DNA from: an uncultured Roseovarius sp.
GTDB lineage: Bacteria > Pseudomonadota > Alphaproteobacteria > Rhodobacterales > Rhodobacteraceae
Assembly: GCA_951812895.1 (NCBI GenBank)
Contig: OX638333.1
Location: 2,460,001-2,524,000, forward strand
Direction of reading: 5' to 3'
DNA: 64,000 nt
Below the pieces are notes generated by a model, which did not search any database, was not told the origin of the DNA, and saw only the letters and a list, made by a program, of their open reading frames with translations. The stretch's first letter is position 1. Each line of letters opens with the position of its first letter. This document shows positions 1-64,000 of this stretch, one piece after another. The translations under genes and the position numbers were made by a program.

Positions 1-505
1 CTCCGCAAATTGGAACAATACTTTCGTCCGACAATTTCTCCAGATTGGGTTTCGCGTGCTTTTGCGGGGCCAGGATAATGTCGATGTCAATTGGTTGATC
101 CCCTGTGCTGCTGTCCCAGATAGACGTGACCAGTTTGATCCCGACACCGGGATGCTGTTCCAGAAACGACCCCAGTCGGGGCGACAACCAAACGATAAAC
201 GCCATAGACGCGCGGACCGTTAGCGTGCTTTTCAGGTCCGGTCCAAATAGGCCGCTTGTAGACAGCTCTATCGTGTCCAGCGCATCCCGGACCGAGGTGA
301 GATAGGCCTTGCCGATATCGGTCAGCAGCAGGCTTTTGGGGCGCCGGATGAATAGCTTTTGGCCAAGCTTTTGTTCCAATGCTTTGATGTGCTGACTGAT
401 CGCAGTTTGGGTCAGGCCCAGCTCATGGCTTGCACGTGTGAAGCTAAGCAACCGCGCGGCGGCCTCAAAACTGCGAAGCCAATTCAAATTAAGGTTTTTG
501 GTCAT
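1..505 (-). CDS. LysR-family transcriptional regulator (partial, runs off the window start)
   Basis: About 168 codons are present; the C-terminal part lies before base 1. The N-terminus starts MTKNLNLNWLRSFEAAARLL and continues with a typical LysR winged helix-turn-helix (FTRASHELGLTQTAISQHIK, residues about 23-42, then LEQKLGQKLFIRR). The start of the periplasmic-binding-like effector domain follows. ATG at 505 is the only sensible start. It is divergent from the dioxygenase gene at 616, the usual arrangement in which a LysR protein controls its neighbour. The effector is unknown. Confidence 0.85.
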   Translation of the reverse strand, partial: MTKNLNLNWLRSFEAAARLLSFTRASHELGLTQTAISQHIKALEQKLGQKLFIRRPKSLLLTDIGKAYLTSVRDALDTIELSTSGLFGPDLKSTLTVRASMAFIVWLSPRLGSFLEQHPGVGIKLVTSIWDSSTGDQPIDIDIILAPQKHAKPNLEKLSDESIVPICG

Positions 506-522
506 TTAGGGTAAAATTTATT

Positions 523-589
523 ATGTTCATGAAGTGTTATTATTTCATTTTATTTATGCAATTTCCAGAGCCATAGTTTTCACGAACAT
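523..589. promoter_or_regulatory. Divergent intergenic region with a long-spaced inverted repeat
   Basis: ATGTTCATGAA at 523-533 is repeated in inverted orientation as TTCACGAACAT at 579-589 (one mismatch), between the divergent LysR gene and the dioxygenase operon. The intervening DNA is strongly AT-rich. This could be a pair of regulator binding sites; assignment to the adjacent LysR protein is inference from position. Confidence 0.35.
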
Positions 590-615
590 TTTTCGATCCT
601 TTGACAGGAGGCACC

Positions 616-1476
616 ATGAACATCGCGTCAAACCCGCCCAATGCCGACATCGCCCTGACCCTTGTCGACCTGAAACGTTACCCGATCGCCGATCTTGATC
701 AGGGTGAAGGTGCCGCGTTCTTAAGTAAATGCCAGCACAGCATGGAAACCAACGGTTGGTGTAACCTTGACGGTTTCATCCGGCCTGATGCGCTGACCGC
801 GCTGGCGGATGAGGCAAACGCATTGTTGCCCACGGCCGAAACCCTGACCATCAAGCGCAATATCTATCAGGGTGCGATTGATCCGTCCTTGCCGGCAAAC
901 GATCCGCGGCGTCAGGAGTTTATGCATGTTGCGATTCAGCTTGCGGATGACCAAATCCCCGATGAAACGCTGATCCAGCAGCTCTATAAATCCGATATCC
1001 TGACAGAGTTCGTGCGCCGGGTGCAGTCAAAGGAACAGCTTTACCGCTGTGCTGATGAATTCCAGGCGCTCAACATCGTGGCGCTTCAACCGGAAAGCTG
1101 GCACGCGTGGCATTATGACACGACGGAATGTACCGTCACTTTGCTGCTGCAGGCCGCAGATCAGGGGGGTGAATTTGCGTTTCTGCCCAACTCGCGTACG
1201 GATGAGACCGAAGATCGCGAAGCCGTTGACCGGCTTCTGGCGGGTGACATGTCGCAGGCCCAGACCTTTTCACGCGGGGCAGGGACCTTCACGCTTTTCC
1301 GTGGTGGTTACTCTCTCCACGGAGTGACCAAGGTAGAAGGGGAACGCCCAAGGATCACGTCGATCATGACTTATGATGAACAGCCAAATCGTGTAATCAG
1401 CGATGACATAAACATTCGAATTTATGGCAAGCGCGTCGAACAGATTTTGGCAGAACGCGCGCAGGCAGGGGAATAA
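616..1476 (+). CDS. Non-heme Fe(II)/2-oxoglutarate-dependent dioxygenase-like protein (HalD/ArpA-like)
   Basis: A 286-residue protein with a double-stranded beta-helix iron site: H166-Y-D168 in a WHAWHYDTTE motif, distal H235 in GYSLHGVTKV, and Arg in the following ERPRITS segment, a likely 2-oxoglutarate ligand. The overall look recalls the HalD/ArpA-type dioxygenases. Halogenases of that family carry Gly in place of the metal-binding Asp; here Asp is retained, so hydroxylation rather than halogenation is expected. An AGGAGG at 606-611 sets the ATG at 616; an upstream in-frame TTG at 601 is unlikely. It is followed after 5 nt by a cysteine hydrolase in the same operon, and is divergent from a LysR gene. 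The substrate is unknown, perhaps a free amino acid or small acid. Confidence 0.75.
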   Translation: MNIASNPPNADIALTLVDLKRYPIADLDQGEGAAFLSKCQHSMETNGWCNLDGFIRPDALTALADEANALLPTAETLTIKRNIYQGAIDPSLPANDPRRQEFMHVAIQLADDQIPDETLIQQLYKSDILTEFVRRVQSKEQLYRCADEFQALNIVALQPESWHAWHYDTTECTVTLLLQAADQGGEFAFLPNSRTDETEDREAVDRLLAGDMSQAQTFSRGAGTFTLFRGGYSLHGVTKVEGERPRITSIMTYDEQPNRVISDDINIRIYGKRVEQILAERAQAGE

Positions 1477-1481
1477 CAGCA

Positions 1482-2030
1482 ATGAAAACAGCACTATTGG
1501 TGATCGACGTACAAATGGCCTTTGTCGAGGATGATGCCGCCGGGGCATCCCGGTCCTGTCCGGGCGCTGAGAAGAATGTAGAGCGTCTGCTTGCGGCGTT
1601 CCGGGAACGCGGTGACAAAGTGGTGCATGTGCATCACCACGGTCTGGATGCAGATGATCCGTTTCATGCGGACAACCCGGGTTCGGCGGTGCAACCCTTT
1701 GCGGCGCCACTGGAAACCGAAACGGTTGTTGTCAAACATGTCACCAGTGCATTTGTCGGTACAACGCTTGAAGAACAACTGCGCAAAGATGGCATTGAAC
1801 GGTTGGTAATCACCGGAGCCACGGCCAACCATTGTGCAGAATCTACGGCCCGGTCGGCAGGCAATCTTGGGTTTGATACGCTGTACGCCTCTGATGCGGT
1901 CTGGGCCTATGCAGCAGACAGCCCTGATGGCATGCATCACAGCGCGGATGTGATCCATTCGGTTACGCTGAGCAATCTGCACGGCGAATTTGCAACCGTT
2001 ATGCCAACCCAGGATATTCTGGCTGCTTAA
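1482..2030 (+). CDS. Cysteine hydrolase, isochorismatase family
   Basis: A 182-residue protein with the isochorismatase/nicotinamidase fold and its catalytic triad: D9 in LLVIDVQ, K85 in VVVKHVTSAF and C118 in ATANHCAES. The cis-peptide stretch before the Cys (VITGATANHC) is typical. Such enzymes hydrolyse C-N bonds in small amides or ureido acids, or an enol ether. It lies 5 nt after the dioxygenase gene and is probably co-transcribed, so the two may act in one degradative route. The real substrate cannot be read from sequence. Confidence 0.85.
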   Translation: MKTALLVIDVQMAFVEDDAAGASRSCPGAEKNVERLLAAFRERGDKVVHVHHHGLDADDPFHADNPGSAVQPFAAPLETETVVVKHVTSAFVGTTLEEQLRKDGIERLVITGATANHCAESTARSAGNLGFDTLYASDAVWAYAADSPDGMHHSADVIHSVTLSNLHGEFATVMPTQDILAA

Positions 2031-2053
2031 GAACGCCGTTGAATTCAAAGCCC

Positions 2054-4312
2054 TCAGCGTCGCTTTCGGCTCACCTTGCGTTTATCCTTGGCGGCCTTCT
2101 TTCCGGCCTTGGTCAACTTGCGTTTCACCGGTTTTCCCCGCCTGCCGCCACCGCTTCCCCGCGGCGGGCTTTTGCCGTTCAGCGTGATCAGCTCCAGCTC
2201 CAGCCCACCGGTCACGGGGGCCGCTTCTGCCAGTCGCACAACTACCCGCTGGCCAAGCCCGATGACCAGCCCGGTGTCGGACCCCATCAACGTCCCGGCA
2301 TCCCGATCAAAATGGAAAAACTCCCGGCCAAGTGAGCGAACCGGGATCAGACCATCCGCACCAGTTTCATCCAACCGGACAAAGGCACCAAACTTGGCAA
2401 TGCCACTGATCCGTCCGCTGAATTCTTCGCCCAGCCTTTCGGACAGGAACGCCGCCAGATAGCGGTCATTTGTATCCCGCTCTGCCATCATCGATCTTCG
2501 CTCGGTCTCGCTGATGTGCTCAGCGGTGTTTTCCAGCCGGCTTTCATCCTCGGGGCTCAACCCGTCTTTGCCCCAGCCATGTGCCGAGATCAGCCCGCGA
2601 TGAACGATCAGGTCAGCGTAGCGGCGGATGGGCGAGGTAAAATGTGCATAAGCTTTTAATGACAGCCCGAAATGCCCGAAATTGGCGGGTGAATAATAGG
2701 CCTGTGTCATTGCCCGCAAGGTGGACATATTGATCACTTCGGAATGGTAAGTATCGCGCGCGCCGTGAAGCAGAGCATTCAAATGCGCGGTTTTGAGAAC
2801 CTGCCCCTTGGCCAAAACCAGACCAGCCGCCTCGGCAACCTCGCGTAAACTGTCCAGCTTTTCGGGGGGAGGTTCCTCGTGCACCCGAAACAGCAACGAC
2901 GTTTTCTTTGCGCTCAGGGTTTCTGCGGCGGCCACATTGGCCAGCACCATGCATTCCTCGATCAGCTTATGCGCATCCAACCGGTCGGCGATGTTGACGC
3001 TCAACACCTTGCCGTCTTCGCCCAAAACCACCTTGCGCTCTGGCAGGTCCAGATCAAGCGGCTGCCGCCGACCGCGCGCCTCTGCCAGCGCTGCATAGGC
3101 GGCATAAAGCGGGCGGATGATCTCATCCATCAGGGGCGCGCATTTCTCGTTGGGTGCGCCATCCATTGCCTCTTGCACTTCGCGGTAATTCAGTGACGCC
3201 GCCGACCGCATCAGTCCGCGCACAAAACGGTGGCTGATCTTTTCTCCGCTGGTATCAATCTGCATCCGAAGGGCGATACATGCACGCGGCACGCCCTCGT
3301 GCAGACTGCACAGATCGCCCGACAAACGGTCCGGCAACATTGGCACAACACGGTCGGGGAAATAGCTGGAATTGCCGCGCCTGCGCGCCTCTGCATCTAG
3401 CGCGCTGCCGGGTGTCACGTAGTGAGCCACATCCGCAATCGCCACCCACAAGATATGGCCGCCCTCGTTCTTCGGATCATCATCGGGCTGCGCATAAACC
3501 GCATCATCATGGTCCCGCGCATCGGCCGGATCAATCGTGACCAGTGACACATCCCGCAGATCCTCGCGGCCTTTCAGGCCCGCCGGTTTCATTGAGTCCG
3601 CTTCGGCCACGGCCTCATCCGGGAAATCATCCGGAATTCCATGCTGGTGAATAGCAATCAGCGAAACCGCTTTTGGTGCCGACGGATCACCCAACCGGTC
3701 AGTGATCCGTGCCCGCGCCAGCCCCATCCGGTCCTTTGGTCCGGCTTGTTCGGCCTCGACCAGCTCGCCGTCTTTGGCACCCCCTGTGGCACCTGCGGCC
3801 ACAGTCCATTCGCGGGCAGCCCCCTTGTCGATGGGCACAATCCGGCCACCCTCGGCACGTTTGCGGAAAACACCCAACACCTTGCGTGGATTGGTGCCGA
3901 TCCGCCGGATCAACCGGCCCTCGTAATGATGCGCCTCGCCTTTGACCTCGGTCAGGCGCGCCAGGATACGGTCACCTTCGCCCAACGCGGGATCACTGGC
4001 CAGCGGCAGCAACAGCACAACCGGTTCCGGCCCTTCCCCCTGCCATTCCATCGCTTTTGCCAGCAGTTCGCCGTCCGGGGTCTGATCCGTAACAACCAGA
4101 ACCGCCACCGGCGGCAGCCGATCAGGATCGCGATAGGTTTTCTTGCGTTTCGCCAGATGTCCCTCGGCCTCTAGCTCTTTGAGCATGCGTTTAAGGTCGA
4201 TCCGTGCCGCACCCTTGATGCCAAAGGCACGGGCAATATCACGTTTCGCGGTTTGGGTCGGGTTTTCGGCAATCCAGTTCAGGATTTCGGCCTTGCTTGG
4301 CATCGTGCTCAT
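2054..4312 (-). CDS. rnr: Ribonuclease R
   Basis: A 752-residue processive 3'-5' exoribonuclease that degrades structured RNA. Domains in order: an N-terminal winged helix (about 1-60), cold-shock-like OB folds, the RNB catalytic domain with metal-binding acidic cluster D267-H-D-D in DPADARDHDDAVY, an S1 RNA-binding domain (FSGRISGIAKFGAFVRL) and a Lys/Arg/Gly-rich tail. Length and architecture match RNase R rather than RNase II. The gene is convergent with the cysteine hydrolase (23 nt apart). In this group a topA gene often precedes rnr; none is seen upstream here. Confidence 0.95.
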   Translation of the reverse strand: MSTMPSKAEILNWIAENPTQTAKRDIARAFGIKGAARIDLKRMLKELEAEGHLAKRKKTYRDPDRLPPVAVLVVTDQTPDGELLAKAMEWQGEGPEPVVLLLPLASDPALGEGDRILARLTEVKGEAHHYEGRLIRRIGTNPRKVLGVFRKRAEGGRIVPIDKGAAREWTVAAGATGGAKDGELVEAEQAGPKDRMGLARARITDRLGDPSAPKAVSLIAIHQHGIPDDFPDEAVAEADSMKPAGLKGREDLRDVSLVTIDPADARDHDDAVYAQPDDDPKNEGGHILWVAIADVAHYVTPGSALDAEARRRGNSSYFPDRVVPMLPDRLSGDLCSLHEGVPRACIALRMQIDTSGEKISHRFVRGLMRSAASLNYREVQEAMDGAPNEKCAPLMDEIIRPLYAAYAALAEARGRRQPLDLDLPERKVVLGEDGKVLSVNIADRLDAHKLIEECMVLANVAAAETLSAKKTSLLFRVHEEPPPEKLDSLREVAEAAGLVLAKGQVLKTAHLNALLHGARDTYHSEVINMSTLRAMTQAYYSPANFGHFGLSLKAYAHFTSPIRRYADLIVHRGLISAHGWGKDGLSPEDESRLENTAEHISETERRSMMAERDTNDRYLAAFLSERLGEEFSGRISGIAKFGAFVRLDETGADGLIPVRSLGREFFHFDRDAGTLMGSDTGLVIGLGQRVVVRLAEAAPVTGGLELELITLNGKSPPRGSGGGRRGKPVKRKLTKAGKKAAKDKRKVSRKRR

Positions 4313-4387
4313 GATGTTCGCCTAACATGGATCGGCACAGGCGTCATCCGGGAAATCAGTGATGGCATTCGGGCAGCGCGGCGTGAA

Positions 4388-5161
4388 TCAACGCTCGCGC
4401 AGGATCCGGAATGCGGTCGACGCGGCCCAGCCCGAGAAGATCGCAATCGCCAGAGACATCAGGCCATAGATCATCGGTTGCTGCCGGGACAGATTGAACA
4501 ACCACCGCTCTAGCCCGACCTTGCGCACATCAATGGCGGTTTCATAGACCGAGATGACCTCGCCACCCCGGGTCAGGAAAATCCGCGTTGCATAAACCCC
4601 TTCGATCAGGTTGGCTGGCATGTTGATCGAGGTGTGAAACAACGTCTGCTGTTCAACATCCACCGAATTCTCAACCATCTTGTAAAGACCATTATTTTCC
4701 CGAATTCGGATAACCGCATCAGTGAAATCTTCGGCACCTCCGGACAAGATTGACGCCCCGATGGAAAAGATCGCGCGCTCAATCGAAATCCCGTATCGCA
4801 GGTCTTCTTGATCCTGTAGAACCGCTTTGAACGGACCGCTGGTCGCGACAGCATAAAAGCTTGGCGCTGAATCGACCAATACGCTTTCGGTATTGACCCA
4901 TATGCCCAGCCTTTTGTCTTTCTTGCGCACGGTTACCGGCTCGGATGGGCCTGACACGGTTACGACGACTTCCAACTGAGTTTCCTGCGGAATCGGTTCT
5001 TCGCGTTTGACTGCACCAAAGACTTCGATGCGAGAGCCGTCAAATGTCGCAGTGATCGCAACCTCATCCTGGCTCAGTCCCAAAACCACCTCTTCGGCCG
5101 CTTGTGCGGGCAGCATGGCGACAAGGCTCAGCATGAATAAAGTGATGATCCGGGAGAGCAT
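4388..5161 (-). CDS. TIGR02186-family membrane-anchored protein
   Basis: A 257-residue protein of unknown function, known in alphaproteobacteria as the TIGR02186 family. It has an N-terminal signal peptide (MLSRIITLFMLSLVAMLPAQ), a large periplasmic part beginning EEVVLGLSQDEVAI, and a C-terminal membrane helix (MIYGLMSLAIAIFSGWAAST) ending in Arg residues, so most of it is probably periplasmic. It starts 3 nt downstream of the TauE/SafE gene stop, which implies one operon and probably a shared transport role. Confidence 0.8.
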   Translation of the reverse strand: MLSRIITLFMLSLVAMLPAQAAEEVVLGLSQDEVAITATFDGSRIEVFGAVKREEPIPQETQLEVVVTVSGPSEPVTVRKKDKRLGIWVNTESVLVDSAPSFYAVATSGPFKAVLQDQEDLRYGISIERAIFSIGASILSGGAEDFTDAVIRIRENNGLYKMVENSVDVEQQTLFHTSINMPANLIEGVYATRIFLTRGGEVISVYETAIDVRKVGLERWLFNLSRQQPMIYGLMSLAIAIFSGWAASTAFRILRER

Positions 5162-5164
5162 GGC

Positions 5165-6079
5165 CTAGTGCCCCCCGCTTGCGCCGATAGAGTAAAGCTC
5201 AGACGGCATAATCAGCAACTCCAGCGCCAGTTTTACGCATACAGCCAGCACCATGATTGCCAGCAGAATACGCAGCTGTTCGGCCTTCATCCGGGTGCCT
5301 ATCGTGGTGCCGATCTGCGCGCCAATGACGCCACCAATCAACAGCAAAACAGCCAGTGCCACGTCTACCGTATAGTTTGTCGTGGCATGCAGCATGGTGG
5401 TGAATGCGGTCACGAAAATGATTTGGAACAGGGAGGTCCCGACCACCACTTTCGTCGGCATACCCAGGATGTAGATCATCGCGGGCACCATGATGAACCC
5501 GCCACCAACACCCATGATCGCGGCCAGAATACCCACGCAAACCCCGACAATCAGCGGAGGGATCGCAGAAATATACAGGCCCGATGTCCGGAACCGCATT
5601 TTGAACGGCAGTTTGTGCACCCAGCCGTGTTTCTTGCGCTTTGGGGCAACGCCTTTGCGGGTGTTGCGGATTGCCTTCAGGCTTTCGACGAACATCATCG
5701 CACCGATGATGCCAAGAAAGACCACGTAACACAGCTTTACCAGCAGATCGACCTGGCCCAGCGACTTGAGATAGTTGAACACAACCACGCCCAATGCGGC
5801 CCCGACCAAACCCCCGACCAACAGGACTGTGCCCATTCGCAGATCGACCGTCTTGCGGCGCAAATGTGCCAATACGCCAGAGAACGAAGATGCTACGATC
5901 TGGTTGGCTTCCGTTGCAACGGCGACCGCGGGTGGAATGCCGATAAAGAACAAAATCGGGGTCATCAAAAACCCGCCACCCACACCAAACATCCCGGACA
6001 AAATTCCGACAAGGCCACCCATCCCCAACAGGAGAAAGGCGTTGACGGAAACTTCGGCTATGGGAAGGTAAATCTGCAT
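5165..6079 (-). CDS. TauE/SafE (TSUP) family membrane transporter
   Basis: A 304-residue integral membrane protein with two internal repeats, each carrying the family's Gly-rich signature: LSGMFGVGGGFLMTP near the N-terminus and LAAIMGVGGGFIMVP in the second half. About eight hydrophobic segments are visible. TSUP proteins export or import sulfite, sulfoacetate and other organosulfur anions. An AAGGGA lies 4 nt before the ATG at 6079 (MQIYLPIAEV), preferred over an in-frame ATG at 6097. It forms an operon with the TIGR02186 gene. Confidence 0.9.
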   Translation of the reverse strand: MQIYLPIAEVSVNAFLLLGMGGLVGILSGMFGVGGGFLMTPILFFIGIPPAVAVATEANQIVASSFSGVLAHLRRKTVDLRMGTVLLVGGLVGAALGVVVFNYLKSLGQVDLLVKLCYVVFLGIIGAMMFVESLKAIRNTRKGVAPKRKKHGWVHKLPFKMRFRTSGLYISAIPPLIVGVCVGILAAIMGVGGGFIMVPAMIYILGMPTKVVVGTSLFQIIFVTAFTTMLHATTNYTVDVALAVLLLIGGVIGAQIGTTIGTRMKAEQLRILLAIMVLAVCVKLALELLIMPSELYSIGASGGH

Positions 6080-6277
6080 GAAATCCCTTAGCCGCATGTC
6101 CCGGGCCTTTGCAAGCGGTCGGACGCGTCAAATCGTGGCAGGTCACATCAATTATTGTAAACTGGCCTTATATTTCGTGATGACACACTCAGTTGAGATG
6201 CCGGAATTGTTCGAGGGTGCGCCAATGCGGCCTTTTGGTCAATCTTCGGCCTTGCTCACTCTCGACGGAAACCACCG

Positions 6278-6673
6278 TTATGGCGCGCTCCGGAACACCA
6301 TTTCGCGCCCCGCGTCATTACTCAAAATCAGAGTGTCACCGGTCACTTCAGCAAGACTCATTTCACCCAATGCGTCAAAAAAGGCATATTCCGCATCCAG
6401 GTCAGGGCAGGCGCGGCGGGTTACGGAGATGTCTTCGGCGGCAAACCACGGGTAAGGTGCCGATTGTGTGCCGGTGAACTGATTGCACGGGGCCTCGCCT
6501 TCAATCTGGCCCTCCCGCGGGAATTGCAGGGTTGCTTGTGCGGGAAAGAGCACCCCGTCGATTTCGGTCAACTGCCATGCAACGCCCACCGCGCCATACC
6601 CGGTCAGGGTTTCGTCTGAACCGCAATTGCTCAGACCCTGTAGAATGCTCAGAGTGATAATCACGCGCAACAT
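6278..6673 (-). CDS. META-domain lipoprotein (HslJ-like)
   Basis: A 131-residue protein with a short lipoprotein signal (LQGLSNCGS, acylated Cys about residue 17). A META-domain core follows: VAWQLTEIDG, an APCNQFTG turn with the conserved Cys-Asn, and a second Cys in RRACPD. META proteins are small outer-envelope proteins; E. coli HslJ is the best-known relative. It starts 3 nt after the TetR gene stop, so it is probably co-transcribed with that regulator. Confidence 0.75.
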   Translation of the reverse strand: MLRVIITLSILQGLSNCGSDETLTGYGAVGVAWQLTEIDGVLFPAQATLQFPREGQIEGEAPCNQFTGTQSAPYPWFAAEDISVTRRACPDLDAEYAFFDALGEMSLAEVTGDTLILSNDAGREMVFRSAP

Positions 6674-6676
6674 GCT

Positions 6677-7240
6677 TCACCTCAGTGCAAGAACCAGATC
6701 AACCAGAGAGCCGATCATATTCTCGTTTTCCTCTGTGTCTTGTGCCGATTGGGTCGCCATGCCTATCGCCGCTGCATTCAAAATCCGGGCCATTTCGGGG
6801 TTGCTGATCCCGGTTTCCGCCAGCAGGCTTTGCAGATGGTCCAGCCGCATGTCGTCGAGGCGCACTACGACTGTTCGAACCTCTTTGCTATGCAAGCCCC
6901 AGGCCCGCAATGCGGCCTCCTTCAGGTCCGGACCGTCCTGACAGCGTGTGATATGTTGGCACAGGTGCCGCAATAGGCCGGCAGTATTCCGTTCATTAGC
7001 CAGAACCTTGTCCGTCTCCCGCTCTGCGCGCTGCATCCAGCTGGACAAAATTTGCGCCTGAAAATCAGGGACATCTTTGAAATGCCAATAGAACGACCCC
7101 TTGGTTGTATTCAGCTGACGTGCCAGCGTCTCAGCTTTCAGGGTGGAATGACCGTGATTGGAAAGGGCTTTAAGGCCAGCCTCAAGCCAATCTTCAGAAG
7201 TTAACCGACGGCGGGCAGGATGTGAGATTTGATCTGACAT
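6677..7240 (-). CDS. TetR/AcrR-family transcriptional regulator
   Basis: A 187-residue protein with an N-terminal TetR helix-turn-helix (LKAETLARQLNTTKGSFYWHFKD, residues about 32-54) and an all-helical ligand-binding domain. An upstream in-frame ATG at 7276 would add 12 Arg-rich residues and is less likely than MSDQISHPARR at 7240. It precedes the META lipoprotein in what looks like a two-gene operon. The ligand is unknown. Confidence 0.85.
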   Translation of the reverse strand: MSDQISHPARRRLTSEDWLEAGLKALSNHGHSTLKAETLARQLNTTKGSFYWHFKDVPDFQAQILSSWMQRAERETDKVLANERNTAGLLRHLCQHITRCQDGPDLKEAALRAWGLHSKEVRTVVVRLDDMRLDHLQSLLAETGISNPEMARILNAAAIGMATQSAQDTEENENMIGSLVDLVLALR

Positions 7241-7414
7241 ACGCAGGCGTATCGCAGGGCGCAACGTTCGGCGCAAGGATCACGTTTTGATTAAGCGGCA
7301 GCTTGCGCGCGAAAACGTTGCGCGGGAACAGAACTCATACAAATTACAAAGAGAATTCCGACCGGAGAAACCGGGGCAGCTATCGCGTGCCTCGGCAACT
7401 CCGGTCTGAAAGCT

Positions 7415-7555
7415 TTAGTCGATCGAAGCTGAATCTTCGGCGCCTTCATTTTTGAGGCCGCCAAAGGGAGAGCCCGAAAACATGTCCATCAGCATTTTAC
7501 CCATCAGGGCCGCGCCGAAGAGAACGATCAGTGTGACAATCACTGTAGTAATCAT
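7415..7555 (-). CDS. Small single-pass membrane protein (46 aa)
   Basis: A 46-codon ORF with a good ribosome-binding site: AAGGAA about 7 nt before the ATG. The product starts MITTVIVTLIVLFGAALMGK, a clean N-terminal membrane helix, followed by MLMDMFSGSPFGGLKNEGAE and an acidic tail (DSASID). It occupies most of the otherwise empty gap between the TetR gene and the DUF1045 gene. No family is recognised. The Shine-Dalgarno match and the amphipathic layout support a real gene, but conservation has not been tested. Confidence 0.5.
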   Translation of the reverse strand: MITTVIVTLIVLFGAALMGKMLMDMFSGSPFGGLKNEGAEDSASID

Positions 7556-7691
7556 AGGTCTGTTCCTTAGTTTGGTTCAGGTTGGTGAGACGGGGATAAA
7601 ACCCGAACGGGGCGACATGATGACGGAATTGTACATTTTGATGAAAGATACGGGCTCAAATGTGGCAGGCACGCGAATTGGCAATCGCGAT

Positions 7692-8408
7692 TCAACCCTG
7701 AGAGCGGTCAACATCTCCGTGCCCACTAAGTAAACTGTGCTTTTCGATGAGGTGAAAGAACCCGGTATTGTCCTCAACGACAAGGCTGAGGCCGTCAATG
7801 ATCATAGGCTTGGTCAGTTCGGCTTGAATCGCCCGTTCAATAGCCGGGTGAACCAATTCCAAGTGCACGGGCGCAAGCCTGTCTGTCAGCGTAATGTGAA
7901 ACCGGAAGAAATCCATAACATAAGGGTACCCCCAACGAAGCAGCATCGCGTCTTGATCTGGGCTGAGGCCATTCTTCCGACGTTTGGCGATTTCTTCGGA
8001 CGAAAGCGGTGCGCGGTATGGATCAAAATGCTCAACGACCTGTGCTGCAAGTGTATTCAATGCGCGCAGGTCACCCGAAGGGAGAAGTGCAAGAAAACGG
8101 CCCATTTGCGTAAGGTGCAAGGCTTTCAATTGAACCGGTGCAGTGCGTGCGCAGAAATCAGACAAAGCGGCATTGAGCGATCCCGCATCGCACCTGCTTG
8201 CCAGACGGAAGGGAGGCTTAATCGTAGCATGCAAACCATAGCGCCGCGCCCCTGCTGTGATGGCGTCAATCTCAATGGCAAGATCCGAAATCGCAGGGTG
8301 GGGCACAGGCGCACCAGAAACGATATCCCAACCAAGCCACGCCTTACCAAAATCTGCCAGTGGACCGTCAGGAAGCGTAAAGTAAATCGCATAACGTTTG
8401 AAATTCAT
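7692..8408 (-). CDS. DUF1045 protein, 2H-phosphoesterase-like
   Basis: A 238-residue protein with the two H-x-T/S-like motifs of the 2H phosphoesterase superfamily: HATIKPPF in the first half and HITLTD in the second. DUF1045 members are often found near phosphonate genes (phn), but none is here, so its substrate could be a cyclic phosphate in nucleotide or RNA metabolism. Start ATG 8408 (MNFKRYAIYFTLPDG) is chosen over a TTG at 8420. Confidence 0.8.
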   Translation of the reverse strand: MNFKRYAIYFTLPDGPLADFGKAWLGWDIVSGAPVPHPAISDLAIEIDAITAGARRYGLHATIKPPFRLASRCDAGSLNAALSDFCARTAPVQLKALHLTQMGRFLALLPSGDLRALNTLAAQVVEHFDPYRAPLSSEEIAKRRKNGLSPDQDAMLLRWGYPYVMDFFRFHITLTDRLAPVHLELVHPAIERAIQAELTKPMIIDGLSLVVEDNTGFFHLIEKHSLLSGHGDVDRSQG

Positions 8409-8500
8409 GTTGTTCCACAATCAATCGATTTTGCCGCTTTGACATCTTATGGGCGGCACCGCATAACCCAAGTGCATATCCTAATTTAACCGGAGGTGTC

Positions 8501-9193
8501 ATGTCTGCGGACCACCTGTTCCCCACCCCTGAAACGCCCTCTGTCGAAATTCTGGGCACTTCTCTGCGTTTCCCGGTGCGCCGGATTTTTTGTGTCGGTC
8601 GGAACTATGCAGCGCATGCAGCCGAAATGGGGAACGAGGTTGATCGTGAAGCGCCGTTTTATTTCACCAAATCCGCCCATGCGCTGTGCCCCTCTGGGCA
8701 GGCAATACCATTTCCACCCGGCACCCAGGACTGCCACTATGAAATGGAGTTTGTGGCGGCTCTTGGTGCGCCCGGGTTTGAAGTGACAGCAGAAGAGGCC
8801 CCTGCGCTGATCTTTGGCTATGCATGCGGTATCGATCTGACCCGGCGTGATCTGCAGGCTGCCGCCAAAGAAAAACGGCGTCCCTGGGACCTGGGTAAGG
8901 ATTTCGAGAACTCTGCAATCCTTGCGCCTATCACCAGGGCCACGGAGATCGCAGATATTGGCCCCCAGCGGATTCGGTTGTACCACAACGATGCGCTGGT
9001 TCAGGATGCATTGCTGAGTGATATGATCTGGTCATTGCCGGACATCGTCGCACATCTTTCGCGCTTCTATCATCTGTCGCCCGGCGATCTGATCTATACG
9101 GGTACTCCGGCAGGTGTCGGCCCGGTACGCCCCGGCAGCGTCCTGAAAGGTGAAATTGATGGGTTAAGTTCGGTTCACCTGGAGCTTTCCTGA
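8501..9193 (+). CDS. Fumarylacetoacetate hydrolase (FAH) family protein
   Basis: A 230-residue single-domain FAH-fold enzyme. Visible signatures: CVGRNYAAHAAEMG with the catalytic His, the metal-binding Glu of YEMEFVAAL, the Asp of GYACGIDLTRRDLQ, and the C-terminal DLIYTGTPAGVGPV. Family members hydrolyse or decarboxylate 2-oxo-acids such as fumarylpyruvate or acylpyruvates. The length fits the short fumarylpyruvate hydrolase / acylpyruvase group. The start is supported by CGGAGG before the ATG. Confidence 0.88.
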   Translation: MSADHLFPTPETPSVEILGTSLRFPVRRIFCVGRNYAAHAAEMGNEVDREAPFYFTKSAHALCPSGQAIPFPPGTQDCHYEMEFVAALGAPGFEVTAEEAPALIFGYACGIDLTRRDLQAAAKEKRRPWDLGKDFENSAILAPITRATEIADIGPQRIRLYHNDALVQDALLSDMIWSLPDIVAHLSRFYHLSPGDLIYTGTPAGVGPVRPGSVLKGEIDGLSSVHLELS

Positions 9194-9358
9194 TCTTACA
9201 GGCGCACCTCACCGAGTGACATTTTGCCAACGACTGCGTGCCAGAACACGACTCTATGTTCGGTGCATGCTTTTCACTAATCCGTCAAGTAGAGCAAACT
9301 GGCTTGTAAAACGACGGCGCCTCATTTTATGGGGCCATGTGTATTGAAGGTGCAGGAT

Positions 9359-10321
9359 ATGATGGAACCTCATCACAATTGGCTCGCATGCTTTCCGATT
9401 ACCTTTTTCACCACGGTGATGGGGATGGGTGGGTTGACGCTTGCCCTCCGGGCGGCAGAAAAAGCATTGGCTCTGGACAGCACCATTTCTTCGATCGCGT
9501 TTGTGTTCACCTTGATCCAGTTTTTGGCGATCCTTGTGATTTACACCTTCAAAGCTTTACGCCATCCGGGTGCTGTGTTGGTTGAGTGGAACCACCCTGA
9601 ACAAATTGCGTTCTTTCCAGCCATTTCGATTTCTCTCTTATTGCTGTCAGCGGCGATGCTTGATGTCTCGCAAAATGCAGCATTGGCTATATGGTCCGTT
9701 GGCGCTGTGCTGCAAGCGGTACTGACACTTGCGGTGATTACGGACTGGATCAGCACACGCACCTTTCAGCGCGGGCACTTGTCGCCGGCGTGGTTCATCC
9801 CAGTAGTAGGCAATGTAATTGTAACTTTTGCGGGCGTTCCACTCGGATTTATCGAGGTGAGCTGGTTCTTTCTGTCGGTTGGGCTGTTGTTCTGGCTGGT
9901 GCTGCTGACACTTGTGATCAACCGGCTAATCTTTCACGACCCTCTATCTGAACGATTGCAGCCAACATTGGTCATTCTGATCGCACCACCGGCACTGGGA
10001 TTTTTGGGTTGGACCCTTTTGACCGGAGCGGTCGATCCCTTTGCCCGCATTATGCTCAACGGGGCCTATCTGTTTGCACTTATCGTTGTGTTGCAACTGC
10101 CCCGCTTTTTGCAATTGCCGTTCTCGCTGTCATTTTGGGCACTGTCTTTTCCTGCGGCGGCGCTTACCACGGCAAGTTTTGTCTACGCTGAACTGACAGG
10201 ATCAGCAGCACATCGCCTGATCGGTTTTGCGTTGCTTGCATTCTTGTGCACCGCGTTGGTTGTGCTTTTGACCTGGACCTATATTGCCATTCGTAAGGGC
10301 GAGCTGTTCAGGCCCGCCTGA
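9359..10321 (+). CDS. SLAC1/TDT-family anion channel-like membrane protein
   Basis: A 320-residue protein with about ten hydrophobic helices in the arrangement of the TDT family (TehA, SLAC1). The N-terminal LACFPITFFTTVMGMGGLTLA matches the conserved first helix of SLAC1-like channels. Family members move monovalent anions or C4-dicarboxylates, or confer tellurite resistance. A GAAGG lies upstream of the ATG at 9359; an ATG at 9329 lacks a ribosome-binding site. It stands alone, 24 nt from the convergent dehydrogenase gene. Confidence 0.8.
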   Translation: MMEPHHNWLACFPITFFTTVMGMGGLTLALRAAEKALALDSTISSIAFVFTLIQFLAILVIYTFKALRHPGAVLVEWNHPEQIAFFPAISISLLLLSAAMLDVSQNAALAIWSVGAVLQAVLTLAVITDWISTRTFQRGHLSPAWFIPVVGNVIVTFAGVPLGFIEVSWFFLSVGLLFWLVLLTLVINRLIFHDPLSERLQPTLVILIAPPALGFLGWTLLTGAVDPFARIMLNGAYLFALIVVLQLPRFLQLPFSLSFWALSFPAAALTTASFVYAELTGSAAHRLIGFALLAFLCTALVVLLTWTYIAIRKGELFRPA

Positions 10322-10344
10322 AATATCCCAGACGGGTTTCGCCT

Positions 10345-12030
10345 TTACCCCAGCAACCGTCGTGCGATGACCTGTGCCTGAATTTCCGCAGCACCCTCAA
10401 AGATATTGAGAATGCGAGCGTCGCAGAGAATGCGGCTGATGGTGTATTCTGTGGCAAACCCGTTGCCACCGTGGATTTGTAACCCATTATCCGCTGCAGC
10501 CCAGGCCACACGCGCACCCAGCAGCTTTGCCATCCCGGCCTCAAGGTCACAGCGCTTGTCATGGTCTTTCTGCCAGGCGCTGTAATAAGTCAGCTGCCGC
10601 GCGATCATGATTTCGACCGCCATCATGGCCAGCTTGCCGGACACCCGTGGAAATTCGATCAGCGATTTGCCGAACTGCTTGCGATCCACCGCATATTGCA
10701 TAGCGACATCCAGTGCGGATTGCGCCACACCAATGGCCCGTGCTGCCGTCTGAATACGGGCGCTTTCAAAGGTCTGCATCAGCTGTTTAAAACCTTTGCC
10801 TTCTTCGCCACCCAAAAGGTTCTCACCGTTCACCTCGAAATTATCAAAGCCGAGCTCGTATTCCTTCATGCCACGGTACCCCAGAACCTCAATCTCGGTG
10901 CCGCTCATGCCGGGCGTGGGGAAGGGTGCTTCGTCCGTGCCTGGGGTCTTTTCAGCAAGGAACATGGATAGACCGCGGTGGTCTGTGCTGTTGGGATCGG
11001 TGCGCGCCAGCAGGGTCATAACATGGGTCCGGGCTGCGTGCGTGATCCACGTCTTGTTGCCGGTTACTCGGTAATCATCGCCATCCTTCACCGCACGGGT
11101 GCGCAGGCTGCCAAGATCCGATCCGGTATTGGGTTCGGTGAAAACGGCAGTTGGCAAAATCTCGGCGCTTGCCAGTTTCGGCAGCCAGTTTTCTTTCTGC
11201 GCGTCCGTGCCGCCGCACAGGATCAGCTCGGCGGCAATTTCCGACCGGGTTCCCAGCGAACCAACGCCGATATACCCACGGGAAAGCTCTTCCGACACAA
11301 CAACCATCGACGCTTTTGAAAGGCCAAAGCCACCAAACTCTTCCGGGATCGTCAGGCCGAATACGCCCATCTCTGCCAGCTCTTCGATCACCTCCATCGG
11401 GATCAGCTCGTCTTTAAGGTGCCAGTCATGCGCATGAGGGATCACATTATCCACCGCATAGCGGCGGAATTGCTCACGGATCATCTCCAACTCATCCTCA
11501 AGGCCGGTGGCACCCACTGTGATCTCGGCGCTGCGTTCCTGCATCAGCTCGACCAGACGGCTGCGCGCACTTTGAGTGTTGCCCTTGGTCATCAGCGCCT
11601 GAACTTCAGAACATTGAAACCCTGACAAGGCGTCCCAGCCAAGGCCCAGCTCGTGCAAACGAACGGCCTCGCCCTGGTTCATCGGAATGCCGCCCGCGAT
11701 GTGGTGCAGATATTCCCCAAAAGCGATTTGATGAATCAGCTGCTCGATTTCACCGAATTTGCCATCCGAACTAAGACGTGTGGCCCAGTTCTGCATTTGC
11801 CGCAGGGATTCGACATAAGTGGCAAGCCACGCCAAACCGTGCGTGGCAGTTTGATGTTCTTCCACAGCTCGGGCAGAGACCCGGCCATCCACGACAACCA
11901 GATCGCGCATCTGTTCAGTCGCCTTTTCAAGAACGGTTTCCGCCGCCGGTATCGCTGCTGCTGTTTGGGTCAGCAGGCCGTCCAGAATTGGTGATTTTGC
12001 CATTGCAGCATCCTGTCCATCATGAGCCAT
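10345..12030 (-). CDS. mcd: (2S)-Methylsuccinyl-CoA dehydrogenase (long acyl-CoA dehydrogenase)
   Basis: A 561-residue FAD acyl-CoA dehydrogenase. The first 150 or so residues form an extra helical extension (AKSPILDGLLTQTAAAIPAA onward), which together with the length is diagnostic of Mcd of the ethylmalonyl-CoA pathway, the enzyme that oxidises methylsuccinyl-CoA to mesaconyl-CoA. The dehydrogenase core shows TEPNTGSDLGSLRTRA, GNKTWITHAAR, the IHGGNGFATEY flavin-binding segment, and the catalytic Glu in NIFEGAAEIQ. Its electrons would go to ETF, encoded at 29.8-31.5 kb. Start: AGGA 8 nt before the ATG at 12030. A short-chain dehydrogenase of another acyl-CoA is the alternative. Confidence 0.8.
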   Translation of the reverse strand: MAHDGQDAAMAKSPILDGLLTQTAAAIPAAETVLEKATEQMRDLVVVDGRVSARAVEEHQTATHGLAWLATYVESLRQMQNWATRLSSDGKFGEIEQLIHQIAFGEYLHHIAGGIPMNQGEAVRLHELGLGWDALSGFQCSEVQALMTKGNTQSARSRLVELMQERSAEITVGATGLEDELEMIREQFRRYAVDNVIPHAHDWHLKDELIPMEVIEELAEMGVFGLTIPEEFGGFGLSKASMVVVSEELSRGYIGVGSLGTRSEIAAELILCGGTDAQKENWLPKLASAEILPTAVFTEPNTGSDLGSLRTRAVKDGDDYRVTGNKTWITHAARTHVMTLLARTDPNSTDHRGLSMFLAEKTPGTDEAPFPTPGMSGTEIEVLGYRGMKEYELGFDNFEVNGENLLGGEEGKGFKQLMQTFESARIQTAARAIGVAQSALDVAMQYAVDRKQFGKSLIEFPRVSGKLAMMAVEIMIARQLTYYSAWQKDHDKRCDLEAGMAKLLGARVAWAAADNGLQIHGGNGFATEYTISRILCDARILNIFEGAAEIQAQVIARRLLG

Positions 12031-12235
12031 GAATCAAATCCTTTTTCGGTCGCTTTGTCCTAGCTATTTTGCAGGTGCAGCGCAACTATTATGCGCAAGT
12101 ATCGTCAATTTTGATTGAAAGTTTCGCCTGCAACTGCCTTCGGGCTGCTGTCTGGCGATGCTGCGCTGCCGCATGAGTATTGCCGCGGTCTGCATCGGGC
12201 TGTTGATCGGGGCAGTTATAGTGATAGGCAGAGGC

Positions 12236-13009
12236 ATGGATAGCATTATCGGAACCGGCAGTGCCGGACTCTTGATTTTCATATTTGCACTTGCGATGGC
12301 CGCGGGACTGGTAAAGGGCGTCGTTGGGTTTGCCATGCCGATGGTTATGATCTCAGGGCTAAGCACAGTGCTGCCCGCTGAAACGGCGCTTGGCCTGCTG
12401 ATCATACCGACATTGGTTACAAATCTCTGGCAGGCGCTGCGTCAGGGTGTGATGGCGGCGCTGGCCTCGGTCTGGCGCTTTCGTGTCTATATCGGTGTGC
12501 TGTTGATCATGCTGCTGGTTGCGGCGCAATTGGTGCAGCTGATCCCCAACACACTGATGTTGTGGATCATCGGTGCGCCTGTAACAGCCTTCGCTTTGAC
12601 GTCCCTTTTGGGCCGTCCGCTTCGGTTACCTGCCAATCCCGGGCGTGGAACAGAGGCGATAACAGGGGTCGTTGCGGGGTTCTTCGGTGGAATCGCAGGG
12701 GTTTGGGGGCCACCAACGGTGGCGATGCTAATCGCGCTGAACACAGAAAAAAAGGAACAAATGCGCGCCCAGGGCGCAGTCTACGGACTGGGGGCCGTAG
12801 CATTGACGATCGCGCATCTTTATTCCGGTGTGTTGAATAGTCAGACATTGCCGTTGTCCCTGCTGCTGGTCATACCCGGCGCACTGGGCTTGTGGGCGGG
12901 TTTTTGCATCCAGGACCGGATTGATCAGCGAACATTCAGCAAGGCCACGCTGGTGGTTTTGTTCCTTGCCGGGCTCAATTTGCTGCGCCGCGCGATTATG
13001 GGCGTCTGA
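12236..13009 (+). CDS. TauE/SafE (TSUP) family membrane transporter, second copy
   Basis: A 257-residue membrane protein with TSUP features: an N-terminal GLVKGVVGFAMPM repeat and a mid-protein VVAGFFGGIAGVWGPP repeat, with about eight hydrophobic segments. It is shorter than the TSUP protein at 5.2-6.1 kb and not closely similar to it. The frame opens from ATG at 12158, but the preceding residues look unlike a TSUP N-terminus, so the ATG at 12236 (MDSIIGTGSAG) is preferred without a convincing ribosome-binding site. It ends 103 nt before pheT. Confidence 0.82.
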   Translation: MDSIIGTGSAGLLIFIFALAMAAGLVKGVVGFAMPMVMISGLSTVLPAETALGLLIIPTLVTNLWQALRQGVMAALASVWRFRVYIGVLLIMLLVAAQLVQLIPNTLMLWIIGAPVTAFALTSLLGRPLRLPANPGRGTEAITGVVAGFFGGIAGVWGPPTVAMLIALNTEKKEQMRAQGAVYGLGAVALTIAHLYSGVLNSQTLPLSLLLVIPGALGLWAGFCIQDRIDQRTFSKATLVVLFLAGLNLLRRAIMGV

Positions 13010-13041
13010 GAACCGCACCACCGGAATGTGTCAGGTGAACA

Positions 13042-13086
13042 ATGCGGGCTTTCCCCTTTCGCCTATATCCGGTAAACGCCCGGTGA
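13042..13086 (+). promoter_or_regulatory. Weak candidate leader ORF before pheT
   Basis: A 14-codon ORF (MRAFPFRLYPVNAR) with two Phe codons ends 26 nt before the pheT ATG. Two CCGGT copies (13069-13073 and 13080-13084) can each pair with the same ACCGG (13096-13100). This resembles phenylalanine attenuators, but two Phe codons are few and no U-tract terminator is visible. Confidence 0.2.
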
Positions 13087-13112
13087 CGTGAGAAAACCGG
13101 CGGATCAAACGG

Positions 13113-15512
13113 ATGAAATTCACCCTATCCTGGCTCAAAGACCACCTTGAAACCAACGCTTCGGTCGATGAGATCGCCGAGGCGCTGACCGACCTGGGAC
13201 TGGAAGTTGAAGAAATTTCCAATCCTGCGGCGCGGTTGCATGAATTTACCATTGGCAAGGTCCTCAAGGCAGAACAGCACCCCGATGCTGATCGGCTTCG
13301 GGTATGCCAGGTGATGACGGACGCGGGCGAGCTTCAAATCATCTGCGGGGCACCTAATGCGCGCGAAGGCATCACCGTGGTGATCGCTAAACCCGGCGTT
13401 TATGTCCCCGGCATCGACACCACCATCGGTGTCGGCAAAATTCGCGGCATCGACAGCCATGGCATGATGTGTTCCGAACGCGAGATGGAACTGTCAGAAG
13501 AACATGACGGGATTATCGAGCTGCCTTCGGGTGAAATCGGTGACCGGTTTACCGATTGGCTGGCCGCGAATGACCCGGCCAAGGTCGATCCGGTGATTGA
13601 AATTGCGATCACGCCCAACCGCCCTGATGCATTAGGTGTGCGTGGCATCGCCCTTGACCTTGCGGCCCGTGGTCTGGGCACCATGAAAGATGCGGCCCAG
13701 GCACAGGTCGAAGGGCAATTCACCTGCCCGATTGACGTGACGATCGATGAAGACACCCGTCAGGATGGCTGTCATGTCTTCGCCGGCTGCCTGATCCGTA
13801 ATGTGAAAAACGGGCCCAGCCCCGATTGGCTTCAAACACGTTTGCGTGCCATTGGCCTGCGCCCTATTTCTGCGCTGGTCGATATCACCAACTTCTTCAC
13901 CTATGACAGCAACCGACCTTTGCACGTCTTTGACGCCGATAAGGTCAACGGCAACCTGCGTGTCCACCGTGCCCAGGGGGGCGAGGTGCTGATGGGTTTG
14001 GACGAAAAGGAATACACCTTTTCCGCGGGGCAGGTGGTGATTTCTGATGACAACGCCATCGAAAGCATCGGCGGCATCATGGGTGGGCTTGCAACCGGTT
14101 GCACGGACGAGACCACCAATGTGTTTCTGGAGGCGGCGGTGTGGGACCATATACAGATTGCGCATACCGGCCGCGCGTTGAAGATCAACTCGGACGCCCG
14201 TTACCGAAATGAGCGTGGCATTGATCCTGAATTCAACATGCCCGGTCATGAACTGGCCACACAAATGATCCTTGACCTTTGCGGCGGCGAGCCGTCGAGC
14301 GTTGTTATTGCGGGGGAAGTACCCGATGTCAGCCGCGCCTACCGGTTAGAGCCCGCGCGCGTGCAGTCCCTTGTCGGCATGGAAATCCCTGAATCCGAAC
14401 AGCGCCAGACCCTGACCAAGCTGGGTTTCCGGCTCGAAGGCAATATGGCCAATGTCCCAAGCTGGCGGCCAGATGTGCAGGGCGAAGCCGATCTCGTGGA
14501 AGAGGTGGCGCGCATCGCATCGCTGACCAAACTACAAGGCCGCCCATTGCCTCGGATCAGTGCCGGTGTCCCCAAGCAGATCCTCAGCCCCTTGCAAAAG
14601 CGCGAACAGATCGCGCGCCGCACAACGGCGGCGTTGGGATATAACGAATGTGTCACCTACAGCTTTATCGACCACGCCAGTGCCACGCTGTTCGGTGGTG
14701 GCGATGACGCGACCAAGCTGGCCAATCCGATCAGTTCCGAGATGAGCCATATGCGCCCGGCGCTTTTGCCCGGTCTGTTACAAGCCGCATCGCGCAATCA
14801 GGCGCGTGGCCAGATGGATCTTGCGCTTTGTGAAATAGGTCATGCTTTTCATGGCGGTGAACCGGGTGAGCAGCATTTGCAGGTCAGCGGCGTCCTGATT
14901 GGCCGCACCGGGCCAAAGGATGTGCACGGGAGGTCACGCGCCGTAGATGTGTATGATGCCAAAGCGGATGCAGAGGCAATTCTCGCCGCACTCGGCGCAC
15001 CGGCCAAGGTTCAAATTCTGCGCGGTGCGCGGGAATGGTGGCACCCGGGTCGTCACGGCTTGGTGTGTCTGGGTCCGAAAAAGGTTCTTGGTGTCTTTGG
15101 TGAACTGCATCCCAAAGTGCTCAAGGCGATGGATGTCAAAGGCCCCGCCGTGGGCTTTACCATCTGGCCCGCTGAAATCCCGATGCCGCGTAAGGCATCA
15201 GCCAGCCGTGGCGCATTGGCGCTGCGCGATCTTCAGGCGGTGGAACGCGATTTCGCCTTTGTGGTCGATGCCGATGTTGAGGCGCTCACATTGGTAAATG
15301 CCGCAGCAGGGGCCGATAAGGCCCTGATCGAAGATGTGCGCGTTTTTGATGAATTCATCGGTGGCAATCTTGGCGAAGGAAAGAAATCGCTGGCCATTAC
15401 CGTGCGCCTGCAACCCACCGAGGTAACGCTCAAAGATGCAGATATCGAGGCTGTCGCGGCAAAAGTTGTCGCAAAAGTTGTCAAAGCCACAGGCGGGGTG
15501 CTGCGCGGCTGA
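13113..15512 (+). CDS. pheT: Phenylalanine--tRNA ligase beta subunit
   Basis: A 799-residue beta chain of the heterotetrameric PheRS, which charges tRNA-Phe. Domains in order: an EMAP-like tRNA-binding domain (about 40-150, GKVLKAEQHPDADRLRVCQV), the B3/B4 editing domain (ALVDITNFFTYD), B5, the catalytic-like core, and the C-terminal FDX-ACB domain (RDLQAVERDFAFVVD). The alpha-subunit gene pheS is not in the preceding 13 kb. A terminator follows at 15554. Confidence 0.97.
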   Translation: MKFTLSWLKDHLETNASVDEIAEALTDLGLEVEEISNPAARLHEFTIGKVLKAEQHPDADRLRVCQVMTDAGELQIICGAPNAREGITVVIAKPGVYVPGIDTTIGVGKIRGIDSHGMMCSEREMELSEEHDGIIELPSGEIGDRFTDWLAANDPAKVDPVIEIAITPNRPDALGVRGIALDLAARGLGTMKDAAQAQVEGQFTCPIDVTIDEDTRQDGCHVFAGCLIRNVKNGPSPDWLQTRLRAIGLRPISALVDITNFFTYDSNRPLHVFDADKVNGNLRVHRAQGGEVLMGLDEKEYTFSAGQVVISDDNAIESIGGIMGGLATGCTDETTNVFLEAAVWDHIQIAHTGRALKINSDARYRNERGIDPEFNMPGHELATQMILDLCGGEPSSVVIAGEVPDVSRAYRLEPARVQSLVGMEIPESEQRQTLTKLGFRLEGNMANVPSWRPDVQGEADLVEEVARIASLTKLQGRPLPRISAGVPKQILSPLQKREQIARRTTAALGYNECVTYSFIDHASATLFGGGDDATKLANPISSEMSHMRPALLPGLLQAASRNQARGQMDLALCEIGHAFHGGEPGEQHLQVSGVLIGRTGPKDVHGRSRAVDVYDAKADAEAILAALGAPAKVQILRGAREWWHPGRHGLVCLGPKKVLGVFGELHPKVLKAMDVKGPAVGFTIWPAEIPMPRKASASRGALALRDLQAVERDFAFVVDADVEALTLVNAAAGADKALIEDVRVFDEFIGGNLGEGKKSLAITVRLQPTEVTLKDADIEAVAAKVVAKVVKATGGVLRG

Positions 15513-15553
15513 TGTGCCCCGCAGGACACATTGTTTGATGCGAAAATTAAGAG

Positions 15554-15580
15554 GGGGTTGAGGCGACTCAGCCCCTTCTT
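15554..15580 (+). terminator. Rho-independent terminator after pheT
   Basis: Stem GGGGTTGAG / CTCAGCCCC (one G-T pair) with a GCGA tetraloop, then TTCTT. It lies about 40 nt after the pheT stop on the same strand. Confidence 0.75.
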
Positions 15581-15628
15581 CTATGTCAGCCACCTGTCAA
15601 TTCTACGCCCAAGTCTAAGGAGAGGGCC

Positions 15629-15676
15629 ATGTCTGTTCTGATCCTGCGGCCCCCGCCGCACATCCTACCCTTCTAG
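15629..15676 (+). CDS. Candidate upstream ORF, 15 aa, Pro-rich
   Basis: A 15-codon ORF, MSVLILRPPPHILPF, behind a very strong Shine-Dalgarno (AAGGAGAG at 15617-15624). It ends 57 nt before the unknown gene at 15734. The Pro-Pro-Pro run is a known ribosome-stalling, EF-P-dependent context. A hairpin (CCCATGGG ... CCCTGTGGG, about 15683-15704) follows. It could be a regulatory leader peptide or a chance ORF; the ribosome-binding site is better than that of the downstream gene. Confidence 0.35.
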   Translation: MSVLILRPPPHILPF

Positions 15677-15733
15677 AATTGCCCATGGGCTGATCCCTGT
15701 GGGTGCGATTTTGCATATCCACAGAACAGATCC

Positions 15734-16702
15734 ATGAAACCTGAAGAAATCAGAACACTTCGGCAATCCCTGCCGACAGAAATGGCGTATCCCTATTTTC
15801 CTGACCGTGAAAGTGCGTGGGTTCTGGCCCAATGCATGCCTGATGCGACGCTGATCAAGACCTTGCGCAAAAGTGCGTTGGCCAAACTGCTTGACCGGCC
15901 GATACTGCGCCCGGTTGTTGCCCGTTGTGGCGGTGTGCTGCACCGGTCCGATGTAATGGCGGTGGCGCATGCAGACCGTGCGGGGCACATGCCGGATGTC
16001 ACGACCGCTGGCCTTGCTGGCATTGAACAGGTCTTTGCACAGCCCTGGCATGACTTCCTGTTGACCTTCACCTCCTGGGGGAATGGCCAATACTGGGATC
16101 AGACCACGCGCCGCCAGCGCAATCTTGTCGTGCAGATGGGCTTTCCCACGGACCATTCCGATCTGATGGGGCGTTACCTTTCAACCGAAACCCGTAAAAC
16201 CTATGAAGAGGACGTGCATCCCATCCGCACAAAAGGTCGGCCCACATTGGCATGGGCACGGCTTGATATCGACATTGCAAGCGGCGAGGCATTGATCGAA
16301 GAGGTACAGTCCGATTGGCTTCGCTTCGCCTGTGACCGGGTAGAGGCGCTGCGCATTCACAAACCGCGCTCGCGACAGCTTGCAGCTGCAGAGCGGTACG
16401 AGGCAGGGCTTGTCGCGCGTTACGGGCGCATCTGGCCACGGGCAATTATGCTGGCGGTGTTGATGTTGTTGCGGAACGAATTTGCGATCCGTACCGTCTG
16501 GATGCACCAACCAGACCCGGGGGCGGCGTTAAAACGCATAAACGGACAACAACCGCCCAGGTCGCTATACACTTCGCTGCCAAAGTCGATGTGTTTTAGC
16601 CCCACGCGCGCGCGGCCCGAATTCCTGCGCGGTTTGCCGGCGCGTGTCACAAAACAGCTGCCGCGCACCGGGCCTTTGTTCTGGCAGCTGGATTTCTCTT
16701 GA
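15734..16702 (+). CDS. Conserved-looking protein of unknown function
   Basis: A 322-residue soluble protein, not assigned to a family. No signal peptide and no clear membrane helix apart from a short hydrophobic patch (AIMLAVLMLL). It carries LIEEVQSDWLR near residue 190-200; an EIQSDW-type motif recurs in large phage and phage-like polyproteins, from memory, so a distant relationship is possible. It is rich in Arg and Trp. It lies between the pheT terminator and ytoQ. Upstream is a strong-SD short ORF at 15629. Confidence 0.6.
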   Translation: MKPEEIRTLRQSLPTEMAYPYFPDRESAWVLAQCMPDATLIKTLRKSALAKLLDRPILRPVVARCGGVLHRSDVMAVAHADRAGHMPDVTTAGLAGIEQVFAQPWHDFLLTFTSWGNGQYWDQTTRRQRNLVVQMGFPTDHSDLMGRYLSTETRKTYEEDVHPIRTKGRPTLAWARLDIDIASGEALIEEVQSDWLRFACDRVEALRIHKPRSRQLAAAERYEAGLVARYGRIWPRAIMLAVLMLLRNEFAIRTVWMHQPDPGAALKRINGQQPPRSLYTSLPKSMCFSPTRARPEFLRGLPARVTKQLPRTGPLFWQLDFS

Positions 16703-16774
16703 TCTGATGCAGCGTGGGGTTGGAACTGCGCCGCTTCTTTCCTATGGGTATGGGCAACGCAAAAGGAGATACAG

Positions 16775-17224
16775 ATGACACTCAAGGTTTACCTCTCCGG
16801 AGAGATCCACACAGATTGGCGCGAACGGATTGTTGACGGTGCAGCAGGGCTTGATGTTCAGTTCAGCAGCCCGGTCACAGATCACGGCGCCAGCGATGAT
16901 TGCGGTGTCGCTATTCTGGGGGCGGAGGCCGACAAGTTCTGGCACGATCGCAAGGGCGCAATGGTGAATGCCATCCGCACCCGCAAGGGGATCGCCGATG
17001 CCGATGTTGTCGTGGTCCGCTTTGGCGAGCAATACAAACAATGGAACGCCGCCTTTGACGCCGGATACGCCAGTGCGCTTGGCAAATCCCTGATCATCCT
17101 GCAACGGTCCGAGCATGATCACCCCCTCAAAGAGGTCGACGCCGCCGCCCTGGCCGTGGCACGCGAGCCTGAGCAGGTCGTGGACATCCTGCGCTATGTG
17201 CTGGACGGATCGCTGTCGGGGTAG
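16775..17224 (+). CDS. YtoQ family protein
   Basis: A 149-residue protein of the YtoQ family, named after Bacillus subtilis YtoQ and related in fold to nucleoside 2-deoxyribosyltransferases. Visible features: the start VYLSGEIHTDWR, FSSPVTDHGASDDCG, and NAAFDAGYASALGKSLIIL, which matches the C-terminal deoxyribosyltransferase-type signature. Start ATG at 16775 has a strong AAGGAGAT at the right distance. The physiological reaction is unknown. Confidence 0.85.
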   Translation: MTLKVYLSGEIHTDWRERIVDGAAGLDVQFSSPVTDHGASDDCGVAILGAEADKFWHDRKGAMVNAIRTRKGIADADVVVVRFGEQYKQWNAAFDAGYASALGKSLIILQRSEHDHPLKEVDAAALAVAREPEQVVDILRYVLDGSLSG

Positions 17225-17272
17225 CGCTACCATCTTCGCTATATGCAATCCTCTTTGGGCGGTTACATCCGT

Positions 17273-18148
17273 TCAACCATTGCCAAGGCTGTTGATGAAC
17301 AACTTGCTTAGGCCGTGTTTCGGGACATTCGCGGGCCAGACTGCGTAAACACCGACTGGTTCAATTTTCCAGTCTGGGAACATGATCTTTACCGTCTCGT
17401 CCGCGATATAGGGTGCTGCCAGGAATTCGGGAACGATGGCTAATCCCGCCCCGGCCCGCGCCAGTCGGCAAAGGGCATGGGCGTCGTTTACGCTCGTCCC
17501 GATACTGGGTTTGAGTGTTACGGATGACTCTCCGGCTTTTTCAAAGGTTGGCCGAATGGATTGCACCGGTGTGAGTGACAACCAGTCCCAGTCTTCAAGA
17601 TCGGCAGGCGAGGCCGATACGTTTCGATTTGCCAGATAGTTCGGAGAGACAACAAGCCGTCGCTCTGCATTGTATAGTTTCTTTGCCTTCAATGTACTGT
17701 CTTCAAGCCAACCCATTCGGATCGCGATGTCAAATCCACCACTGATAAGTTCCCGACGTGTATCAGAAAAATCAATGTGCAGGCGAACCCCGGGATATTT
17801 TACGACAAAGGCACCAATCCTGTCTGTTAGTTGGGATTGAGCAAGAACCGCAGGTGCGGTTATGTGCAATTCTCCCGAAGGTGTGCTGGAATGATCTGAA
17901 ACGGCCTGAATACCTGCCTCTGCGGCCTGTACCATGTCATGGGCAGCAGCAAGCAAACGCCTTCCATCACTCGTAAGCGACAGTTTTCTGGTCGAGCGAT
18001 AGATTAGCGCAGTGCCGAGCCGATTTTCGAGTTGAGAAATATGGTGGCTTACCACAGATGGAGAAAGCCCAAGATCATTCGCCGCAGCCCGAAACGACCC
18101 GTGATCGGCAGTTTTGGCGAATATGGCAATCTGTCGGTAGTGGTCCAT
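17273..18148 (-). CDS. LysR-family transcriptional regulator
   Basis: A complete 291-residue LysR protein. HTH at residues about 17-36 (GSFRAAANDLGLSPSVVSHH), linker helix, then an effector-binding domain (GELHITAPAVLAQSQLTDRI, IRMGWLEDSTLKAKKL) of the type seen in CrgA/DmlR-like subgroups. It is divergent from the NTF2-like gene at 18283. A perfect 8-bp inverted repeat at 18180-18204 in the shared promoter region is a good candidate operator. Confidence 0.92.
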   Translation of the reverse strand: MDHYRQIAIFAKTADHGSFRAAANDLGLSPSVVSHHISQLENRLGTALIYRSTRKLSLTSDGRRLLAAAHDMVQAAEAGIQAVSDHSSTPSGELHITAPAVLAQSQLTDRIGAFVVKYPGVRLHIDFSDTRRELISGGFDIAIRMGWLEDSTLKAKKLYNAERRLVVSPNYLANRNVSASPADLEDWDWLSLTPVQSIRPTFEKAGESSVTLKPSIGTSVNDAHALCRLARAGAGLAIVPEFLAAPYIADETVKIMFPDWKIEPVGVYAVWPANVPKHGLSKLFINSLGNG

Positions 18149-18179
18149 GATAGGTAAAAAATTTCGAACAGTAAAAGCT

Positions 18180-18204
18180 ATTTATTCTACCTAATCGAAT
18201 AAAT
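18180..18204. promoter_or_regulatory. Candidate LysR operator
   Basis: A perfect inverted repeat ATTTATTC - 9 nt - GAATAAAT, containing the T-N11-A pattern of LysR sites, in the 134-nt divergent gap between the LysR gene and the NTF2-like gene. Confidence 0.55.
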
Positions 18205-18282
18205 GACATTCGTCCATATTGGTGTCAGAAGCAGGACCAGCACAGGTTTTGGTCATGCGCTCTCAGCAAACGGAGAAACAAA

Positions 18283-18762
18283 ATGAAATTCCTGCGAAAT
18301 ATCGCCGGGGCATCATCCATCGTGGTTATGAACATGGCCGGTGCTGCTCTGGCCGACGGCAAAACGGCGGTAGCGGCTTTCTATGACTTTCTGAGCAACC
18401 CGGCATCAACCGATCACGCCGATGCGTTCAAGGCAGCGTCTTCAGAGGATTGGATCAGTATCGGAGACTATTCCGGAAACAATAAGACACGTGAAAAATT
18501 CCTCGGGCAGGTCGGCGGGTTTGGCCAACTCATCCCCGATCTGAATTGGGAAGTTCAGGATGTTCTCCAGGATGGAAACCAATATGTTGTGCGCAGCCGC
18601 GCAACGGGAACACCTGTTGGCCCCCTTTTCGGGGTCGATGGCGAGGGGCGGGGATTTGATATCCTGACAATCGACATTCACACAGTCGAAGATGGCAAAG
18701 TTGTTCAGACTTATCATGTCGAAGACTGGGCTGGAGCACTGCAGCAGTTGAGTGGCCGGTAA
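18283..18762 (+). CDS. Secreted NTF2/SnoaL-like protein (ester cyclase fold)
   Basis: A 159-residue protein with a signal peptide (cleavage near ALADGKTA, residue 24-25) and an NTF2-like domain: AVAAFYDFLSNP, an internal PVGPLFGVDGEGRGFDILTIDIH strand pair and a C-terminal TYHVEDWAGALQQL, which matches SnoaL-like polyketide cyclase proteins. Catalysis is not assured. A GGAG precedes the ATG. It is probably controlled by the divergent LysR gene. A terminator follows at 18777. Confidence 0.75.
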   Translation: MKFLRNIAGASSIVVMNMAGAALADGKTAVAAFYDFLSNPASTDHADAFKAASSEDWISIGDYSGNNKTREKFLGQVGGFGQLIPDLNWEVQDVLQDGNQYVVRSRATGTPVGPLFGVDGEGRGFDILTIDIHTVEDGKVVQTYHVEDWAGALQQLSGR

Positions 18763-18776
18763 GCAAATACCTAATA

Positions 18777-18806
18777 AAATGCCCGCATCGTGCTGATGCG
18801 GGCATT
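18777..18806. terminator. Terminator hairpin between the NTF2-like gene and the pckA region
   Basis: A perfect 12-bp stem (AATGCCCGCATC / GATGCGGGCATT) with a GTGCT loop. T-rich sequence lies on the plus side and A-rich sequence on the other, so it may serve both the NTF2-like gene and the minus-strand pckA transcript. Confidence 0.75.
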
Positions 18807-18830
18807 CAATTTTCATATGCCATCGAAGTA

Positions 18831-18909
18831 TTAACCGATCGCTGCGGCCTTCACATCATCGTCGATGAACGGCAGGTACTGATCAAAATTGTCCGTAAAC
18901 ATCTTCACC
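18831..18909 (-). pseudogene. Diverged duplicate of the last 26 codons of pckA
   Basis: These 79 nt match the real 3' end of pckA (19495-19573) at 70 of 79 positions, including the stop codon. Translated, the copy reads [20 protein letters not shown] and on to AAAIG; the intact gene has Ala for Thr and Glu for Asp, and all other differences are silent. No start or upstream pckA sequence is attached, although weak similarity (AGTTTGCCG versus AGTTTGGCCG) may resume just beyond. This is a remnant of an older pckA end, displaced by the segment at 18910-19494. Confidence 0.85.
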
Positions 18910-18939
18910 TTCAAACTCACAGTTTGCCGGAACGACACC

Positions 18940-19488
18940 CTATGAGATTTGAGGCTGCATCTCGCAACTAAGCAGATTGGCACCCTGCACGACATCAAAT
19001 TCAATCTCATAGATTAGCTCACCCTCCCGGCGCGCTGAAAGGGTCCAGGGCCCGGGTGTAAGTTCGTAGTCGTATTCGAACGAAAAACCGACATATGTCG
19101 GCTCGCTCGCCGAAAAAAAGTTTGGCCAGCTTTCTTGCACCGTTCCGTCAGTACCCTGTGGGGGATGTTCCACGTAAACCGTGGCGTTGCCTTCGAATTC
19201 CGGCCTGACCTGAACGACAATGCCAAACTCAACACCGATCTGGGCAGGCACTGTTGTGCCCCTCACCAGAAACTCCGGCGTTTGATAAATCAGGCCAATC
19301 GTACCGGAGAGCGTATCTTCCGCCTCGGCAAAATCGCTCGGCTCGACGGCGCAAAAATATCCGAACTCGATTGTAGCAACGCCCGGTATCTTAGAGCTGG
19401 CAAAGATGCCGGACCCACTGCTCAAAAACGCGGCAATTGCGAGCCACAGCGTTGTTGCTAAAATCCTGAACAATGAGTTCTTTTGCAA
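18940..19488 (-). CDS. Secreted DUF3859-like protein
   Basis: A 182-residue protein with an N-terminal signal sequence (LATTLWLAIAAFLSSGSGIFA) and a beta-rich domain ending GTVQESWPNFFSASEPTYVG, FSFEYDYELTPGPWTLSA. This looks like DUF3859 from memory; function unknown. The frame opens with TTG (19488), 6 nt after the pckA stop, and no ATG is available; the true start is uncertain. It lies between two copies of the pckA 3' end, so it appears to be an acquired gene now co-transcribed with pckA. Confidence 0.7.
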   Translation of the reverse strand: MQKNSLFRILATTLWLAIAAFLSSGSGIFASSKIPGVATIEFGYFCAVEPSDFAEAEDTLSGTIGLIYQTPEFLVRGTTVPAQIGVEFGIVVQVRPEFEGNATVYVEHPPQGTDGTVQESWPNFFSASEPTYVGFSFEYDYELTPGPWTLSARREGELIYEIEFDVVQGANLLSCEMQPQIS

Positions 19489-19494
19489 ATTCCC

Positions 19495-21093
19495 TTACCC
19501 GATCGCCGCCGCCTTCACATCGTCATCGATAAACGGCAGGTACTGTTCGAAATTGTCCGCAAACATCTTCACCAGTTTGGCCGCCTGATTATCATAGCCT
19601 TCGTTGTCGCCCCATGTCCGGCGCGGGTCGAGCAGCACTTCGGGCACGCCCGGCACATTCACGGGCACGTCAAAGCCGAAATTTTTGTCCTTGCGGAAAT
19701 CGACCTTTGACAATGATCCGTCCAGCGCAGCCGTCAGCAATGCGCGAGTGGCCTTGATCGGCATCCTCGACCCGGTGCCATAGGCCCCGCCGGTCCAGCC
19801 GGTATTGACCAGCCAGCAGGTCGCACCATGCTTGGCAATCTTGTCGCGCAACAGGTTACCATAGGCCTCTGGCCGGCGCGGCATGAACGGGGCGCCGAAA
19901 CATGTCGAAAAAGTTGGCTGAGGCTCTGTCACGCCGCGCTCTGTTCCGGCGACCTTGGCGGTGAACCCGGATAGAAAGTGATACATCGCCTGCGCCGGTG
20001 TCAGCCGTGCAATCGGCGGCAGTACACCAAAGGCGTCACAAGTCAGCATGATGATGTTTTTCGGATGTCCGCCCAGCGAAGTTGAAGAAGCATTTGAGAT
20101 ATAGTGCAGCGGATAGGCACAGCGCATATTCGCGGTCAGGCTGTCATCCTGAAAATCAAGCTCCAGCGTTTCCTCGTCGTACACCATGTTTTCGATAACG
20201 GTGCCGAATTTGGATGTCGTGGCGTAAATCTCCGGTTCTGCTTCGGGGTCCAGGTTGATCGTCTTGGCATAGCATCCACCCTCAAAGTTAAAGGTGCCGC
20301 GATCTGACCAGCCATGTTCGTCATCCCCGATCAACACCCGATCCGGATCGGCGGAAAGGGTGGTTTTACCGGTGCCGGACAGGCCAAAGAACACGGCGGT
20401 ATCAACCGGGTTGCCCTTGGCATGGTTGGCAGAGCAATGCATCGGCATGATGCCTTTTTCCGGCAGCAGGTAATTCAGCAGGGTGAAAACAGATTTCTTG
20501 TTCTCGCCCGCATATTCGGTTCCGCCGATCAGGATCATCTTGCGGTCAAAATTCATTGCGATGACTGTTTCTGACCGACAGCTATGTTTTTCAGGGTTGG
20601 CCAGAAAGCTGGGGCAATTGATCACGGTGAAATCAGCGATAAACCGGTCCAGTGCTTCGCGTTCCGGACGGCGCAGCATGGTTCGGATGAACAGCCCGTG
20701 CCAAGCCAGTTCAGTAATCATACGCACACTAATTGAATGCGACGGGTCAGCGCCGCCGACCAGGTCCTGCACATAATAGGTGCCTCCCTGCATATGCGCG
20801 ATCATGTCGTCATAGAGCGCATCAAACCCCTCGGGGCTCATCTCCGCGTTGTTTTCCCACCAGATCGTGTCGGCAACGCTGTCGGTCTTGACCACATGCT
20901 TGTCCTTGGGGGACCGTCCGGTGAATTTCCCGGTCGAGACGAGGAAGGTTCCGCCACGACCCAAACGGCCTTCGCCGTTTTGCAGGGCCGCTTCGATCAA
21001 TGCGGGTTCGATATAATTGTAGCAGACATTTTCCAGTCCTGTGATGCCTTGATCTTCAAGCTGGAATTGCGGGTTAACCCGTCCGGATGTCAT
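19495..21093 (-). CDS. pckA: Phosphoenolpyruvate carboxykinase (ATP)
   Basis: A 532-residue ATP-dependent PEP carboxykinase, which converts oxaloacetate and ATP to phosphoenolpyruvate at the entry to gluconeogenesis. Signatures: the P-loop GLSGTGKTT (residues about 237-245), the kinase-2 region [24 protein letters not shown] and [13 protein letters not shown]. Length is normal. It lies next to chvI-chvG, a conserved alphaproteobacterial neighbourhood. Candidate LacI-type operators lie upstream at 21240-21270. Its 3' end is duplicated at 18831-18909. Confidence 0.97.
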
Positions 21094-21129
21094 CAGTTTG
21101 CGCTCCTGTTTCGCAATGGTTGCACGCGG

Positions 21130-21146
21130 GCGAACATATCGTTCGC
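21130..21146 (-). promoter_or_regulatory. Short inverted repeat in the pckA upstream region
   Basis: GCGAAC - 5 nt - GTTCGC, 37 nt before the pckA start codon. It could be a 5' UTR hairpin or a protein site; nothing more can be said from one copy. Confidence 0.25.
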
Positions 21147-21239
21147 GGCGTCGGCCCTATGGCCGCCCAGCGGTGGATGTCACCAATTGCGGGCCTCTTA
21201 ACATGTCGATTTAAGGAATGAACAGGTCGGTTTGAAGGA

Positions 21240-21270
21240 GTTAGCGCAACCAAGTCCAAGTTAGCGCAAT
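21240..21270. promoter_or_regulatory. Two direct copies of a LacI-type (CceR/PckR-like) operator
   Basis: GTTAGCGCAAC (21240-21250) and GTTAGCGCAAT (21260-21270), spaced 20 bp start to start, two helical turns. Each is close to the palindrome GTTAGCGCTAAC, which I recall as the motif of the alphaproteobacterial carbon regulator CceR/PckR. The position, in the 369-nt gap between divergent pckA and chvI and nearer pckA, fits control of gluconeogenesis. Confidence 0.5.
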
Positions 21271-21462
21271 CACAGCGCGAGCCTGCCGATGATCATAGGG
21301 CGCTGACTGGAAAAGTGAGTCAATTTAGCCATTCCTAAGATTTTTTAGCGTCAAATGAGGGGGAGTAATCAACCGATTCGCACTTTGGGATTGATTGTAA
21401 AGCTAAAAAAGGCGCATAGTAGGGAAAAAAGCAGGCAACAGAGCAGTTAAAGGGAATTTCCA

Positions 21463-22164
21463 ATGTCAAAGATCGCCCTTGTGGACGATGACAGAAATAT
21501 TCTGACATCGGTTTCTATGACTCTCGAGGCAGAGGGTTTTGAGGTAGAAACATATAATGATGGCCAACAGGCCTTTGATGCATTCAGCAAGAAGCTGCCG
21601 GATATGGCGGTGCTGGATATCAAGATGCCCCGTATGGACGGGATGGACCTGTTACAGCGGCTACGTCAGAAAACAGCAATACCCGTTATTTTCCTCACCT
21701 CGAAAGATGATGAAATTGACGAAGTACTGGGTCCGCGCATGGGCGCGGATGACTATGTGAAAAAGCCGTTTTCACAAAGACTTCTGGTCGAGCGCATTCG
21801 TGCGCTTCTGCGCCGCCAGGAGGCGGTTGCCGGAGATATTGTCGGAGATACTGAAGATACCAAGGTGATCGAACGCGGTGATCTGCGGATGGACCCGTTG
21901 CGCCATGCGGTGGCATGGAAGGGCAGCGACGTTTCTCTCACAGTGACTGAATTTTTGCTGCTTCAGGCATTGGCGCAACGCCCGGGTTTTGTCAAAAGCC
22001 GCGACCAGCTGATGGATGTGGCCTATGACGATCAGGTTTACGTAGATGACCGTACCATCGACAGCCATATCAAACGTCTGCGCAAGAAAATGCGCATGGT
22101 TGATCAGGAGTTCTCGGCGATCGAAACGCTTTATGGTATTGGTTACAGGTATAACGAAGAATAA
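21463..22164 (+). CDS. chvI: Response regulator ChvI
   Basis: A 233-residue OmpR/PhoB-type response regulator. Receiver domain with acidic pocket DDD (residues 8-10), phospho-acceptor D52 in [13 protein letters not shown], conserved Lys in DDYVKKPF; then a winged-helix DNA-binding domain ([38 protein letters not shown]). The chvI-chvG-hprK order next to pckA identifies it as ChvI, which controls envelope, acid-stress and host-interaction genes in related bacteria. The stop overlaps the chvG start by one base. Confidence 0.95.
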
Positions 22165-23894
22165 TGGCGCTCGCAGAAGGGATAAGTTTGCGGGATCATT
22201 CGCACTCACATTCCGACCCGGAAGATGACGGTGTTGTTCTGGGCGACGATTTTGTCGCCCCCAAGGACGATGTCGAGGAAGAACTGCGCGCCCGGCGGGC
22301 GCGCCGCGGATATTTGTCGCGCAGCAACTCATCACTTACGCGGAAGATCATTACTTTCAACCTGATCGCGCTTAACGTTCTTGTCGCGGGCATTCTGTAT
22401 CTCAATTCGTCTCGAGATGGGTTGGCGCAACAGCGCGCCAACAGTCTGGTCAGTGATGTTGAACTCATCGCTGATGTGTTCGAGGCACAGCTTCCCGCCG
22501 CGGCACCTGTGAACCTCGTCACCGGTGACGGTGTAAACGTGTCGGAAACGCTGAACGGCCTGGATATTCAATCCGGTATTGAAGTGTATGTCTTTGACAT
22601 CGACTCGCGCCTCGCCGGTAGTGTTGTCGGATCACTTCCACCCCCCGGTGGAGTTAGAGAACTTCAACCTACTATTATTACCGATGGCGTAAATTGGCTG
22701 TGGAATACGATATCCGGACCTTTTTCTGCGGGTTCTAAACTCCGAGCGCCTCCATCCGTCGAAGATCAGGCACGCGCACTTGTAGGCCCTACTCTGGAAA
22801 CCGGAACGCGTGTTGGCCATGGTGAGCGGCAAAACTCAACCGTTTTCTCTGTTGCCAGCCCGATCATGCGCGGGTCTGAACCTGTTGGTGTTGTTGCTCT
22901 GGCCAGTGTTTCGGGGGAAATTGACCATCTGGTTCGGCTTGAACGTGAACGCGTACTTCAGATGTTTCTGGTGGCAACGCTGGTTTCTGTCGGGCTTAGC
23001 CTGATACTGGCCTCAACCATCGCCAATCCTCTGGCAGAGCTTGCGGCGGCTGCCGAAATAGGTGGCGCCCGAAATCGTGGCGAAGGACAACAAAGCGGTG
23101 GGCGCATCCGCATCCCCGACCTGACCGCGCGTCCGGATGAAATAGGACGGCTCAGCGGGGCATTACGCGGCATGGTCTCTGCGCTTTACCACCGGATCGA
23201 CGGAAATGAACAATTTGCCGCTGATGTGGCACATGAAATCAAGAACCCCTTGGCCTCTTTACGCTCAGCCGTGGGCACGATGCGCCTGGCCAAACGCGAG
23301 GATCAGCGTCACAAACTCCTTGATGTGATCGAACATGACGTCCGCAGGCTGGACCGTTTGGTCAGCGACATTTCCAACGCATCGCGTTTGGACAGTGAAC
23401 TGGTCAAGGAAGAACAGGAAGCCTTTGACCTGATCACTATGCTGGGCAATCTCGGACAATATCTGGGCGAGCAGGCCGAAAAGAAGGGGATTGAGTTCAT
23501 TACCGATTTCCCTGACCAACCGATTGTTATGACCGGGCTGGAGGGGCGCCTCGCGCAGGTTTTTGTCAATTTGATCACCAACGCCACCAGCTTTTGCGAA
23601 GATGGCGATGCGATCCGCCTTTGGGCGCGGATGCGTGACAACCGCGTCGTTGTCGTCGTTGAAGACACAGGTCCGGGTATCCCGGAACAAGCTTTGGTCA
23701 AGGTATTCCAACGGTTCTATTCACAACGCGATGCCAGTGATTTCGGAAATAATTCCGGTCTGGGCCTTTCGATTTCCAAACAGATTGTTGAGGCACATGA
23801 CGGCGTGATCTGGGCGGAAAACATCCGGCCTACCGATGCTGATATCACCTCTGATCCGCTGGGTGCCCGCTTTGTTGTTGGTCTGCCGGTCTGA
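22164..23894 (+). CDS. chvG: Sensor histidine kinase ChvG
   Basis: A 576-residue membrane kinase. N-terminal cytoplasmic stretch with clustered charged residues, a first TM helix (IITFNLIALNVLVAGILYL), a periplasmic sensor domain of about 200 residues, a second TM helix (FLVATLVSVGLSLILAS), a HAMP linker, phospho-acceptor His357 in DVAHEIKNPLAS, and a HATPase domain (N box LITNATSF, G boxes DTGPGIPE and SGLGLS). It is translationally coupled to chvI through a 1-nt overlap. ChvG phosphorylates ChvI. Confidence 0.95.
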   Translation: MALAEGISLRDHSHSHSDPEDDGVVLGDDFVAPKDDVEEELRARRARRGYLSRSNSSLTRKIITFNLIALNVLVAGILYLNSSRDGLAQQRANSLVSDVELIADVFEAQLPAAAPVNLVTGDGVNVSETLNGLDIQSGIEVYVFDIDSRLAGSVVGSLPPPGGVRELQPTIITDGVNWLWNTISGPFSAGSKLRAPPSVEDQARALVGPTLETGTRVGHGERQNSTVFSVASPIMRGSEPVGVVALASVSGEIDHLVRLERERVLQMFLVATLVSVGLSLILASTIANPLAELAAAAEIGGARNRGEGQQSGGRIRIPDLTARPDEIGRLSGALRGMVSALYHRIDGNEQFAADVAHEIKNPLASLRSAVGTMRLAKREDQRHKLLDVIEHDVRRLDRLVSDISNASRLDSELVKEEQEAFDLITMLGNLGQYLGEQAEKKGIEFITDFPDQPIVMTGLEGRLAQVFVNLITNATSFCEDGDAIRLWARMRDNRVVVVVEDTGPGIPEQALVKVFQRFYSQRDASDFGNNSGLGLSISKQIVEAHDGVIWAENIRPTDADITSDPLGARFVVGLPV

Positions 23895-23899
23895 TCTCA

Positions 23900-24370
23900 A
23901 TGCCTGATGCACCGGACGTACCGGAGAACCCATCGCCTGTTTCTACTGATCCAAACAGCCAGATCCTGCACGCGACAACCATCGCTCATTGTGGGCACGC
24001 CGCAGTAATTCGCGGCAAATCCGGCAGTGGTAAATCCGGCCTGGCATTACAGCTGATCGCCCTTGGAGCCACGCTTGTATCAGATGATCGTACGCTCTTG
24101 ACCAACACCGGTGGAATTCTGCTCGCAGACGCCCCGCAAACCCTGCATGGTCGGATCGAGGCGCGCGGAATCGGCATTCTGAAGGTGCCAGCGGCTGGCC
24201 CATCCCCGGTGTCACTTATCATCGATTTGGACAGTGAAGAGACCGAACGCCTTCCGGCGTTCCACAGTGAAACGATCATGGGCAAGCACATAGCATGCAT
24301 AAAAAAGTCGTATACCCCTCATTTCCCGGCCTCCATTCTGCTATACTTGTCCCATGGCCGCAGCGAATGA
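23900..24370 (+). CDS. hprK: HPr kinase/phosphorylase, short alphaproteobacterial form
   Basis: A 156-residue protein with the P-loop GKSGSGKSG and the following [17 protein letters not shown], the catalytic region of HPr kinase, which phosphorylates HPr on Ser. The N-terminal domain present in Firmicutes HprK is absent, as is usual in alphaproteobacteria. It starts 6 nt after chvG and overlaps rapZ by 17 nt. It belongs to the PTS-Ntr control block with HPr and EIIA downstream. Confidence 0.9.
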
Positions 24371-25301
24371 GCGACAGATTGCGCTGTTCAGCGAAATGAA
24401 CACTTCAGCCGAGATGAACCGCCTTGTTCTGATTACCGGTCCCTCTGGTGCGGGCCGGACAACGGCCATTCGTGCGCTTGAGGATATGGGTTATGAAGCG
24501 ATTGATAACCTGCCCTTGTCGCTTTTGCCCCGTTTGCTGAACGGGCTGGCCCCGGACAAACCGCTTGCGCTTGGCATCGATGTCCGCAACCGTGATTTTT
24601 CGACCAACGCCCTGATCGAAACCATTGACCGGATCGAAGACGTGCCGGGTTCGGTTCCAACTCAGGTGCTATATATTGATTGCCGCACGGATGTCCTGCT
24701 GCGCCGGTTCTCAGAAACCCGCCGCCGCCACCCGCTGGCCCCGGCAGAAAACGCTGCCGAGGGGATCGCGCGCGAATATGATCTGTTGATCCCCATCAGG
24801 GCACGCGCGGATATTCTGATCGATACATCGGAAATGTCCCCGCATGATCTGCGCTCTGAACTTGAAAACTGGTTTGTTCCCCAAGGTCAAAAGCGCCTTG
24901 CCCTGACTGTGCATTCCTTTTCCTACAAACGTGGTCTGCCCCGCGGGCTGGACATGATTTTGGACTGCAGGTTCCTGCGCAATCCTTATTGGGAGGAACC
25001 GCTGCGGGCGTTCGACGGTCGCAATGCACCGGTTGTTGATTATGTTTCGAATGATCCCCGCTTTGATGAGTTTCGCGAGAAAGTGACCGACCTGGCCCTG
25101 ATGCTGTTGCCGGCATACTCCGAAGAGGGGAAGGCGTACCTGTCGATCGGCTTTGGCTGCACGGGCGGGCAACATCGCAGTGTTGTGATGGCAGAAACTT
25201 TGGCCAAAGCCCTTGCAGACGGGGGCTGGCAGGTGTCTATACGACATCGCGAGCTGGAGCGGCGGAATCTCGGTAACCCATCCTCTCCGCAAAAAGGGTA
25301 A
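24354..25301 (+). CDS. rapZ: RNase adapter RapZ (YvcJ-family NTPase)
   Basis: A 315-residue P-loop protein: Walker [10 protein letters not shown] near the N-terminus, [17 protein letters not shown] near the C-terminus, and [25 protein letters not shown], all family signatures. In enterobacteria RapZ guides decay of the sRNA GlmZ; its role here is less clear. The first ATG (24354) overlaps hprK; ATG 24396 would give 301 residues, nearer the family average, and cannot be excluded. Confidence 0.93.
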
Positions 25302-25328
25302 CCAACATCACCTGAGGAGACACAGGGG

Positions 25329-25724
25329 TTGATCGGTATTGTGATTGTGGCACATGGCGGGCTGGCAGGGGAGTACCTGAAGGCCATTGAACATGTGGTC
25401 GGCCACCAACCCGGGATGCGTGCCATAACGATTGAGCGCGACCACGACAGAGCCGAAAAGCAAGACGAAATCTGCACAGCCGCCAATGAGGTTGATACCG
25501 GTGACGGGGTTCTGATTGTCACTGATATCTTCGGCGGCTCCCCGTCAAATCTCTCGCTCAAGGCCTGCCAGCCAGAGGATCGGCGTATCCTTTACGGGGC
25601 CAACATGCCGATGCTGATCAAACTGGCCAAAAGCCGCCACCTCAGCCTTCTGAATGCCACTCGCGCTGCACTCGATGCGGGCCGCAAGTATATCGACAGT
25701 CATAACGTAGCTGGAAACGGATAG
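25329..25724 (+). CDS. PTS system mannose-type EIIA component
   Basis: A 131-residue EIIA-Man domain protein starting IGIVIVAHGGLAGEY, with the active-site His in VAHGGLA (residue 9) and the conserved DIFGGSPSNLSL. It starts with TTG at 25329, behind GAGGAG at about 25313. It is probably a regulatory phosphate acceptor of the PTS-Ntr branch, since no sugar-specific EIIB/EIIC genes are near. It precedes the HPr gene by 10 nt. Confidence 0.92.
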   Translation: MIGIVIVAHGGLAGEYLKAIEHVVGHQPGMRAITIERDHDRAEKQDEICTAANEVDTGDGVLIVTDIFGGSPSNLSLKACQPEDRRILYGANMPMLIKLAKSRHLSLLNATRAALDAGRKYIDSHNVAGNG

Positions 25725-25734
25725 TGAAAAAAAC

Positions 25735-26022
25735 ATGACGACCATGACCGAATCCATTACCCGGAAACTCGAGATCGTGAATGTCAAAGGTTTGCATGCG
25801 CGCGCCTCTGCCAAGCTCGTTGAAGTGGTAGAAGGGTTTGACGCAACCGCAGAAGTGTCATTCGAGGGTCAGAGTGCCGGTGCAGACAGTATTATGGGTC
25901 TTTTGATGTTGGCAGCACCCTACGGAAGCACTATTGACGTGCGGGTCTGGGGCCCGGATGCTGAAGCTCTGGCAGATGCGGTCGAAACTTTGGTGGCCGG
26001 ACGCTTCGGAGAAGAGATGTAA
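25735..26022 (+). CDS. HPr-family phosphocarrier protein
   Basis: A 95-residue HPr. It has the phospho-acceptor His in VKGLHARASAK (about residue 22) and the region around the regulatory Ser (AGADSIMGLLMLAAPYGS), the likely target of HprK upstream. It transfers phosphate from EI, whose gene is not in this window, to EIIA. It is encoded with EIIA in one operon. Confidence 0.93.
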   Translation: MTTMTESITRKLEIVNVKGLHARASAKLVEVVEGFDATAEVSFEGQSAGADSIMGLLMLAAPYGSTIDVRVWGPDAEALADAVETLVAGRFGEEM

Positions 26023-26059
26023 CAGCGCAGGCAATATGCGCGGGGACAGGAAGAACCAC

Positions 26060-26956
26060 GTGGCAGAACGCGCACAGGACAAGTCTGGAACAGACGCTGC
26101 CGAAACGGTGAATTTCACCAAATACGACCGGCGCAGTCTGACCTATGCCAATTCCTTTGATTCCCCGGGTACGGCTTTTACCATCCGAGCGATCGAATGG
26201 TTCACGGGCAAGCTCTCCATTATAAAGATGATCCGCCAGTTTGAAAAACGCGGCGCACCGACGGGCCAGCCATTTTGGCGTGCAGCCCTTGGAACGATGG
26301 GGATCGATCTACTGACCCCTGACGAAGAAGTTTTGAACATACCCGAAGACGGACCAGTAGTTGCCGTTGCAAACCACCCTCACGGGTTGGTGGACGGAAT
26401 GATCCTTGCCGATCTGATCGGCCGTCGGCGGACGGATTACAAAATTCTGACACGCGCGCTGTTGACCGGAATTGACGAGGTCGCGGCATCATACATGATT
26501 TCCGTGCCTTTCCCGCACGAACCTGACGCACAACGTAAGTCGGTCGAGATGCGGGCCAAAGCGATGTCGCATCTCAAAGAGGGTGGATTGATCAGCGTGT
26601 TTCCTTCTGGTGTGGTTGCCTCTTCTGACACTATGTTCGGTCCGGTCCACGAACGTGAATGGAATGTGTTCACCGCCCAGATGATACGCCGGTCTGGCGC
26701 CCGCGTGGTGCCGATCTTTTTCCCGGGTTCCAATTCCCGTGTCTATCAGGTTGCCAACCGGGTTTCTGCAACTTTGCGGCAAAGCCTGCTGCTGCATGAA
26801 GTGGTCAAAAGCTGCCACAAGCCGCAAAAACCGGTCGTGGGCAAACCTCTTACGGATGAGCAAATGAAACTGCTGGAAAGCGATCCGCGTGGCTTTATGG
26901 CGTGGCTGCGTGAACATACGCTGGCCTTGGGAGAAGAAAACGGATCCCCTCGGTAA
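26060..26956 (+). CDS. Lysophospholipid acyltransferase family protein (PlsC-like)
   Basis: A protein of about 298 residues with a PlsC-type acyltransferase domain: NHPHGLVDGMILADLIGRR is the catalytic NHx(n)D block, and VFPSGVVASSD is the downstream block that holds the acyl acceptor. A long N-terminal stretch precedes the domain. Two starts are possible: ATG 26036 without a clear ribosome-binding site, or GTG 26060 behind AGGAAGA, preferred. It may acylate lysophosphatidic acid or another lipid. It follows the HPr gene by 37 nt. Confidence 0.85.
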   Translation: MAERAQDKSGTDAAETVNFTKYDRRSLTYANSFDSPGTAFTIRAIEWFTGKLSIIKMIRQFEKRGAPTGQPFWRAALGTMGIDLLTPDEEVLNIPEDGPVVAVANHPHGLVDGMILADLIGRRRTDYKILTRALLTGIDEVAASYMISVPFPHEPDAQRKSVEMRAKAMSHLKEGGLISVFPSGVVASSDTMFGPVHEREWNVFTAQMIRRSGARVVPIFFPGSNSRVYQVANRVSATLRQSLLLHEVVKSCHKPQKPVVGKPLTDEQMKLLESDPRGFMAWLREHTLALGEENGSPR

Positions 26957-27271
26957 ATTCGAGTTTTTATCATCATCCAACAAAATTTACCGTATGAAGC
27001 GTCACTCCTGCTGAGCAACGTCCCCGCGCGAAACAGCGGACAAAACCCGCCGCTGGCATGGCATTCATCGGCATTGCGTGGCTTGGGACCAAAGTTAATG
27101 AGGCATTAATACGCCATACACCGAGCAGACCAAAGGTTGCCGAAACGGCATATTTCGCCACATTCAGATCACGCGTTAACCATTTGGAGAAATTTGAGCC
27201 GTGCATCACCCGGTGTACGGGGGGTGTACGGATGTCACCCCCCTGATTTAGTGAAGATCGTAAATGTTAAC
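26957..27271. other. Convergent intergenic region, about 315 nt
   Basis: No gene is supported. The region lies between the acyltransferase (plus) and the 3-hydroxybutyryl-CoA dehydrogenase (minus). Its only clear structure is the hairpin repeat at 27211-27245. Confidence 0.6.
27211..27245. repeat. Hairpin repeat with loop TACGGATGT (copy 1)
   Basis: GGGGGGTG - TACGGATGT - CACCCCCC, a perfect 8-bp stem (27219-27243), preceded by CGGTGTACGG. A closely related hairpin lies at 52947-52992 in reverse orientation, with loop TACGGATAT and the GTGTAC words conserved. Both copies sit between convergent genes. Confidence 0.65.
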
Positions 27272-28147
27272 TCATCGAGTCGGTACAGGATGTTCGCCAC
27301 GATAGTCGTAAAATCCGCGCTCGGATTTCCGGCCCAGCCATCCAGCCTCGACATACTTGGTCAACAGCGGGCAGGGCCGGTACTTGGTATCAGCCAGCCC
27401 GTCATGCAGTACGTTCATAATCGCGAGGCAGGTGTCTAATCCGATGAAATCAGCAAGCTCCAGAGGCCCCATCGGATGGTTGGTGCCAAGCTTCATCGAC
27501 GTGTCGATCGACGTAACGCTTCCGACACCTTCGTAAAGCGTATAGACCGCCTCGTTGATCATTGGCATGAGAATACGGTTGACGATAAAGGCCGGAAAAT
27601 CTTCGGAAGAAGCCGCAGTTTTCCCAAGGTTTTCAACAACTTTCAGGCATGAATGATAAGTAGGCTGGTCCGTGGCAATTCCCCTGATCAGCTCTACCAG
27701 CTGCATGATTGGAACCGGATTCATAAAGTGGAAACCCATGAATTTTTCGGGTCTGTCGGTGCGGCTAGCCAGCCGTGTGATAGAGATGGAAGATGTGTTT
27801 GAGGTCAGAATCGTATGAGGCAGCAGATGCGGCACCAGATCCTCAAAAATGGCTTGTTTAACGGCCTCCCGCTCGGTAGCGGATTCGATCACCAGATCCG
27901 TTTTTCCCAATTCGGTCAGCGTCAGTGTTGGTGATATCCGTGCCATCGCAGCGTCCATGTCAGACGCGGCCATTTTGCCGCGACCAACCTGACGCTCCAT
28001 ATTCCCCCGGATCGTCGCCAAACCCTTATCCAACATGTCCTGGCTAATGTCGTTCAGCAGCACTTCATAGCCCGCAGAGGCCATAACATGTGCGATTCCG
28101 TTGCCCATTTGCCCCGCGCCGACAATCCCGACTTTTTGGATTTCCAT
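27272..28147 (-). CDS. 3-hydroxybutyryl-CoA dehydrogenase
   Basis: A 291-residue NAD(P)-dependent enzyme. The Rossmann motif is VGIVGAGQMGNGIAHV at the N-terminus; the substrate-binding HFMNPVPIMQLVELI motif and the C-terminal GPLELADFIGLDTCL dimerisation domain identify the 3-hydroxyacyl-CoA dehydrogenase family, short PaaH/Hbd type. It interconverts acetoacetyl-CoA and 3-hydroxybutyryl-CoA in C4 metabolism, polyhydroxybutyrate turnover and the ethylmalonyl-CoA pathway. It is encoded a few genes from EtfAB on the same strand. Confidence 0.93.
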   Translation of the reverse strand: MEIQKVGIVGAGQMGNGIAHVMASAGYEVLLNDISQDMLDKGLATIRGNMERQVGRGKMAASDMDAAMARISPTLTLTELGKTDLVIESATEREAVKQAIFEDLVPHLLPHTILTSNTSSISITRLASRTDRPEKFMGFHFMNPVPIMQLVELIRGIATDQPTYHSCLKVVENLGKTAASSEDFPAFIVNRILMPMINEAVYTLYEGVGSVTSIDTSMKLGTNHPMGPLELADFIGLDTCLAIMNVLHDGLADTKYRPCPLLTKYVEAGWLGRKSERGFYDYRGEHPVPTR

Positions 28148-28306
28148 TGATCCGCCTCTGTCTTTTGTTGCCCCACATTACGCCCGCTGTGCGGTCGCCC
28201 GCAAGGGCCGCAGATCGCTAAAAATCGTGGCGAATTCACACATTAGCAATTTCTAAAGCCATTTTCGCGAATCCTGACCTTGGGTGAGAAAAAATTGGTG
28301 GGTGTT

Positions 28307-29140
28307 ATGACCTATTCACGGCGAGGGCAGGCCGCCCTTGACTATGACCTGTGTCGATATGACGGGTCAAAGTTAGAGTTTCGGGGGCCGGTGCGGTCCT
28401 TGGATGCTGATTTTGTTGCATTTTTGGGTGGAACGGAAACCTTTGGAAAGTTCATTCCGATGCCCTACCCCGATCTGGTGGAGCATGCGACCGGTATGAC
28501 CTGCGTGAATTTCGGCTGGCCAAATGCAGGGCTTGATGTCTTTGCCCACGACGCCGCACTTTTGGACTGTGCGGCGCGGGCGCGGTTGTCGGTGTTGCAA
28601 GTGCCATGTGCCATCAACATGTCCAATCAGTTTTACACTGTGCATCCGCGACGGAACGACAGGTTTCTGAAGCCTGCCGGAATGTTACGCGACTTGTTTG
28701 CAGAGGTGGATTTCACAGAGTTTCATTTCAACCGGCACATGTTGTCGCGACTACAGAACCTCTCGCCCAAGCGATTTGGGTTTGTAATGCAAGAGCTTAC
28801 GGAAGCTTGGGTCAATGGTATGCAGGGTCTTTTAAAGCAGCTAAACGGACCTGTCGTATTATTGTGGTTTTCGGCGCGGAGCCCGGATGAAAAGGTCGAT
28901 CAAGTTGATCTGGCCAGTGATCCGAGTTTGGTTAACCGCGAAATGCTGGAGGAATTGAAAGAGGATTGCCTGGGTTGGGTTGAAGTCTGCATTGGGGAAG
29001 AATTTCGAAATTTAGGCACAAATGGCATGGTTTACACCGAAAAAGAGACAGCAGTGGCGGCCAAGATGTTGGGGCCAAAGGCGCATGAAATGGCCGCCGA
29101 GAAACTTTCGCCTTTGATTGCAGAACTGATCCGGGATTAG
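28307..29140 (+). CDS. DUF6473 family protein
   Basis: A 277-residue soluble protein of the DUF6473 family, common in Rhodobacterales and uncharacterised. Visible conserved blocks: FLGGTETFGKFI near residue 32, VNFGWPNAGLDVFAHD, NMSNQFYTVHPRRNDRFL and EFHFNRHMLSRL. The GGTETFGKF block recalls SGNH-type hydrolases or sulfotransferase-associated proteins, but no function is established. The frame opens at a TTG (28280); ATG 28307 is preferred. Confidence 0.8.
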   Translation: MTYSRRGQAALDYDLCRYDGSKLEFRGPVRSLDADFVAFLGGTETFGKFIPMPYPDLVEHATGMTCVNFGWPNAGLDVFAHDAALLDCAARARLSVLQVPCAINMSNQFYTVHPRRNDRFLKPAGMLRDLFAEVDFTEFHFNRHMLSRLQNLSPKRFGFVMQELTEAWVNGMQGLLKQLNGPVVLLWFSARSPDEKVDQVDLASDPSLVNREMLEELKEDCLGWVEVCIGEEFRNLGTNGMVYTEKETAVAAKMLGPKAHEMAAEKLSPLIAELIRD

Positions 29141-29732
29141 GCAAAGCCAGTAAGGACCGGGGCTTGGGATTTTTGCACATTTGTACAATCAATACTGTCA
29201 ATTTGAACAAGGATCGCCGCCATTTGGGAAAGTTGTGTTCATGATCTAAACAAACCCCAAAAATCAGCGATCCCGGGTTTCTTGTTTGGTTATGATTCAG
29301 AGCGAAACAGCTAGCGTCGTTCAGCCCGCAAGATCGAGGTCGCCAGATTCCCACCAAAGATGCTCAACGTCATGGCTCATCAATTATCTAAACTGCTGGG
29401 TGAAGTTTTGAGTCCCTCCCAAAGATGCTGCGCTCTGCACGAATGTCTTGCTATGCAGGAGCTTTCCACACAAGTCATTCGGCGATTGGGAAAGCCTCGG
29501 CGAGACCAACTTCAATTGGTTAAGCGGCCCGTGAGTGGTCATGAGATATCGTTTTTGACAGCCGCTTAAAACGGCCATTGGTGCGACCTTCGCGAAAGTT
29601 CAATTCGCCCCGCTTTACTGTCATTGCCACTCTCCGCATTCCCCATGTTGGCTAATGATCCGGAACGTCGTGAAAAGGAGCATCTATCTTGCATCTACGG
29701 TAACGGAGGTTCAATGCCCCATCAGGCAAACA
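29141..29732. other. Intergenic region without supported gene, about 590 nt
   Basis: Short frames exist on both strands (for example about 69 codons from 29360), but none has a ribosome-binding site or recognisable product. One TTGTACAA palindrome lies at 29181. The base composition looks less coding-like than the flanks. Confidence 0.5.
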
Positions 29733-29762
29733 AAAAAGCCCCGCTAGTAGGCGGGGCTTTTC
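29733..29762 (-). terminator. Rho-independent terminator of the etfBA operon
   Basis: On the minus strand: AAAAGCCCCGCC - TACTA - GCGGGGCTTTTTTG, a perfect GC stem followed by a T run, about 40 nt after the etfA stop. Confidence 0.9.
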
Positions 29763-29801
29763 GTGTATTTATTGGTCGGCAGGTAGATAAATCCACATGC
29801 A

Positions 29802-30728
29802 TTACAGCTTTTCAGTCAGCTCCGGAACGGCGGCGAACAGGTCTGCAACCAGACCGTAATCGGCAACCTGGAAGATCGGTGCTTCCTCGTCTTTGTTGAT
29901 TGCCACGATGACCTTGCTGTCTTTCATACCCGCAAGATGCTGGATCGCGCCCGAGATGCCGATGGCAACATAAAGATCAGGGGCAACCACTTTGCCGGTC
30001 TGACCAACCTGCCAGTCGTTCGGGGCAAAGCCCGAGTCGACCGCGGCACGCGAGGCGCCAACAGCGGCGCCCAGCTTGTCAGCAAGGGCTTCAATCAGCG
30101 CAAAGTCTTCCTGAGACCCAACGCCACGGCCGCCAGAGACCACGACACCGGCCGAAGTCAGCTCGGGACGATCGCTTGCCGCGACTTTATCCTCGACCCA
30201 TTCGGACAGGCCGGGGTTTTCAGCGGCAGAGATTGTTTCAACCGAAGCAGAACCGCCTTCTTCGGCGGCATCAAATGCGGCAGTCCGGATCGAGACAACC
30301 TTTTTGGCATCTTTCGATTTCACGGTCTGGATCGCGTTGCCGGCATAGATCGGGCGTTCAAAAGTATCACCATCGACAATTCCGGACACGTCCGAGATGA
30401 CCATAACGTCCAAAAGTGCGGCCACGCGGGGCAGAACGTTTTTGGCGTCGGTTGTAGCAGGGGCCACGATATGGTCGTATCCGTCGGCCAGTGATGCGAT
30501 CAGCGCTGCAGTCGGTTCGGCCAGACGGTGACCGAGCGAGGCGTCTTCGGCCACGAGGACCTTGCTGACGCCATCGATTTTCGCAGCGGCTTCGCCTGCG
30601 GCGGCGGCATTGGCCCCGGCGCAAAGTGCGGTGATGTCACCCAGAGATTTCGACGCGGCAACGGCCTTGGCTGTTGCGTCCATGGCCAGTTCGCCATCGG
30701 TGACTTCTGCAAGAAGAAGAACAGCCAT
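29802..30728 (-). CDS. etfA: Electron transfer flavoprotein alpha subunit
   Basis: A 308-residue EtfA, which binds FAD and passes electrons from acyl-CoA dehydrogenases to ETF:ubiquinone oxidoreductase. Signatures: the N-terminal [16 protein letters not shown], and the C-terminal FAD-binding [39 protein letters not shown] and [22 protein letters not shown]. It overlaps the etfB stop by one base (TAATG). It is the likely electron acceptor for the Mcd encoded at 10.3-12.0 kb. Confidence 0.97.
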
Positions 30729-31486
30729 TATACAGCCCCCGCCTCTTTGAGTTTCTCTACAAGCTCGTCAACCGAGCCAACGATTTCGCCTGCCTTGCGG
30801 CTTTCAGGTTCGTCGGTTTTGACGATTTCCAGACGCGGGCTGACATCAACGCCGTAATCATCGGCGGTTTTCTCATCCAGCGGCTTTTTCTTGGCCTTCA
30901 TGATGTTGGGAAGCGACGCATAACGTGGCTCGTTCAGGCGCAGGTCAACGGTGATGATGGCAGGCATCTTCACTTTGATCGTTTGCAGGCCGCCGTCAAC
31001 CTCGCGGGTGACCAGAGCCGAATCGCCTTCGATTTCCAAACCAGAGGCGAATGTGCCTTGTGACCAGCCCATCAGCGCCGAAAGCATCTGTCCGGTGGCG
31101 TTCATGTCGTTGTCGATCGCCTGTTTGCCAGCGAGAACAAGACCTGGCTGTTCTTCGTCGATGATCGCTTTGAGGATCTTGGCAACCGCCAGAGGTTCGA
31201 TATCGGTGTGCACGTCATCTGCTGCAACAACTAGAATGGCACGATCTGCGCCCATCGCCAGCGCGGTGCGCAGCGTTTCCTGGTTTTGTTTGACACCGAT
31301 TGATACCGCGATGACCTCTTCGGCCTGACCGGCCTCTTTCAGGCGGATCGCTTGTTCAACGGCAATTTCGTCGAACGGGTTCATCGACATTTTTACGTTC
31401 GCAAGATCAACTCCGCTTCCGTCCGCTTTGACGCGAACCTTCACGTTATAGTCAATCACGCGTTTGACAGGCACTAACACCTTCAT
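30728..31486 (-). CDS. etfB: Electron transfer flavoprotein beta subunit
   Basis: A 252-residue EtfB, which binds AMP and forms the ETF heterodimer with EtfA. It starts [16 protein letters not shown], with [16 protein letters not shown] and the [11 protein letters not shown]-like [20 protein letters not shown] loop. ATG 31486 has GGAG in front; an in-frame ATG at 31501 overlaps that ribosome-binding site and is rejected. The two subunits are translationally coupled. Confidence 0.97.
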
Positions 31487-31658
31487 TGGCATGGTCTCCA
31501 TAAATTGACGAAAGAGCCGCTGCGCGACTCTCCAACAAAGCTCTCGGGCGCGTTGATACAGGTTTGTTTAATCGGAAAACAGTGGAAAATCGTCACGTTT
31601 ACGTCTTGCCACGTCGTGTTTCCACCTCGTATGCAGATTTCTGCGACGGCAGAGTGTT

Positions 31659-32231
31659 TCAGCGGTTTGCGCCCGGCACCCACAGAACGTCCGCGCGACC
31701 GGAATCATTTGCCATGCGCGAGGCGACAAAAAACCAGTCTGACAGGCGATTCAGGTACTTCACAGCGGCGGGGTTTACCGCCTCGGTCGCGCTGAGTTCG
31801 ACGGCGAGCCGCTCTGCACGGCGCGACACGGTGCGGCAGAGATGCAGATGCGCCGCCAATGCCGATCCGCCGGGCAGGATAAAGCTGCGCAGGGGTTCTA
31901 GATGGGCATTCATGGTGTCGATTTCGGTTTCCAGCCGGGCGACCTGTGTGTCGGTCACGCGAAGCGGGGCGTATTCGGCCTCTGCATCCTTGGCCATATC
32001 CGGGCGGCACAGATCTGCGCCGAGGTCGAACAAATCATTCTGGATCCGCGAAAGTGCGGTATCAGTGTCACCCTCTGCCTGAAGCCGCGCCAGACCCACG
32101 GTCGAATTCACTTCATCCACCGTGCCATAGGCGTTTACACGGGCGGAATGCTTTGCAACGCGGATGCCGTTGCCCAAAGCGGTTTCGCCGCTATCGCCGG
32201 TCTTGGTGTAGATTTTGTTCAGGACCACCAT
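31659..32231 (-). CDS. Cob(I)yrinic acid a,c-diamide adenosyltransferase (PduO type)
   Basis: A 190-residue PduO-type ATP:cob(I)alamin adenosyltransferase, which makes adenosylcobalamin. N-terminal NKIYTKTGDSGETALGNG is the ATP-binding motif; VNAYGTVDEVNSTVGLAR and CRTVSRRAERLAVEL are the other family blocks. AdoCbl is the cofactor of ethylmalonyl-CoA and methylmalonyl-CoA mutase, which fits the acyl-CoA genes nearby. Start ATG 32231; the frame extends further upstream into sequence that overlaps the small membrane gene and is not family-like. Confidence 0.93.
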   Translation of the reverse strand: MVVLNKIYTKTGDSGETALGNGIRVAKHSARVNAYGTVDEVNSTVGLARLQAEGDTDTALSRIQNDLFDLGADLCRPDMAKDAEAEYAPLRVTDTQVARLETEIDTMNAHLEPLRSFILPGGSALAAHLHLCRTVSRRAERLAVELSATEAVNPAAVKYLNRLSDWFFVASRMANDSGRADVLWVPGANR

Positions 32232-32232
32232 G

Positions 32233-32442
32233 TTACTGTCCCCCCTGTCCACGCAAAAAAACAAATGCCAGAATAAGCAGGACCGCCGCAAATTGGGCCA
32301 TGATCCGCCAGCGCATGAATTTATTGGAACGTTTGCCGTTGTCAGCCCCTCCTTTACCAAAGGTGCTGATCCCCATCGCAAGGATCACGGCCACGGCCCC
32401 GCAGGCCAGCGCCACAAGCAAAAACAGCGGATCGTTGAGCAT
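32233..32442 (-). CDS. Twin-transmembrane small protein (HIG1-like)
   Basis: A 69-residue protein with two membrane helices, LFLLVALACGAVAVILAMGI and IMAQFAAVLLILAFVFL, separated by a Lys/Arg/Asn loop GGADNGKRSNKFMRWR. This resembles the HIG1-type respiratory-chain small proteins of alphaproteobacteria. Start ATG 32442 has AAGGAG upstream. It ends 1 nt before the adenosyltransferase start, so the two are co-transcribed. The role is inferred from the family only. Confidence 0.8.
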   Translation of the reverse strand: MLNDPLFLLVALACGAVAVILAMGISTFGKGGADNGKRSNKFMRWRIMAQFAAVLLILAFVFLRGQGGQ

Positions 32443-32520
32443 GGTCTGCTCCTTTTCATGCCACACTGGCCCATGTAGTGCGCTTGGGCGGAAAAGCGAA
32501 GCGGAAATTACCCCACTGGC

Positions 32521-33351
32521 TCAGCCTTTGGAGATGATGAAATCAAGCATTCGGGTCGGCAGGATCCGTTTAAGCGCGCCCATCAGGTAGGTTGGCACGG
32601 TAACGTAATAACGGGCCTTTGGGCGGCGGGATTCGACGGCATGGATCAGCTTTTTGGTGACAGCCGATGCCGGAAGTTCGAACGGGTCCGGTCCGGTTTT
32701 TTCATATAGGCGCTTTTTCAATCCACGGCGGTACTGTTCGACCCTTGGAGAATTTTCCCAGTCAATCCAGCGTTCAAAATGCGGGATCGCGTTTAGGCGG
32801 ATTTTTGACGTAACCGGGCCGGGTTCGATCAGGGAAACTTCGATCCCTGTGCCGCGCATTTCGATGCGCAACGTGTCACTCAGGCCTTCGAGGGCAAATT
32901 TCGAGCTGTTATAGGCGCCCCGGAATGTCGCTGTGACAAAGCCCAGAATGGAGGAACATTGTACAATCCGGCCATGCCCCTGCGCGCGCATCACCGGAAT
33001 CACCTGTCGGGTGAGTTCATGCCAGCCAAAGAAATTTGCCTGAAATATATCGCGCAGCGCATCCGTTGGCAGGTCTTCAACCGCACCCGGACTTGCAAAT
33101 GCACCATTGTTGAACAGGGCATCCAGCCGGCCATCTGTGGCCTTTAGCACCTCAGCCAACCCTGTGGTGATCGTCGCTTCGTCCTGATAGTCGATCAACG
33201 GGCTTTCAAAGCCTTCGTCATGCAGGCGTGCGCAATCCTCGGGCTTGCGGCAAGAGGCAAAGACTCGCCAGCCGCGTTCGCGCAGCCCGTGGGCCGCATC
33301 ATAGCCGATCCCCGAGGAACAGCCAGTGATTAGAATGGATTTCGCGCTCAT
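32521..33351 (-). CDS. SDR-family NAD(P)-dependent oxidoreductase
   Basis: A 276-residue classical short-chain dehydrogenase. Cofactor motif TGCSSGIG at the N-terminus, then LFNNGAFASPG in place of NNAG, and the catalytic Ser / Tyr-x3-Lys in CSSILG ... YNSSKFALEG. A C-terminal extension with basic residues (RRPKARYYVTVPTYLMGAL) is typical of SDRs acting on lipophilic substrates. The specific reaction is unknown. Confidence 0.9.
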   Translation of the reverse strand: MSAKSILITGCSSGIGYDAAHGLRERGWRVFASCRKPEDCARLHDEGFESPLIDYQDEATITTGLAEVLKATDGRLDALFNNGAFASPGAVEDLPTDALRDIFQANFFGWHELTRQVIPVMRAQGHGRIVQCSSILGFVTATFRGAYNSSKFALEGLSDTLRIEMRGTGIEVSLIEPGPVTSKIRLNAIPHFERWIDWENSPRVEQYRRGLKKRLYEKTGPDPFELPASAVTKKLIHAVESRRPKARYYVTVPTYLMGALKRILPTRMLDFIISKG

Positions 33352-33386
33352 GTCTCAGCTATGGCCTGCGGGCGCGTGTGATGCAA

Positions 33387-34070
33387 TCAGTTTGGTGCTG
33401 TCAGCAGCCAATCCGCCATCCAGCCGGTTTCGCCGGTTGCGACAACTTCCAGCTCCAGCCAGCCATTGCCGGGTTCGCTGAGGATGTTAACCTCGGTTCC
33501 CTTGGTCAGCTGGGTCACCTTTTCGTATTCGGTGCCGGGCCCGCCGCGCATGTTGACAAGATTGCCACTGACCTGACGAATGTCAGCGCGCGCAGCGGCG
33601 CGATGCTGGGCGGCCTGATCGGCGCGGGCAAAAAGCTCGATACCACTTGGCCAGACGCGATCTTCGTCAAAAATTCGGTCATGCATTGCGGCGGCAATCG
33701 CGTCTTCGACGGATTGTTCGTCATTCAGGTCGGGCTGGGTCAGCTCTTCGGCTTTCGGAAGCGTGGTTTCGGTAATCTCTGCTTCGGGTTCCACGCTACG
33801 CACCGCGGCGAGTGTCACCTCTACACGGGGTTCTTCCGGTTCCGGCTCAAACGTTGCGAGGGTTGTAAACGTCTCAGCGACAGGTTCAGCAACTGTACTT
33901 TCAGCAAGCAGCGTGGTTGTGACCGGATCGGGGCGAGCGACAGGCCGTACAGACCCATATTGTGCATAGGCCTGCAAGGACTGGCTGCCCGGTTCATAGT
34001 CCGAGCCGCCACTGAGCTCGTAAAAAGCCCAGCCCATAAAGGCAAATGTTACCAGTATCAGGCGCCACAT
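33387..34070 (-). CDS. SH3-domain protein with membrane anchor
   Basis: A 227-residue protein with one N-terminal hydrophobic segment (LILVTFAFMGWAFYEL), a Pro/Glu/Thr-rich low-complexity linker (residues about 45-120) and a C-terminal bacterial SH3 domain (SGNLVNMRGGPGTEYEKVTQL, WLELEV, GWMADWLL). SH3b domains commonly bind peptidoglycan, so an envelope role is likely. It is divergent from parC. Confidence 0.85.
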   Translation of the reverse strand: MWRLILVTFAFMGWAFYELSGGSDYEPGSQSLQAYAQYGSVRPVARPDPVTTTLLAESTVAEPVAETFTTLATFEPEPEEPRVEVTLAAVRSVEPEAEITETTLPKAEELTQPDLNDEQSVEDAIAAAMHDRIFDEDRVWPSGIELFARADQAAQHRAAARADIRQVSGNLVNMRGGPGTEYEKVTQLTKGTEVNILSEPGNGWLELEVVATGETGWMADWLLTAPN

Positions 34071-34211
34071 TGCGCAATCCCCTAAGAGCCGGGGCAGAAC
34101 CCGGCGATAAAAGCAATTTACACGATTCGCCCGTCCGCTTCATGGGAAAAGCCGAAAACTTTCCCACCAATCCGCTTTACCTCGAAAAACCGGGCAGGTA
34201 TCACATCATCT

Positions 34212-36518
34212 ATGAGTGATTTGCTCGACGACCCCAATATAGGCCCCGACGCTGTGGCAGAACCGCTACGCCGTGCCATCGGCGAGCGCTACCTGACCTA
34301 TGCATTATCGACGATCATGCACCGGGCCTTGCCGGATGCGCGTGACGGGCTGAAGCCGGTTCACCGGCGGATTCTCTATGCGATGCGGGAGCTTCGGCTA
34401 AGTTCCAGCGGCGGTTTCCGTAAGTCGGCCAAGATCAGCGGCGATGTGATGGGCAATTATCACCCGCATGGTGATGCTGCGATTTATGACGCTATGGCGC
34501 GGCTGGCCCAGGATTTCGCGGTGCGCTACCCGTTGGTCGACGGGCAGGGAAATTTCGGCAATATCGACGGGGATAACCCTGCGGCCAGTCGTTACACCGA
34601 GGCGCGGATGACTGCGGTGGCCGAGGCGCTGCTGGATGGGTTGGCGGAAAACGCCGTGGATTTCCGTGACAATTATGATGGCACCCTGACAGAGCCTGTG
34701 GTTCTGCCCGCGTCCTTCCCCAACCTGCTGGCCAACGGGTCAAGCGGCATTGCCGTGGGCATGGCCACCAATATTCCGCCGCATAACATAACCGAGCTTG
34801 TTGATGCCTGCCTGCATCTGATCAGAACACCGGATGCACGTGACGACACCTTGCTCAACTATGTACCCGGCCCCGATTTTCCCACCGGCGGGGTGATTGT
34901 AGAGCCGGCTGAGAATATCGCACAGGCCTATCGCACCGGGCGCGGTTCGTTTCGTCTGCGCTGTAAATGGCAGGTTGAGGAACTGGGCCGCGGTCAGTGG
35001 CAGATCATCGTCACCGAAATCCCATACCAGGTGCAAAAATCCAAGCTGATCGAAAAGCTGGCAGAGGTCATCCAGACCAAGAAAGTGCCTATCCTGGCCG
35101 ATGTGCGCGATGAAAGTGCCGATGACATCCGCGTGGTATTGGAACCGCGGTCCAAGAATGTAGAGCCGGATGTTTTGATGAGCATGCTGTTCCGCAACTC
35201 GGATCTGGAGGTGCGGTTCAGCCTGAACATGAACGTGCTGATCGACGGGGTAACGCCCAAGGTCTGTAGTATGAAAGAGGTGCTGCGCGCCTTCCTTGAT
35301 TTCCGGCGCGAGGTACTGATCCGCCGCTCGACCCACCGGATGGAGAAGATCGATCACCGGCTGGAAGTGCTGGAAGGGTTGATCGTTGCGTTTCTTAATC
35401 TCGACCGGGTGATTGATATCATCCGTTATGATGACGAACCCAAACCCGCCCTGATGCGCGAGGATTGGGGTCGTGAGTTTGTGCGCGCCACGTCCGAGGC
35501 CGACTATGTGCCCCCTGCACCTGCGGGCGAAGACGGGTTGACCGATGTACAGGCCGAGGCCGTTCTGAACATGCGCCTGCGCAGCCTGCGGCGGCTGGAA
35601 GAGATGGAACTGCTGCGCGAACAAAGCGCGCTGATGGAGGAACGCGCCGGGCTTGAGGATCTGCTGGAAGATGAAAGCCTGCAATGGATCTCGATCTCCG
35701 ATCAGCTGCGCGACGTGAAAAAGATCTTTGGCAAAGACTATGAGGGCGGTGCGCGCCGGACGCTGATCGAAGAGGCCGCGGAAGTCGAAGAAGTGCCGCT
35801 TGAGGCGATGATTGACCGAGAGCCGATCACAGTCGTCTGCTCAAAAATGGGCTGGATCCGCGCGATGTCAGGCCATATCGATCTCGATCGCGAGCTGAAG
35901 TTCAAGGATGGCGACGAAGGCCGGTTCGTGTTTCACGCCGAAACCACAGACCGTTTACTGGTCTTCGGCACAAACGGGCGGTTCTATACCCTGTCCGCCA
36001 GCAATCTGCCCGGCGGTCGCGGGATGGGAGAGCCTTTGCGCCTGATGGTCGATCTGCCCAATGAGGCAGAGATCGTTACACTGTTCATCCACCGCCCGGG
36101 GAACAAGCTATTGGTTGCGTCTTCTGCCGGGGACGGCTTTGTGGTGGCCGAAGATGAAGTGCTGGCCCAGACACGATCGGGCAAACAGGCGCTGAACGTG
36201 CGCGGTGACGTACGTGCGCAGGTGTGCAAACCGGTTGCGGGCGATCACGTGGCCTGTGTCGGAGAAAACCGCAAGGTGCTGGTCTTTGCGTTGGACGAGT
36301 TACCCGAAATGGGGCGCGGCAAGGGCGTGCGGCTGCAGAAATACAAGGATGGCGGTCTGTCCGATGCGACAACCTTCAATATTGCTGATGGGCTGAGCTG
36401 GCTTGATCCGGCCGGTCGCACCCGGACAGAAACAGAGCTGGTGGAATGGTCCGGCAAACGCGCAGGCACAGGCCGGATGGCGCCACGCGGATTCCCGCGG
36501 GATAACAGGTTTACCTGA
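34212..36518 (+). CDS. parC: DNA topoisomerase IV subunit A
   Basis: A 768-residue type IIA topoisomerase A subunit that decatenates daughter chromosomes with ParE. Visible: [61 protein letters not shown] with catalytic Tyr at residue 128, and a C-terminal beta-propeller region. The length and the lack of the GyrA-box motif favour ParC over GyrA. Confidence 0.95.
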
Positions 36519-36604
36519 GGTAATTCCGGCTAAGCCAGATAGCACAATAGATTTGGCGGTATTTTGCGTTTAAACTTAAATAGATACGCAAAAAGGAAAA
36601 CTGC

Positions 36605-37467
36605 ATGTTCAAGAAAATCCGCAAGGGTATCGACATCATGAAAGCGTGTTGGCGGGTTTTCCTGCTGGACAAGGAATTGTTGGTTTTCCCCTTATTGTCC
36701 ATGCTTGTTCTGGGGCTTTTGCTGGCGGGGTTTGTCTGGCCCTTCTGGGCCACGGGAACAGTGCCTGAATTCCTGTTTGTAACCGAAGGGGAAGAGCCAG
36801 ATACACTCAATGAGATTGCGATGGGGGCGGTCACCTTTGCGGGCTACTTCGTGTCCTATTTTGTCATCATCTTCTTCAACTCAGCCCTGATCGCCTGCGT
36901 GAAAATCAGGTTTGCAGGGGGGATCCCGTGGTGATGGACGGGCTGCGCGCCTCAACCAAAAGACTGCCGCAGATATTCGCCTGGGCCCTGGTGTCTTCTG
37001 TGATCGGGTTCATTCTGAACGCCTTGCGGGGCAAGAAAGAAGGGCCGATGAATTTTGTGGTCGGCCTGATCGGGGCAGGGTGGGCGGTTGCCGTTTACTT
37101 TGTCGTACCGGTGCTTGTGTCTGAGAAACTCGGCCCTTGGGCGGCCATCAAGCGATCCGTTTCGGTGATCAAGAAAACCTGGGGCGAGGCGCTGGTCGCA
37201 GAGGTTGGATTTGGTGTGTTCTACGGCATGATCGGTTTCATCATCGTTCTGTTCGTGATGGCTGGGGCCATGTTGTTCGAGCCCTATCCTTCTGTAAGCA
37301 TCACGATCCTTGCAACGGGTGCTTTGTTTCTCATCCTGTGCGGGCTGGTATTTTCGACCCTTGGTTCCATCCTGAAAGCGGCGCTTTATGTTTATGCCGT
37401 TGAAGGAAAACTTCCGGACCAGTTTGATCCGGATCTGATCAAAGGCGCGTTCAAAAGCGAAAATTAG
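36605..37467 (+). pseudogene. DUF6159 membrane protein, frameshifted
   Basis: Two frames together encode one protein of about 287 residues with several membrane helices: the first from ATG 36605 (FKKIRKGIDIMKACWRVFLL) stops at 36934 and the second continues from about 36920 (GDPVVMDGLRASTKRLPQIF) to 37467. The break is at a run of six G (36917-36922); seven G would join the frames as IRFAGG-DPVVMDGLRA. This matches the expected continuous DUF6159 protein. It may be a real mutation, a variable homopolymer or a sequencing error. Confidence 0.85.
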
Positions 37468-37479
37468 GACTGCGTCGCG

Positions 37480-37845
37480 TCAGTATCGAGTGCCGAATAT
37501 CAGCTTGTTCCCGGCTGGGTCGGATATCGACATGTCATCATATCCCCAGGTTTGATGCTGCACGCCGGGGCGGGCGTTTTTGTAGGATTTGGCGTTGAGC
37601 TCGGCGCAATAGGCGTGCACATCCGATACGTCGATGCGGACGGTTGATCCGGGTGTGGCATCGCCGTGATGTTCTGAGACGTGCAGCTCCCACGCCCGTT
37701 TGCGGATACCAAAGTAAAGCGGCGTATCCGGCTCGAATCGGTGCTCAAACGTGACCTCGAAAGCAAGGAAATCTATATAGAAGGCGCGTGCAGCGTCTTC
37801 GTTATAGCTACGTAGAATGGGAACGGATGCGTGAAAATCATTCAT
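37480..37845 (-). CDS. Glyoxalase/bleomycin-resistance superfamily protein (VOC)
   Basis: A 121-residue single VOC domain: N-terminal ASVPILRSYNEDAARAFYIDFLAFEV, WELHVSEHHGDATPGSTVRI, and C-terminal DDMSISDPAGNKLIFG. Proteins of this size act as drug-binding dimers or metal enzymes. The start is ATG 37845. It is convergent with the broken DUF6159 gene, 12 nt away. Confidence 0.85.
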   Translation of the reverse strand: MNDFHASVPILRSYNEDAARAFYIDFLAFEVTFEHRFEPDTPLYFGIRKRAWELHVSEHHGDATPGSTVRIDVSDVHAYCAELNAKSYKNARPGVQHQTWGYDDMSISDPAGNKLIFGTRY

Positions 37846-38035
37846 GGATACGCCCTGATATCTGCCGTGTTTTCGTTAGTGTGCTGTCTTGGTGATCCCG
37901 GAGTCCAAGTGCGCAAAACGTTAACGGTTTGATTGTTTCATGCAAGTGTATGCGCGACTCGTTGCCAGCATATCATTGCACATATAACGGGGCTGGGGTA
38001 TCCGGTCAGGCAGTTCTGTTCAGCCGGAGAGCCTG

Positions 38036-38812
38036 ATGCTGCGCCTCTTTGCCCTTATCGTCGCCCTTACCGGGCTGACCGCTTGCACCAACCCCGATGA
38101 TATCGATGACGCGCCGGCCTATCTTGGCAATTTCCACTTTGGTCATAATGTCGTTGTCGCCCCGAATATCACCAAGGGACCGACGTCGCGCGATGCGACC
38201 AAGGAAGAGTGGATCGAGGCGATGAAAGCGGCAATGGACGAACGCTTTGGTCGCTATGAAGGCACCAAGCTTTATCACATGGGGATCAGCGTCGAAGGAT
38301 ATGTTCTTGCATTGCCCGGAATTCCACTTGTCGCTTCGCCAAAATCGGCGCTGATCATCCGTGTGACGGCTTGGGATGACGCCGCCAATGCCAAGCTGAA
38401 TGCAGAGCCTGAACAAGTCACCATTGTTGAATCCATCTCTGGTAGCACCGTACTTGGGTCAGGCCTGACCCAGTCAAAAGAAGTGCAGATGGAAAACCTG
38501 AGCCGAAATGCGGCCAAGCTGATCGAGAAATGGCTGGTTCGAATGAATGATCAGGAAGGTTGGTTCGAGGATGATGGCAAGCCCGCCAAGGGCAAACCCC
38601 GGCCCGAGGCGAGCGTGGCAGTGGATGCGGCAGAAGCCTCTGAAGAAGTGACGGAAGGATCGGCTGCCGCAGAGGCAGATGCGGTTGTGGTTGATGACCC
38701 GACATTGCCAGACACTACCGAGGCAGAGACCGACAGTGCCGCGGCGGCGGCAGAAGCAGCAACCGTCGTTCTGGATGAACCAGAAGTTGCCCCGCCCTCG
38801 GGAGACGAATAG
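38036..38812 (+). CDS. Lipoprotein with acidic Ala/Glu-rich tail
   Basis: A 258-residue protein with a lipobox LTGLTAC (Cys about 17), an alpha/beta domain (YLGNFHFGHNVVVAPNITKG, WIEAMKAAMDERFGRYEG) and a low-complexity C-terminus of Ala, Glu, Asp and Val from about residue 190. No family is recognised. The upstream CCGGAGAG is a good ribosome-binding site. It lies between a VOC gene and EF-Tu. It is probably an outer-membrane or periplasmic lipoprotein. Confidence 0.75.
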   Translation: MLRLFALIVALTGLTACTNPDDIDDAPAYLGNFHFGHNVVVAPNITKGPTSRDATKEEWIEAMKAAMDERFGRYEGTKLYHMGISVEGYVLALPGIPLVASPKSALIIRVTAWDDAANAKLNAEPEQVTIVESISGSTVLGSGLTQSKEVQMENLSRNAAKLIEKWLVRMNDQEGWFEDDGKPAKGKPRPEASVAVDAAEASEEVTEGSAAAEADAVVVDDPTLPDTTEAETDSAAAAAEAATVVLDEPEVAPPSGDE

Positions 38813-38951
38813 GTCAGAACAAGCGATTTCAGAGCTTTTCTGCCATCAAAACAGGCATGAATCGCTTGATTTTCCCGCTCCAACCCAATAAATGCGCGCG
38901 CAGTGACTAACGGGCCAGATGGCCCCCCAATTGAACAAGGTGCCCGGAGAT

Positions 38952-40127
38952 ATGGCTAAGGAAAAGTTTGACCGTTCGAAACCGCATGTAAACATCGGGA
39001 CCATTGGTCACGTTGACCACGGCAAGACGACGCTGACGGCGGCGATCACGAAATATTTTGGTGATTTCAAAGCGTATGACCAGATTGACGGCGCGCCTGA
39101 AGAGAAAGCGCGCGGGATCACGATCTCGACCGCGCACGTGGAATATGAGACTGAAAACCGCCACTATGCCCACGTCGACTGCCCCGGCCACGCTGACTAT
39201 GTGAAGAACATGATCACCGGTGCGGCGCAGATGGACGGCGCCATTCTGGTTGTGAACGCGGCTGACGGCCCGATGCCTCAGACCCGCGAGCACATCCTGC
39301 TGGGCCGCCAGGTTGGCATCCCGCACATGGTTGTCTACATGAACAAAGTTGATCAGGTTGACGATGACGAGCTGCTGGAACTGGTTGAGATGGAAATTCG
39401 CGAGTTGTTAAGCTCTTACGAATATCCTGGTGACGACATTCCTGTGATCCCGGGTTCAGCCCTGGCGGCGATGGAAGGCCGTGACGAAGCGATTGGCGAA
39501 GACAGCATCAAGGCGCTGATGGCGGCGGTTGACGAGTATATCCCGACGCCGGCACGCGCGATTGATCAGCCGTTCCTGATGCCGGTTGAGGACGTGTTCT
39601 CGATCTCTGGCCGTGGTACTGTTGTGACGGGGCGTGTTGAGCGTGGCGTGATCAATGTTGGTGACAGCATTGAAATCGTTGGTATCCGCGATACGAAAAC
39701 CACCACCTGTACCGGTGTTGAAATGTTCCGCAAGCTGCTGGACCGCGGTGAAGCGGGCGACAACATCGGCGCATTGCTGCGTGGTATCGACCGTGAAGGT
39801 GTTGAGCGCGGCCAGGTTCTGTGCGCGCCCAAGTCGGTGACCCCGCACACCAAGTTCGAAGCCGAGGCATATATCCTGACCAAGGAAGAGGGTGGCCGTC
39901 ACACGCCGTTCTTTGCCAACTACCGTCCTCAGTTCTACTTCCGTACGACGGATGTGACCGGTACTGTTGAGCTGCCTTCGGGCACCGAGATGGTGATGCC
40001 TGGCGACAACCTGAAGTTCACGGTTGAGCTGATCGCGCCGATCGCGATGGAAGACGGCCTGCGCTTCGCCATCCGCGAAGGCGGCCGCACCGTCGGCGCC
40101 GGCGTCGTCGCCAAAATTATCGAATAA
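38952..40127 (+). CDS. tuf: Elongation factor Tu
   Basis: A 391-residue EF-Tu, which delivers aminoacyl-tRNA to the ribosome. G1 GHVDHGKT, G3 DCPGHADY, G4 NKVD and the C-terminal beta-barrel domains are all present. ATG 38952 is the start ([10 protein letters not shown], with CGGAGA upstream); a frame extension from 38919 is not coding. A terminator and tRNA-Trp follow. No ribosomal protein genes or fusA are adjacent. Confidence 0.98.
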
Positions 40128-40162
40128 GAGGAACAGGTGGGTTTCACCTACCCTGCGACATC

Positions 40163-40196
40163 GAAAAGGGTGCCCGTTGCGGCACCCTTTTCTTTT
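40163..40196 (+). terminator. Terminator after tuf
   Basis: Stem GAAAAGGGTGCC / GGCACCCTTTTC with loop CGTTGC, then TTTT. It is a perfect 12-bp stem shortly after the tuf stop. Confidence 0.9.
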
Positions 40197-40288
40197 GCTG
40201 TGCAGGATAATTGCATAAGAGCAGTCCCGATTTGGTGAAAGGGCGCTTGATTCCCCTTCCAAGGTGTCTTAATCCCTCGCTTGGCCTT

Positions 40289-40364
40289 AGGGGTATAGCT
40301 CAGCTGGTAGAGCGACGGTCTCCAAAACCGTAGGTCGCGGGTTCGAACCCTGCTGCCCCTGCCA
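40289..40364 (+). tRNA. tRNA-Trp (anticodon CCA)
   Basis: A cloverleaf with acceptor AGGGGTA/TGCCCCT, D arm with CTCAGCTGGTAGAG, anticodon loop CTCCAAA (anticodon CCA), T arm CGGGTTCGAACCC, discriminator G and encoded CCA. It follows tuf, as in many alphaproteobacteria, but secE-nusG do not follow here. Confidence 0.97.
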
Positions 40365-40524
40365 AAAAAACTCACAATAGTACAATCAGATATCTGGTGA
40401 ATTGTCAGCGCCTATTTTCCGAATGCGGAATGGGGCAATTATCTAGTGGCAGCCAATCTGTTGGGCGCATTGGCGTATTTCGCAATCCACCGTTCAGCCA
40501 CAAACCTTGCTCTTATTCCCCCAC

Positions 40525-40611
40525 TGGACGCCGCCCCGGCCCCGTCCTATAACGCGCCTCATGATGTACGCATCCGCGATCATTATTCGAATTATATGCC
40601 CGGCGCTCTGA
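40525..40611 (+). promoter_or_regulatory. Candidate ileS promoter and leaderless Ile-rich leader peptide
   Basis: TGGACG (40525-40530) - 17 nt - TATAAC (40548-40553) looks like a sigma-70-type promoter with the start point at about 40561. A 16-codon ORF begins at 40561: MMYASAIIIRIICPAL, five Ile codons of which one is the rare ATA, ending with TGA at 40609-40611. No ribosome-binding site precedes it, so it would be leaderless. A 10-bp stem (CCCGGCGCTC with GAGC[C]GCCGGG, 40599-40628) overlaps its end. No T-run terminator is seen. Confidence 0.6.
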
Positions 40612-40681
40612 CCGATCGAGCCGCCGGGACAAGGCGTATGGACCACCGCGCTGCCCCCATCGATATTTCCTGAAATACTCC

Positions 40682-40698
40682 GTGACAAAGGACGTCAC
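40682..40698 (+). promoter_or_regulatory. Hairpin with the ileS Shine-Dalgarno in its loop
   Basis: GTGAC - AAAGGAC - GTCAC. The loop holds the AAGGA ribosome-binding site of ileS (ATG 40701). The stem is short, but the placement could affect translation. Confidence 0.4.
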
Positions 40699-40700
40699 CC

Positions 40701-43610
40701 ATGTGTTCTGACACGCCCGACTACAAAGACACCCTGAACCTGCCACAAACCGATTTCCCGATGCGTGCTGGGCTGCCGAAACGAGAGCCTGAATGGCTCG
40801 AGCGGTGGAACAAACTGCGCATCTATACCCGTCTGCGCGATAAGGCAGAGGCGGAAGGAAACCGCGTGCCCTTTACCCTGCATGATGGCCCGCCCTACGC
40901 CAATGGCCACCTGCATATCGGACATGCGCTGAACAAGATCCTCAAAGACATGGTTGTGCGTTCGCAGCAGATGATGGGCAAGGATGCCCGCTATATCCCC
41001 GGCTGGGATTGTCATGGTCTGCCGATCGAATGGAAGATCGAAGAACAATACCGCAAGAAGGGCCGTAACAAGGACGAGGTTGACGTGGTCGACTTCCGCC
41101 AGGAGTGCCGCCGGTTCGCCGAAGGTTGGATCGACATTCAGCGCGACGAATTCAAACGCCTTGGTGTTACTGGAAAGTGGTCCAAACCCTACCTGACGAT
41201 GGATTTCCGGTCGGAACGGATCATCGCCGAGGAATTCATGAAATTCCTGATGACCAGCACGCTTTATCAGGGGTCCAAACCAGTGATGTGGTCGCCGGTT
41301 GAAAAGACTGCGCTGGCCGAGGCCGAGATTGAGTATCACGATCACAAATCACACACGATTTGGGTGCCTTTCGGTGTGCGCGATGGGGGTGGCGATCTGA
41401 CCGATGCCCGCGTGGTGATCTGGACGACCACACCCTGGACCATCCCGTCGAACAAGGCGGTCGCCTATCATCCGAAAATCGCTTACGGCCTTTACCGGGT
41501 CGATGCCACGGAAGAAGAGAGCTGGACCAATCCTGGAGATCTGTACCTGTTCGCTGATGCACTGGCTGACGACGCTCTGGCCAAATCGCGGGTGACTGAA
41601 TTCACCCGGATGCGCGATGTGGCGACCTCAGAATTCGAGGGCATGGTGCTGAACCACCCGTTTGCAGGCATGGATGAATCTGAAGGTTTCTGGGATTACG
41701 ACGTGCCGATGATCGACGGTGATCACGTGACTGACGAGGCCGGGACAGGTTTTGTGCACACCGCACCATCCCACGGCGCCGACGATTACGAGGCCTTTGT
41801 CAAACGCAACTGGATTGACCGGATGACCCACAATGTGGGCGAGGAAAGCGAATTCCTGCCCCATGTGCCGTTCTTCGCTGGCCTTCAGGTGTTTGACCGA
41901 AAGGGCAAAGAGGGCAAGGCCAACAACGCGGTAATCGCCAAGCTGGTCGAAGCCTATGGCATCATCGCCCGTGGCCGCATGACCCACAGCTATCCGCATA
42001 GCTGGCGCTCCAAAGCACCCATCGTGTTTCGTAATACGCCACAGTGGTTCGCCGCTGTAGACCGCGCTGTTGGCGACGGACAGGACGAATACGGCAAGAC
42101 CATCCGCGAACGTGCGCTCAATTCCATCGACCAGCTGGTGACATGGACGCCCCAGACCGGGCGCAACCGCCTCTATTCGATGATCGAAGCGCGGCCTGAC
42201 TGGGTTCTCTCACGCCAACGCGCGTGGGGCGTGCCGCTGACCTGTTTTACCAAGGCGGGTGCCCTGCCTACCGACCCTGATTTCCTGTTGCGGGATGAGG
42301 CGGTGAATGCCCGTATTCTTGAGGCGTTTGAGGCCGAAGGCGCCGATGCATGGTACAAGGACGGCGCCAAAGAGCGTTTCCTTGGCAATGACTATGACCC
42401 GGCTGAATGGGACAAGGTCGATGATATCCTCGATGTGTGGTTCGATTCCGGCTCAACTCATGCCTTCGTACTGCGCGACCGCGAGGACGGATCAGAGGAT
42501 GGTCTGGCCGATCTCTACCTCGAAGGCACCGATCAACATCGCGGCTGGTTCCATTCGTCGATGCTTCAGGCTTGTGGCACCCGAGGCCATGCCCCCTATC
42601 GCGGTGTGCTGACCCACGGCTTTACGCTGGATGAGAAGGGCAACAAGATGTCCAAATCTCTGGGCAACACAATTGTGCCTGATGCAGTTGTGAAACAATA
42701 CGGCGCCGATATCTTGCGCCTTTGGGTGGCGCAGACCGATTACACCAATGACCAGCGTATCGGCCCCGAGATCCTCAAAGGCGTGGCAGACAGCTATCGC
42801 CGACTGCGCAATACTATGCGCTTTATGCTGGGTGCGCTGTCCCACGCCAGCGACGCTGATCACGTGGAACCGGCGGATATGCCAGAGCTTGAGCGTTGGG
42901 TGCTGCACCGTCTGGCAGAGCTCGACCACCGGGTGCGCACCGGCTATGCGGCGTATGATTTTCAAGGTGTGTTTCAGGCACTGTTTAATTTCTGCACCGT
43001 TGAGCTTTCGGCATTCTATTTCGATATCCGCAAGGATGCACTCTATTGCGATGGCGACACACCGCGCCGCCGTTCGGCACGCACTGTCATGGACATTCTG
43101 TTCCACCGGCTGACAACATGGCTGGCCCCGGTTCTGGTGTTCACAATGGAAGATGTCTGGCTCTCGCGCTTTCCGGGTGAGGAAAATTCGGTCCACCTGA
43201 TCGACTTTCCCGAGACCCCTGCCGATTGGCTGGACGAGCCGCTGGCAGCAAAGTGGGCGCAGATCCGTCAGGCCCGCCGCGCTGTAACCGCGGCACTTGA
43301 GGTGCAGCGCACGGATAAGGTGATTGGTGCCTCGCTCGAAGCGGCCCCCATCGTGCATGTGCGTGATGCCGGGATGCTGGACATTCTCAAATCTGTTGCA
43401 TTCGAAGATATCTGCATCACGTCGGATATCGGCCTGACTAGCGATCCCAGCCCGGCAGAGGCGTTCCGCCTGCCAGAAGTGGATGGTGTCACGGTGGTGT
43501 TCGAAAAAGCCGAGGGTGAGAAATGCCAGCGCTGCTGGAAAATCCTGCCGGATGTCGGCAACCATACCCATGCGGGGACATGCGGGCGTTGCAACGAGGC
43601 ACTTGACTAA
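40701..43610 (+). CDS. ileS: Isoleucine--tRNA ligase
   Basis: A 969-residue class I synthetase that charges tRNA-Ile. HIGH signature in NGHLHIGHALNK, the CP1 editing domain, KMSKSLGN, and a C-terminal zinc finger (CQRCWKILPD ... CGRC). The length is normal for a bacterial IleRS. It is preceded by the candidate leader at 40561-40611 and followed by a long inverted repeat at 43643. Confidence 0.98.
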   Translation: MCSDTPDYKDTLNLPQTDFPMRAGLPKREPEWLERWNKLRIYTRLRDKAEAEGNRVPFTLHDGPPYANGHLHIGHALNKILKDMVVRSQQMMGKDARYIPGWDCHGLPIEWKIEEQYRKKGRNKDEVDVVDFRQECRRFAEGWIDIQRDEFKRLGVTGKWSKPYLTMDFRSERIIAEEFMKFLMTSTLYQGSKPVMWSPVEKTALAEAEIEYHDHKSHTIWVPFGVRDGGGDLTDARVVIWTTTPWTIPSNKAVAYHPKIAYGLYRVDATEEESWTNPGDLYLFADALADDALAKSRVTEFTRMRDVATSEFEGMVLNHPFAGMDESEGFWDYDVPMIDGDHVTDEAGTGFVHTAPSHGADDYEAFVKRNWIDRMTHNVGEESEFLPHVPFFAGLQVFDRKGKEGKANNAVIAKLVEAYGIIARGRMTHSYPHSWRSKAPIVFRNTPQWFAAVDRAVGDGQDEYGKTIRERALNSIDQLVTWTPQTGRNRLYSMIEARPDWVLSRQRAWGVPLTCFTKAGALPTDPDFLLRDEAVNARILEAFEAEGADAWYKDGAKERFLGNDYDPAEWDKVDDILDVWFDSGSTHAFVLRDREDGSEDGLADLYLEGTDQHRGWFHSSMLQACGTRGHAPYRGVLTHGFTLDEKGNKMSKSLGNTIVPDAVVKQYGADILRLWVAQTDYTNDQRIGPEILKGVADSYRRLRNTMRFMLGALSHASDADHVEPADMPELERWVLHRLAELDHRVRTGYAAYDFQGVFQALFNFCTVELSAFYFDIRKDALYCDGDTPRRRSARTVMDILFHRLTTWLAPVLVFTMEDVWLSRFPGEENSVHLIDFPETPADWLDEPLAAKWAQIRQARRAVTAALEVQRTDKVIGASLEAAPIVHVRDAGMLDILKSVAFEDICITSDIGLTSDPSPAEAFRLPEVDGVTVVFEKAEGEKCQRCWKILPDVGNHTHAGTCGRCNEALD

Positions 43611-43642
43611 TCTCACGTAGCGAATCCGGCGCCTGTCGGAAT

Positions 43643-43706
43643 TGGGTATTTGAAAGCAAGAAAGAAGCTGCATCCTGCATTGTTTCTTTCTTGCCAAAAA
43701 TACCCA
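43643..43706. repeat. Long imperfect inverted repeat after ileS
   Basis: Arms starting TGGGTATTT and containing GCAAGAAAGAA pair with TTCTTTCTTGC and AAATACCCA, over about 22 positions each, around a loop of about 17 nt. It may be a terminator or a dispersed intergenic element; I recall similar sequences in other Roseobacter genomes but cannot verify this here. Confidence 0.6.
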
Positions 43707-43851
43707 TTACCTGAGTGCTTTGAATGCTTCGGCAGATTCAGGCTTGCAGGCGCAGGCTGGGCCTAATTGCGGGAATGGTAAGATTATGGGTTTCGTTTCG
43801 CGGCGGTTCGGATCATTCTGCACACATATGTGACGACCACAGGCGGTTTTT

Positions 43852-45024
43852 ATGCCCGCGACATCTCCTTCTGTTCAGACATTCTCGACTGGCTTTGTAG
43901 CTGCAGTTGTAGGATTTTTCAGCTCTTTTCCAATTATTTTGCAGGGCCTTACCGGAGTGGGAGCCGATGCTGCACAATCCGCATCCGGGCTGATGGCGGC
44001 AGCAATTGCAATGGGGGTTGCTGGTATAATTCTCAGCATCGCAACCAGACTACCGGCAAGCGTGGCCTGGTCTACGCCCGGTGCGGCGCTGTTGGCGGTT
44101 ACAGCCCCGGTTGAGGCTGGTTTCGCTGGTGCCATTGCCGGGTTTCTGGTCGCGGGAGCTTTGACGGTATTGGCCGGGTTGGTGCGTCCGTTTGGGCGAT
44201 TGGCGTCTTCAATCCCGACGCCGTTGGCCCAGGCGATGTTGGCCGGGGTCTTGCTGCCACTTTGTTTTGCGCCGGTCCGGGGTATGGCTGAGGCCCCTTT
44301 GATCATTGGCCCGATGGTGCTGGCCTGGTTTGTGTTGGGTCGGATTAACCGGTTGTTTGCGGTTCCGGGGGCGGTGATTGCATCTTTTCTGATTATTCTG
44401 TTCACGGCTGATCTGAGCGGTTTTTCAGTTGCCGGATCCCTGGCTGCACCGGTGTGGACAGCACCGCAATTCTCGGTTGGGGCCGCGCTCGGCATTGGCC
44501 TGCCCCTCTTTATCGTGACAATGGCGACCCAAAACATTCCGGGTATCGCGGTCTTACGCAGTTTTGGATACGCCCCTGTACCTGGGCCACTGTTTGCCTC
44601 TGTCGGCGGGTTCAGTATTTTGTCGGCACCCTTCGGAGCGCCCGCCACCTGTCTGGCGGCGATTACAGCGGCGATGTGCTCGAACGAAGATTCGCACCCT
44701 GATCCTGCACGGCGTTACTGGTCAGCGGTTTTTTCGGGACTGTTTTATTGTCTGTTCGGAGTATTCGCCGGATTAATCACCGCTTTTGCCTTTCTGGCGC
44801 CGCCCTTGTTGCTGGCATCACTGGCAGGTGTTGCGTTGTTGGGTGTATTTGCCAACTCTGCGGCGGCTGCACTTGAACAGGATCGTTATCGTGAAGCTGC
44901 AGGGATCACCTTTGTGGTCACAGCGTCAGGGGTGGTTGCCTTTGGTCTGGGTGGTGCGGTTTGGGGTCTGTTGATCGGTGGGGTGGTTCAGCTGTTGAGA
45001 GAGGCAGGAATTGGCCGCGGTTAA
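43852..45024 (+). CDS. BenE-family benzoate/H+ symporter-like protein
   Basis: A 390-residue protein with about 11-12 membrane helices. The N-terminal GFVAAVVGFFSSFPIILQGL and the mid-protein LFIVTMATQNIPGIAVLRSFGY and FGAPATCLAAITAAMCSNED blocks match the BenE transporter family. The actual substrate may differ from benzoate, since no aromatic catabolic genes are nearby. The start is ATG 43852. Confidence 0.85.
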   Translation: MPATSPSVQTFSTGFVAAVVGFFSSFPIILQGLTGVGADAAQSASGLMAAAIAMGVAGIILSIATRLPASVAWSTPGAALLAVTAPVEAGFAGAIAGFLVAGALTVLAGLVRPFGRLASSIPTPLAQAMLAGVLLPLCFAPVRGMAEAPLIIGPMVLAWFVLGRINRLFAVPGAVIASFLIILFTADLSGFSVAGSLAAPVWTAPQFSVGAALGIGLPLFIVTMATQNIPGIAVLRSFGYAPVPGPLFASVGGFSILSAPFGAPATCLAAITAAMCSNEDSHPDPARRYWSAVFSGLFYCLFGVFAGLITAFAFLAPPLLLASLAGVALLGVFANSAAAALEQDRYREAAGITFVVTASGVVAFGLGGAVWGLLIGGVVQLLREAGIGRG

Positions 45025-45071
45025 ACCGTTTGTGTGCATGATGTACCCGTCATTCGCAAAATGGCCTGATC

Positions 45072-45104
45072 TTTGTACAAATCACGCGTGCATATTGTAC
45101 AAAT
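45072..45104. promoter_or_regulatory. Pair of TTGTACAA palindromes
   Basis: TTTGTACAAA (45072-45081) and ATTGTACAAAT (45094-45104), centres 22 bp apart, two helical turns, 51 nt before the L,D-transpeptidase gene. They fit a dimeric regulator, perhaps GntR-type (T-GT-x2-AC-A). Confidence 0.4.
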
Positions 45105-45154
45105 TGTAACATTTCAGCCTTCTTTCCGATGCGTGTTTCGGGCATCAATAGGAT

Positions 45155-45652
45155 ATGACCCCTGCTGATCTGGTTCTGACCCGAATGGGCGTACGCTTTA
45201 TGGGCCGCCGCTTTCCCTGCACGATTGGGCGTGGTGGGCTAACCACGTGTAAACATGAAGGAGATGGCGCCACTCCGTTCGGGGTTCATTGGATCGTTGG
45301 CATGTATTATCGCCCGGATCGGATGCCACGCCCCGCACCCTGGGCGCAGCCAACTGGGTTGCGCGATCTTTGGTCAGATGATTCCGCGCAGCCGGATTAT
45401 AACCTTTTGGTTCAAAAGCCATATTCCCATTCGCACGAGGTGATGCGGCGCGCGGATCCTCTTTATGATCTGGTGCTTGTGACCGACTGGAACTGGCCCA
45501 AGGTCATTCCAAATCGCGGCTCCTGCATCTTCATCCACCAATGGCGCCGTCCCGGATTCCCGACCGCTGGCTGCATTGCCTTTCGCCGGGATCACCTGCG
45601 TGCAATCGCAAGTACGATTGTGCCAGGTACTCGCGTCATTGTTCGGGTTTAA
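45155..45652 (+). CDS. L,D-transpeptidase (YkuD domain)
   Basis: A 165-residue protein with the YkuD catalytic block: His in IFIHQWRRPGFPTAGCIAF and the nucleophile Cys in AGCI. N-terminal RFPCTIGRGGLTTCKHEGDGATPFG is the substrate-binding lead. Such enzymes cross-link peptidoglycan with 3-3 bonds or anchor proteins. No signal peptide is visible, as in several compact homologues. A pair of palindromes lies in its promoter region. Confidence 0.88.
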   Translation: MTPADLVLTRMGVRFMGRRFPCTIGRGGLTTCKHEGDGATPFGVHWIVGMYYRPDRMPRPAPWAQPTGLRDLWSDDSAQPDYNLLVQKPYSHSHEVMRRADPLYDLVLVTDWNWPKVIPNRGSCIFIHQWRRPGFPTAGCIAFRRDHLRAIASTIVPGTRVIVRV

Positions 45653-45673
45653 CCAGCTGGTCGTAAACGAAAT

Positions 45674-46063
45674 TTACTCAGGATAGTCGCGCTTTGCCCT
45701 GGCCGTAGCGAGCTTTTTACCGCCCTTTTTCGCAATTGCTGTCCAGACATAGGTATGAGTACCACGGGGCGGGCAAGGCCCTTTGTATTTGAATGTTCCA
45801 AAAGGAATGACGCCATCACTTGAAATTTTCACTTTGCCGCCACCGTGATTATATTGCGGTGCGTCCTGATCTTTCATCCGAAATTGAATTTGCGTTGTTC
45901 CGGCTGGTACACCCTTGACCACAAAACGCGGGCTGTTGACGGTTTTGGCCTTGCCTGTGCGGCAATCTGGGATGTTACCCCACTCAAAACTAATGGAAAA
46001 TTCGGCGGCGGCAGCTGTGGCAGAAAAAGCGGCGGCGGCTAGGGCCATGAAGAAAAGGCGCAT
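45674..46063 (-). CDS. Secreted PEBP-like protein (YbhB/YbcL family)
   Basis: A 129-residue protein with a signal peptide (MRLFFMALAAAAFSATAAAA). It has SPRFVVKGVPAGTTQIQFRMKD, a DxxxxxxxHGGG-like QYNHGGGKVK and GPCPPRGTHTYVWTAIA, the latter being the hallmark GPCPP-G-HxY segment of phosphatidylethanolamine-binding proteins. The ligand is unknown. Confidence 0.8.
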   Translation of the reverse strand: MRLFFMALAAAAFSATAAAAEFSISFEWGNIPDCRTGKAKTVNSPRFVVKGVPAGTTQIQFRMKDQDAPQYNHGGGKVKISSDGVIPFGTFKYKGPCPPRGTHTYVWTAIAKKGGKKLATARAKRDYPE

Positions 46064-46126
46064 GACGGGCTCCTTAGAATCAAAAACTACAATGCCGCCA
46101 TACTAACCTTGCATTCCGCCTATGGC

Positions 46127-46780
46127 CTAGCTGTAATCGCGCGCACCAAAAATTGCGCTGCCAACTCTTATATGGGTTGCACCTAGCGCAATGGCGCTTT
46201 CAAAATCCCCGCTCATTCCCATGCTCAACCCGTCGAGGCCATTTCGTGTGGCTATTTTGGCCAGCAGGGCAAAGTGCAAGCTGGGCTCTTCATCCGCGGG
46301 CGGAATGCACATCAGGCCCCGAACAGGGAGGTCTAAGCCTCTGCAGTCATTGATGAAACTGTCTGCATCCATGGGTAGGACACCGGCTTTTTGCGGTTCT
46401 TCGCCTGTGTTGATCTGAATAAAAACCTCCGGACAATGCCCTTCTTCCTGAGCAATCCGTGCGACGGCGTTGGCCAGCTTGGGGCGATCAACCGAATGGA
46501 TTGATTGAAACAAGCCAAAGGCCTGGCGCACCTTGTTGGTTTGTAACGGGCCGATCAAATGCAGTTCAACATTTTGAAATTGTTCACGAAATTTGGGCCA
46601 TTTGCCAGCGGCCTCTTGAACACGGTTCTCACCAAAAACCTGGTGGCCTTGCTGCAGCACCGCTTCTACCCGGCTGTTTGGTTGCACCTTAGACACAGCG
46701 ATAACGGAAACAGAGCCTATGTTGCGTCCCGCATCGGCTTCTGCCTTTTGAACTCGTGCAGTAATCTGTTCCAGACTCAC
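46127..46780 (-). CDS. YggS-family pyridoxal phosphate homeostasis protein
   Basis: A 217-residue PLP-binding TIM-barrel protein that buffers PLP in the cell. Signatures: the PLP-binding Lys in VIAVSKVQP, GENRVQEA, ELHLIGPLQTNK, LSMGMSGDFESAIALGATHIRVGSAIFG. GTG 46780 (behind GAGGGG) is preferred to ATG 46801, whose extra residues are not family-like. It is divergent from the DUF3576 gene. Confidence 0.93.
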   Translation of the reverse strand: MSLEQITARVQKAEADAGRNIGSVSVIAVSKVQPNSRVEAVLQQGHQVFGENRVQEAAGKWPKFREQFQNVELHLIGPLQTNKVRQAFGLFQSIHSVDRPKLANAVARIAQEEGHCPEVFIQINTGEEPQKAGVLPMDADSFINDCRGLDLPVRGLMCIPPADEEPSLHFALLAKIATRNGLDGLSMGMSGDFESAIALGATHIRVGSAIFGARDYS

Positions 46781-46938
46781 GGGTTTGTACCCCTCAAACA
46801 TTTATCTTGGCTGATTTGTGCCACAGGCAATCATGCGCATACAATCCCTCAAACGCATCATGCGGATTGTTGCCATATCCGGCAAACTTCTTGCCCCGGT
46901 CAGCCACGTTGGATAGTAGAGGATGGAAACAGTCCTGG

Positions 46939-47433
46939 ATGGCAAGAATAATGATCGAATTCCGTTTCAAGACAGTCGGTGTCGCGTTGATGTGTGTACT
47001 GCTAATCGCCTCTTGTGGTGGTTTCAAAAACGTAAAGGTGGACCCTGAGGCCCGTAAGATTGAAAGCGGACCAGACGCGAACCCTGTTCAAAGTGGTACA
47101 AGTATTTTTGATGCCTTTAAGGGCGATGGTTCCGCCGGAGTGAAAGTTAACCGCTTTCTCTGGACAGCATCATTGGACGTTCTGGACTTCCTTCCGGTTC
47201 AAAGCGCGGATCCTTTCACCGGAGTAATCACAACCGGCTATGGTCGACCACCCGGTGGAGGCAAAGCCTATCGTGCAACGATCCTGATCAGCGATCCCGC
47301 TCTTGATGCGCGTTCACTTAATGTGGCTCTGCAGTCAAAGGGCGGTCCGGTAAGCGCAGGAACGCAGCACGCGGTTGAAGATGCAATTTTGTCCCGGGCG
47401 CGGCAGTTGCGCATTCAAGCCGGAAAATTCTGA
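46939..47433 (+). CDS. DUF3576 lipoprotein
   Basis: A 164-residue protein with a signal and lipobox (LLIASCGG), and the DUF3576 core SLDVLDFLPVQSADPFTGVITTGYG and AVEDAILSRARQLRI. The family is alphaproteobacterial and uncharacterised. Starts at 46939 and 46951 are both possible. It lies before a convergent glycosyltransferase gene and may act at the outer membrane. Confidence 0.85.
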   Translation: MARIMIEFRFKTVGVALMCVLLIASCGGFKNVKVDPEARKIESGPDANPVQSGTSIFDAFKGDGSAGVKVNRFLWTASLDVLDFLPVQSADPFTGVITTGYGRPPGGGKAYRATILISDPALDARSLNVALQSKGGPVSAGTQHAVEDAILSRARQLRIQAGKF

Positions 47434-47464
47434 TTTTTCTAATGGGTAAGACAGGCGCGGAGAT

Positions 47465-48709
47465 TCAGGCCGTGCCTTCCATTATGTCTGACACCCATTT
47501 GACCTGCCGTGGCAGGCAAATTGACTTCAAATCATATTTCTCGATCATTTGATCGCGCGCTGCGCGTCCAAGGGACTGACGCATTTCGTTGTTCTCCAGA
47601 AGCGTGCACACTTGGGCGACCAGAGCGTGGGTGTCAAAGAAATCGGTCAGAATACCTGTTTCATTGTGCCGAATCACTTCGCGTACGGGTGCTGTGTCAC
47701 TGGCAACAATCGCTGCCTCGCAGGCCATGGCTTCCATAAGGCTCCAACTTAGAACAAATGGATAGGTAAGATATACATGCACCCGGCTGACCTGAAGCAG
47801 TCGGACAAACTGATCATACGGAATGCGGCCCAGAAAATTTACCCTTTGCCAATCGACATCGGAAATCTGGCCGCGCACCTCATCAATGAAAATCTGTTTC
47901 CATGTCTGTCCCTTGGGTGGGGCGGACCCATAGCTGACCTCGTCCCCGCCGACGATCAGAACCCGGGCGTTGGGTCGTTCTTTCAATAGACTGGGCAGCG
48001 CGCGCATAAAGGTATGGTAGCCGCGATAGGGTTCGAGATTCCGATTGACGAAGGTAATCACCTCATCCTCGCGGGTGACATCAACCTCATCCTCAATCAA
48101 CAGTCGCACATCGGGGGCGGGGTAAGTGATCTGTGTATCAATGCCGTCATGAGAAACTGTGATCTTGTCGCGAAATTCTGCGGGAAACGTATCTGCCTGA
48201 AACAGTGTCGGGCTTATGCCAGCGTCGGCGATGGGGAAATGAATATGGTTGTTGAGGTTCTTCATCCGAATGCGCAGGATCTGCATTTCGAGGTCGGACT
48301 TATCAAATTCAGGGTCGAAATTCAGATGTGGGTAATCCGCGTGATGATAAAGCTCGCAATAAAGTCCGATTTTTGCATTTGGCCAGACATCACTAAGAAA
48401 CATCGATTCACCCCACCCGGGATGGGCAAGGATCAGGTCAGGCGCATATCCCTGTTCTCTGAGCTTTCGGGCTGCGCGATAGCAGGCGTCGGCGCGTGTG
48501 ACCTTGGTATCCAGGTCAACCATCCATGGATGAGTTTTCTGTGCTTTCCTGTCAGGCAGATTGTAGGGAAGAACGCGAACCCCTTTCCAGGTGGTTGGCT
48601 CTTTTATCCGCAGGGTCAGTGCCGTACACTGATGCCCCTCGGCGGCCAGGCGTGGTGCAAGATGCTTGTACTGGCCGGGAAAGTTCTGATGGATGAAGAG
48701 GATTTTCAT
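47465..48709 (-). CDS. Glycosyltransferase family 4 protein
   Basis: A 414-residue GT-B protein. It starts [20 protein letters not shown], a typical GT4 N-terminus. The C-terminal donor-binding half shows [63 protein letters not shown], with Glu of the E-x7-E motif. It is likely used for cell-surface polysaccharide. It is divergent from leuS. No other polysaccharide genes are near, so the acceptor is unknown. Confidence 0.88.
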
Positions 48710-48858
48710 CGCCTGATTTGCCTGCTCTTTGTTTTGTTCTTTATAGGCAGGTGTGGATTGCCTGCAAAGACCCGCAATTTTACCCCTTCGCACTGGACGG
48801 CCCGACGCCATGGCCCTATCACGCCCTGAACAAGTTTATGCGAAAGGGTTTGCAGCCG

Positions 48859-51423
48859 ATGTCACGTTATTCTGCAGCCGAGATCGAAGCGAATTGGCAG
48901 GCGGCCTGGAACAAGGCCGGGATTTTTCGTGCTGAACGGTCCGGGGACAAGCCCAAGTATTACGTGCTGGAAATGTTTCCATACCCATCCGGACGCATCC
49001 ATATGGGGCATGTCCGTAACTACACGATGGGTGACGTGATCGCGCGTCACAAGCTTTTGACCGGGCATAACGTGTTGCATCCAATGGGGTGGGATGCCTT
49101 TGGGATGCCGGCCGAAAACGCCGCAATGGCGTCAGGCGGTCACCCCAAGGACTGGACCTACTCCAACATCGCCGACATGCGCAGCCAGATGAAGCCGCTC
49201 GGGTTGTCGATTGACTGGAGCCGTGAGTTTGCGACCTGTGATCCGGAATATTATGGTCAGCAGCAGGCCTTATTCCTGGATTTTCTGGAAAAGGGCCTCG
49301 TTTACCGCAAAAACGCGGTCGTGAACTGGGATCCGGTCGACATGACGGTTCTGGCCAACGAGCAGGTGGAACAGGGGCGCGGCTGGCGATCTGGTGCATT
49401 GGTAGAGCGGCGTGAACTGACCCAGTGGTTTTTCAAAATTTCAGATTTTTCGGAAGAGTTGCTTTCAGCACTTGATGGGTTGGAAAACTGGCCCGCCAAA
49501 GTGCGTTTGATGCAGGAAAACTGGATTGGTAAATCGCGTGGTCTGCAATTCAGTTTCGACCGGACGGATGGTGGGGGGCCGATTGAGGTCTACACAACCC
49601 GCCCTGACACGTTGCTGGGAGCGTCTTTTGTCGGCGTTTCGCCGGATCATCCGATTGCCAAAGCACTGGAAGCTGATAATCCTCAAATCGCAGAGTTTGC
49701 TGCTGAATGCCGCAAAGTTGGCACCACGGAAGAGGCAATTGAGACGGCAGAAAAGCTGGGTCTTGATACCGGGATCCGTGTCAAACATCCGCTGAACCCG
49801 GAGTGGGAGCTGCCGGTTTGGATCGCCAACTTTATCCTGATGGATTATGGAACCGGCGCAATTTTTGCCTGCCCGGCGCATGATCAGCGCGATCTCGATT
49901 TCTGCCGCAAGTACGATTTGCCGGTGATCGATACATTCTTTGCCTTGGAAGATCCTGCACCTGTCGTGAATGACGCCTTTGTTCCACCCAAAACTGACCG
50001 GGTAAAATGGGTAAACCATTTCGCCGGGATTGATAAGGCAACTGGTCAGGAAGCCATTGATGCGACAATAGAATTTGCGGAAAAGGCCGGTTGGGGGCAG
50101 GGCGTTACCAACTACCGTCTTCGCGACTGGGGTCTGTCCCGCCAGCGCTATTGGGGTTGTCCGATCCCTGTGGTGCATTGCGAAACCTGTGGTGTGGTTC
50201 CGGAGAAAAAAGAAAACCTGCCAATACAGTTGCCGGATGATGTGACGTTTGATCTACCCGGCAATCCCTTGGACCGGCATCCGACGTGGCGCAATTGCAG
50301 CTGCCCGTCCTGCGGTGCGGATGCATTGCGGGAAACCGACACGATGGACACGTTTGTGGACAGCTCGTGGTATTTCGCCCGGTTTACAGCACCCCGTTCA
50401 GAGCGTCCGACAGAGATGGCAGAGGCCGAATACTGGATGAATGTGGATCAGTATATCGGCGGGATTGAGCATGCGATTTTGCACCTGCTATATTCCCGGT
50501 TCTTTGCGCGGGCCATGCAAATCACAGGACATTTGCCGGACAAGGCGATCGAGCCGTTTGATGCACTGTTTACTCAGGGCATGGTCACCCATGAGATTTA
50601 TCAGAACACTGTGCGCAAAACTGCAGAGGGGCGTACGCTGTATCATTATCCCGAAGAAGTTGAATGGGTGAATGGCGCCTGTCAGGCGAAAGAGACGGGT
50701 GATCCGGTCCGCGTTATTCCATCAGCTAAGATGTCTAAATCAAAGAATAATGTGGTCGACCCAGTTGCAATTATCCGGCAATTCGGCGCCGATACGGCGC
50801 GTTGGTTTGTGCTGTCGGACAGCCCGCCGGAACGGGATGTGGAATGGACCGCCTCAGGCGCCGAGGCGGCCTTCAAGCATCTCAGCAGGGTGCACCGCAT
50901 TGTCACAGAAATTTGCGCCGATGAATCAGATGATTCTAGTCCGGATGCTGATGAGGCGTTGCTGCGCGAGATGCACAAGGCCATTCATGACGTGACGGTT
51001 GGAGTGGAATCCTTCGGCTTTAACGCCGCGATTGCGCGTCTTTATGCCTTTACAAACACGCTCAGCAAATCCGGCGCAGGGTCAGCCGCAAAACACCAGG
51101 CGGCGGAGGCGCTTGTTCTGCTGATGTCACCGATGACACCGCATTTGTCCGAAGAATTGTGGTCGATGCTGGGTCGTGAGGGGCTTGTCGCTATGGCTGA
51201 ATGGCCGGTGCCGGATGAAAAGATGCTGGTGGATGACACGGTCACATTGCCCATTCAAATTAATGGCAAACGCCGGGCAGAAATCAGTGTGCCACGGGAT
51301 ATGGAGAAGGCAGAGGTTGAAAAACTGGCGCTGGCAAACCATGCTGTCGTCAGGTCGCTGGACGGGGCCCAGCCCAAAAAGATCATTGTTGTTCCCGGTC
51401 GGATTGTGAATGTCGTCATTTAA
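48859..51423 (+). CDS. leuS: Leucine--tRNA ligase
   Basis: An 854-residue class I synthetase that charges tRNA-Leu. Signatures: [15 protein letters not shown] (HIGH), CP1 editing domain around [16 protein letters not shown], a zinc-binding part CETCGVVP ... CPSCGAD, and [12 protein letters not shown]. The frame opens earlier, at 48718, but [14 protein letters not shown] (ATG 48859) is the family start. Its last 14 nt overlap lptE, so leuS-lptE-holA form one operon, a conserved order. Confidence 0.97.
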
Positions 51424-51898
51424 CCGCCGCTTCTTTCTTGTTTCCGCTGCAGCCCTTGCGGGTTGTGGTTTTGAACCGGCCTATGGGCCCACTGGTGCGG
51501 CCAGCCGGTTGCAGAATTCGATACTGGCTGATGCGCCAAAGGGGCGGGCGGCCTACCTGCTGGTACGTCAGCTTGAAGACCGATTGGGCCGCGGCAGCCC
51601 TGCACGCTATGGGCTTTCCTATGCGATTACCGTCGATGAAGAGGCGATTGCGATTTCGTCCAGCGATGTAACAACGCGGTATAATTTGCTGGGTAGCGTG
51701 ACCTATGCCTTGCGCGATCTGCAAAGCGGTGCGGTGCTGAAAACGGGGAAAGTCGACAGTTTTACAGGTTATTCTGCCTCAGGCTCTACCGTGGCCACAC
51801 AAGCCGCAAAACGTGACGCTGAGGAACGGTTAGTCGTCATTTTGACGGATCAGATCGTGACGGCACTGACAGCTGCAGCTTCCGGTTTACCGGTATGA
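51410..51898 (+). CDS. lptE: LPS assembly lipoprotein LptE
   Basis: A 162-residue lipoprotein with a lipobox (AALAGCGF, Cys about 19) and the LptE fold: [13 protein letters not shown], alternating beta strands and [23 protein letters not shown]. It plugs the LptD channel that inserts LPS into the outer membrane. It overlaps leuS by 14 nt and holA by 4 nt (ATGA). Confidence 0.9.
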
Positions 51899-52926
51899 AA
51901 CTGTCCCCTCGGGATGCGCCGAGTTACTTTGCGCGGCCTGATCCGGGGCGGGTCGGATTGTTGATATTTGGCGGTGATGCGATGCGGGTGGCTTTGCGGC
52001 GGCAGGAGGTGATTGCCGCGTTGATTGGCCCGCAGGGCGAGGAAGAAATGCGGCTGAGCCGGATGTCCGGGGCGGAGCTGCGTAAAGACCCTGCAATGCT
52101 GCTCGACGCGGTCAAGGCGCAGGGGTTTTTCCCGGGGCCACGGGTGGCATTTGTCGAAGATGCGGGTGAGGTGGTGGCGAAGATTGTCACCGATGCGCTG
52201 GCAGACTGGCAGGACGGGGATGCGCAGATCATTGTAACTGCTGGCGCACTGAAAGCCGGATCAAAGCTGCGCAAGCTGTTTGAGAGCCACAAGAACGCGT
52301 ATGCCGCTGCGATCTACGATGACCCGCCATCGCGTGCCGAGATTGAATCTGTGGTGGCAAAGGCCGGATTGAAAGATGTGCCGGGCGAGGCGATGCGCGA
52401 TCTGACGGCGCTGTCGCGAGAGCTTGATCCGGGCGATTTCAGGCAAACAATTGAAAAGCTTGCGCTTTATATGCGGTCCTCGGAAGAACCGGTGACTTCG
52501 GCAGATATAATGGCCTGCGCGCCGGCTTCTGCAGAGGCGGACCTGGATGATGTGTTGCACATCGTGGCCGAAGCACGACCGGGCGAGATTGGGCCAATGA
52601 TGAAGCGACTGCGTGCGCAAGGAGTACAGGCTGTTGGGCTGTGTATGGCAGCAACTCGGCACTTCCGAACGCTCTATGCGGCGGCGTCCGATCCGGGTGG
52701 TGCGGCACAGGGGATCGGGAGGGTGCGCCCGCCGGTCTATGGCCCGCGCCGGGACCGGATGCAACGGCAGGCACAGAACTGGGGCGCTGCGCGGTTGGAG
52801 CAGGCATTGGGCTTGCTGACTGATACCGATCTGACCCTGCGATCTGCCGGACGGACAGCGCCGGATATGGCGCTGGTCGAGCGTACTTTGATCCGGCTCG
52901 CGATGCTGGCCGGGCGGTCCGGTTAA
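51895..52926 (+). CDS. holA: DNA polymerase III delta subunit
   Basis: A 343-residue protein with the delta-subunit clamp-loader layout: RPDPGRVGLLIFGGDAMRVALRR near the N-terminus, the AAA-like first domains, and a helical C-terminal collar (VQAVGLCMAATRHFRTLYAA). It opens the beta clamp during loading. ATGA overlap with lptE indicates coupling. A hairpin repeat follows at 52947. Confidence 0.9.
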   Translation: MKLSPRDAPSYFARPDPGRVGLLIFGGDAMRVALRRQEVIAALIGPQGEEEMRLSRMSGAELRKDPAMLLDAVKAQGFFPGPRVAFVEDAGEVVAKIVTDALADWQDGDAQIIVTAGALKAGSKLRKLFESHKNAYAAAIYDDPPSRAEIESVVAKAGLKDVPGEAMRDLTALSRELDPGDFRQTIEKLALYMRSSEEPVTSADIMACAPASAEADLDDVLHIVAEARPGEIGPMMKRLRAQGVQAVGLCMAATRHFRTLYAAASDPGGAAQGIGRVRPPVYGPRRDRMQRQAQNWGAARLEQALGLLTDTDLTLRSAGRTAPDMALVERTLIRLAMLAGRSG

Positions 52927-52946
52927 CGCGACGGAAATGGTCGAAA

Positions 52947-52992
52947 CAGGGGGGTGATATCCGTACACCCCGCGTGCACCCCCTGTACACCG
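52947..52992. repeat. Hairpin repeat with loop TACGGATAT (copy 2)
   Basis: On the minus strand, GGGGTG - TACGGATAT - CACCCC, preceded by a CGGTGTAC and a GGGGTGCACG-like word. It is the same element as at 27211-27245 with a longer tandem part, between convergent holA and the GFA gene. Confidence 0.6.
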
Positions 52993-53055
52993 CCGCGCTG
53001 CAGCGAAACTGTTGTGCAAAATGGTTAACGGACCGTCCCGGATAGCGCCGCCACC

Positions 53056-53487
53056 CTATTCAGGCGGGGCGAACAGGGCGAAAACTTCGGCTCCGGTCAT
53101 CTTTTGGGTTTCTCCGGCAAAGGAATATGCGTCGGGCTTTTCATCTATGAAAATCTCTTCGTCCATGATCATTCCTGCCGGATCGTCGAGCGAGCCCAAC
53201 CCGAAATGGCGTAGCCCCTGATGCGGACCCTCTGCTGTGACCCGGTAGAACAAGTTGGAACCGCAGGTTTTGCAAAATGCGCGTTCTGCCCAATCCGATG
53301 AGGTGAAGGTCTGGATGTTGTCTTCGCCTTCAAAAGTGACATCTTCGGGTTTGACCTGAAACCCGAGGTAAATCCCACCGGTCCATTTACGACACATGCT
53401 GCAATGACAAGCGCCTGATCTGGTCGGGGTGTTGGTGATGTTGAAGCGGACAGCTTGGCACAGGCAGGACCCGGATTTTTCCATCAT
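53056..53487 (-). CDS. GFA-family protein (glutathione-dependent formaldehyde-activating enzyme-like)
   Basis: A 143-residue zinc protein with the Cys clusters SGSCLCQAVRF, GACHCSMCRKWTGG and AFCKTCGSNLFY. The two-zinc GFA fold is clear, but many members are not formaldehyde-related, so the reaction is not predicted. Confidence 0.9.
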   Translation of the reverse strand: MMEKSGSCLCQAVRFNITNTPTRSGACHCSMCRKWTGGIYLGFQVKPEDVTFEGEDNIQTFTSSDWAERAFCKTCGSNLFYRVTAEGPHQGLRHFGLGSLDDPAGMIMDEEIFIDEKPDAYSFAGETQKMTGAEVFALFAPPE

Positions 53488-53629
53488 TTTTCTCCGTTTG
53501 GGGGTTGGCTATGGATGGTGGGATAGCATGGGGTGCTGAATGGTGTTGTCAGTAGGGGGTGTTGATGATTTTGGCCGAGAGCTAGTTTTCGAGCAATGCA
53601 CTTGCGCGGCTTGCTGACAGATCAAAGGA

Positions 53630-54808
53630 TTAGGCCGGCCGTTTTTGACCCCCCAACCAACGGGTCGCAGATTGTCCAGCCCAGAGTCCGGTGGCCAGGC
53701 AGGCGGTCAGAAGGTAGCCACCTGTCGGTGCTTCCCAGTCCAGCATTTCTCCGGCGGCAAACACGCCCGGGCGGGTATGTAGCATCAGATCGGAGTCGAG
53801 CGCGTCGAACCGGATGCCACCAGCGACCGAGATTGCCTCGTCCAGCGGGCGGGGGCCTTGATGCATTACCGGCAAGCACTTGATCAGAGGCGCGATGTCA
53901 TTGGGCAGTGGGCGGCCAAACTCCATCAGCAGAGCCAGTTTCACCGGATCAAGTCGCAGGGTTTTGCGCAGGTGATTTGACCGGCTGGCCTTGCCGCGCG
54001 GGCGCCCCAGTTTTTTGCGCACCTGATTCATGCTCAGGTTCGGCACAAGGTCGAGTGAGAGCGGAGCACCATCGCGTAACGCGCGTGAAATTGCATAGAT
54101 CCCGCCGCCCTCGATCCCGCGTTGGGAGAGGACGCATTCTCCGCGGCTGACCTGATCCCCGGCGTGGAGTGCCACATCTTTGACCGGTGCCCCGAAATGG
54201 CGGTGCATATGGTTGGACCAGTTGACGATGAACCCCATGTTCGCGGGCTGGAAGGGGGCGATTGCGTCGGTGTCCAGATGGCTGACCCATGCGCCATCTG
54301 ATCCGAGCCGGGACCAGCTGGCACCACCGCATGCGAGAACAGTGGCTTTGGCTGTGAGACGGACCGGCCCTTCGGGTGTGCTAAACAGGGTTGTCGTACC
54401 CTCCCATCCCTGCCAGAACCAGCGAGTCCGGAGCATGACATTGAGCGCATCCAACTGCGCAAGCCATGCACGCAAAAGCGGCGACGCCTTCATCGATTTG
54501 GGAAAGACCCTTCCAGTTGAGCCGGTAAACACCGGTTGGCCCAGGTTTTCGGCCCACTGGATCACCTGATCCGGCCCGAAGACGTCCAGCATCGGGCGCA
54601 GATGCGGAGTGGCCTCGCAATAGGCAGCTAGGAAGGGTTCAGTGTCTTCAGCCTTTGTCAGGTTCAAGCCGGACTTTCCAGCCATGAGCAATTTACGCGC
54701 CGGAGACGGCTTTGCCTCAGCCACCAGAACGGAGTGCCCGGCCTGTGCCAGGGCCTGCGCGGCCATCAACCCGGCAGGGCCTGCACCAATCACCAGAGCG
54801 TCGGTCAT
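53630..54808 (-). CDS. TIGR03862-family flavoprotein (HI0933/BaiN-like)
   Basis: A 392-residue FAD/NAD(P)-binding protein. N-terminal DALVIGAGPAGLMAAQALAQ is the dinucleotide motif, ARKLLMAGKSGLNLTKAED the family block, and GGIRFDALDSDLMLHTRPGVFAAGEMLDWEAPTGGYLL the C-terminal FAD contact. BaiN-like members act on bile-acid-type enones, but the function here is unknown. The start overlaps the MscS gene by 4 nt (ATGA). Confidence 0.88.
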   Translation of the reverse strand: MTDALVIGAGPAGLMAAQALAQAGHSVLVAEAKPSPARKLLMAGKSGLNLTKAEDTEPFLAAYCEATPHLRPMLDVFGPDQVIQWAENLGQPVFTGSTGRVFPKSMKASPLLRAWLAQLDALNVMLRTRWFWQGWEGTTTLFSTPEGPVRLTAKATVLACGGASWSRLGSDGAWVSHLDTDAIAPFQPANMGFIVNWSNHMHRHFGAPVKDVALHAGDQVSRGECVLSQRGIEGGGIYAISRALRDGAPLSLDLVPNLSMNQVRKKLGRPRGKASRSNHLRKTLRLDPVKLALLMEFGRPLPNDIAPLIKCLPVMHQGPRPLDEAISVAGGIRFDALDSDLMLHTRPGVFAAGEMLDWEAPTGGYLLTACLATGLWAGQSATRWLGGQKRPA

Positions 54809-56139
54809 GTGGCAGGGGGCTCTGACCCGTTCAGGCCAACGTGATGAACAACCCGCTGTGGATAGGGGATTTCGATGTCATGCTCTTTCAAGGCGTTCCA
54901 GATGGCAAAGAGCACTTGTGGGGTGAACTTGTTTTTCCCGTCATCGATGCCGTTGACCCAGAATTCGACCGCGAATTCCACTCCGCTATCGGCAAAGGCA
55001 CGCAATTCGCAATCCGGTTTATCGGGGTCTGACAAAACGAAGGGGAGTTTCGCCACGGCCTTTTCGATAATGTCGGGAATGACGTTGATGTCGGTGTCAT
55101 AGGACACCGAGAACGGCGCCTCGTAACGGTTGGCGCTGCCCTGATCGGAATAGTTGACGACACGAGTGGTGATAAAATCTTCATTCGGGACAACGATCCA
55201 GCGGCCATCAAAGGTTTCCATGATCATGGCGCGGGCCGTGGTTTTGACGATAGTTCCGGCCTCTCCGCCGTCGAGTTCGACATAATCGCCGACGGTGGTT
55301 TGCCCCTCGATCAGGAGGATCACGCCTGAGATGAAATTCGCCGCGATTTTTTGCAGGCCGAAGCCGAGGCCGACGCCAACCGCGCCACCAAGCACGGCAA
55401 GCGAAGTCAATGAGATGCCCAGCACATTCATCAGCACCAGAAAGGCCGCGCCGAAGATGGCAATCTCTGCCGCTTTGACGGCCAGCTGACGGGTAGCGGG
55501 GCGCATTTCTTTTTGCGCCTCGATGTAAGTGGCAGACTGGTCATTCGACCAGCGACCGAACCAGAAGATGATGCCGCCTGCGACGATGGCCTTGATCAAC
55601 CAGAGCAGATCAAAGGACATATTACCAAGCGGGACAATTGTGCCCTCAAGCTTGGCCGTGGCGATTTGGAGAAGACCAAGTGCATAGAGGGCTGCCACAG
55701 GCAACAGGATATATTTGCCAAGCAGTTTGAGAAACGGATCCTTTACGATATCGCGGACCAGGATGCGCACCGCGAGGAACAAAAAGACACGTTTGCCAAA
55801 GGCGATCACGGCACCGGAGCCGAACACGGACCTGGTGACGCTTTCGCCCATGCCGATGAAAAGCCAGGCCAGCAGAGGCAGAAGCAGGGGTACAAATTGC
55901 AGCAGAAATCGGCGGGCGCTAGCGATGGTGTTTTGCTGATCCGCGGCGGGTGTCAACAGGTTTGACACCATGGGTTTCAGCCTGCGGCTGATAAACAGCG
56001 CCAGCAGATATGCCGCCACAAGCAATGCAAATTGCGACCATGCCGCAGGTGAGATCAGCCAGGATTTGGCGATGTCCCAGCCTTGGGTGGCGTATTCGAT
56101 GGCTTGCCGGATGAATTCTGGTTGGTTGGCCGGGTCCAT
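54805..56139 (-). CDS. MscS-family mechanosensitive ion channel
   Basis: A 444-residue protein with several N-terminal membrane helices and the MscS pore and beta domains: LGGAVGVGLGFGLQKIAANFISGVILLIEGQTTVGDYV is the pore helix TM3 and cytoplasmic portal, and the lower part ends IPYPQRVVHHVGL. It opens under osmotic downshift. It is coupled to the flavoprotein by ATGA. Confidence 0.92.
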   Translation of the reverse strand: MDPANQPEFIRQAIEYATQGWDIAKSWLISPAAWSQFALLVAAYLLALFISRRLKPMVSNLLTPAADQQNTIASARRFLLQFVPLLLPLLAWLFIGMGESVTRSVFGSGAVIAFGKRVFLFLAVRILVRDIVKDPFLKLLGKYILLPVAALYALGLLQIATAKLEGTIVPLGNMSFDLLWLIKAIVAGGIIFWFGRWSNDQSATYIEAQKEMRPATRQLAVKAAEIAIFGAAFLVLMNVLGISLTSLAVLGGAVGVGLGFGLQKIAANFISGVILLIEGQTTVGDYVELDGGEAGTIVKTTARAMIMETFDGRWIVVPNEDFITTRVVNYSDQGSANRYEAPFSVSYDTDINVIPDIIEKAVAKLPFVLSDPDKPDCELRAFADSGVEFAVEFWVNGIDDGKNKFTPQVLFAIWNALKEHDIEIPYPQRVVHHVGLNGSEPPAT

Positions 56140-56200
56140 GGCGCATCTCCTCTTGCCCCGTTCTCTTGCCTGTCTGTGGCAAAAGGTTCAAGAAAAAGCG

Positions 56201-56494
56201 ATGGATGATCCGATATGTCCCTTATGCCTGCGGCCAATTCCACCCGGAGTGCGGCAAAGCCTGCATCACCTTGTGCCCAAGCTCAAAGGCGGCAAGGGTG
56301 GGCCGGTCGTGTTGCTGCACCAGATTTGCCACAATGAGATTCACGCGACTTTGACAGAGGCAGAGCTGGCGCGGGAGTATACGGCGATTGAGGCGCTGCG
56401 GGGGCATCCGCAGCTGGCAAAGTTCATTGCGTGGGTCCGCAAACGCCCGCCTGCGTTTTATGCCCGCACGCCGGGGCCGCGGCGGAAGAGGTGA
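56201..56494 (+). CDS. Small HNH-endonuclease-type protein
   Basis: A 97-residue protein. CPLCLRPI is a zinc knuckle and SLHHLVPKLKGGKGGPVVLLHQICHNEIH is the HH...N...H motif of HNH nucleases (H-H, N, H). The start is ATG 56201 with MDDPICPLCLRPIP. It may act in restriction or DNA repair; no partner gene is seen. Confidence 0.8.
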   Translation: MDDPICPLCLRPIPPGVRQSLHHLVPKLKGGKGGPVVLLHQICHNEIHATLTEAELAREYTAIEALRGHPQLAKFIAWVRKRPPAFYARTPGPRRKR

Positions 56495-56498
56495 GATG

Positions 56499-57242
56499 TT
56501 AACGAATGTGCAACGGATCACCGAAATCGTCGTTCAGTGATTTTTCCAACTCAGTTACTTCAAGCCCCATATACGCTGAGTTGCGGGTTATTTCGCCAGC
56601 ATGAAGGTGCTGCAGTTCCAGCGTGGTGTAGGGGCGTTTCCACAGCCATTCTCGGTTTCCGATGGATTTCAGATCGGAATTTGGCGGGATCTCATCTGTG
56701 AAGGCAAAGAAGTAAAGATCAAAGCCGTAATCCGGCAGGGGCTGGACTGAGAGCAAGGTCATGCCAAGTGATTTGTAGAGGGTCAAAGCAGGCTCAATCG
56801 CAGTGCAGCGAAGGGTGATCTGGCCCATTTGTGCACCGCCACCGAGGGGGGCGTTGGGATCTCCGGCGTTATCCGGTCGGTTGGGCTGAAAATCGTGCTG
56901 GAGGAGTTCGATCTGAAATCCGGCGGGATCAGACAGGTGGCACATATATCCGATCTTGCCGAACTGTCGCGGTGCGTTGACGCTGATACCTGCATTGGTC
57001 AGTTGTGTATGGGCGATGTCGACGTTCGGCAGTGTGATGCCGATCTTCCAGTAGCGACCGCTGCGGGCAGGGGTATAAGCCTCGCCATTGGGAGAGAGGA
57101 CGATGTCCGCACCCTGACCACCGTAACCGAGGCGTATGTCGCTGCCATCAGGGTGCGCCGACATTCCCAAATGGGAGGTATAGAATTCGGCCAGGGCTGC
57201 GGGATCAGTGGTGCTGAGCCGGACGCCGGAAAGCTTGTTCAT
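56499..57242 (-). CDS. VOC-family protein with two glyoxalase domains
   Basis: A 247-residue protein. The first VOC domain has SGVRLSTTDPAALAEFYTSHLGM and CHLSDPAGFQIELLQHDF; the second starts GQITLRCTAIEPALTLYKSLGM. Its ATG (57242) overlaps the stop of the enoyl-CoA hydratase gene (ATGA). It ends the three-gene operon SDR - hydratase - VOC. The function is unknown. Confidence 0.82.
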   Translation of the reverse strand: MNKLSGVRLSTTDPAALAEFYTSHLGMSAHPDGSDIRLGYGGQGADIVLSPNGEAYTPARSGRYWKIGITLPNVDIAHTQLTNAGISVNAPRQFGKIGYMCHLSDPAGFQIELLQHDFQPNRPDNAGDPNAPLGGGAQMGQITLRCTAIEPALTLYKSLGMTLLSVQPLPDYGFDLYFFAFTDEIPPNSDLKSIGNREWLWKRPYTTLELQHLHAGEITRNSAYMGLEVTELEKSLNDDFGDPLHIR

Positions 57243-57838
57243 CGGCACAGGGATTTGATTCCATGGGCAATATCAGGGGACGCAGCCAGTGCATCGGCGG
57301 CCAGCGCGCGGGCCTCTGCCAATACATCGCCCGATGGCACCAGCCGGTCAAACAGGCCCCAATACAGCGCGGTTTCGGCGTCGATTTTCTGTCCTGCCAT
57401 GAGGATCATTTTGCTGCGGGCGGGGCCGATCAGGGCGGTCATGCGGGGTGGATCAGAAGGCTGGGGCAGAAAACCCAGTTTCATCACCGGATAGAACGCC
57501 TTGGCGGAGGGGGAGGCAATGCGCAGATCGCAAGCCAATGCCATGCCCATGGCACCCCCTGCAATCGTGCCGTTCAGGGCGGCGATGCTCAGTCCCGGCA
57601 GTGCAGCGATTGCGCCTGACAGCCGTTCCCAGACCGGGCTGAGCGCGAGGCCGGCGCGGGCCTCTTCCAAATCTGCACCGGCTGAAAACACCTTGCCCCG
57701 GCCGGTCAGAATCAAAACCCGCGCGTCCTGAGCTGCCTCGGCGATCTCGGCCAATTGGGTAAGCATGGCTTCGGTTAGTGAATTGGCCTTGTCAGGCCGG
57801 TTGATCGTGGCAATCCAGAGATCGCCGTCTTTCTGCAG
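57239..57838 (-). CDS. Enoyl-CoA hydratase/isomerase family protein, start disrupted by an amber codon
   Basis: Crotonase-fold protein. Visible: WIATINRPDKANSLTEAM, the oxyanion-hole VFSAGADLEEAR, and LNGTIAGGAMGMALACDLRIA. An ATG overlapping the SDR stop as ATGA (57847) would be the natural start, but codon 3 is TAG (57841-57839). After the stop the only start is CTG (57838) or a downstream ATG (57766) that would lose about 24 residues of strand 1. The gene may be inactive, or use CTG. The remaining frame is intact. Confidence 0.65.
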   Translation of the reverse strand: MQKDGDLWIATINRPDKANSLTEAMLTQLAEIAEAAQDARVLILTGRGKVFSAGADLEEARAGLALSPVWERLSGAIAALPGLSIAALNGTIAGGAMGMALACDLRIASPSAKAFYPVMKLGFLPQPSDPPRMTALIGPARSKMILMAGQKIDAETALYWGLFDRLVPSGDVLAEARALAADALAASPDIAHGIKSLCR

Positions 57839-57843
57839 CTAGA

Positions 57844-58593
57844 TCATATCAGCCCTGCGCGTTTGCGGATTGTTTCATCCCGCAGAGAGAGTTCCTGGCC
57901 GATGAATTCATCTGCATCTGCGCTGCACATCCACAGCAGCGTGCGCGCGGGCCAGTCCGGTGGGATATGATCTGACCAGTCGAGCGCACTGACCGGGTTG
58001 ACGCCGCTTGCCTTGATTTCGTGCTGCATCTGAGTGGCCACCGTGCCGGGGGACAGGCCCATGGCCCGTATGCCTCCATCGCGGCCTTCTTTGTCGGCGC
58101 ACATTGTCATCATCGCAGCGCCTGCCTTGGAGGCGCAGTAATGGCTCCATCCTTCGAGGGCATTATGGGCGGCGCCTGAGCTGATGGTTAGGATTGTACC
58201 ACCGCCCGCTGCGCGCATCAGAGGCATGGCGGCGCGCATGCCGTAAAATACGCCTTTGAGATTGATGTCGATCACCTGACCCCATTCGGCGGGGTCAACG
58301 GATTCGAGCCGGCAAATTGGTTCAATTACCCCGGCATTGCCGATCAAAACATCAATCCCGCCAAACGTATCGACGGCCTTTTGCACCGCGGTGGAAACGT
58401 CTTCATAGCTGCTGACATCGCATTGCACGGCTACGGCGCGGTCTCCGATTTCGGACGCGATGCGAGAAATGTCACCGCTGCTGCGGGCGGCGAGAACCAC
58501 GTTGGCACCCGCATTGGCGAATGTGTGAGCCGCTGCTTCGCCGATGCCGCGGCTGGCACCGGTGATGAGAACGGTTTTGCCGGTCATGTCCAT
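57844..58593 (-). CDS. SDR-family oxidoreductase
   Basis: A 249-residue classical SDR. TGKTVLITGASRGIGEAAAH is the cofactor motif, then NAGVIEP, and catalytic Ser/Tyr/Lys in ISSGAAHNALEGWSHYCASKAG. It starts at ATG 58593 with GGAGAC 8 nt upstream; a longer frame to 58755 overlaps the divergent gene and is not SDR-like. It heads the operon with the hydratase and VOC genes and is likely part of an acyl-CoA or short-chain alcohol pathway. Confidence 0.9.
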   Translation of the reverse strand: MDMTGKTVLITGASRGIGEAAAHTFANAGANVVLAARSSGDISRIASEIGDRAVAVQCDVSSYEDVSTAVQKAVDTFGGIDVLIGNAGVIEPICRLESVDPAEWGQVIDINLKGVFYGMRAAMPLMRAAGGGTILTISSGAAHNALEGWSHYCASKAGAAMMTMCADKEGRDGGIRAMGLSPGTVATQMQHEIKASGVNPVSALDWSDHIPPDWPARTLLWMCSADADEFIGQELSLRDETIRKRAGLI

Positions 58594-58715
58594 GTTATGT
58601 CTCCAAATTAAACTATGTTCTATCTGCGTTATCTTTGCCGATACCACAACTCCCCCTTGACCCCGCCGTCGCAAGCGCGGAAGCTGTACCGGATTTAAAC
58701 TGGGAGGGATTGATA

Positions 58716-59744
58716 ATGTCATCCTGTAAACGCGCCGCCACGTCAGCGGCCGCATTAAGTATTTTCATAGCCGCGTCGCCCGCATTTGCGGATCTCACCG
58801 CAGAGCAGGTCTGGGCCGATTGGCAGGACTATATGGCGAGTACCGGCTATGCGGTTGATGCCACAACTTCGAGATCCGGTGATACGTTGACGGTTTCAGA
58901 CCTGTCGATGTCTATCGCGATCCCCGAAGAGGACGTCGATGTCAGCGTCACGATGCAGGAATTTTCCCTGACAGAAAACGGCGATGGCACTGTTGCCATT
59001 TCGATGCCGCCGGTCACACCGTTGGTTGTGAGTATTTCTGATGGCAGCGGCGAAGGGGTTGATATCAATCTGGATTATATAACCAGTGCTTTGGCGATGA
59101 ACGTTTCTGGCGATGCCAACGACATGGTCTATACCTATTCTGCCGCCGAGGTGGCGGTAAAGCTGGCCGATGTATCGTATGCGGGCCAGTCTGTTGATAT
59201 CGGCACAGCCATGATGTCATTTGCCCTTGGAGTGGTTTTGGATGGGTTCCAGGTTTCTGACCTGATCTGGAGCATCATCGATGCACCCGGACAGTTGCCG
59301 CATGATCCGGCCACGGTTATCCTTGAAACATCGGGTTTGGTGAAGCTGTTCTTTGACCTGATGGATCCCGAACAGATGGTCATGGTGGAATCGGGCGAGG
59401 CCATGCCCGGCGAGCTGAACGAATTGACGCTGCACGAATTGGAGGTTTCGGCTGCCGGTGCGACGCTGACCGGTCAAGGGGCGTTTACCTTCGACAACAC
59501 GGATCTGAGCACATTTGACGGCCTTCCTGCGCCAACCGGGTCAGTTGATCTGATGCTTGTGGGTGGCAATGGCTTGTTGGATACACTGGTTGCCATGGGC
59601 TTGATCCCGGAAGAAGAGGCAATGGTCGCCCGGATGATGATGGGTCTGTTTGCGATTCCGGGGGATGGCGAAGATACGCTGACCTCGAAGATCGAAGTTA
59701 ACGGAGACGGTTCGATTTCTGCCAATGGCCAGCGCCTTCGGTAA
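58716..59744 (+). CDS. Secreted DUF2125-type protein
   Basis: A 342-residue protein with a signal peptide ending about ASPAFADLT and a long beta-rich body. LTAEQVWADWQDYMASTGY and SRSGDTLTVSDLSMSIAIPEED match what I recall as DUF2125. The start has GGGAGG upstream of ATG 58716. It is probably periplasmic or outer-membrane-linked. The function is unknown. Confidence 0.75.
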   Translation: MSSCKRAATSAAALSIFIAASPAFADLTAEQVWADWQDYMASTGYAVDATTSRSGDTLTVSDLSMSIAIPEEDVDVSVTMQEFSLTENGDGTVAISMPPVTPLVVSISDGSGEGVDINLDYITSALAMNVSGDANDMVYTYSAAEVAVKLADVSYAGQSVDIGTAMMSFALGVVLDGFQVSDLIWSIIDAPGQLPHDPATVILETSGLVKLFFDLMDPEQMVMVESGEAMPGELNELTLHELEVSAAGATLTGQGAFTFDNTDLSTFDGLPAPTGSVDLMLVGGNGLLDTLVAMGLIPEEEAMVARMMMGLFAIPGDGEDTLTSKIEVNGDGSISANGQRLR

Positions 59745-59764
59745 ATCGCGCTAAATCGTTTTGG

Positions 59765-59796
59765 AAAGGCCGTGATCTGCGATTGCGGCCTTTTTT
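59765..59796 (+). terminator. Terminator after the DUF2125 gene
   Basis: AAAGGCCG ... CGGCCTTTTTT with a 13-nt loop and a T run, about 20 nt after the stop. Confidence 0.8.
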
Positions 59797-59886
59797 CGTT
59801 GGCTTGAGATGTTCGCGATCTGATTCTAAGATCATGTAAGCACACAAGTGGGTTTCATTCCGGTTGCATGGGCTATCCTGATCGGA

Positions 59887-60591
59887 TCAAAACTTGCCGC
59901 GGTGTTTGCGTGGCAGCCGGTCAAACAGAACCTGGGTGCCGTCTGATGCGCGCGGACTGTAGACAAAATCATGCCGGTGCAGATCGTGGAACATTCTGCG
60001 CACGCCGGGCAGGCCGATATAGCGGCGGTGAAGTTCGACATAGATATGTTGAACCTCGCCAAAATCGACCTGATCAAACAGCCCGGCCTCGCCCCCTTCG
60101 ATATCACATACGATTGCTGTGGGGCGATGCTCTTCGATTACTTCGCTGAGATATTGCGCCGGAGTCTCGACGATCGTGGCCGGTAGGTTTTTTGGATTTT
60201 CAAAGGATGAGGACCAAAACGGCTCGGTAACGTGGAATTCAACCGTGCCCGAGGGAGGCATTGGTGTGCTGTCAGGCAAAAGAACAGCATTTAAAACACG
60301 TGCCCCTTTGACATTGTTAAAGGCATGGATTTTCTCGATATAGTCGGTCAGGACGGGGTTCGCTTCGACACACGTCATATCTGTGGCGCCGATCTGGTTG
60401 GCAATGAAGGTAGAAATGAAGCCAATACCGGCGCCGATTTCGAGAATGCGGTCTTCGGGCGTAAGAAATTTGGGCAGGCCAATGGATTCAGCGTTCTCAT
60501 AGTGCCCTTTACGGAGTTTCTTCTGGACGTCCGTGCCGATGATTTCAGCATCGATCGGCACTTTTACCCCGTGGGACTCGATGAATTGCAA
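59887..60591 (-). CDS. FkbM-family methyltransferase
   Basis: A 234-residue SAM-dependent methyltransferase. RILEIGAGIGFISTFIANQIG is motif I, TCVEANPVLTDYIE motif II, and TAIVCDIEGGEAGLFDQVDF the FkbM signature; the C-terminal half VELHRRYIGLPGVRRMF follows. FkbM proteins O-methylate sugars or polyketides. No partner glycosylation gene is next to it. It is divergent from pmbA. Confidence 0.88.
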   Translation of the reverse strand: MQFIESHGVKVPIDAEIIGTDVQKKLRKGHYENAESIGLPKFLTPEDRILEIGAGIGFISTFIANQIGATDMTCVEANPVLTDYIEKIHAFNNVKGARVLNAVLLPDSTPMPPSGTVEFHVTEPFWSSSFENPKNLPATIVETPAQYLSEVIEEHRPTAIVCDIEGGEAGLFDQVDFGEVQHIYVELHRRYIGLPGVRRMFHDLHRHDFVYSPRASDGTQVLFDRLPRKHRGKF

Positions 60592-60715
60592 AACTAACCT
60601 CGTAACCTGCCTGTTTCATGCATGTTACGATCAAACGGTGTTGCCGACCAGCCGGAAGGTGGTCTTGCGTCGGGTCTGATCTGCGACTACCTCTTTCCGG
60701 GCAGGGAGACAGGCG

Positions 60716-62062
60716 ATGAGCGGGAACATGGAAGACATCACAGGCGCGTTGCTGGACGCGGCGCGCAAGGCCGGCGCTGAGGCGGCGGATGCGATGGCGG
60801 TGGCCGGTGAGGCCGTTACGATAGATGTGCGGGCCGGAATTCTGGAACATGCCGAGCGTGCGGAAGGCACCGATATCGGGCTGCGGGTTCTGATTGGGCG
60901 CAGGCAGGCCTGTGTCTCAGCCTCGGACACCAGTGCCACAACCATTCAGACATTGGCAGAGCGGGCGGTTGCGATGGCGCGTGAAGCACCTGAGGACCCC
61001 TATATCGGGTTGGCGGACCCGGATCAGTTGGGTGTTGGATGCGAAATTGAATCGCTGGAATTATCAGACCCTGCTGCAGAACCTGAGCCCGATTTGCTGC
61101 AGTCCGAGGCGTTGGAGGCGGAGGCCGCGGCATTGGCGGTACAGGGGGTGACGCAGGTGCAATCGGCCACCTCTGCCTATTCCCGGCGGCGGGTGCATAT
61201 GGCCGCGAGCAATGGGTTTGCGGGCGGTTATGCGCGTACCGATAGCGGTGTTTACTGTACCGCCATTGCCGGTGAAGGCACTGGGATGGAGCGCGACTAT
61301 GACGGTGACAGCCGGATATTCCGGACTGACCTGCGCCGTGCTGACGAGATTGGACGTTCCGCAGGCGCGCGCGCTGTGTCGGCTTTGGGCGCACGCAAGC
61401 CGCCGACGGGTGCCTATCCGGTGATGTTTGACGAACGTATTTCCGGCTCTTTGATCGGGTATCTTTTGGGGGCAGCGAATGGGGCAGCTATTGCGCGCGG
61501 TTCGTCCTGGTTGCTGGGTCGGTTGGGAGAGGCTGTTTTGCCAGATGCGGTGTCGCTGACCGAAGATCCGCACCGGGCCCGAAGCCCAGGATCACGGCCG
61601 TTTGACGCCGAGGGGCTGGCCACGCAGAACCGCAAGATAGTCGATAACGGTGTTCTGACGGGGTGGACCCTTGATCTGGCGGCCGCGCGTAAGCTGGAGA
61701 TGGCCCCAACTGGCAATGCCAAGCGTGGCACGTCGGCGCCGCCCAGCCCCGGCAATTGGAACATTGAACTGACGCAAGGCGATCAAAGCCGCGATGCGCT
61801 GCTGAAGGAGATGGGCACAGGGCTGTTGGTCACGTCAATGATCGGGTCGACCATCAATCCCAATACCGGGGATTACTCGCGTGGTGCATCCGGTTTTTGG
61901 GTTGAGAATGGCGAGATAACCTATCCGGTCAATGAATGCACTATTGCCGGAAACCTTCATGCGATGTTGCGCAGTTTGGTCCCGGCCAATGATGCGCGCC
62001 TGCATTTGTCGCGCGTTGTGCCATCGTTGCTGGTTGAAGGAATGACTCTTGCCGGCGCGTGA
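60716..62062 (+). CDS. pmbA: TldD/PmbA-family metalloprotease PmbA (TldE)
   Basis: A 448-residue protein of the TldD/PmbA family, which forms a heterodimer with TldD to process small peptides. Core motifs include IDVRAGILEHAERAEGTDIGLRVLIGRRQACVSASD near the N-terminus and NPNTGDYSRGASGFWVENGEITYPVNECTIAGNL near the C-terminus. TldE itself lacks the zinc motif HExxxH, and none is seen. GGGAGA precedes the ATG. It overlaps the phosphatase gene by 14 nt. Confidence 0.93.
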   Translation: MSGNMEDITGALLDAARKAGAEAADAMAVAGEAVTIDVRAGILEHAERAEGTDIGLRVLIGRRQACVSASDTSATTIQTLAERAVAMAREAPEDPYIGLADPDQLGVGCEIESLELSDPAAEPEPDLLQSEALEAEAAALAVQGVTQVQSATSAYSRRRVHMAASNGFAGGYARTDSGVYCTAIAGEGTGMERDYDGDSRIFRTDLRRADEIGRSAGARAVSALGARKPPTGAYPVMFDERISGSLIGYLLGAANGAAIARGSSWLLGRLGEAVLPDAVSLTEDPHRARSPGSRPFDAEGLATQNRKIVDNGVLTGWTLDLAAARKLEMAPTGNAKRGTSAPPSPGNWNIELTQGDQSRDALLKEMGTGLLVTSMIGSTINPNTGDYSRGASGFWVENGEITYPVNECTIAGNLHAMLRSLVPANDARLHLSRVVPSLLVEGMTLAGA

Positions 62063-62822
62063 TCTGCCCCTGTTGATCGAGGCGGTTCGCCGGGCGGGGG
62101 AGGTGGCCAGGGGTTACACCGGTTCCCAGGCCAAATCCTGGGAAAAGCCCGATGGAACAGGCCCGGTGACAGAGGCCGATTTGGCGGTCAATGACGTTCT
62201 GGGCGATATTCTGCGCGGTGCACGGCCAGACTATGGATGGCTGTCCGAAGAGACTGAGGATGACCACAGTAGGCTGAACCAGGAACGAGTTTTCATTCTG
62301 GACCCGATCGACGGCACACGCAGTTTCATGGAAGGGTCAAACACCTGGGCGCATTCGCTTGCAGTGGTGGAAGGTGGTGTGGTGACCGCAGCGGTCGTTT
62401 ATCTGCCATTGCGCGACAAGCTTTACTCAGCAGCGCAGGGGCAGGGCGCGTTTTTGAACGACGTATCAATCTCGGTCGCAGATCGCGATGATCTGACTGG
62501 AGCGACCGTGTTGGCCGCCAAACCCGGATTGGCCGAACATCACTGGCGCGCCGGAGTGCCGCAGATGAACCGCACCTATCGTCCGTCGCTGGCCTACCGG
62601 CTGAGCGTTGTGGCCGAGGGGCGGTTTGATGCCATGTTCACGCTGCGCCCGACATGGGAATGGGACATTGCTGCCGGCGACCTCATCCTGCGCGAAGCAG
62701 GGGCCGTTGTTTCAGACCGAAAAGCCAAGCCGTTGCGTTTCAACAACCCGAAACCTTTGCTTGATGGCGTTGTCGCAGCAAATCCGTCGCTGCACGCGGC
62801 GTTAACCGAAGCACTGGTTTAG
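62049..62822 (+). CDS. Inositol monophosphatase family protein (CysQ-like 3'(2'),5'-bisphosphate nucleotidase)
   Basis: A 257-residue Mg-dependent phosphatase. The metal site is formed by Glu of LSEETEDD, DPIDGTRSFMEG, and Asp in WEWDIAAGDLILREAG. TTG 62049 is the start, with AAGGA 8 nt upstream. The pairing with pmbA is common in Rhodobacterales. Likely substrates are PAP or other 3'-phosphonucleotides, inferred from similarity to CysQ; inositol phosphate is the alternative. Confidence 0.85.
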   Translation: MPARDLPLLIEAVRRAGEVARGYTGSQAKSWEKPDGTGPVTEADLAVNDVLGDILRGARPDYGWLSEETEDDHSRLNQERVFILDPIDGTRSFMEGSNTWAHSLAVVEGGVVTAAVVYLPLRDKLYSAAQGQGAFLNDVSISVADRDDLTGATVLAAKPGLAEHHWRAGVPQMNRTYRPSLAYRLSVVAEGRFDAMFTLRPTWEWDIAAGDLILREAGAVVSDRKAKPLRFNNPKPLLDGVVAANPSLHAALTEALV

Positions 62823-62895
62823 GTGATCCGAATTTCCTTGCCCGATGACGGTTTCCGGTTCTAATGTCTTCAGCTTTGAATCGATTGGCCATTTG

Positions 62896-63780
62896 ATGGT
62901 GCGAAGTGAAAACCTGACCGGTGCGTTGTTGATGATGGCCTCGATGGCGGCCTTCACACTGAATGATGTTCTGATGAAGGCGATGGCCGGCGAGGTTTCA
63001 CTGTCGCAGCTGATGTTCCTGCGCGGAATCGTGACCACAGTCATCGTTGCGTTCATCGCCTGGAAGATGGGGGTTCTGGTGGTCAGGCCCGCCCGCGGGG
63101 ACCGTTGGCTTTTGTTGTTGCGCATGGCGGCCGAGATTGGTGCCTCTTATTTTTTCCTGACAGCACTGTTCAGCATGCCAATTGCCAATGTCACGGCCAT
63201 CCTTCAGGCGCTGCCGTTGACCATAACACTGGCTGCGGCAATTGTTCTGAAAGAGCCTGTTGGCTGGCGACGACTGGTGGCTATTGCTGTGGGATTTATC
63301 GGTGTGATGCTGATTGTGCGACCGGGGGCGACCGATTTCACCGCATCGTCGCTATATGCGCTGGTGGCGATTTGCTTTGTAACAATCAGAGATCTTTCGA
63401 CGCGCCGGTTATCGTCTGCCACGCCATCCATGTTTGTCACTTTAAGCACCTCTGTTTCGATCATGGTGTTTTTTGGTGTTGTAAGTTTGGTGGCGGGTGA
63501 GTGGGTTGAAATGGACCTTCGCAACAGCGTGCTGATCTCCGGTGCCGCGTTGATGATCATCGGGGGATATCTGTGTTCGGTGATGGTTATGCGGGTTGGC
63601 GAGATCAGCTTTATTGCACCGTTCCGCTATACCGGGTTGGTCTGGGCATTGTTGCTGGGCTGGCTGGTGTTCGGGGAATGGCCCGACACGCTTACCCTGA
63701 TCGGGGCGGCGATCGTTGTGGGAAGTGGTATGTTTATGCTGTACCGAGAGGCTCTGCTTGGGCGGCGAAAACAGACCTGA
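62896..63780 (+). CDS. EamA/DMT-family transporter
   Basis: A 294-residue protein with about ten membrane helices and two EamA halves (ALLMMASMAAFTLNDVLMKAMAG and LWALLLGWLVFGEWPDTLTLIGAAIVVGSG). Members of the family export amino acids, nucleotide sugars or other metabolites. The frame opens at 62845; ATG 62896 (MVRSENLTGALLMM) fits the family better. Its end overlaps the next gene by 47 nt on the other strand. Confidence 0.88.
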   Translation: MVRSENLTGALLMMASMAAFTLNDVLMKAMAGEVSLSQLMFLRGIVTTVIVAFIAWKMGVLVVRPARGDRWLLLLRMAAEIGASYFFLTALFSMPIANVTAILQALPLTITLAAAIVLKEPVGWRRLVAIAVGFIGVMLIVRPGATDFTASSLYALVAICFVTIRDLSTRRLSSATPSMFVTLSTSVSIMVFFGVVSLVAGEWVEMDLRNSVLISGAALMIIGGYLCSVMVMRVGEISFIAPFRYTGLVWALLLGWLVFGEWPDTLTLIGAAIVVGSGMFMLYREALLGRRKQT

Positions 63781-64000
63781 CATGTTCGTTGGTAACGTTG
63801 AAGCGGGCCTCAAAAAAGGTTTGCTCTTCCTCAGTCAGAGGCTCCAGCTTATCCTCTTTGACTTTGACCTTTGAATCATTGTCGTCGTGCACCGCCCGCA
63901 GATACATGACCGTATTGGGATCAATCAGCGTCGGCATTTCGTGGTGCAGCTTGTGATGCCCGTAGTTCATGATTGTGCGTGTCGCACCGGGTTGGAACAA
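63734..64000 (-). CDS. Unknown protein, C-terminal fragment (runs off the window end)
   Basis: Only the last 88 codons or so are visible; the N-terminus lies beyond base 64000. The fragment has GATRTIMNYGHHKLHHEMPT and a charged helical end (EEEQTFFEARFNVTNEHVRS). No family is recognised. Tail-to-tail overlap of 47 nt with the EamA gene. Confidence 0.6.
   Translation of the reverse strand: MFQPGATRTIMNYGHHKLHHEMPTLIDPNTVMYLRAVHDDNDSKVKVKEDKLEPLTEEEQTFFEARFNVTNEHVRSVFAAQAEPLGTA

Follow-up and report, generated by a model that had tools for sequence, protein, structure and literature searches.

The isoleucyl-tRNA synthetase gene in the window (the whole 64,000-nt stretch of Roseovarius sp. DNA analysed here) is preceded by a short leader ORF with a candidate promoter, two hairpins and a C-rich stretch (Table 1). 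The synthetase gene is an ORF that, from its sequence, we take to be ileS. Upstream of the leader promoter lie tuf (38919-40127, named from sequence) and tRNA-Trp (40289-40361); in many bacteria tuf and tRNA-Trp are followed by secE-nusG. The leader ORF reads ATG ATG TAC GCA TCC GCG ATC ATT ATT CGA ATT ATA TGC CCG GCG CTC TGA, and its Ile codons ATT and ATA come after CGA.

Table 1. Features of the ileS upstream region, in window coordinates.
Feature	Position	Strand	Remarks
-35-like hexamer TGGACG	40525..40530	+	Read directly; 17-nt spacer to the -10 box
-10 box TATAAC	40548..40553	+	Read directly; ends 7 nt before leader ATG 40561
Leader ORF MMYASAIIIRIICPAL*	40561..40611	+	Leaderless by promoter spacing
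Ile codons ATC ATT ATT preceding the core	40579..40587	+	Ile concentrated in frame 0
Nucleotide-conserved core CGA-ATT-A-N4-CCCGG	40588..40603	+	Control codon AUU at 40591-40593
Hairpin 1, CCCGGCGCTC / GAGCCGCCGGG	40599..40628	+	Arms 40599-40608 and 40618-40628 (one bulged base); leader stop codon TGA 40609-40611 between the arms
Hairpin 2, GGCG..CGCC type	40633..40655	+	Imperfect copy in the window, from fold
C-rich, G-poor stretch	40656..40686	+	Possible Rho-loading region (inferred); 5' of the ileS ribosome-binding site
Shine-Dalgarno AAAGGA of ileS	40687..40692	+	Read directly
ileS, isoleucyl-tRNA synthetase, 969 aa	40701..43610	+	ATG at 40701

The first-pass annotation of this locus had described an ORF (40561-40611) with five Ile codons, a promoter (TGGACG-17-TATAAC) and a stem (40599-40628) with TGA in its loop, all of which are read directly. 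Its leaderless placement of the ORF agrees with promoter spacing, since the ATG follows the -10 box by 7 nt here and by 6-7 nt in 180 of 214 Rhodobacteraceae leaders (7 nt in 124, 6 nt in 56). The folding energy of the window leader was found to be unremarkable (z -1.19, with 24 of 200 shuffles equalling or exceeding it in stability), so the evidence for the leader is comparative.

Conservation of the leader in Rhodobacteraceae

The Rhodobacteraceae set comprised 243 loci, 220 of them distinct by context; many were gathered by ileS similarity, and 80 were fetched out of 195 matched genomes. The Ile-rich short ORF that had been picked out in a single sequence is kept before ileS in 216 of the 220 distinct upstream regions, with the core at most 200 nt from ileS. 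Exact CGAATTA-N4-CCCGG is present in 200 of the 220 and a near form in 16 more. The four exceptions are a locus with an exact core further upstream (L349), one with CGAATCGCAGGCCCGG (L072), one with five N (L404) and one with a degenerate core (L086). The patterns used for this family demand ATT or ATA plus CCGG and so account in part for the invariance within the 216; less constrained measures of conservation are the 216 of 220 and, for ileS loci outside Rhodobacteraceae, 12 of 27.

All 216 core-bearing regions have an in-frame leader start. In those with a matched -10 box the start is ATG (211) or GTG (3), and two of the 216 are without a matched box. The box is TATAA[G/C] in 191 of 214 leaders, and the 214 leader peptides are 14-20 residues long with a mean of 3.86 Ile. 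The leader stop is the seventh codon after CGA in 200 of the 216 regions. Within the ten codons before the core, Ile codons average 2.51 in frame, compared with 0.13 and 0.21 in the other frames. In an ungapped alignment anchored on the core, the values are 1.67-2.0 bits for columns 0-6 and 11-16 but 0.02-0.3 bits for columns -21 to -13 and +24 to +32; loop-length variation lowers those of the latter span. Kinship alone does not explain this conservation, given 1.67-2.0 bits in the core against 0.02-0.2 in columns -21 to -13. The Ile-rich leader ORF before ileS is real and conserved, and it is probably functional.

The choice of control codon does not follow the general usage of the window, whose 27 ORFs contain 357 AUC, 120 AUU and 46 AUA codons; yet the control codon is AUU. 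This bears on a nascent-chain arrest, in which the peptide R-I-x-x-P would stall the ribosome on a signal other than charging. The near fixity of I, P and A/V, with R mostly kept, could be read in this way, in part because the search pattern imposes it. However, a subgroup without CGA in the core has S, A, D, T or another residue in place of Arg, and the two x positions vary freely. Nor does an amino-acid constraint explain the use of AUU over AUC. We hold such an arrest to be most improbable.

Hairpin 1 was assessed in a 62-sequence alignment (nine sequences from Rhodobacteraceae), in which 92.9% of cells are paired; the value falls to 55.9-62.9% when the partner is slid by one column. Covarying stems had been named in the first-pass annotation as a mark of a genuine leader, and hairpin 1 has 84 double-changed cells against 28.1 (sd 5.0) in shuffles. 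Its base, CCCGG/CCGGG, is nearly invariant, and the covariation sits in the upper stem. For hairpin 2, the partners in 168 scored Rhodobacteraceae sequences were GGCG/CGCC (79), GGTG/CACC (47), crossed (22), other (17) and none (3), in a count where 26 of 194 sequences were unscoreable and the regex accepts whichever candidate partner comes first. The two sides of this helix tend to change together within the family. RNAalifold on the gappy Rhodobacteraceae alignment returned hairpin 1 only.

Pairing of the right arm of hairpin 1 with the left arm of hairpin 2 was tabulated and found to have no clear covariation support. More generally, the Rhodobacteraceae leaders gave no clear covariation for a competing fold or mutually exclusive antiterminator, and no predicted switch. 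A GUGAC..GUCAC hairpin around the Shine-Dalgarno (SD) sequence is present in the window and in only 11 of 216 Rhodobacteraceae members.

The core in other Alphaproteobacteria and the genes behind it

The core pattern was searched in 289 alphaproteobacterial genomes, with N3 and N5 as spacing controls for N4. Matches numbered 102 for N4, 32 for N3 and 22 for N5; the N4 spacing between A and CCCGG is strict in Alphaproteobacteria. An exact core at most about 520 nt upstream of ileS was counted, by eye from coordinates, in at least 36 of 161 genomes with an ileS match, 33 of them outside Rhodobacteraceae. Similarity of ileS was used to choose 27 ileS loci outside the family, of which 12 carry the exact core and 15 have neither it nor a synonymous Arg-Ile version (one of the 15 with only 112 nt upstream). 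The element is thus common, not universal, in the class. A covariance model (R1) built from the 62 sequences matches 93 of the 289 genomes, a figure that is partly by construction because the model was built from the sampled class. In 200 Pseudomonadota genomes, whose non-alphaproteobacterial share is not given, R1 had 30 matches: 29 in Alphaproteobacteria and one other with E 0.0096.

The reading frame was examined by asking for an ATG within 30 codons upstream and no intervening stop. Outside Rhodobacteraceae and without an ORF filter, such an ATG was in frame for 99 of 124 exact cores; the two other frames had one in 17 and 23. When the hairpin was required, the 87 exact cores outside Rhodobacteraceae gave 82 against 4 and 13, and in the filtered set described below the in-frame ATG is present in 75 of 76 sites against 2 and 12. 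Ile codons in the hairpin-required cores outside the family average only 0.87 in frame (0.31 and 0.21 in the other frames), so the long Ile run is special to Rhodobacteraceae. At the heart of the element is a single AUU codon whose nucleotide context is fixed; this combination is found more widely than Rhodobacteraceae and before other Ile genes too.

Could the conserved nucleotides be recognised directly as RNA? IleS or another RNA-binding protein might bind CGAAUUA and the CCCGG/CCGGG hairpin, with the frame being secondary. Core and stem base are invariant as nucleotides, synonymous positions included, and a regex search of the 27 ileS loci outside Rhodobacteraceae found no synonymous Arg-Ile version (0/27) beside the 12 exact cores. 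A factor-bound element of this kind is nevertheless unlikely: the frame is kept outside Rhodobacteraceae, Ile codons are enriched in the leader frame, the leader start sits at the promoter and the other targets are Ile genes.

The genes behind the core were surveyed in 76 filtered class sites, which are no census. The sites were drawn from the first 30 loci of the N4 search, 80 picked N4 places and 27 loci of the ileS-similarity search. The 80 places were chosen for having no known ileS match beside them, or for being unknown in this respect, so that ileS is under-counted among the 76. From 113 distinct sites in L221-L330, those inside ORFs of at least 150 codons were dropped, except six kept by hand, as were those without five contiguous stem pairs. 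The next gene was ACT-like in 36, ileS in 30, AAA_33 kinase-like in 4, SnoaL-like in 3, threonine ammonia-lyase-like in 1 and unassigned in 2. Seven of the 76 sites precede kinase-like or unknown genes with no clear link to Ile, which counts against reading the core as an Ile sensor.

The threonine ammonia-lyase-like gene matches Pfam PALP (9.8e-68), and its best NCBIfam match (1e-101) scores 340.5 bits against a cut-off of 496. A citramalate synthase lies behind one ACT-like gene (L223; NCBIfam 2.8e-133, 445 bits against a cut-off of 450, ORF cut by the locus end). Threonine ammonia-lyase and citramalate synthase both open isoleucine synthesis. The ACT-like product has about 95 residues, and its assignment is weak: Pfam ACT_5 was matched in 5 of 23 members (best E 0.0036), and a profile built from 23 of the same loci had one match in PDB, the acetolactate synthase III small subunit (E 0.62).

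Several further features were observed around these genes. The ACT-like family has almost no Pfam coverage (L222, L225, L227, L241, L242, L253-L256, L258, L282, L284-L287, L292, L313-L315, L322, L325). In several loci the ACT-like gene is followed by a DUF4743/NUDIX-like gene, and in L254 by a HisZ-like gene. Tandem leader motifs about 180-200 nt apart stand before one ACT-like gene in L293 (296, 496), L295 (294, 494) and L298 (302, 484), and these tandem sites also carry TTTT. AAA_33 kinase-like genes behind the core (L276, L294, L297, L317, L448) have a short leader ending in RIxxPA*. Related proteins of about 175 residues, which we take to be SnoaL-like, are encoded behind the core in L239, L240 and L324; the L239 protein, the one scanned of the three, had no Pfam or NCBIfam match.

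In L254, L262, L264, L269, L284, L286, L289, L315 and L330 no stop closes the leader frame after the core; it continues across the hairpin as far as roughly where the next gene begins, an arrangement suggestive of translational coupling. Several such frames lead toward an ACT gene start and Rhodobacteraceae are without a U-run terminator, both of which would suit a leader that senses no isoleucine and only tunes how the next gene is coupled in translation or how stable its mRNA is. This is very unlikely, as the leader is enriched in Ile and its targets are Ile-related. Because the leader is kept across Rhodobacteraceae and the core recurs in the class before other Ile genes, the leader is very probably a device by which ribosome stalling signals a lack of isoleucine.

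Termination signals and output

The first-pass annotation had seen no U-run terminator in the window; the sequence bears this out, with no T-run after the stem, and it holds for the family: TTTT directly 3' of hairpin 1 was found in 0 of 189 Rhodobacteraceae sequences and TTT in 7, with TTTT somewhere before ileS in 36 of the 189. The Rhodobacteraceae ileS leaders thus lack the intrinsic terminator of the classical trp/ilv attenuator; another hallmark, a short ORF with codons for the pathway amino acid, is there as a predicted ORF in 216 of 220 regions. In a scan confined to hairpins of 26-74 nt, which left out most ACT-linked ones, TTTT lay within 10 nt of hairpin 1 in 4 of 31 ileS-linked sites, 6 of the 31 being from Rhodobacteraceae. 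U-runs follow hairpin 1 in L234, L445, L455 and L458; in the ileS leaders L445, L455 and L458 the run has 4-5 T and resembles that of an intrinsic terminator.

In Rhodobacteraceae, the sequence from hairpin 2 to the SD is C-rich and G-poor (C 0.42, G 0.18), with C exceeding G in 211 of 212, compared with 13 of 27 other upstream regions of the window. The first 30 codons of ileS also have C above G (216/216) by a smaller difference, so the leader is not the only part with a C bias. This stretch fits Rho, which is the preferred and most likely output in Rhodobacteraceae. A translational output had been the other option in the first-pass annotation. As a switch that sequesters the SD it was not seen, since predicted SD access was barely altered by masking of the left arm (0.453 vs 0.438 in 212 sequences). 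The predicted access of the C-rich stretch was likewise hardly altered by left-arm removal.

A proposed isoleucine-responsive leader and its relation to known systems

It is likely that ileS is controlled by a ribosome-mediated, isoleucine-responsive leader, in which the start site, stalling, masking, Rho and the direction of response are inferred. Transcription would start at the leader AUG or within one or two nt of it, and the peptide would be translated directly. With plentiful Ile-tRNA, the ribosome would reach the stop codon and leave, hairpin 1 would form and downstream expression would be held down. With scarce charged tRNA-Ile, the ribosome would wait at AUU in its A site, CGA occupying the P site. 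Hairpin 1 starts at +12 from the first base of CGA, and the footprint of the waiting ribosome would mask its left arm, CCCGG. A ribosome so placed, with a footprint of the usual size, would just reach over CCCGG; for this reason the stalled ribosome is itself proposed as the anti-attenuator, by which ileS expression would rise. In Rhodobacteraceae the C-rich stretch ahead of ileS would most likely be where Rho terminates transcription, and in a few other relatives hairpin 1 with a U-run would act as an intrinsic terminator. CGA is read by an inosine tRNA, which may, speculatively, slow the next step; the subgroup without CGA speaks against this idea. The invariance of the nucleotides exceeds what classical attenuation needs, which counts against the proposed leader mechanism. 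A more general reading is put forward tentatively, at somewhat under even confidence: CGA-AUU-A-N4-CCCGG would be a widespread alphaproteobacterial Ile sensor, in which one AUU gauges tRNA-Ile charging with the ribosome as anti-attenuator and which marks a regulon of ileS, ilvA, a citramalate synthase operon and the uncharacterised ACT-like protein.

Leaders of related kinds have been reported. The first-pass annotation knew of no described ileS attenuator in this group. An ileS leader CDS has in fact been named in Caulobacter crescentus (CCNA_03934), where a figure legend lists it as negative control (PMC4117421). Like the leader described here, CCNA_03934 is a small CDS before ileS in an alphaproteobacterium, from work in which ribosome profiling served to map CDSs; the account, in its accessible part, says nothing of a motif, of Ile codons, of a mechanism or of a wider family (PMC4117421). 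The Caulobacter ilvBN leader attenuator (Tarleton 1994, cited in PMC4117421) involves ribosome pausing at Ile/Val codons. It comes from the same bacterial class, and there pausing at leader Ile codons controls expression, as is proposed here. It differs in having a Rho-independent terminator and tandem Ile/Val codons (PMC4117421), whereas the Rhodobacteraceae ileS leaders have no U-run after the hairpin and a nucleotide-fixed AUU context. The leader ORF trpL (peTrpL) of Sinorhizobium meliloti is leaderless and begins at the transcription start, as is proposed for the ileS leader; it differs as a tryptophan attenuator of trpE (PMC10117765, PMC7298713). In Methylorubrum, a transcription start has been mapped 150 nt upstream of ileS with a -10 of TAGAAG (PMC9320726). 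L278 and L450, both taken as Methylobacterium-like from sequence only, have TAGAAG at 6 and 7 nt from the leader ATG, on its 5' side, and the distance from leader start to ileS is about 183 and 196 nt.

In Actinobacteria, ileS is preceded by translational T-boxes, which likewise exert at the RNA level the control by tRNA-Ile charging that is proposed here (PMC1262725). A T-box was not matched by Rfam in the window and nine loci, where only tRNA-Trp reached the gathering score; at E<=5 there was one chance lncRNA match, which is not a T-box. The T-box RNA binds the tRNA itself and has no leader peptide, in which it differs from the ileS leader. The portions of PMC2965389 and PMC4833913 at hand hold nothing on ileS leaders of Alphaproteobacteria. 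No description of the core element was found in the literature searched; Vitreschak 2004, Lopatovskaya 2010 and Tarleton 1994, known from citations, may contain parts.

Leader-peptide attenuation is already known as a kind of regulation, and what is new is the unusually fixed core. As a rule, sequence searches have difficulty in finding leader peptides, since little of them is kept but the amino-acid run. If the proposal is true, this attenuator would be recognisable by sequence and searchable by pattern or covariance model. It also raises a testable question: why is AUU required as control codon, flanked by CGA and A and at a distance of exactly 4 nt from a GC hairpin? Finally, the core would point to an isoleucine regulon in many Alphaproteobacteria, and an uncharacterised ACT-like gene family would gain a likely pathway.
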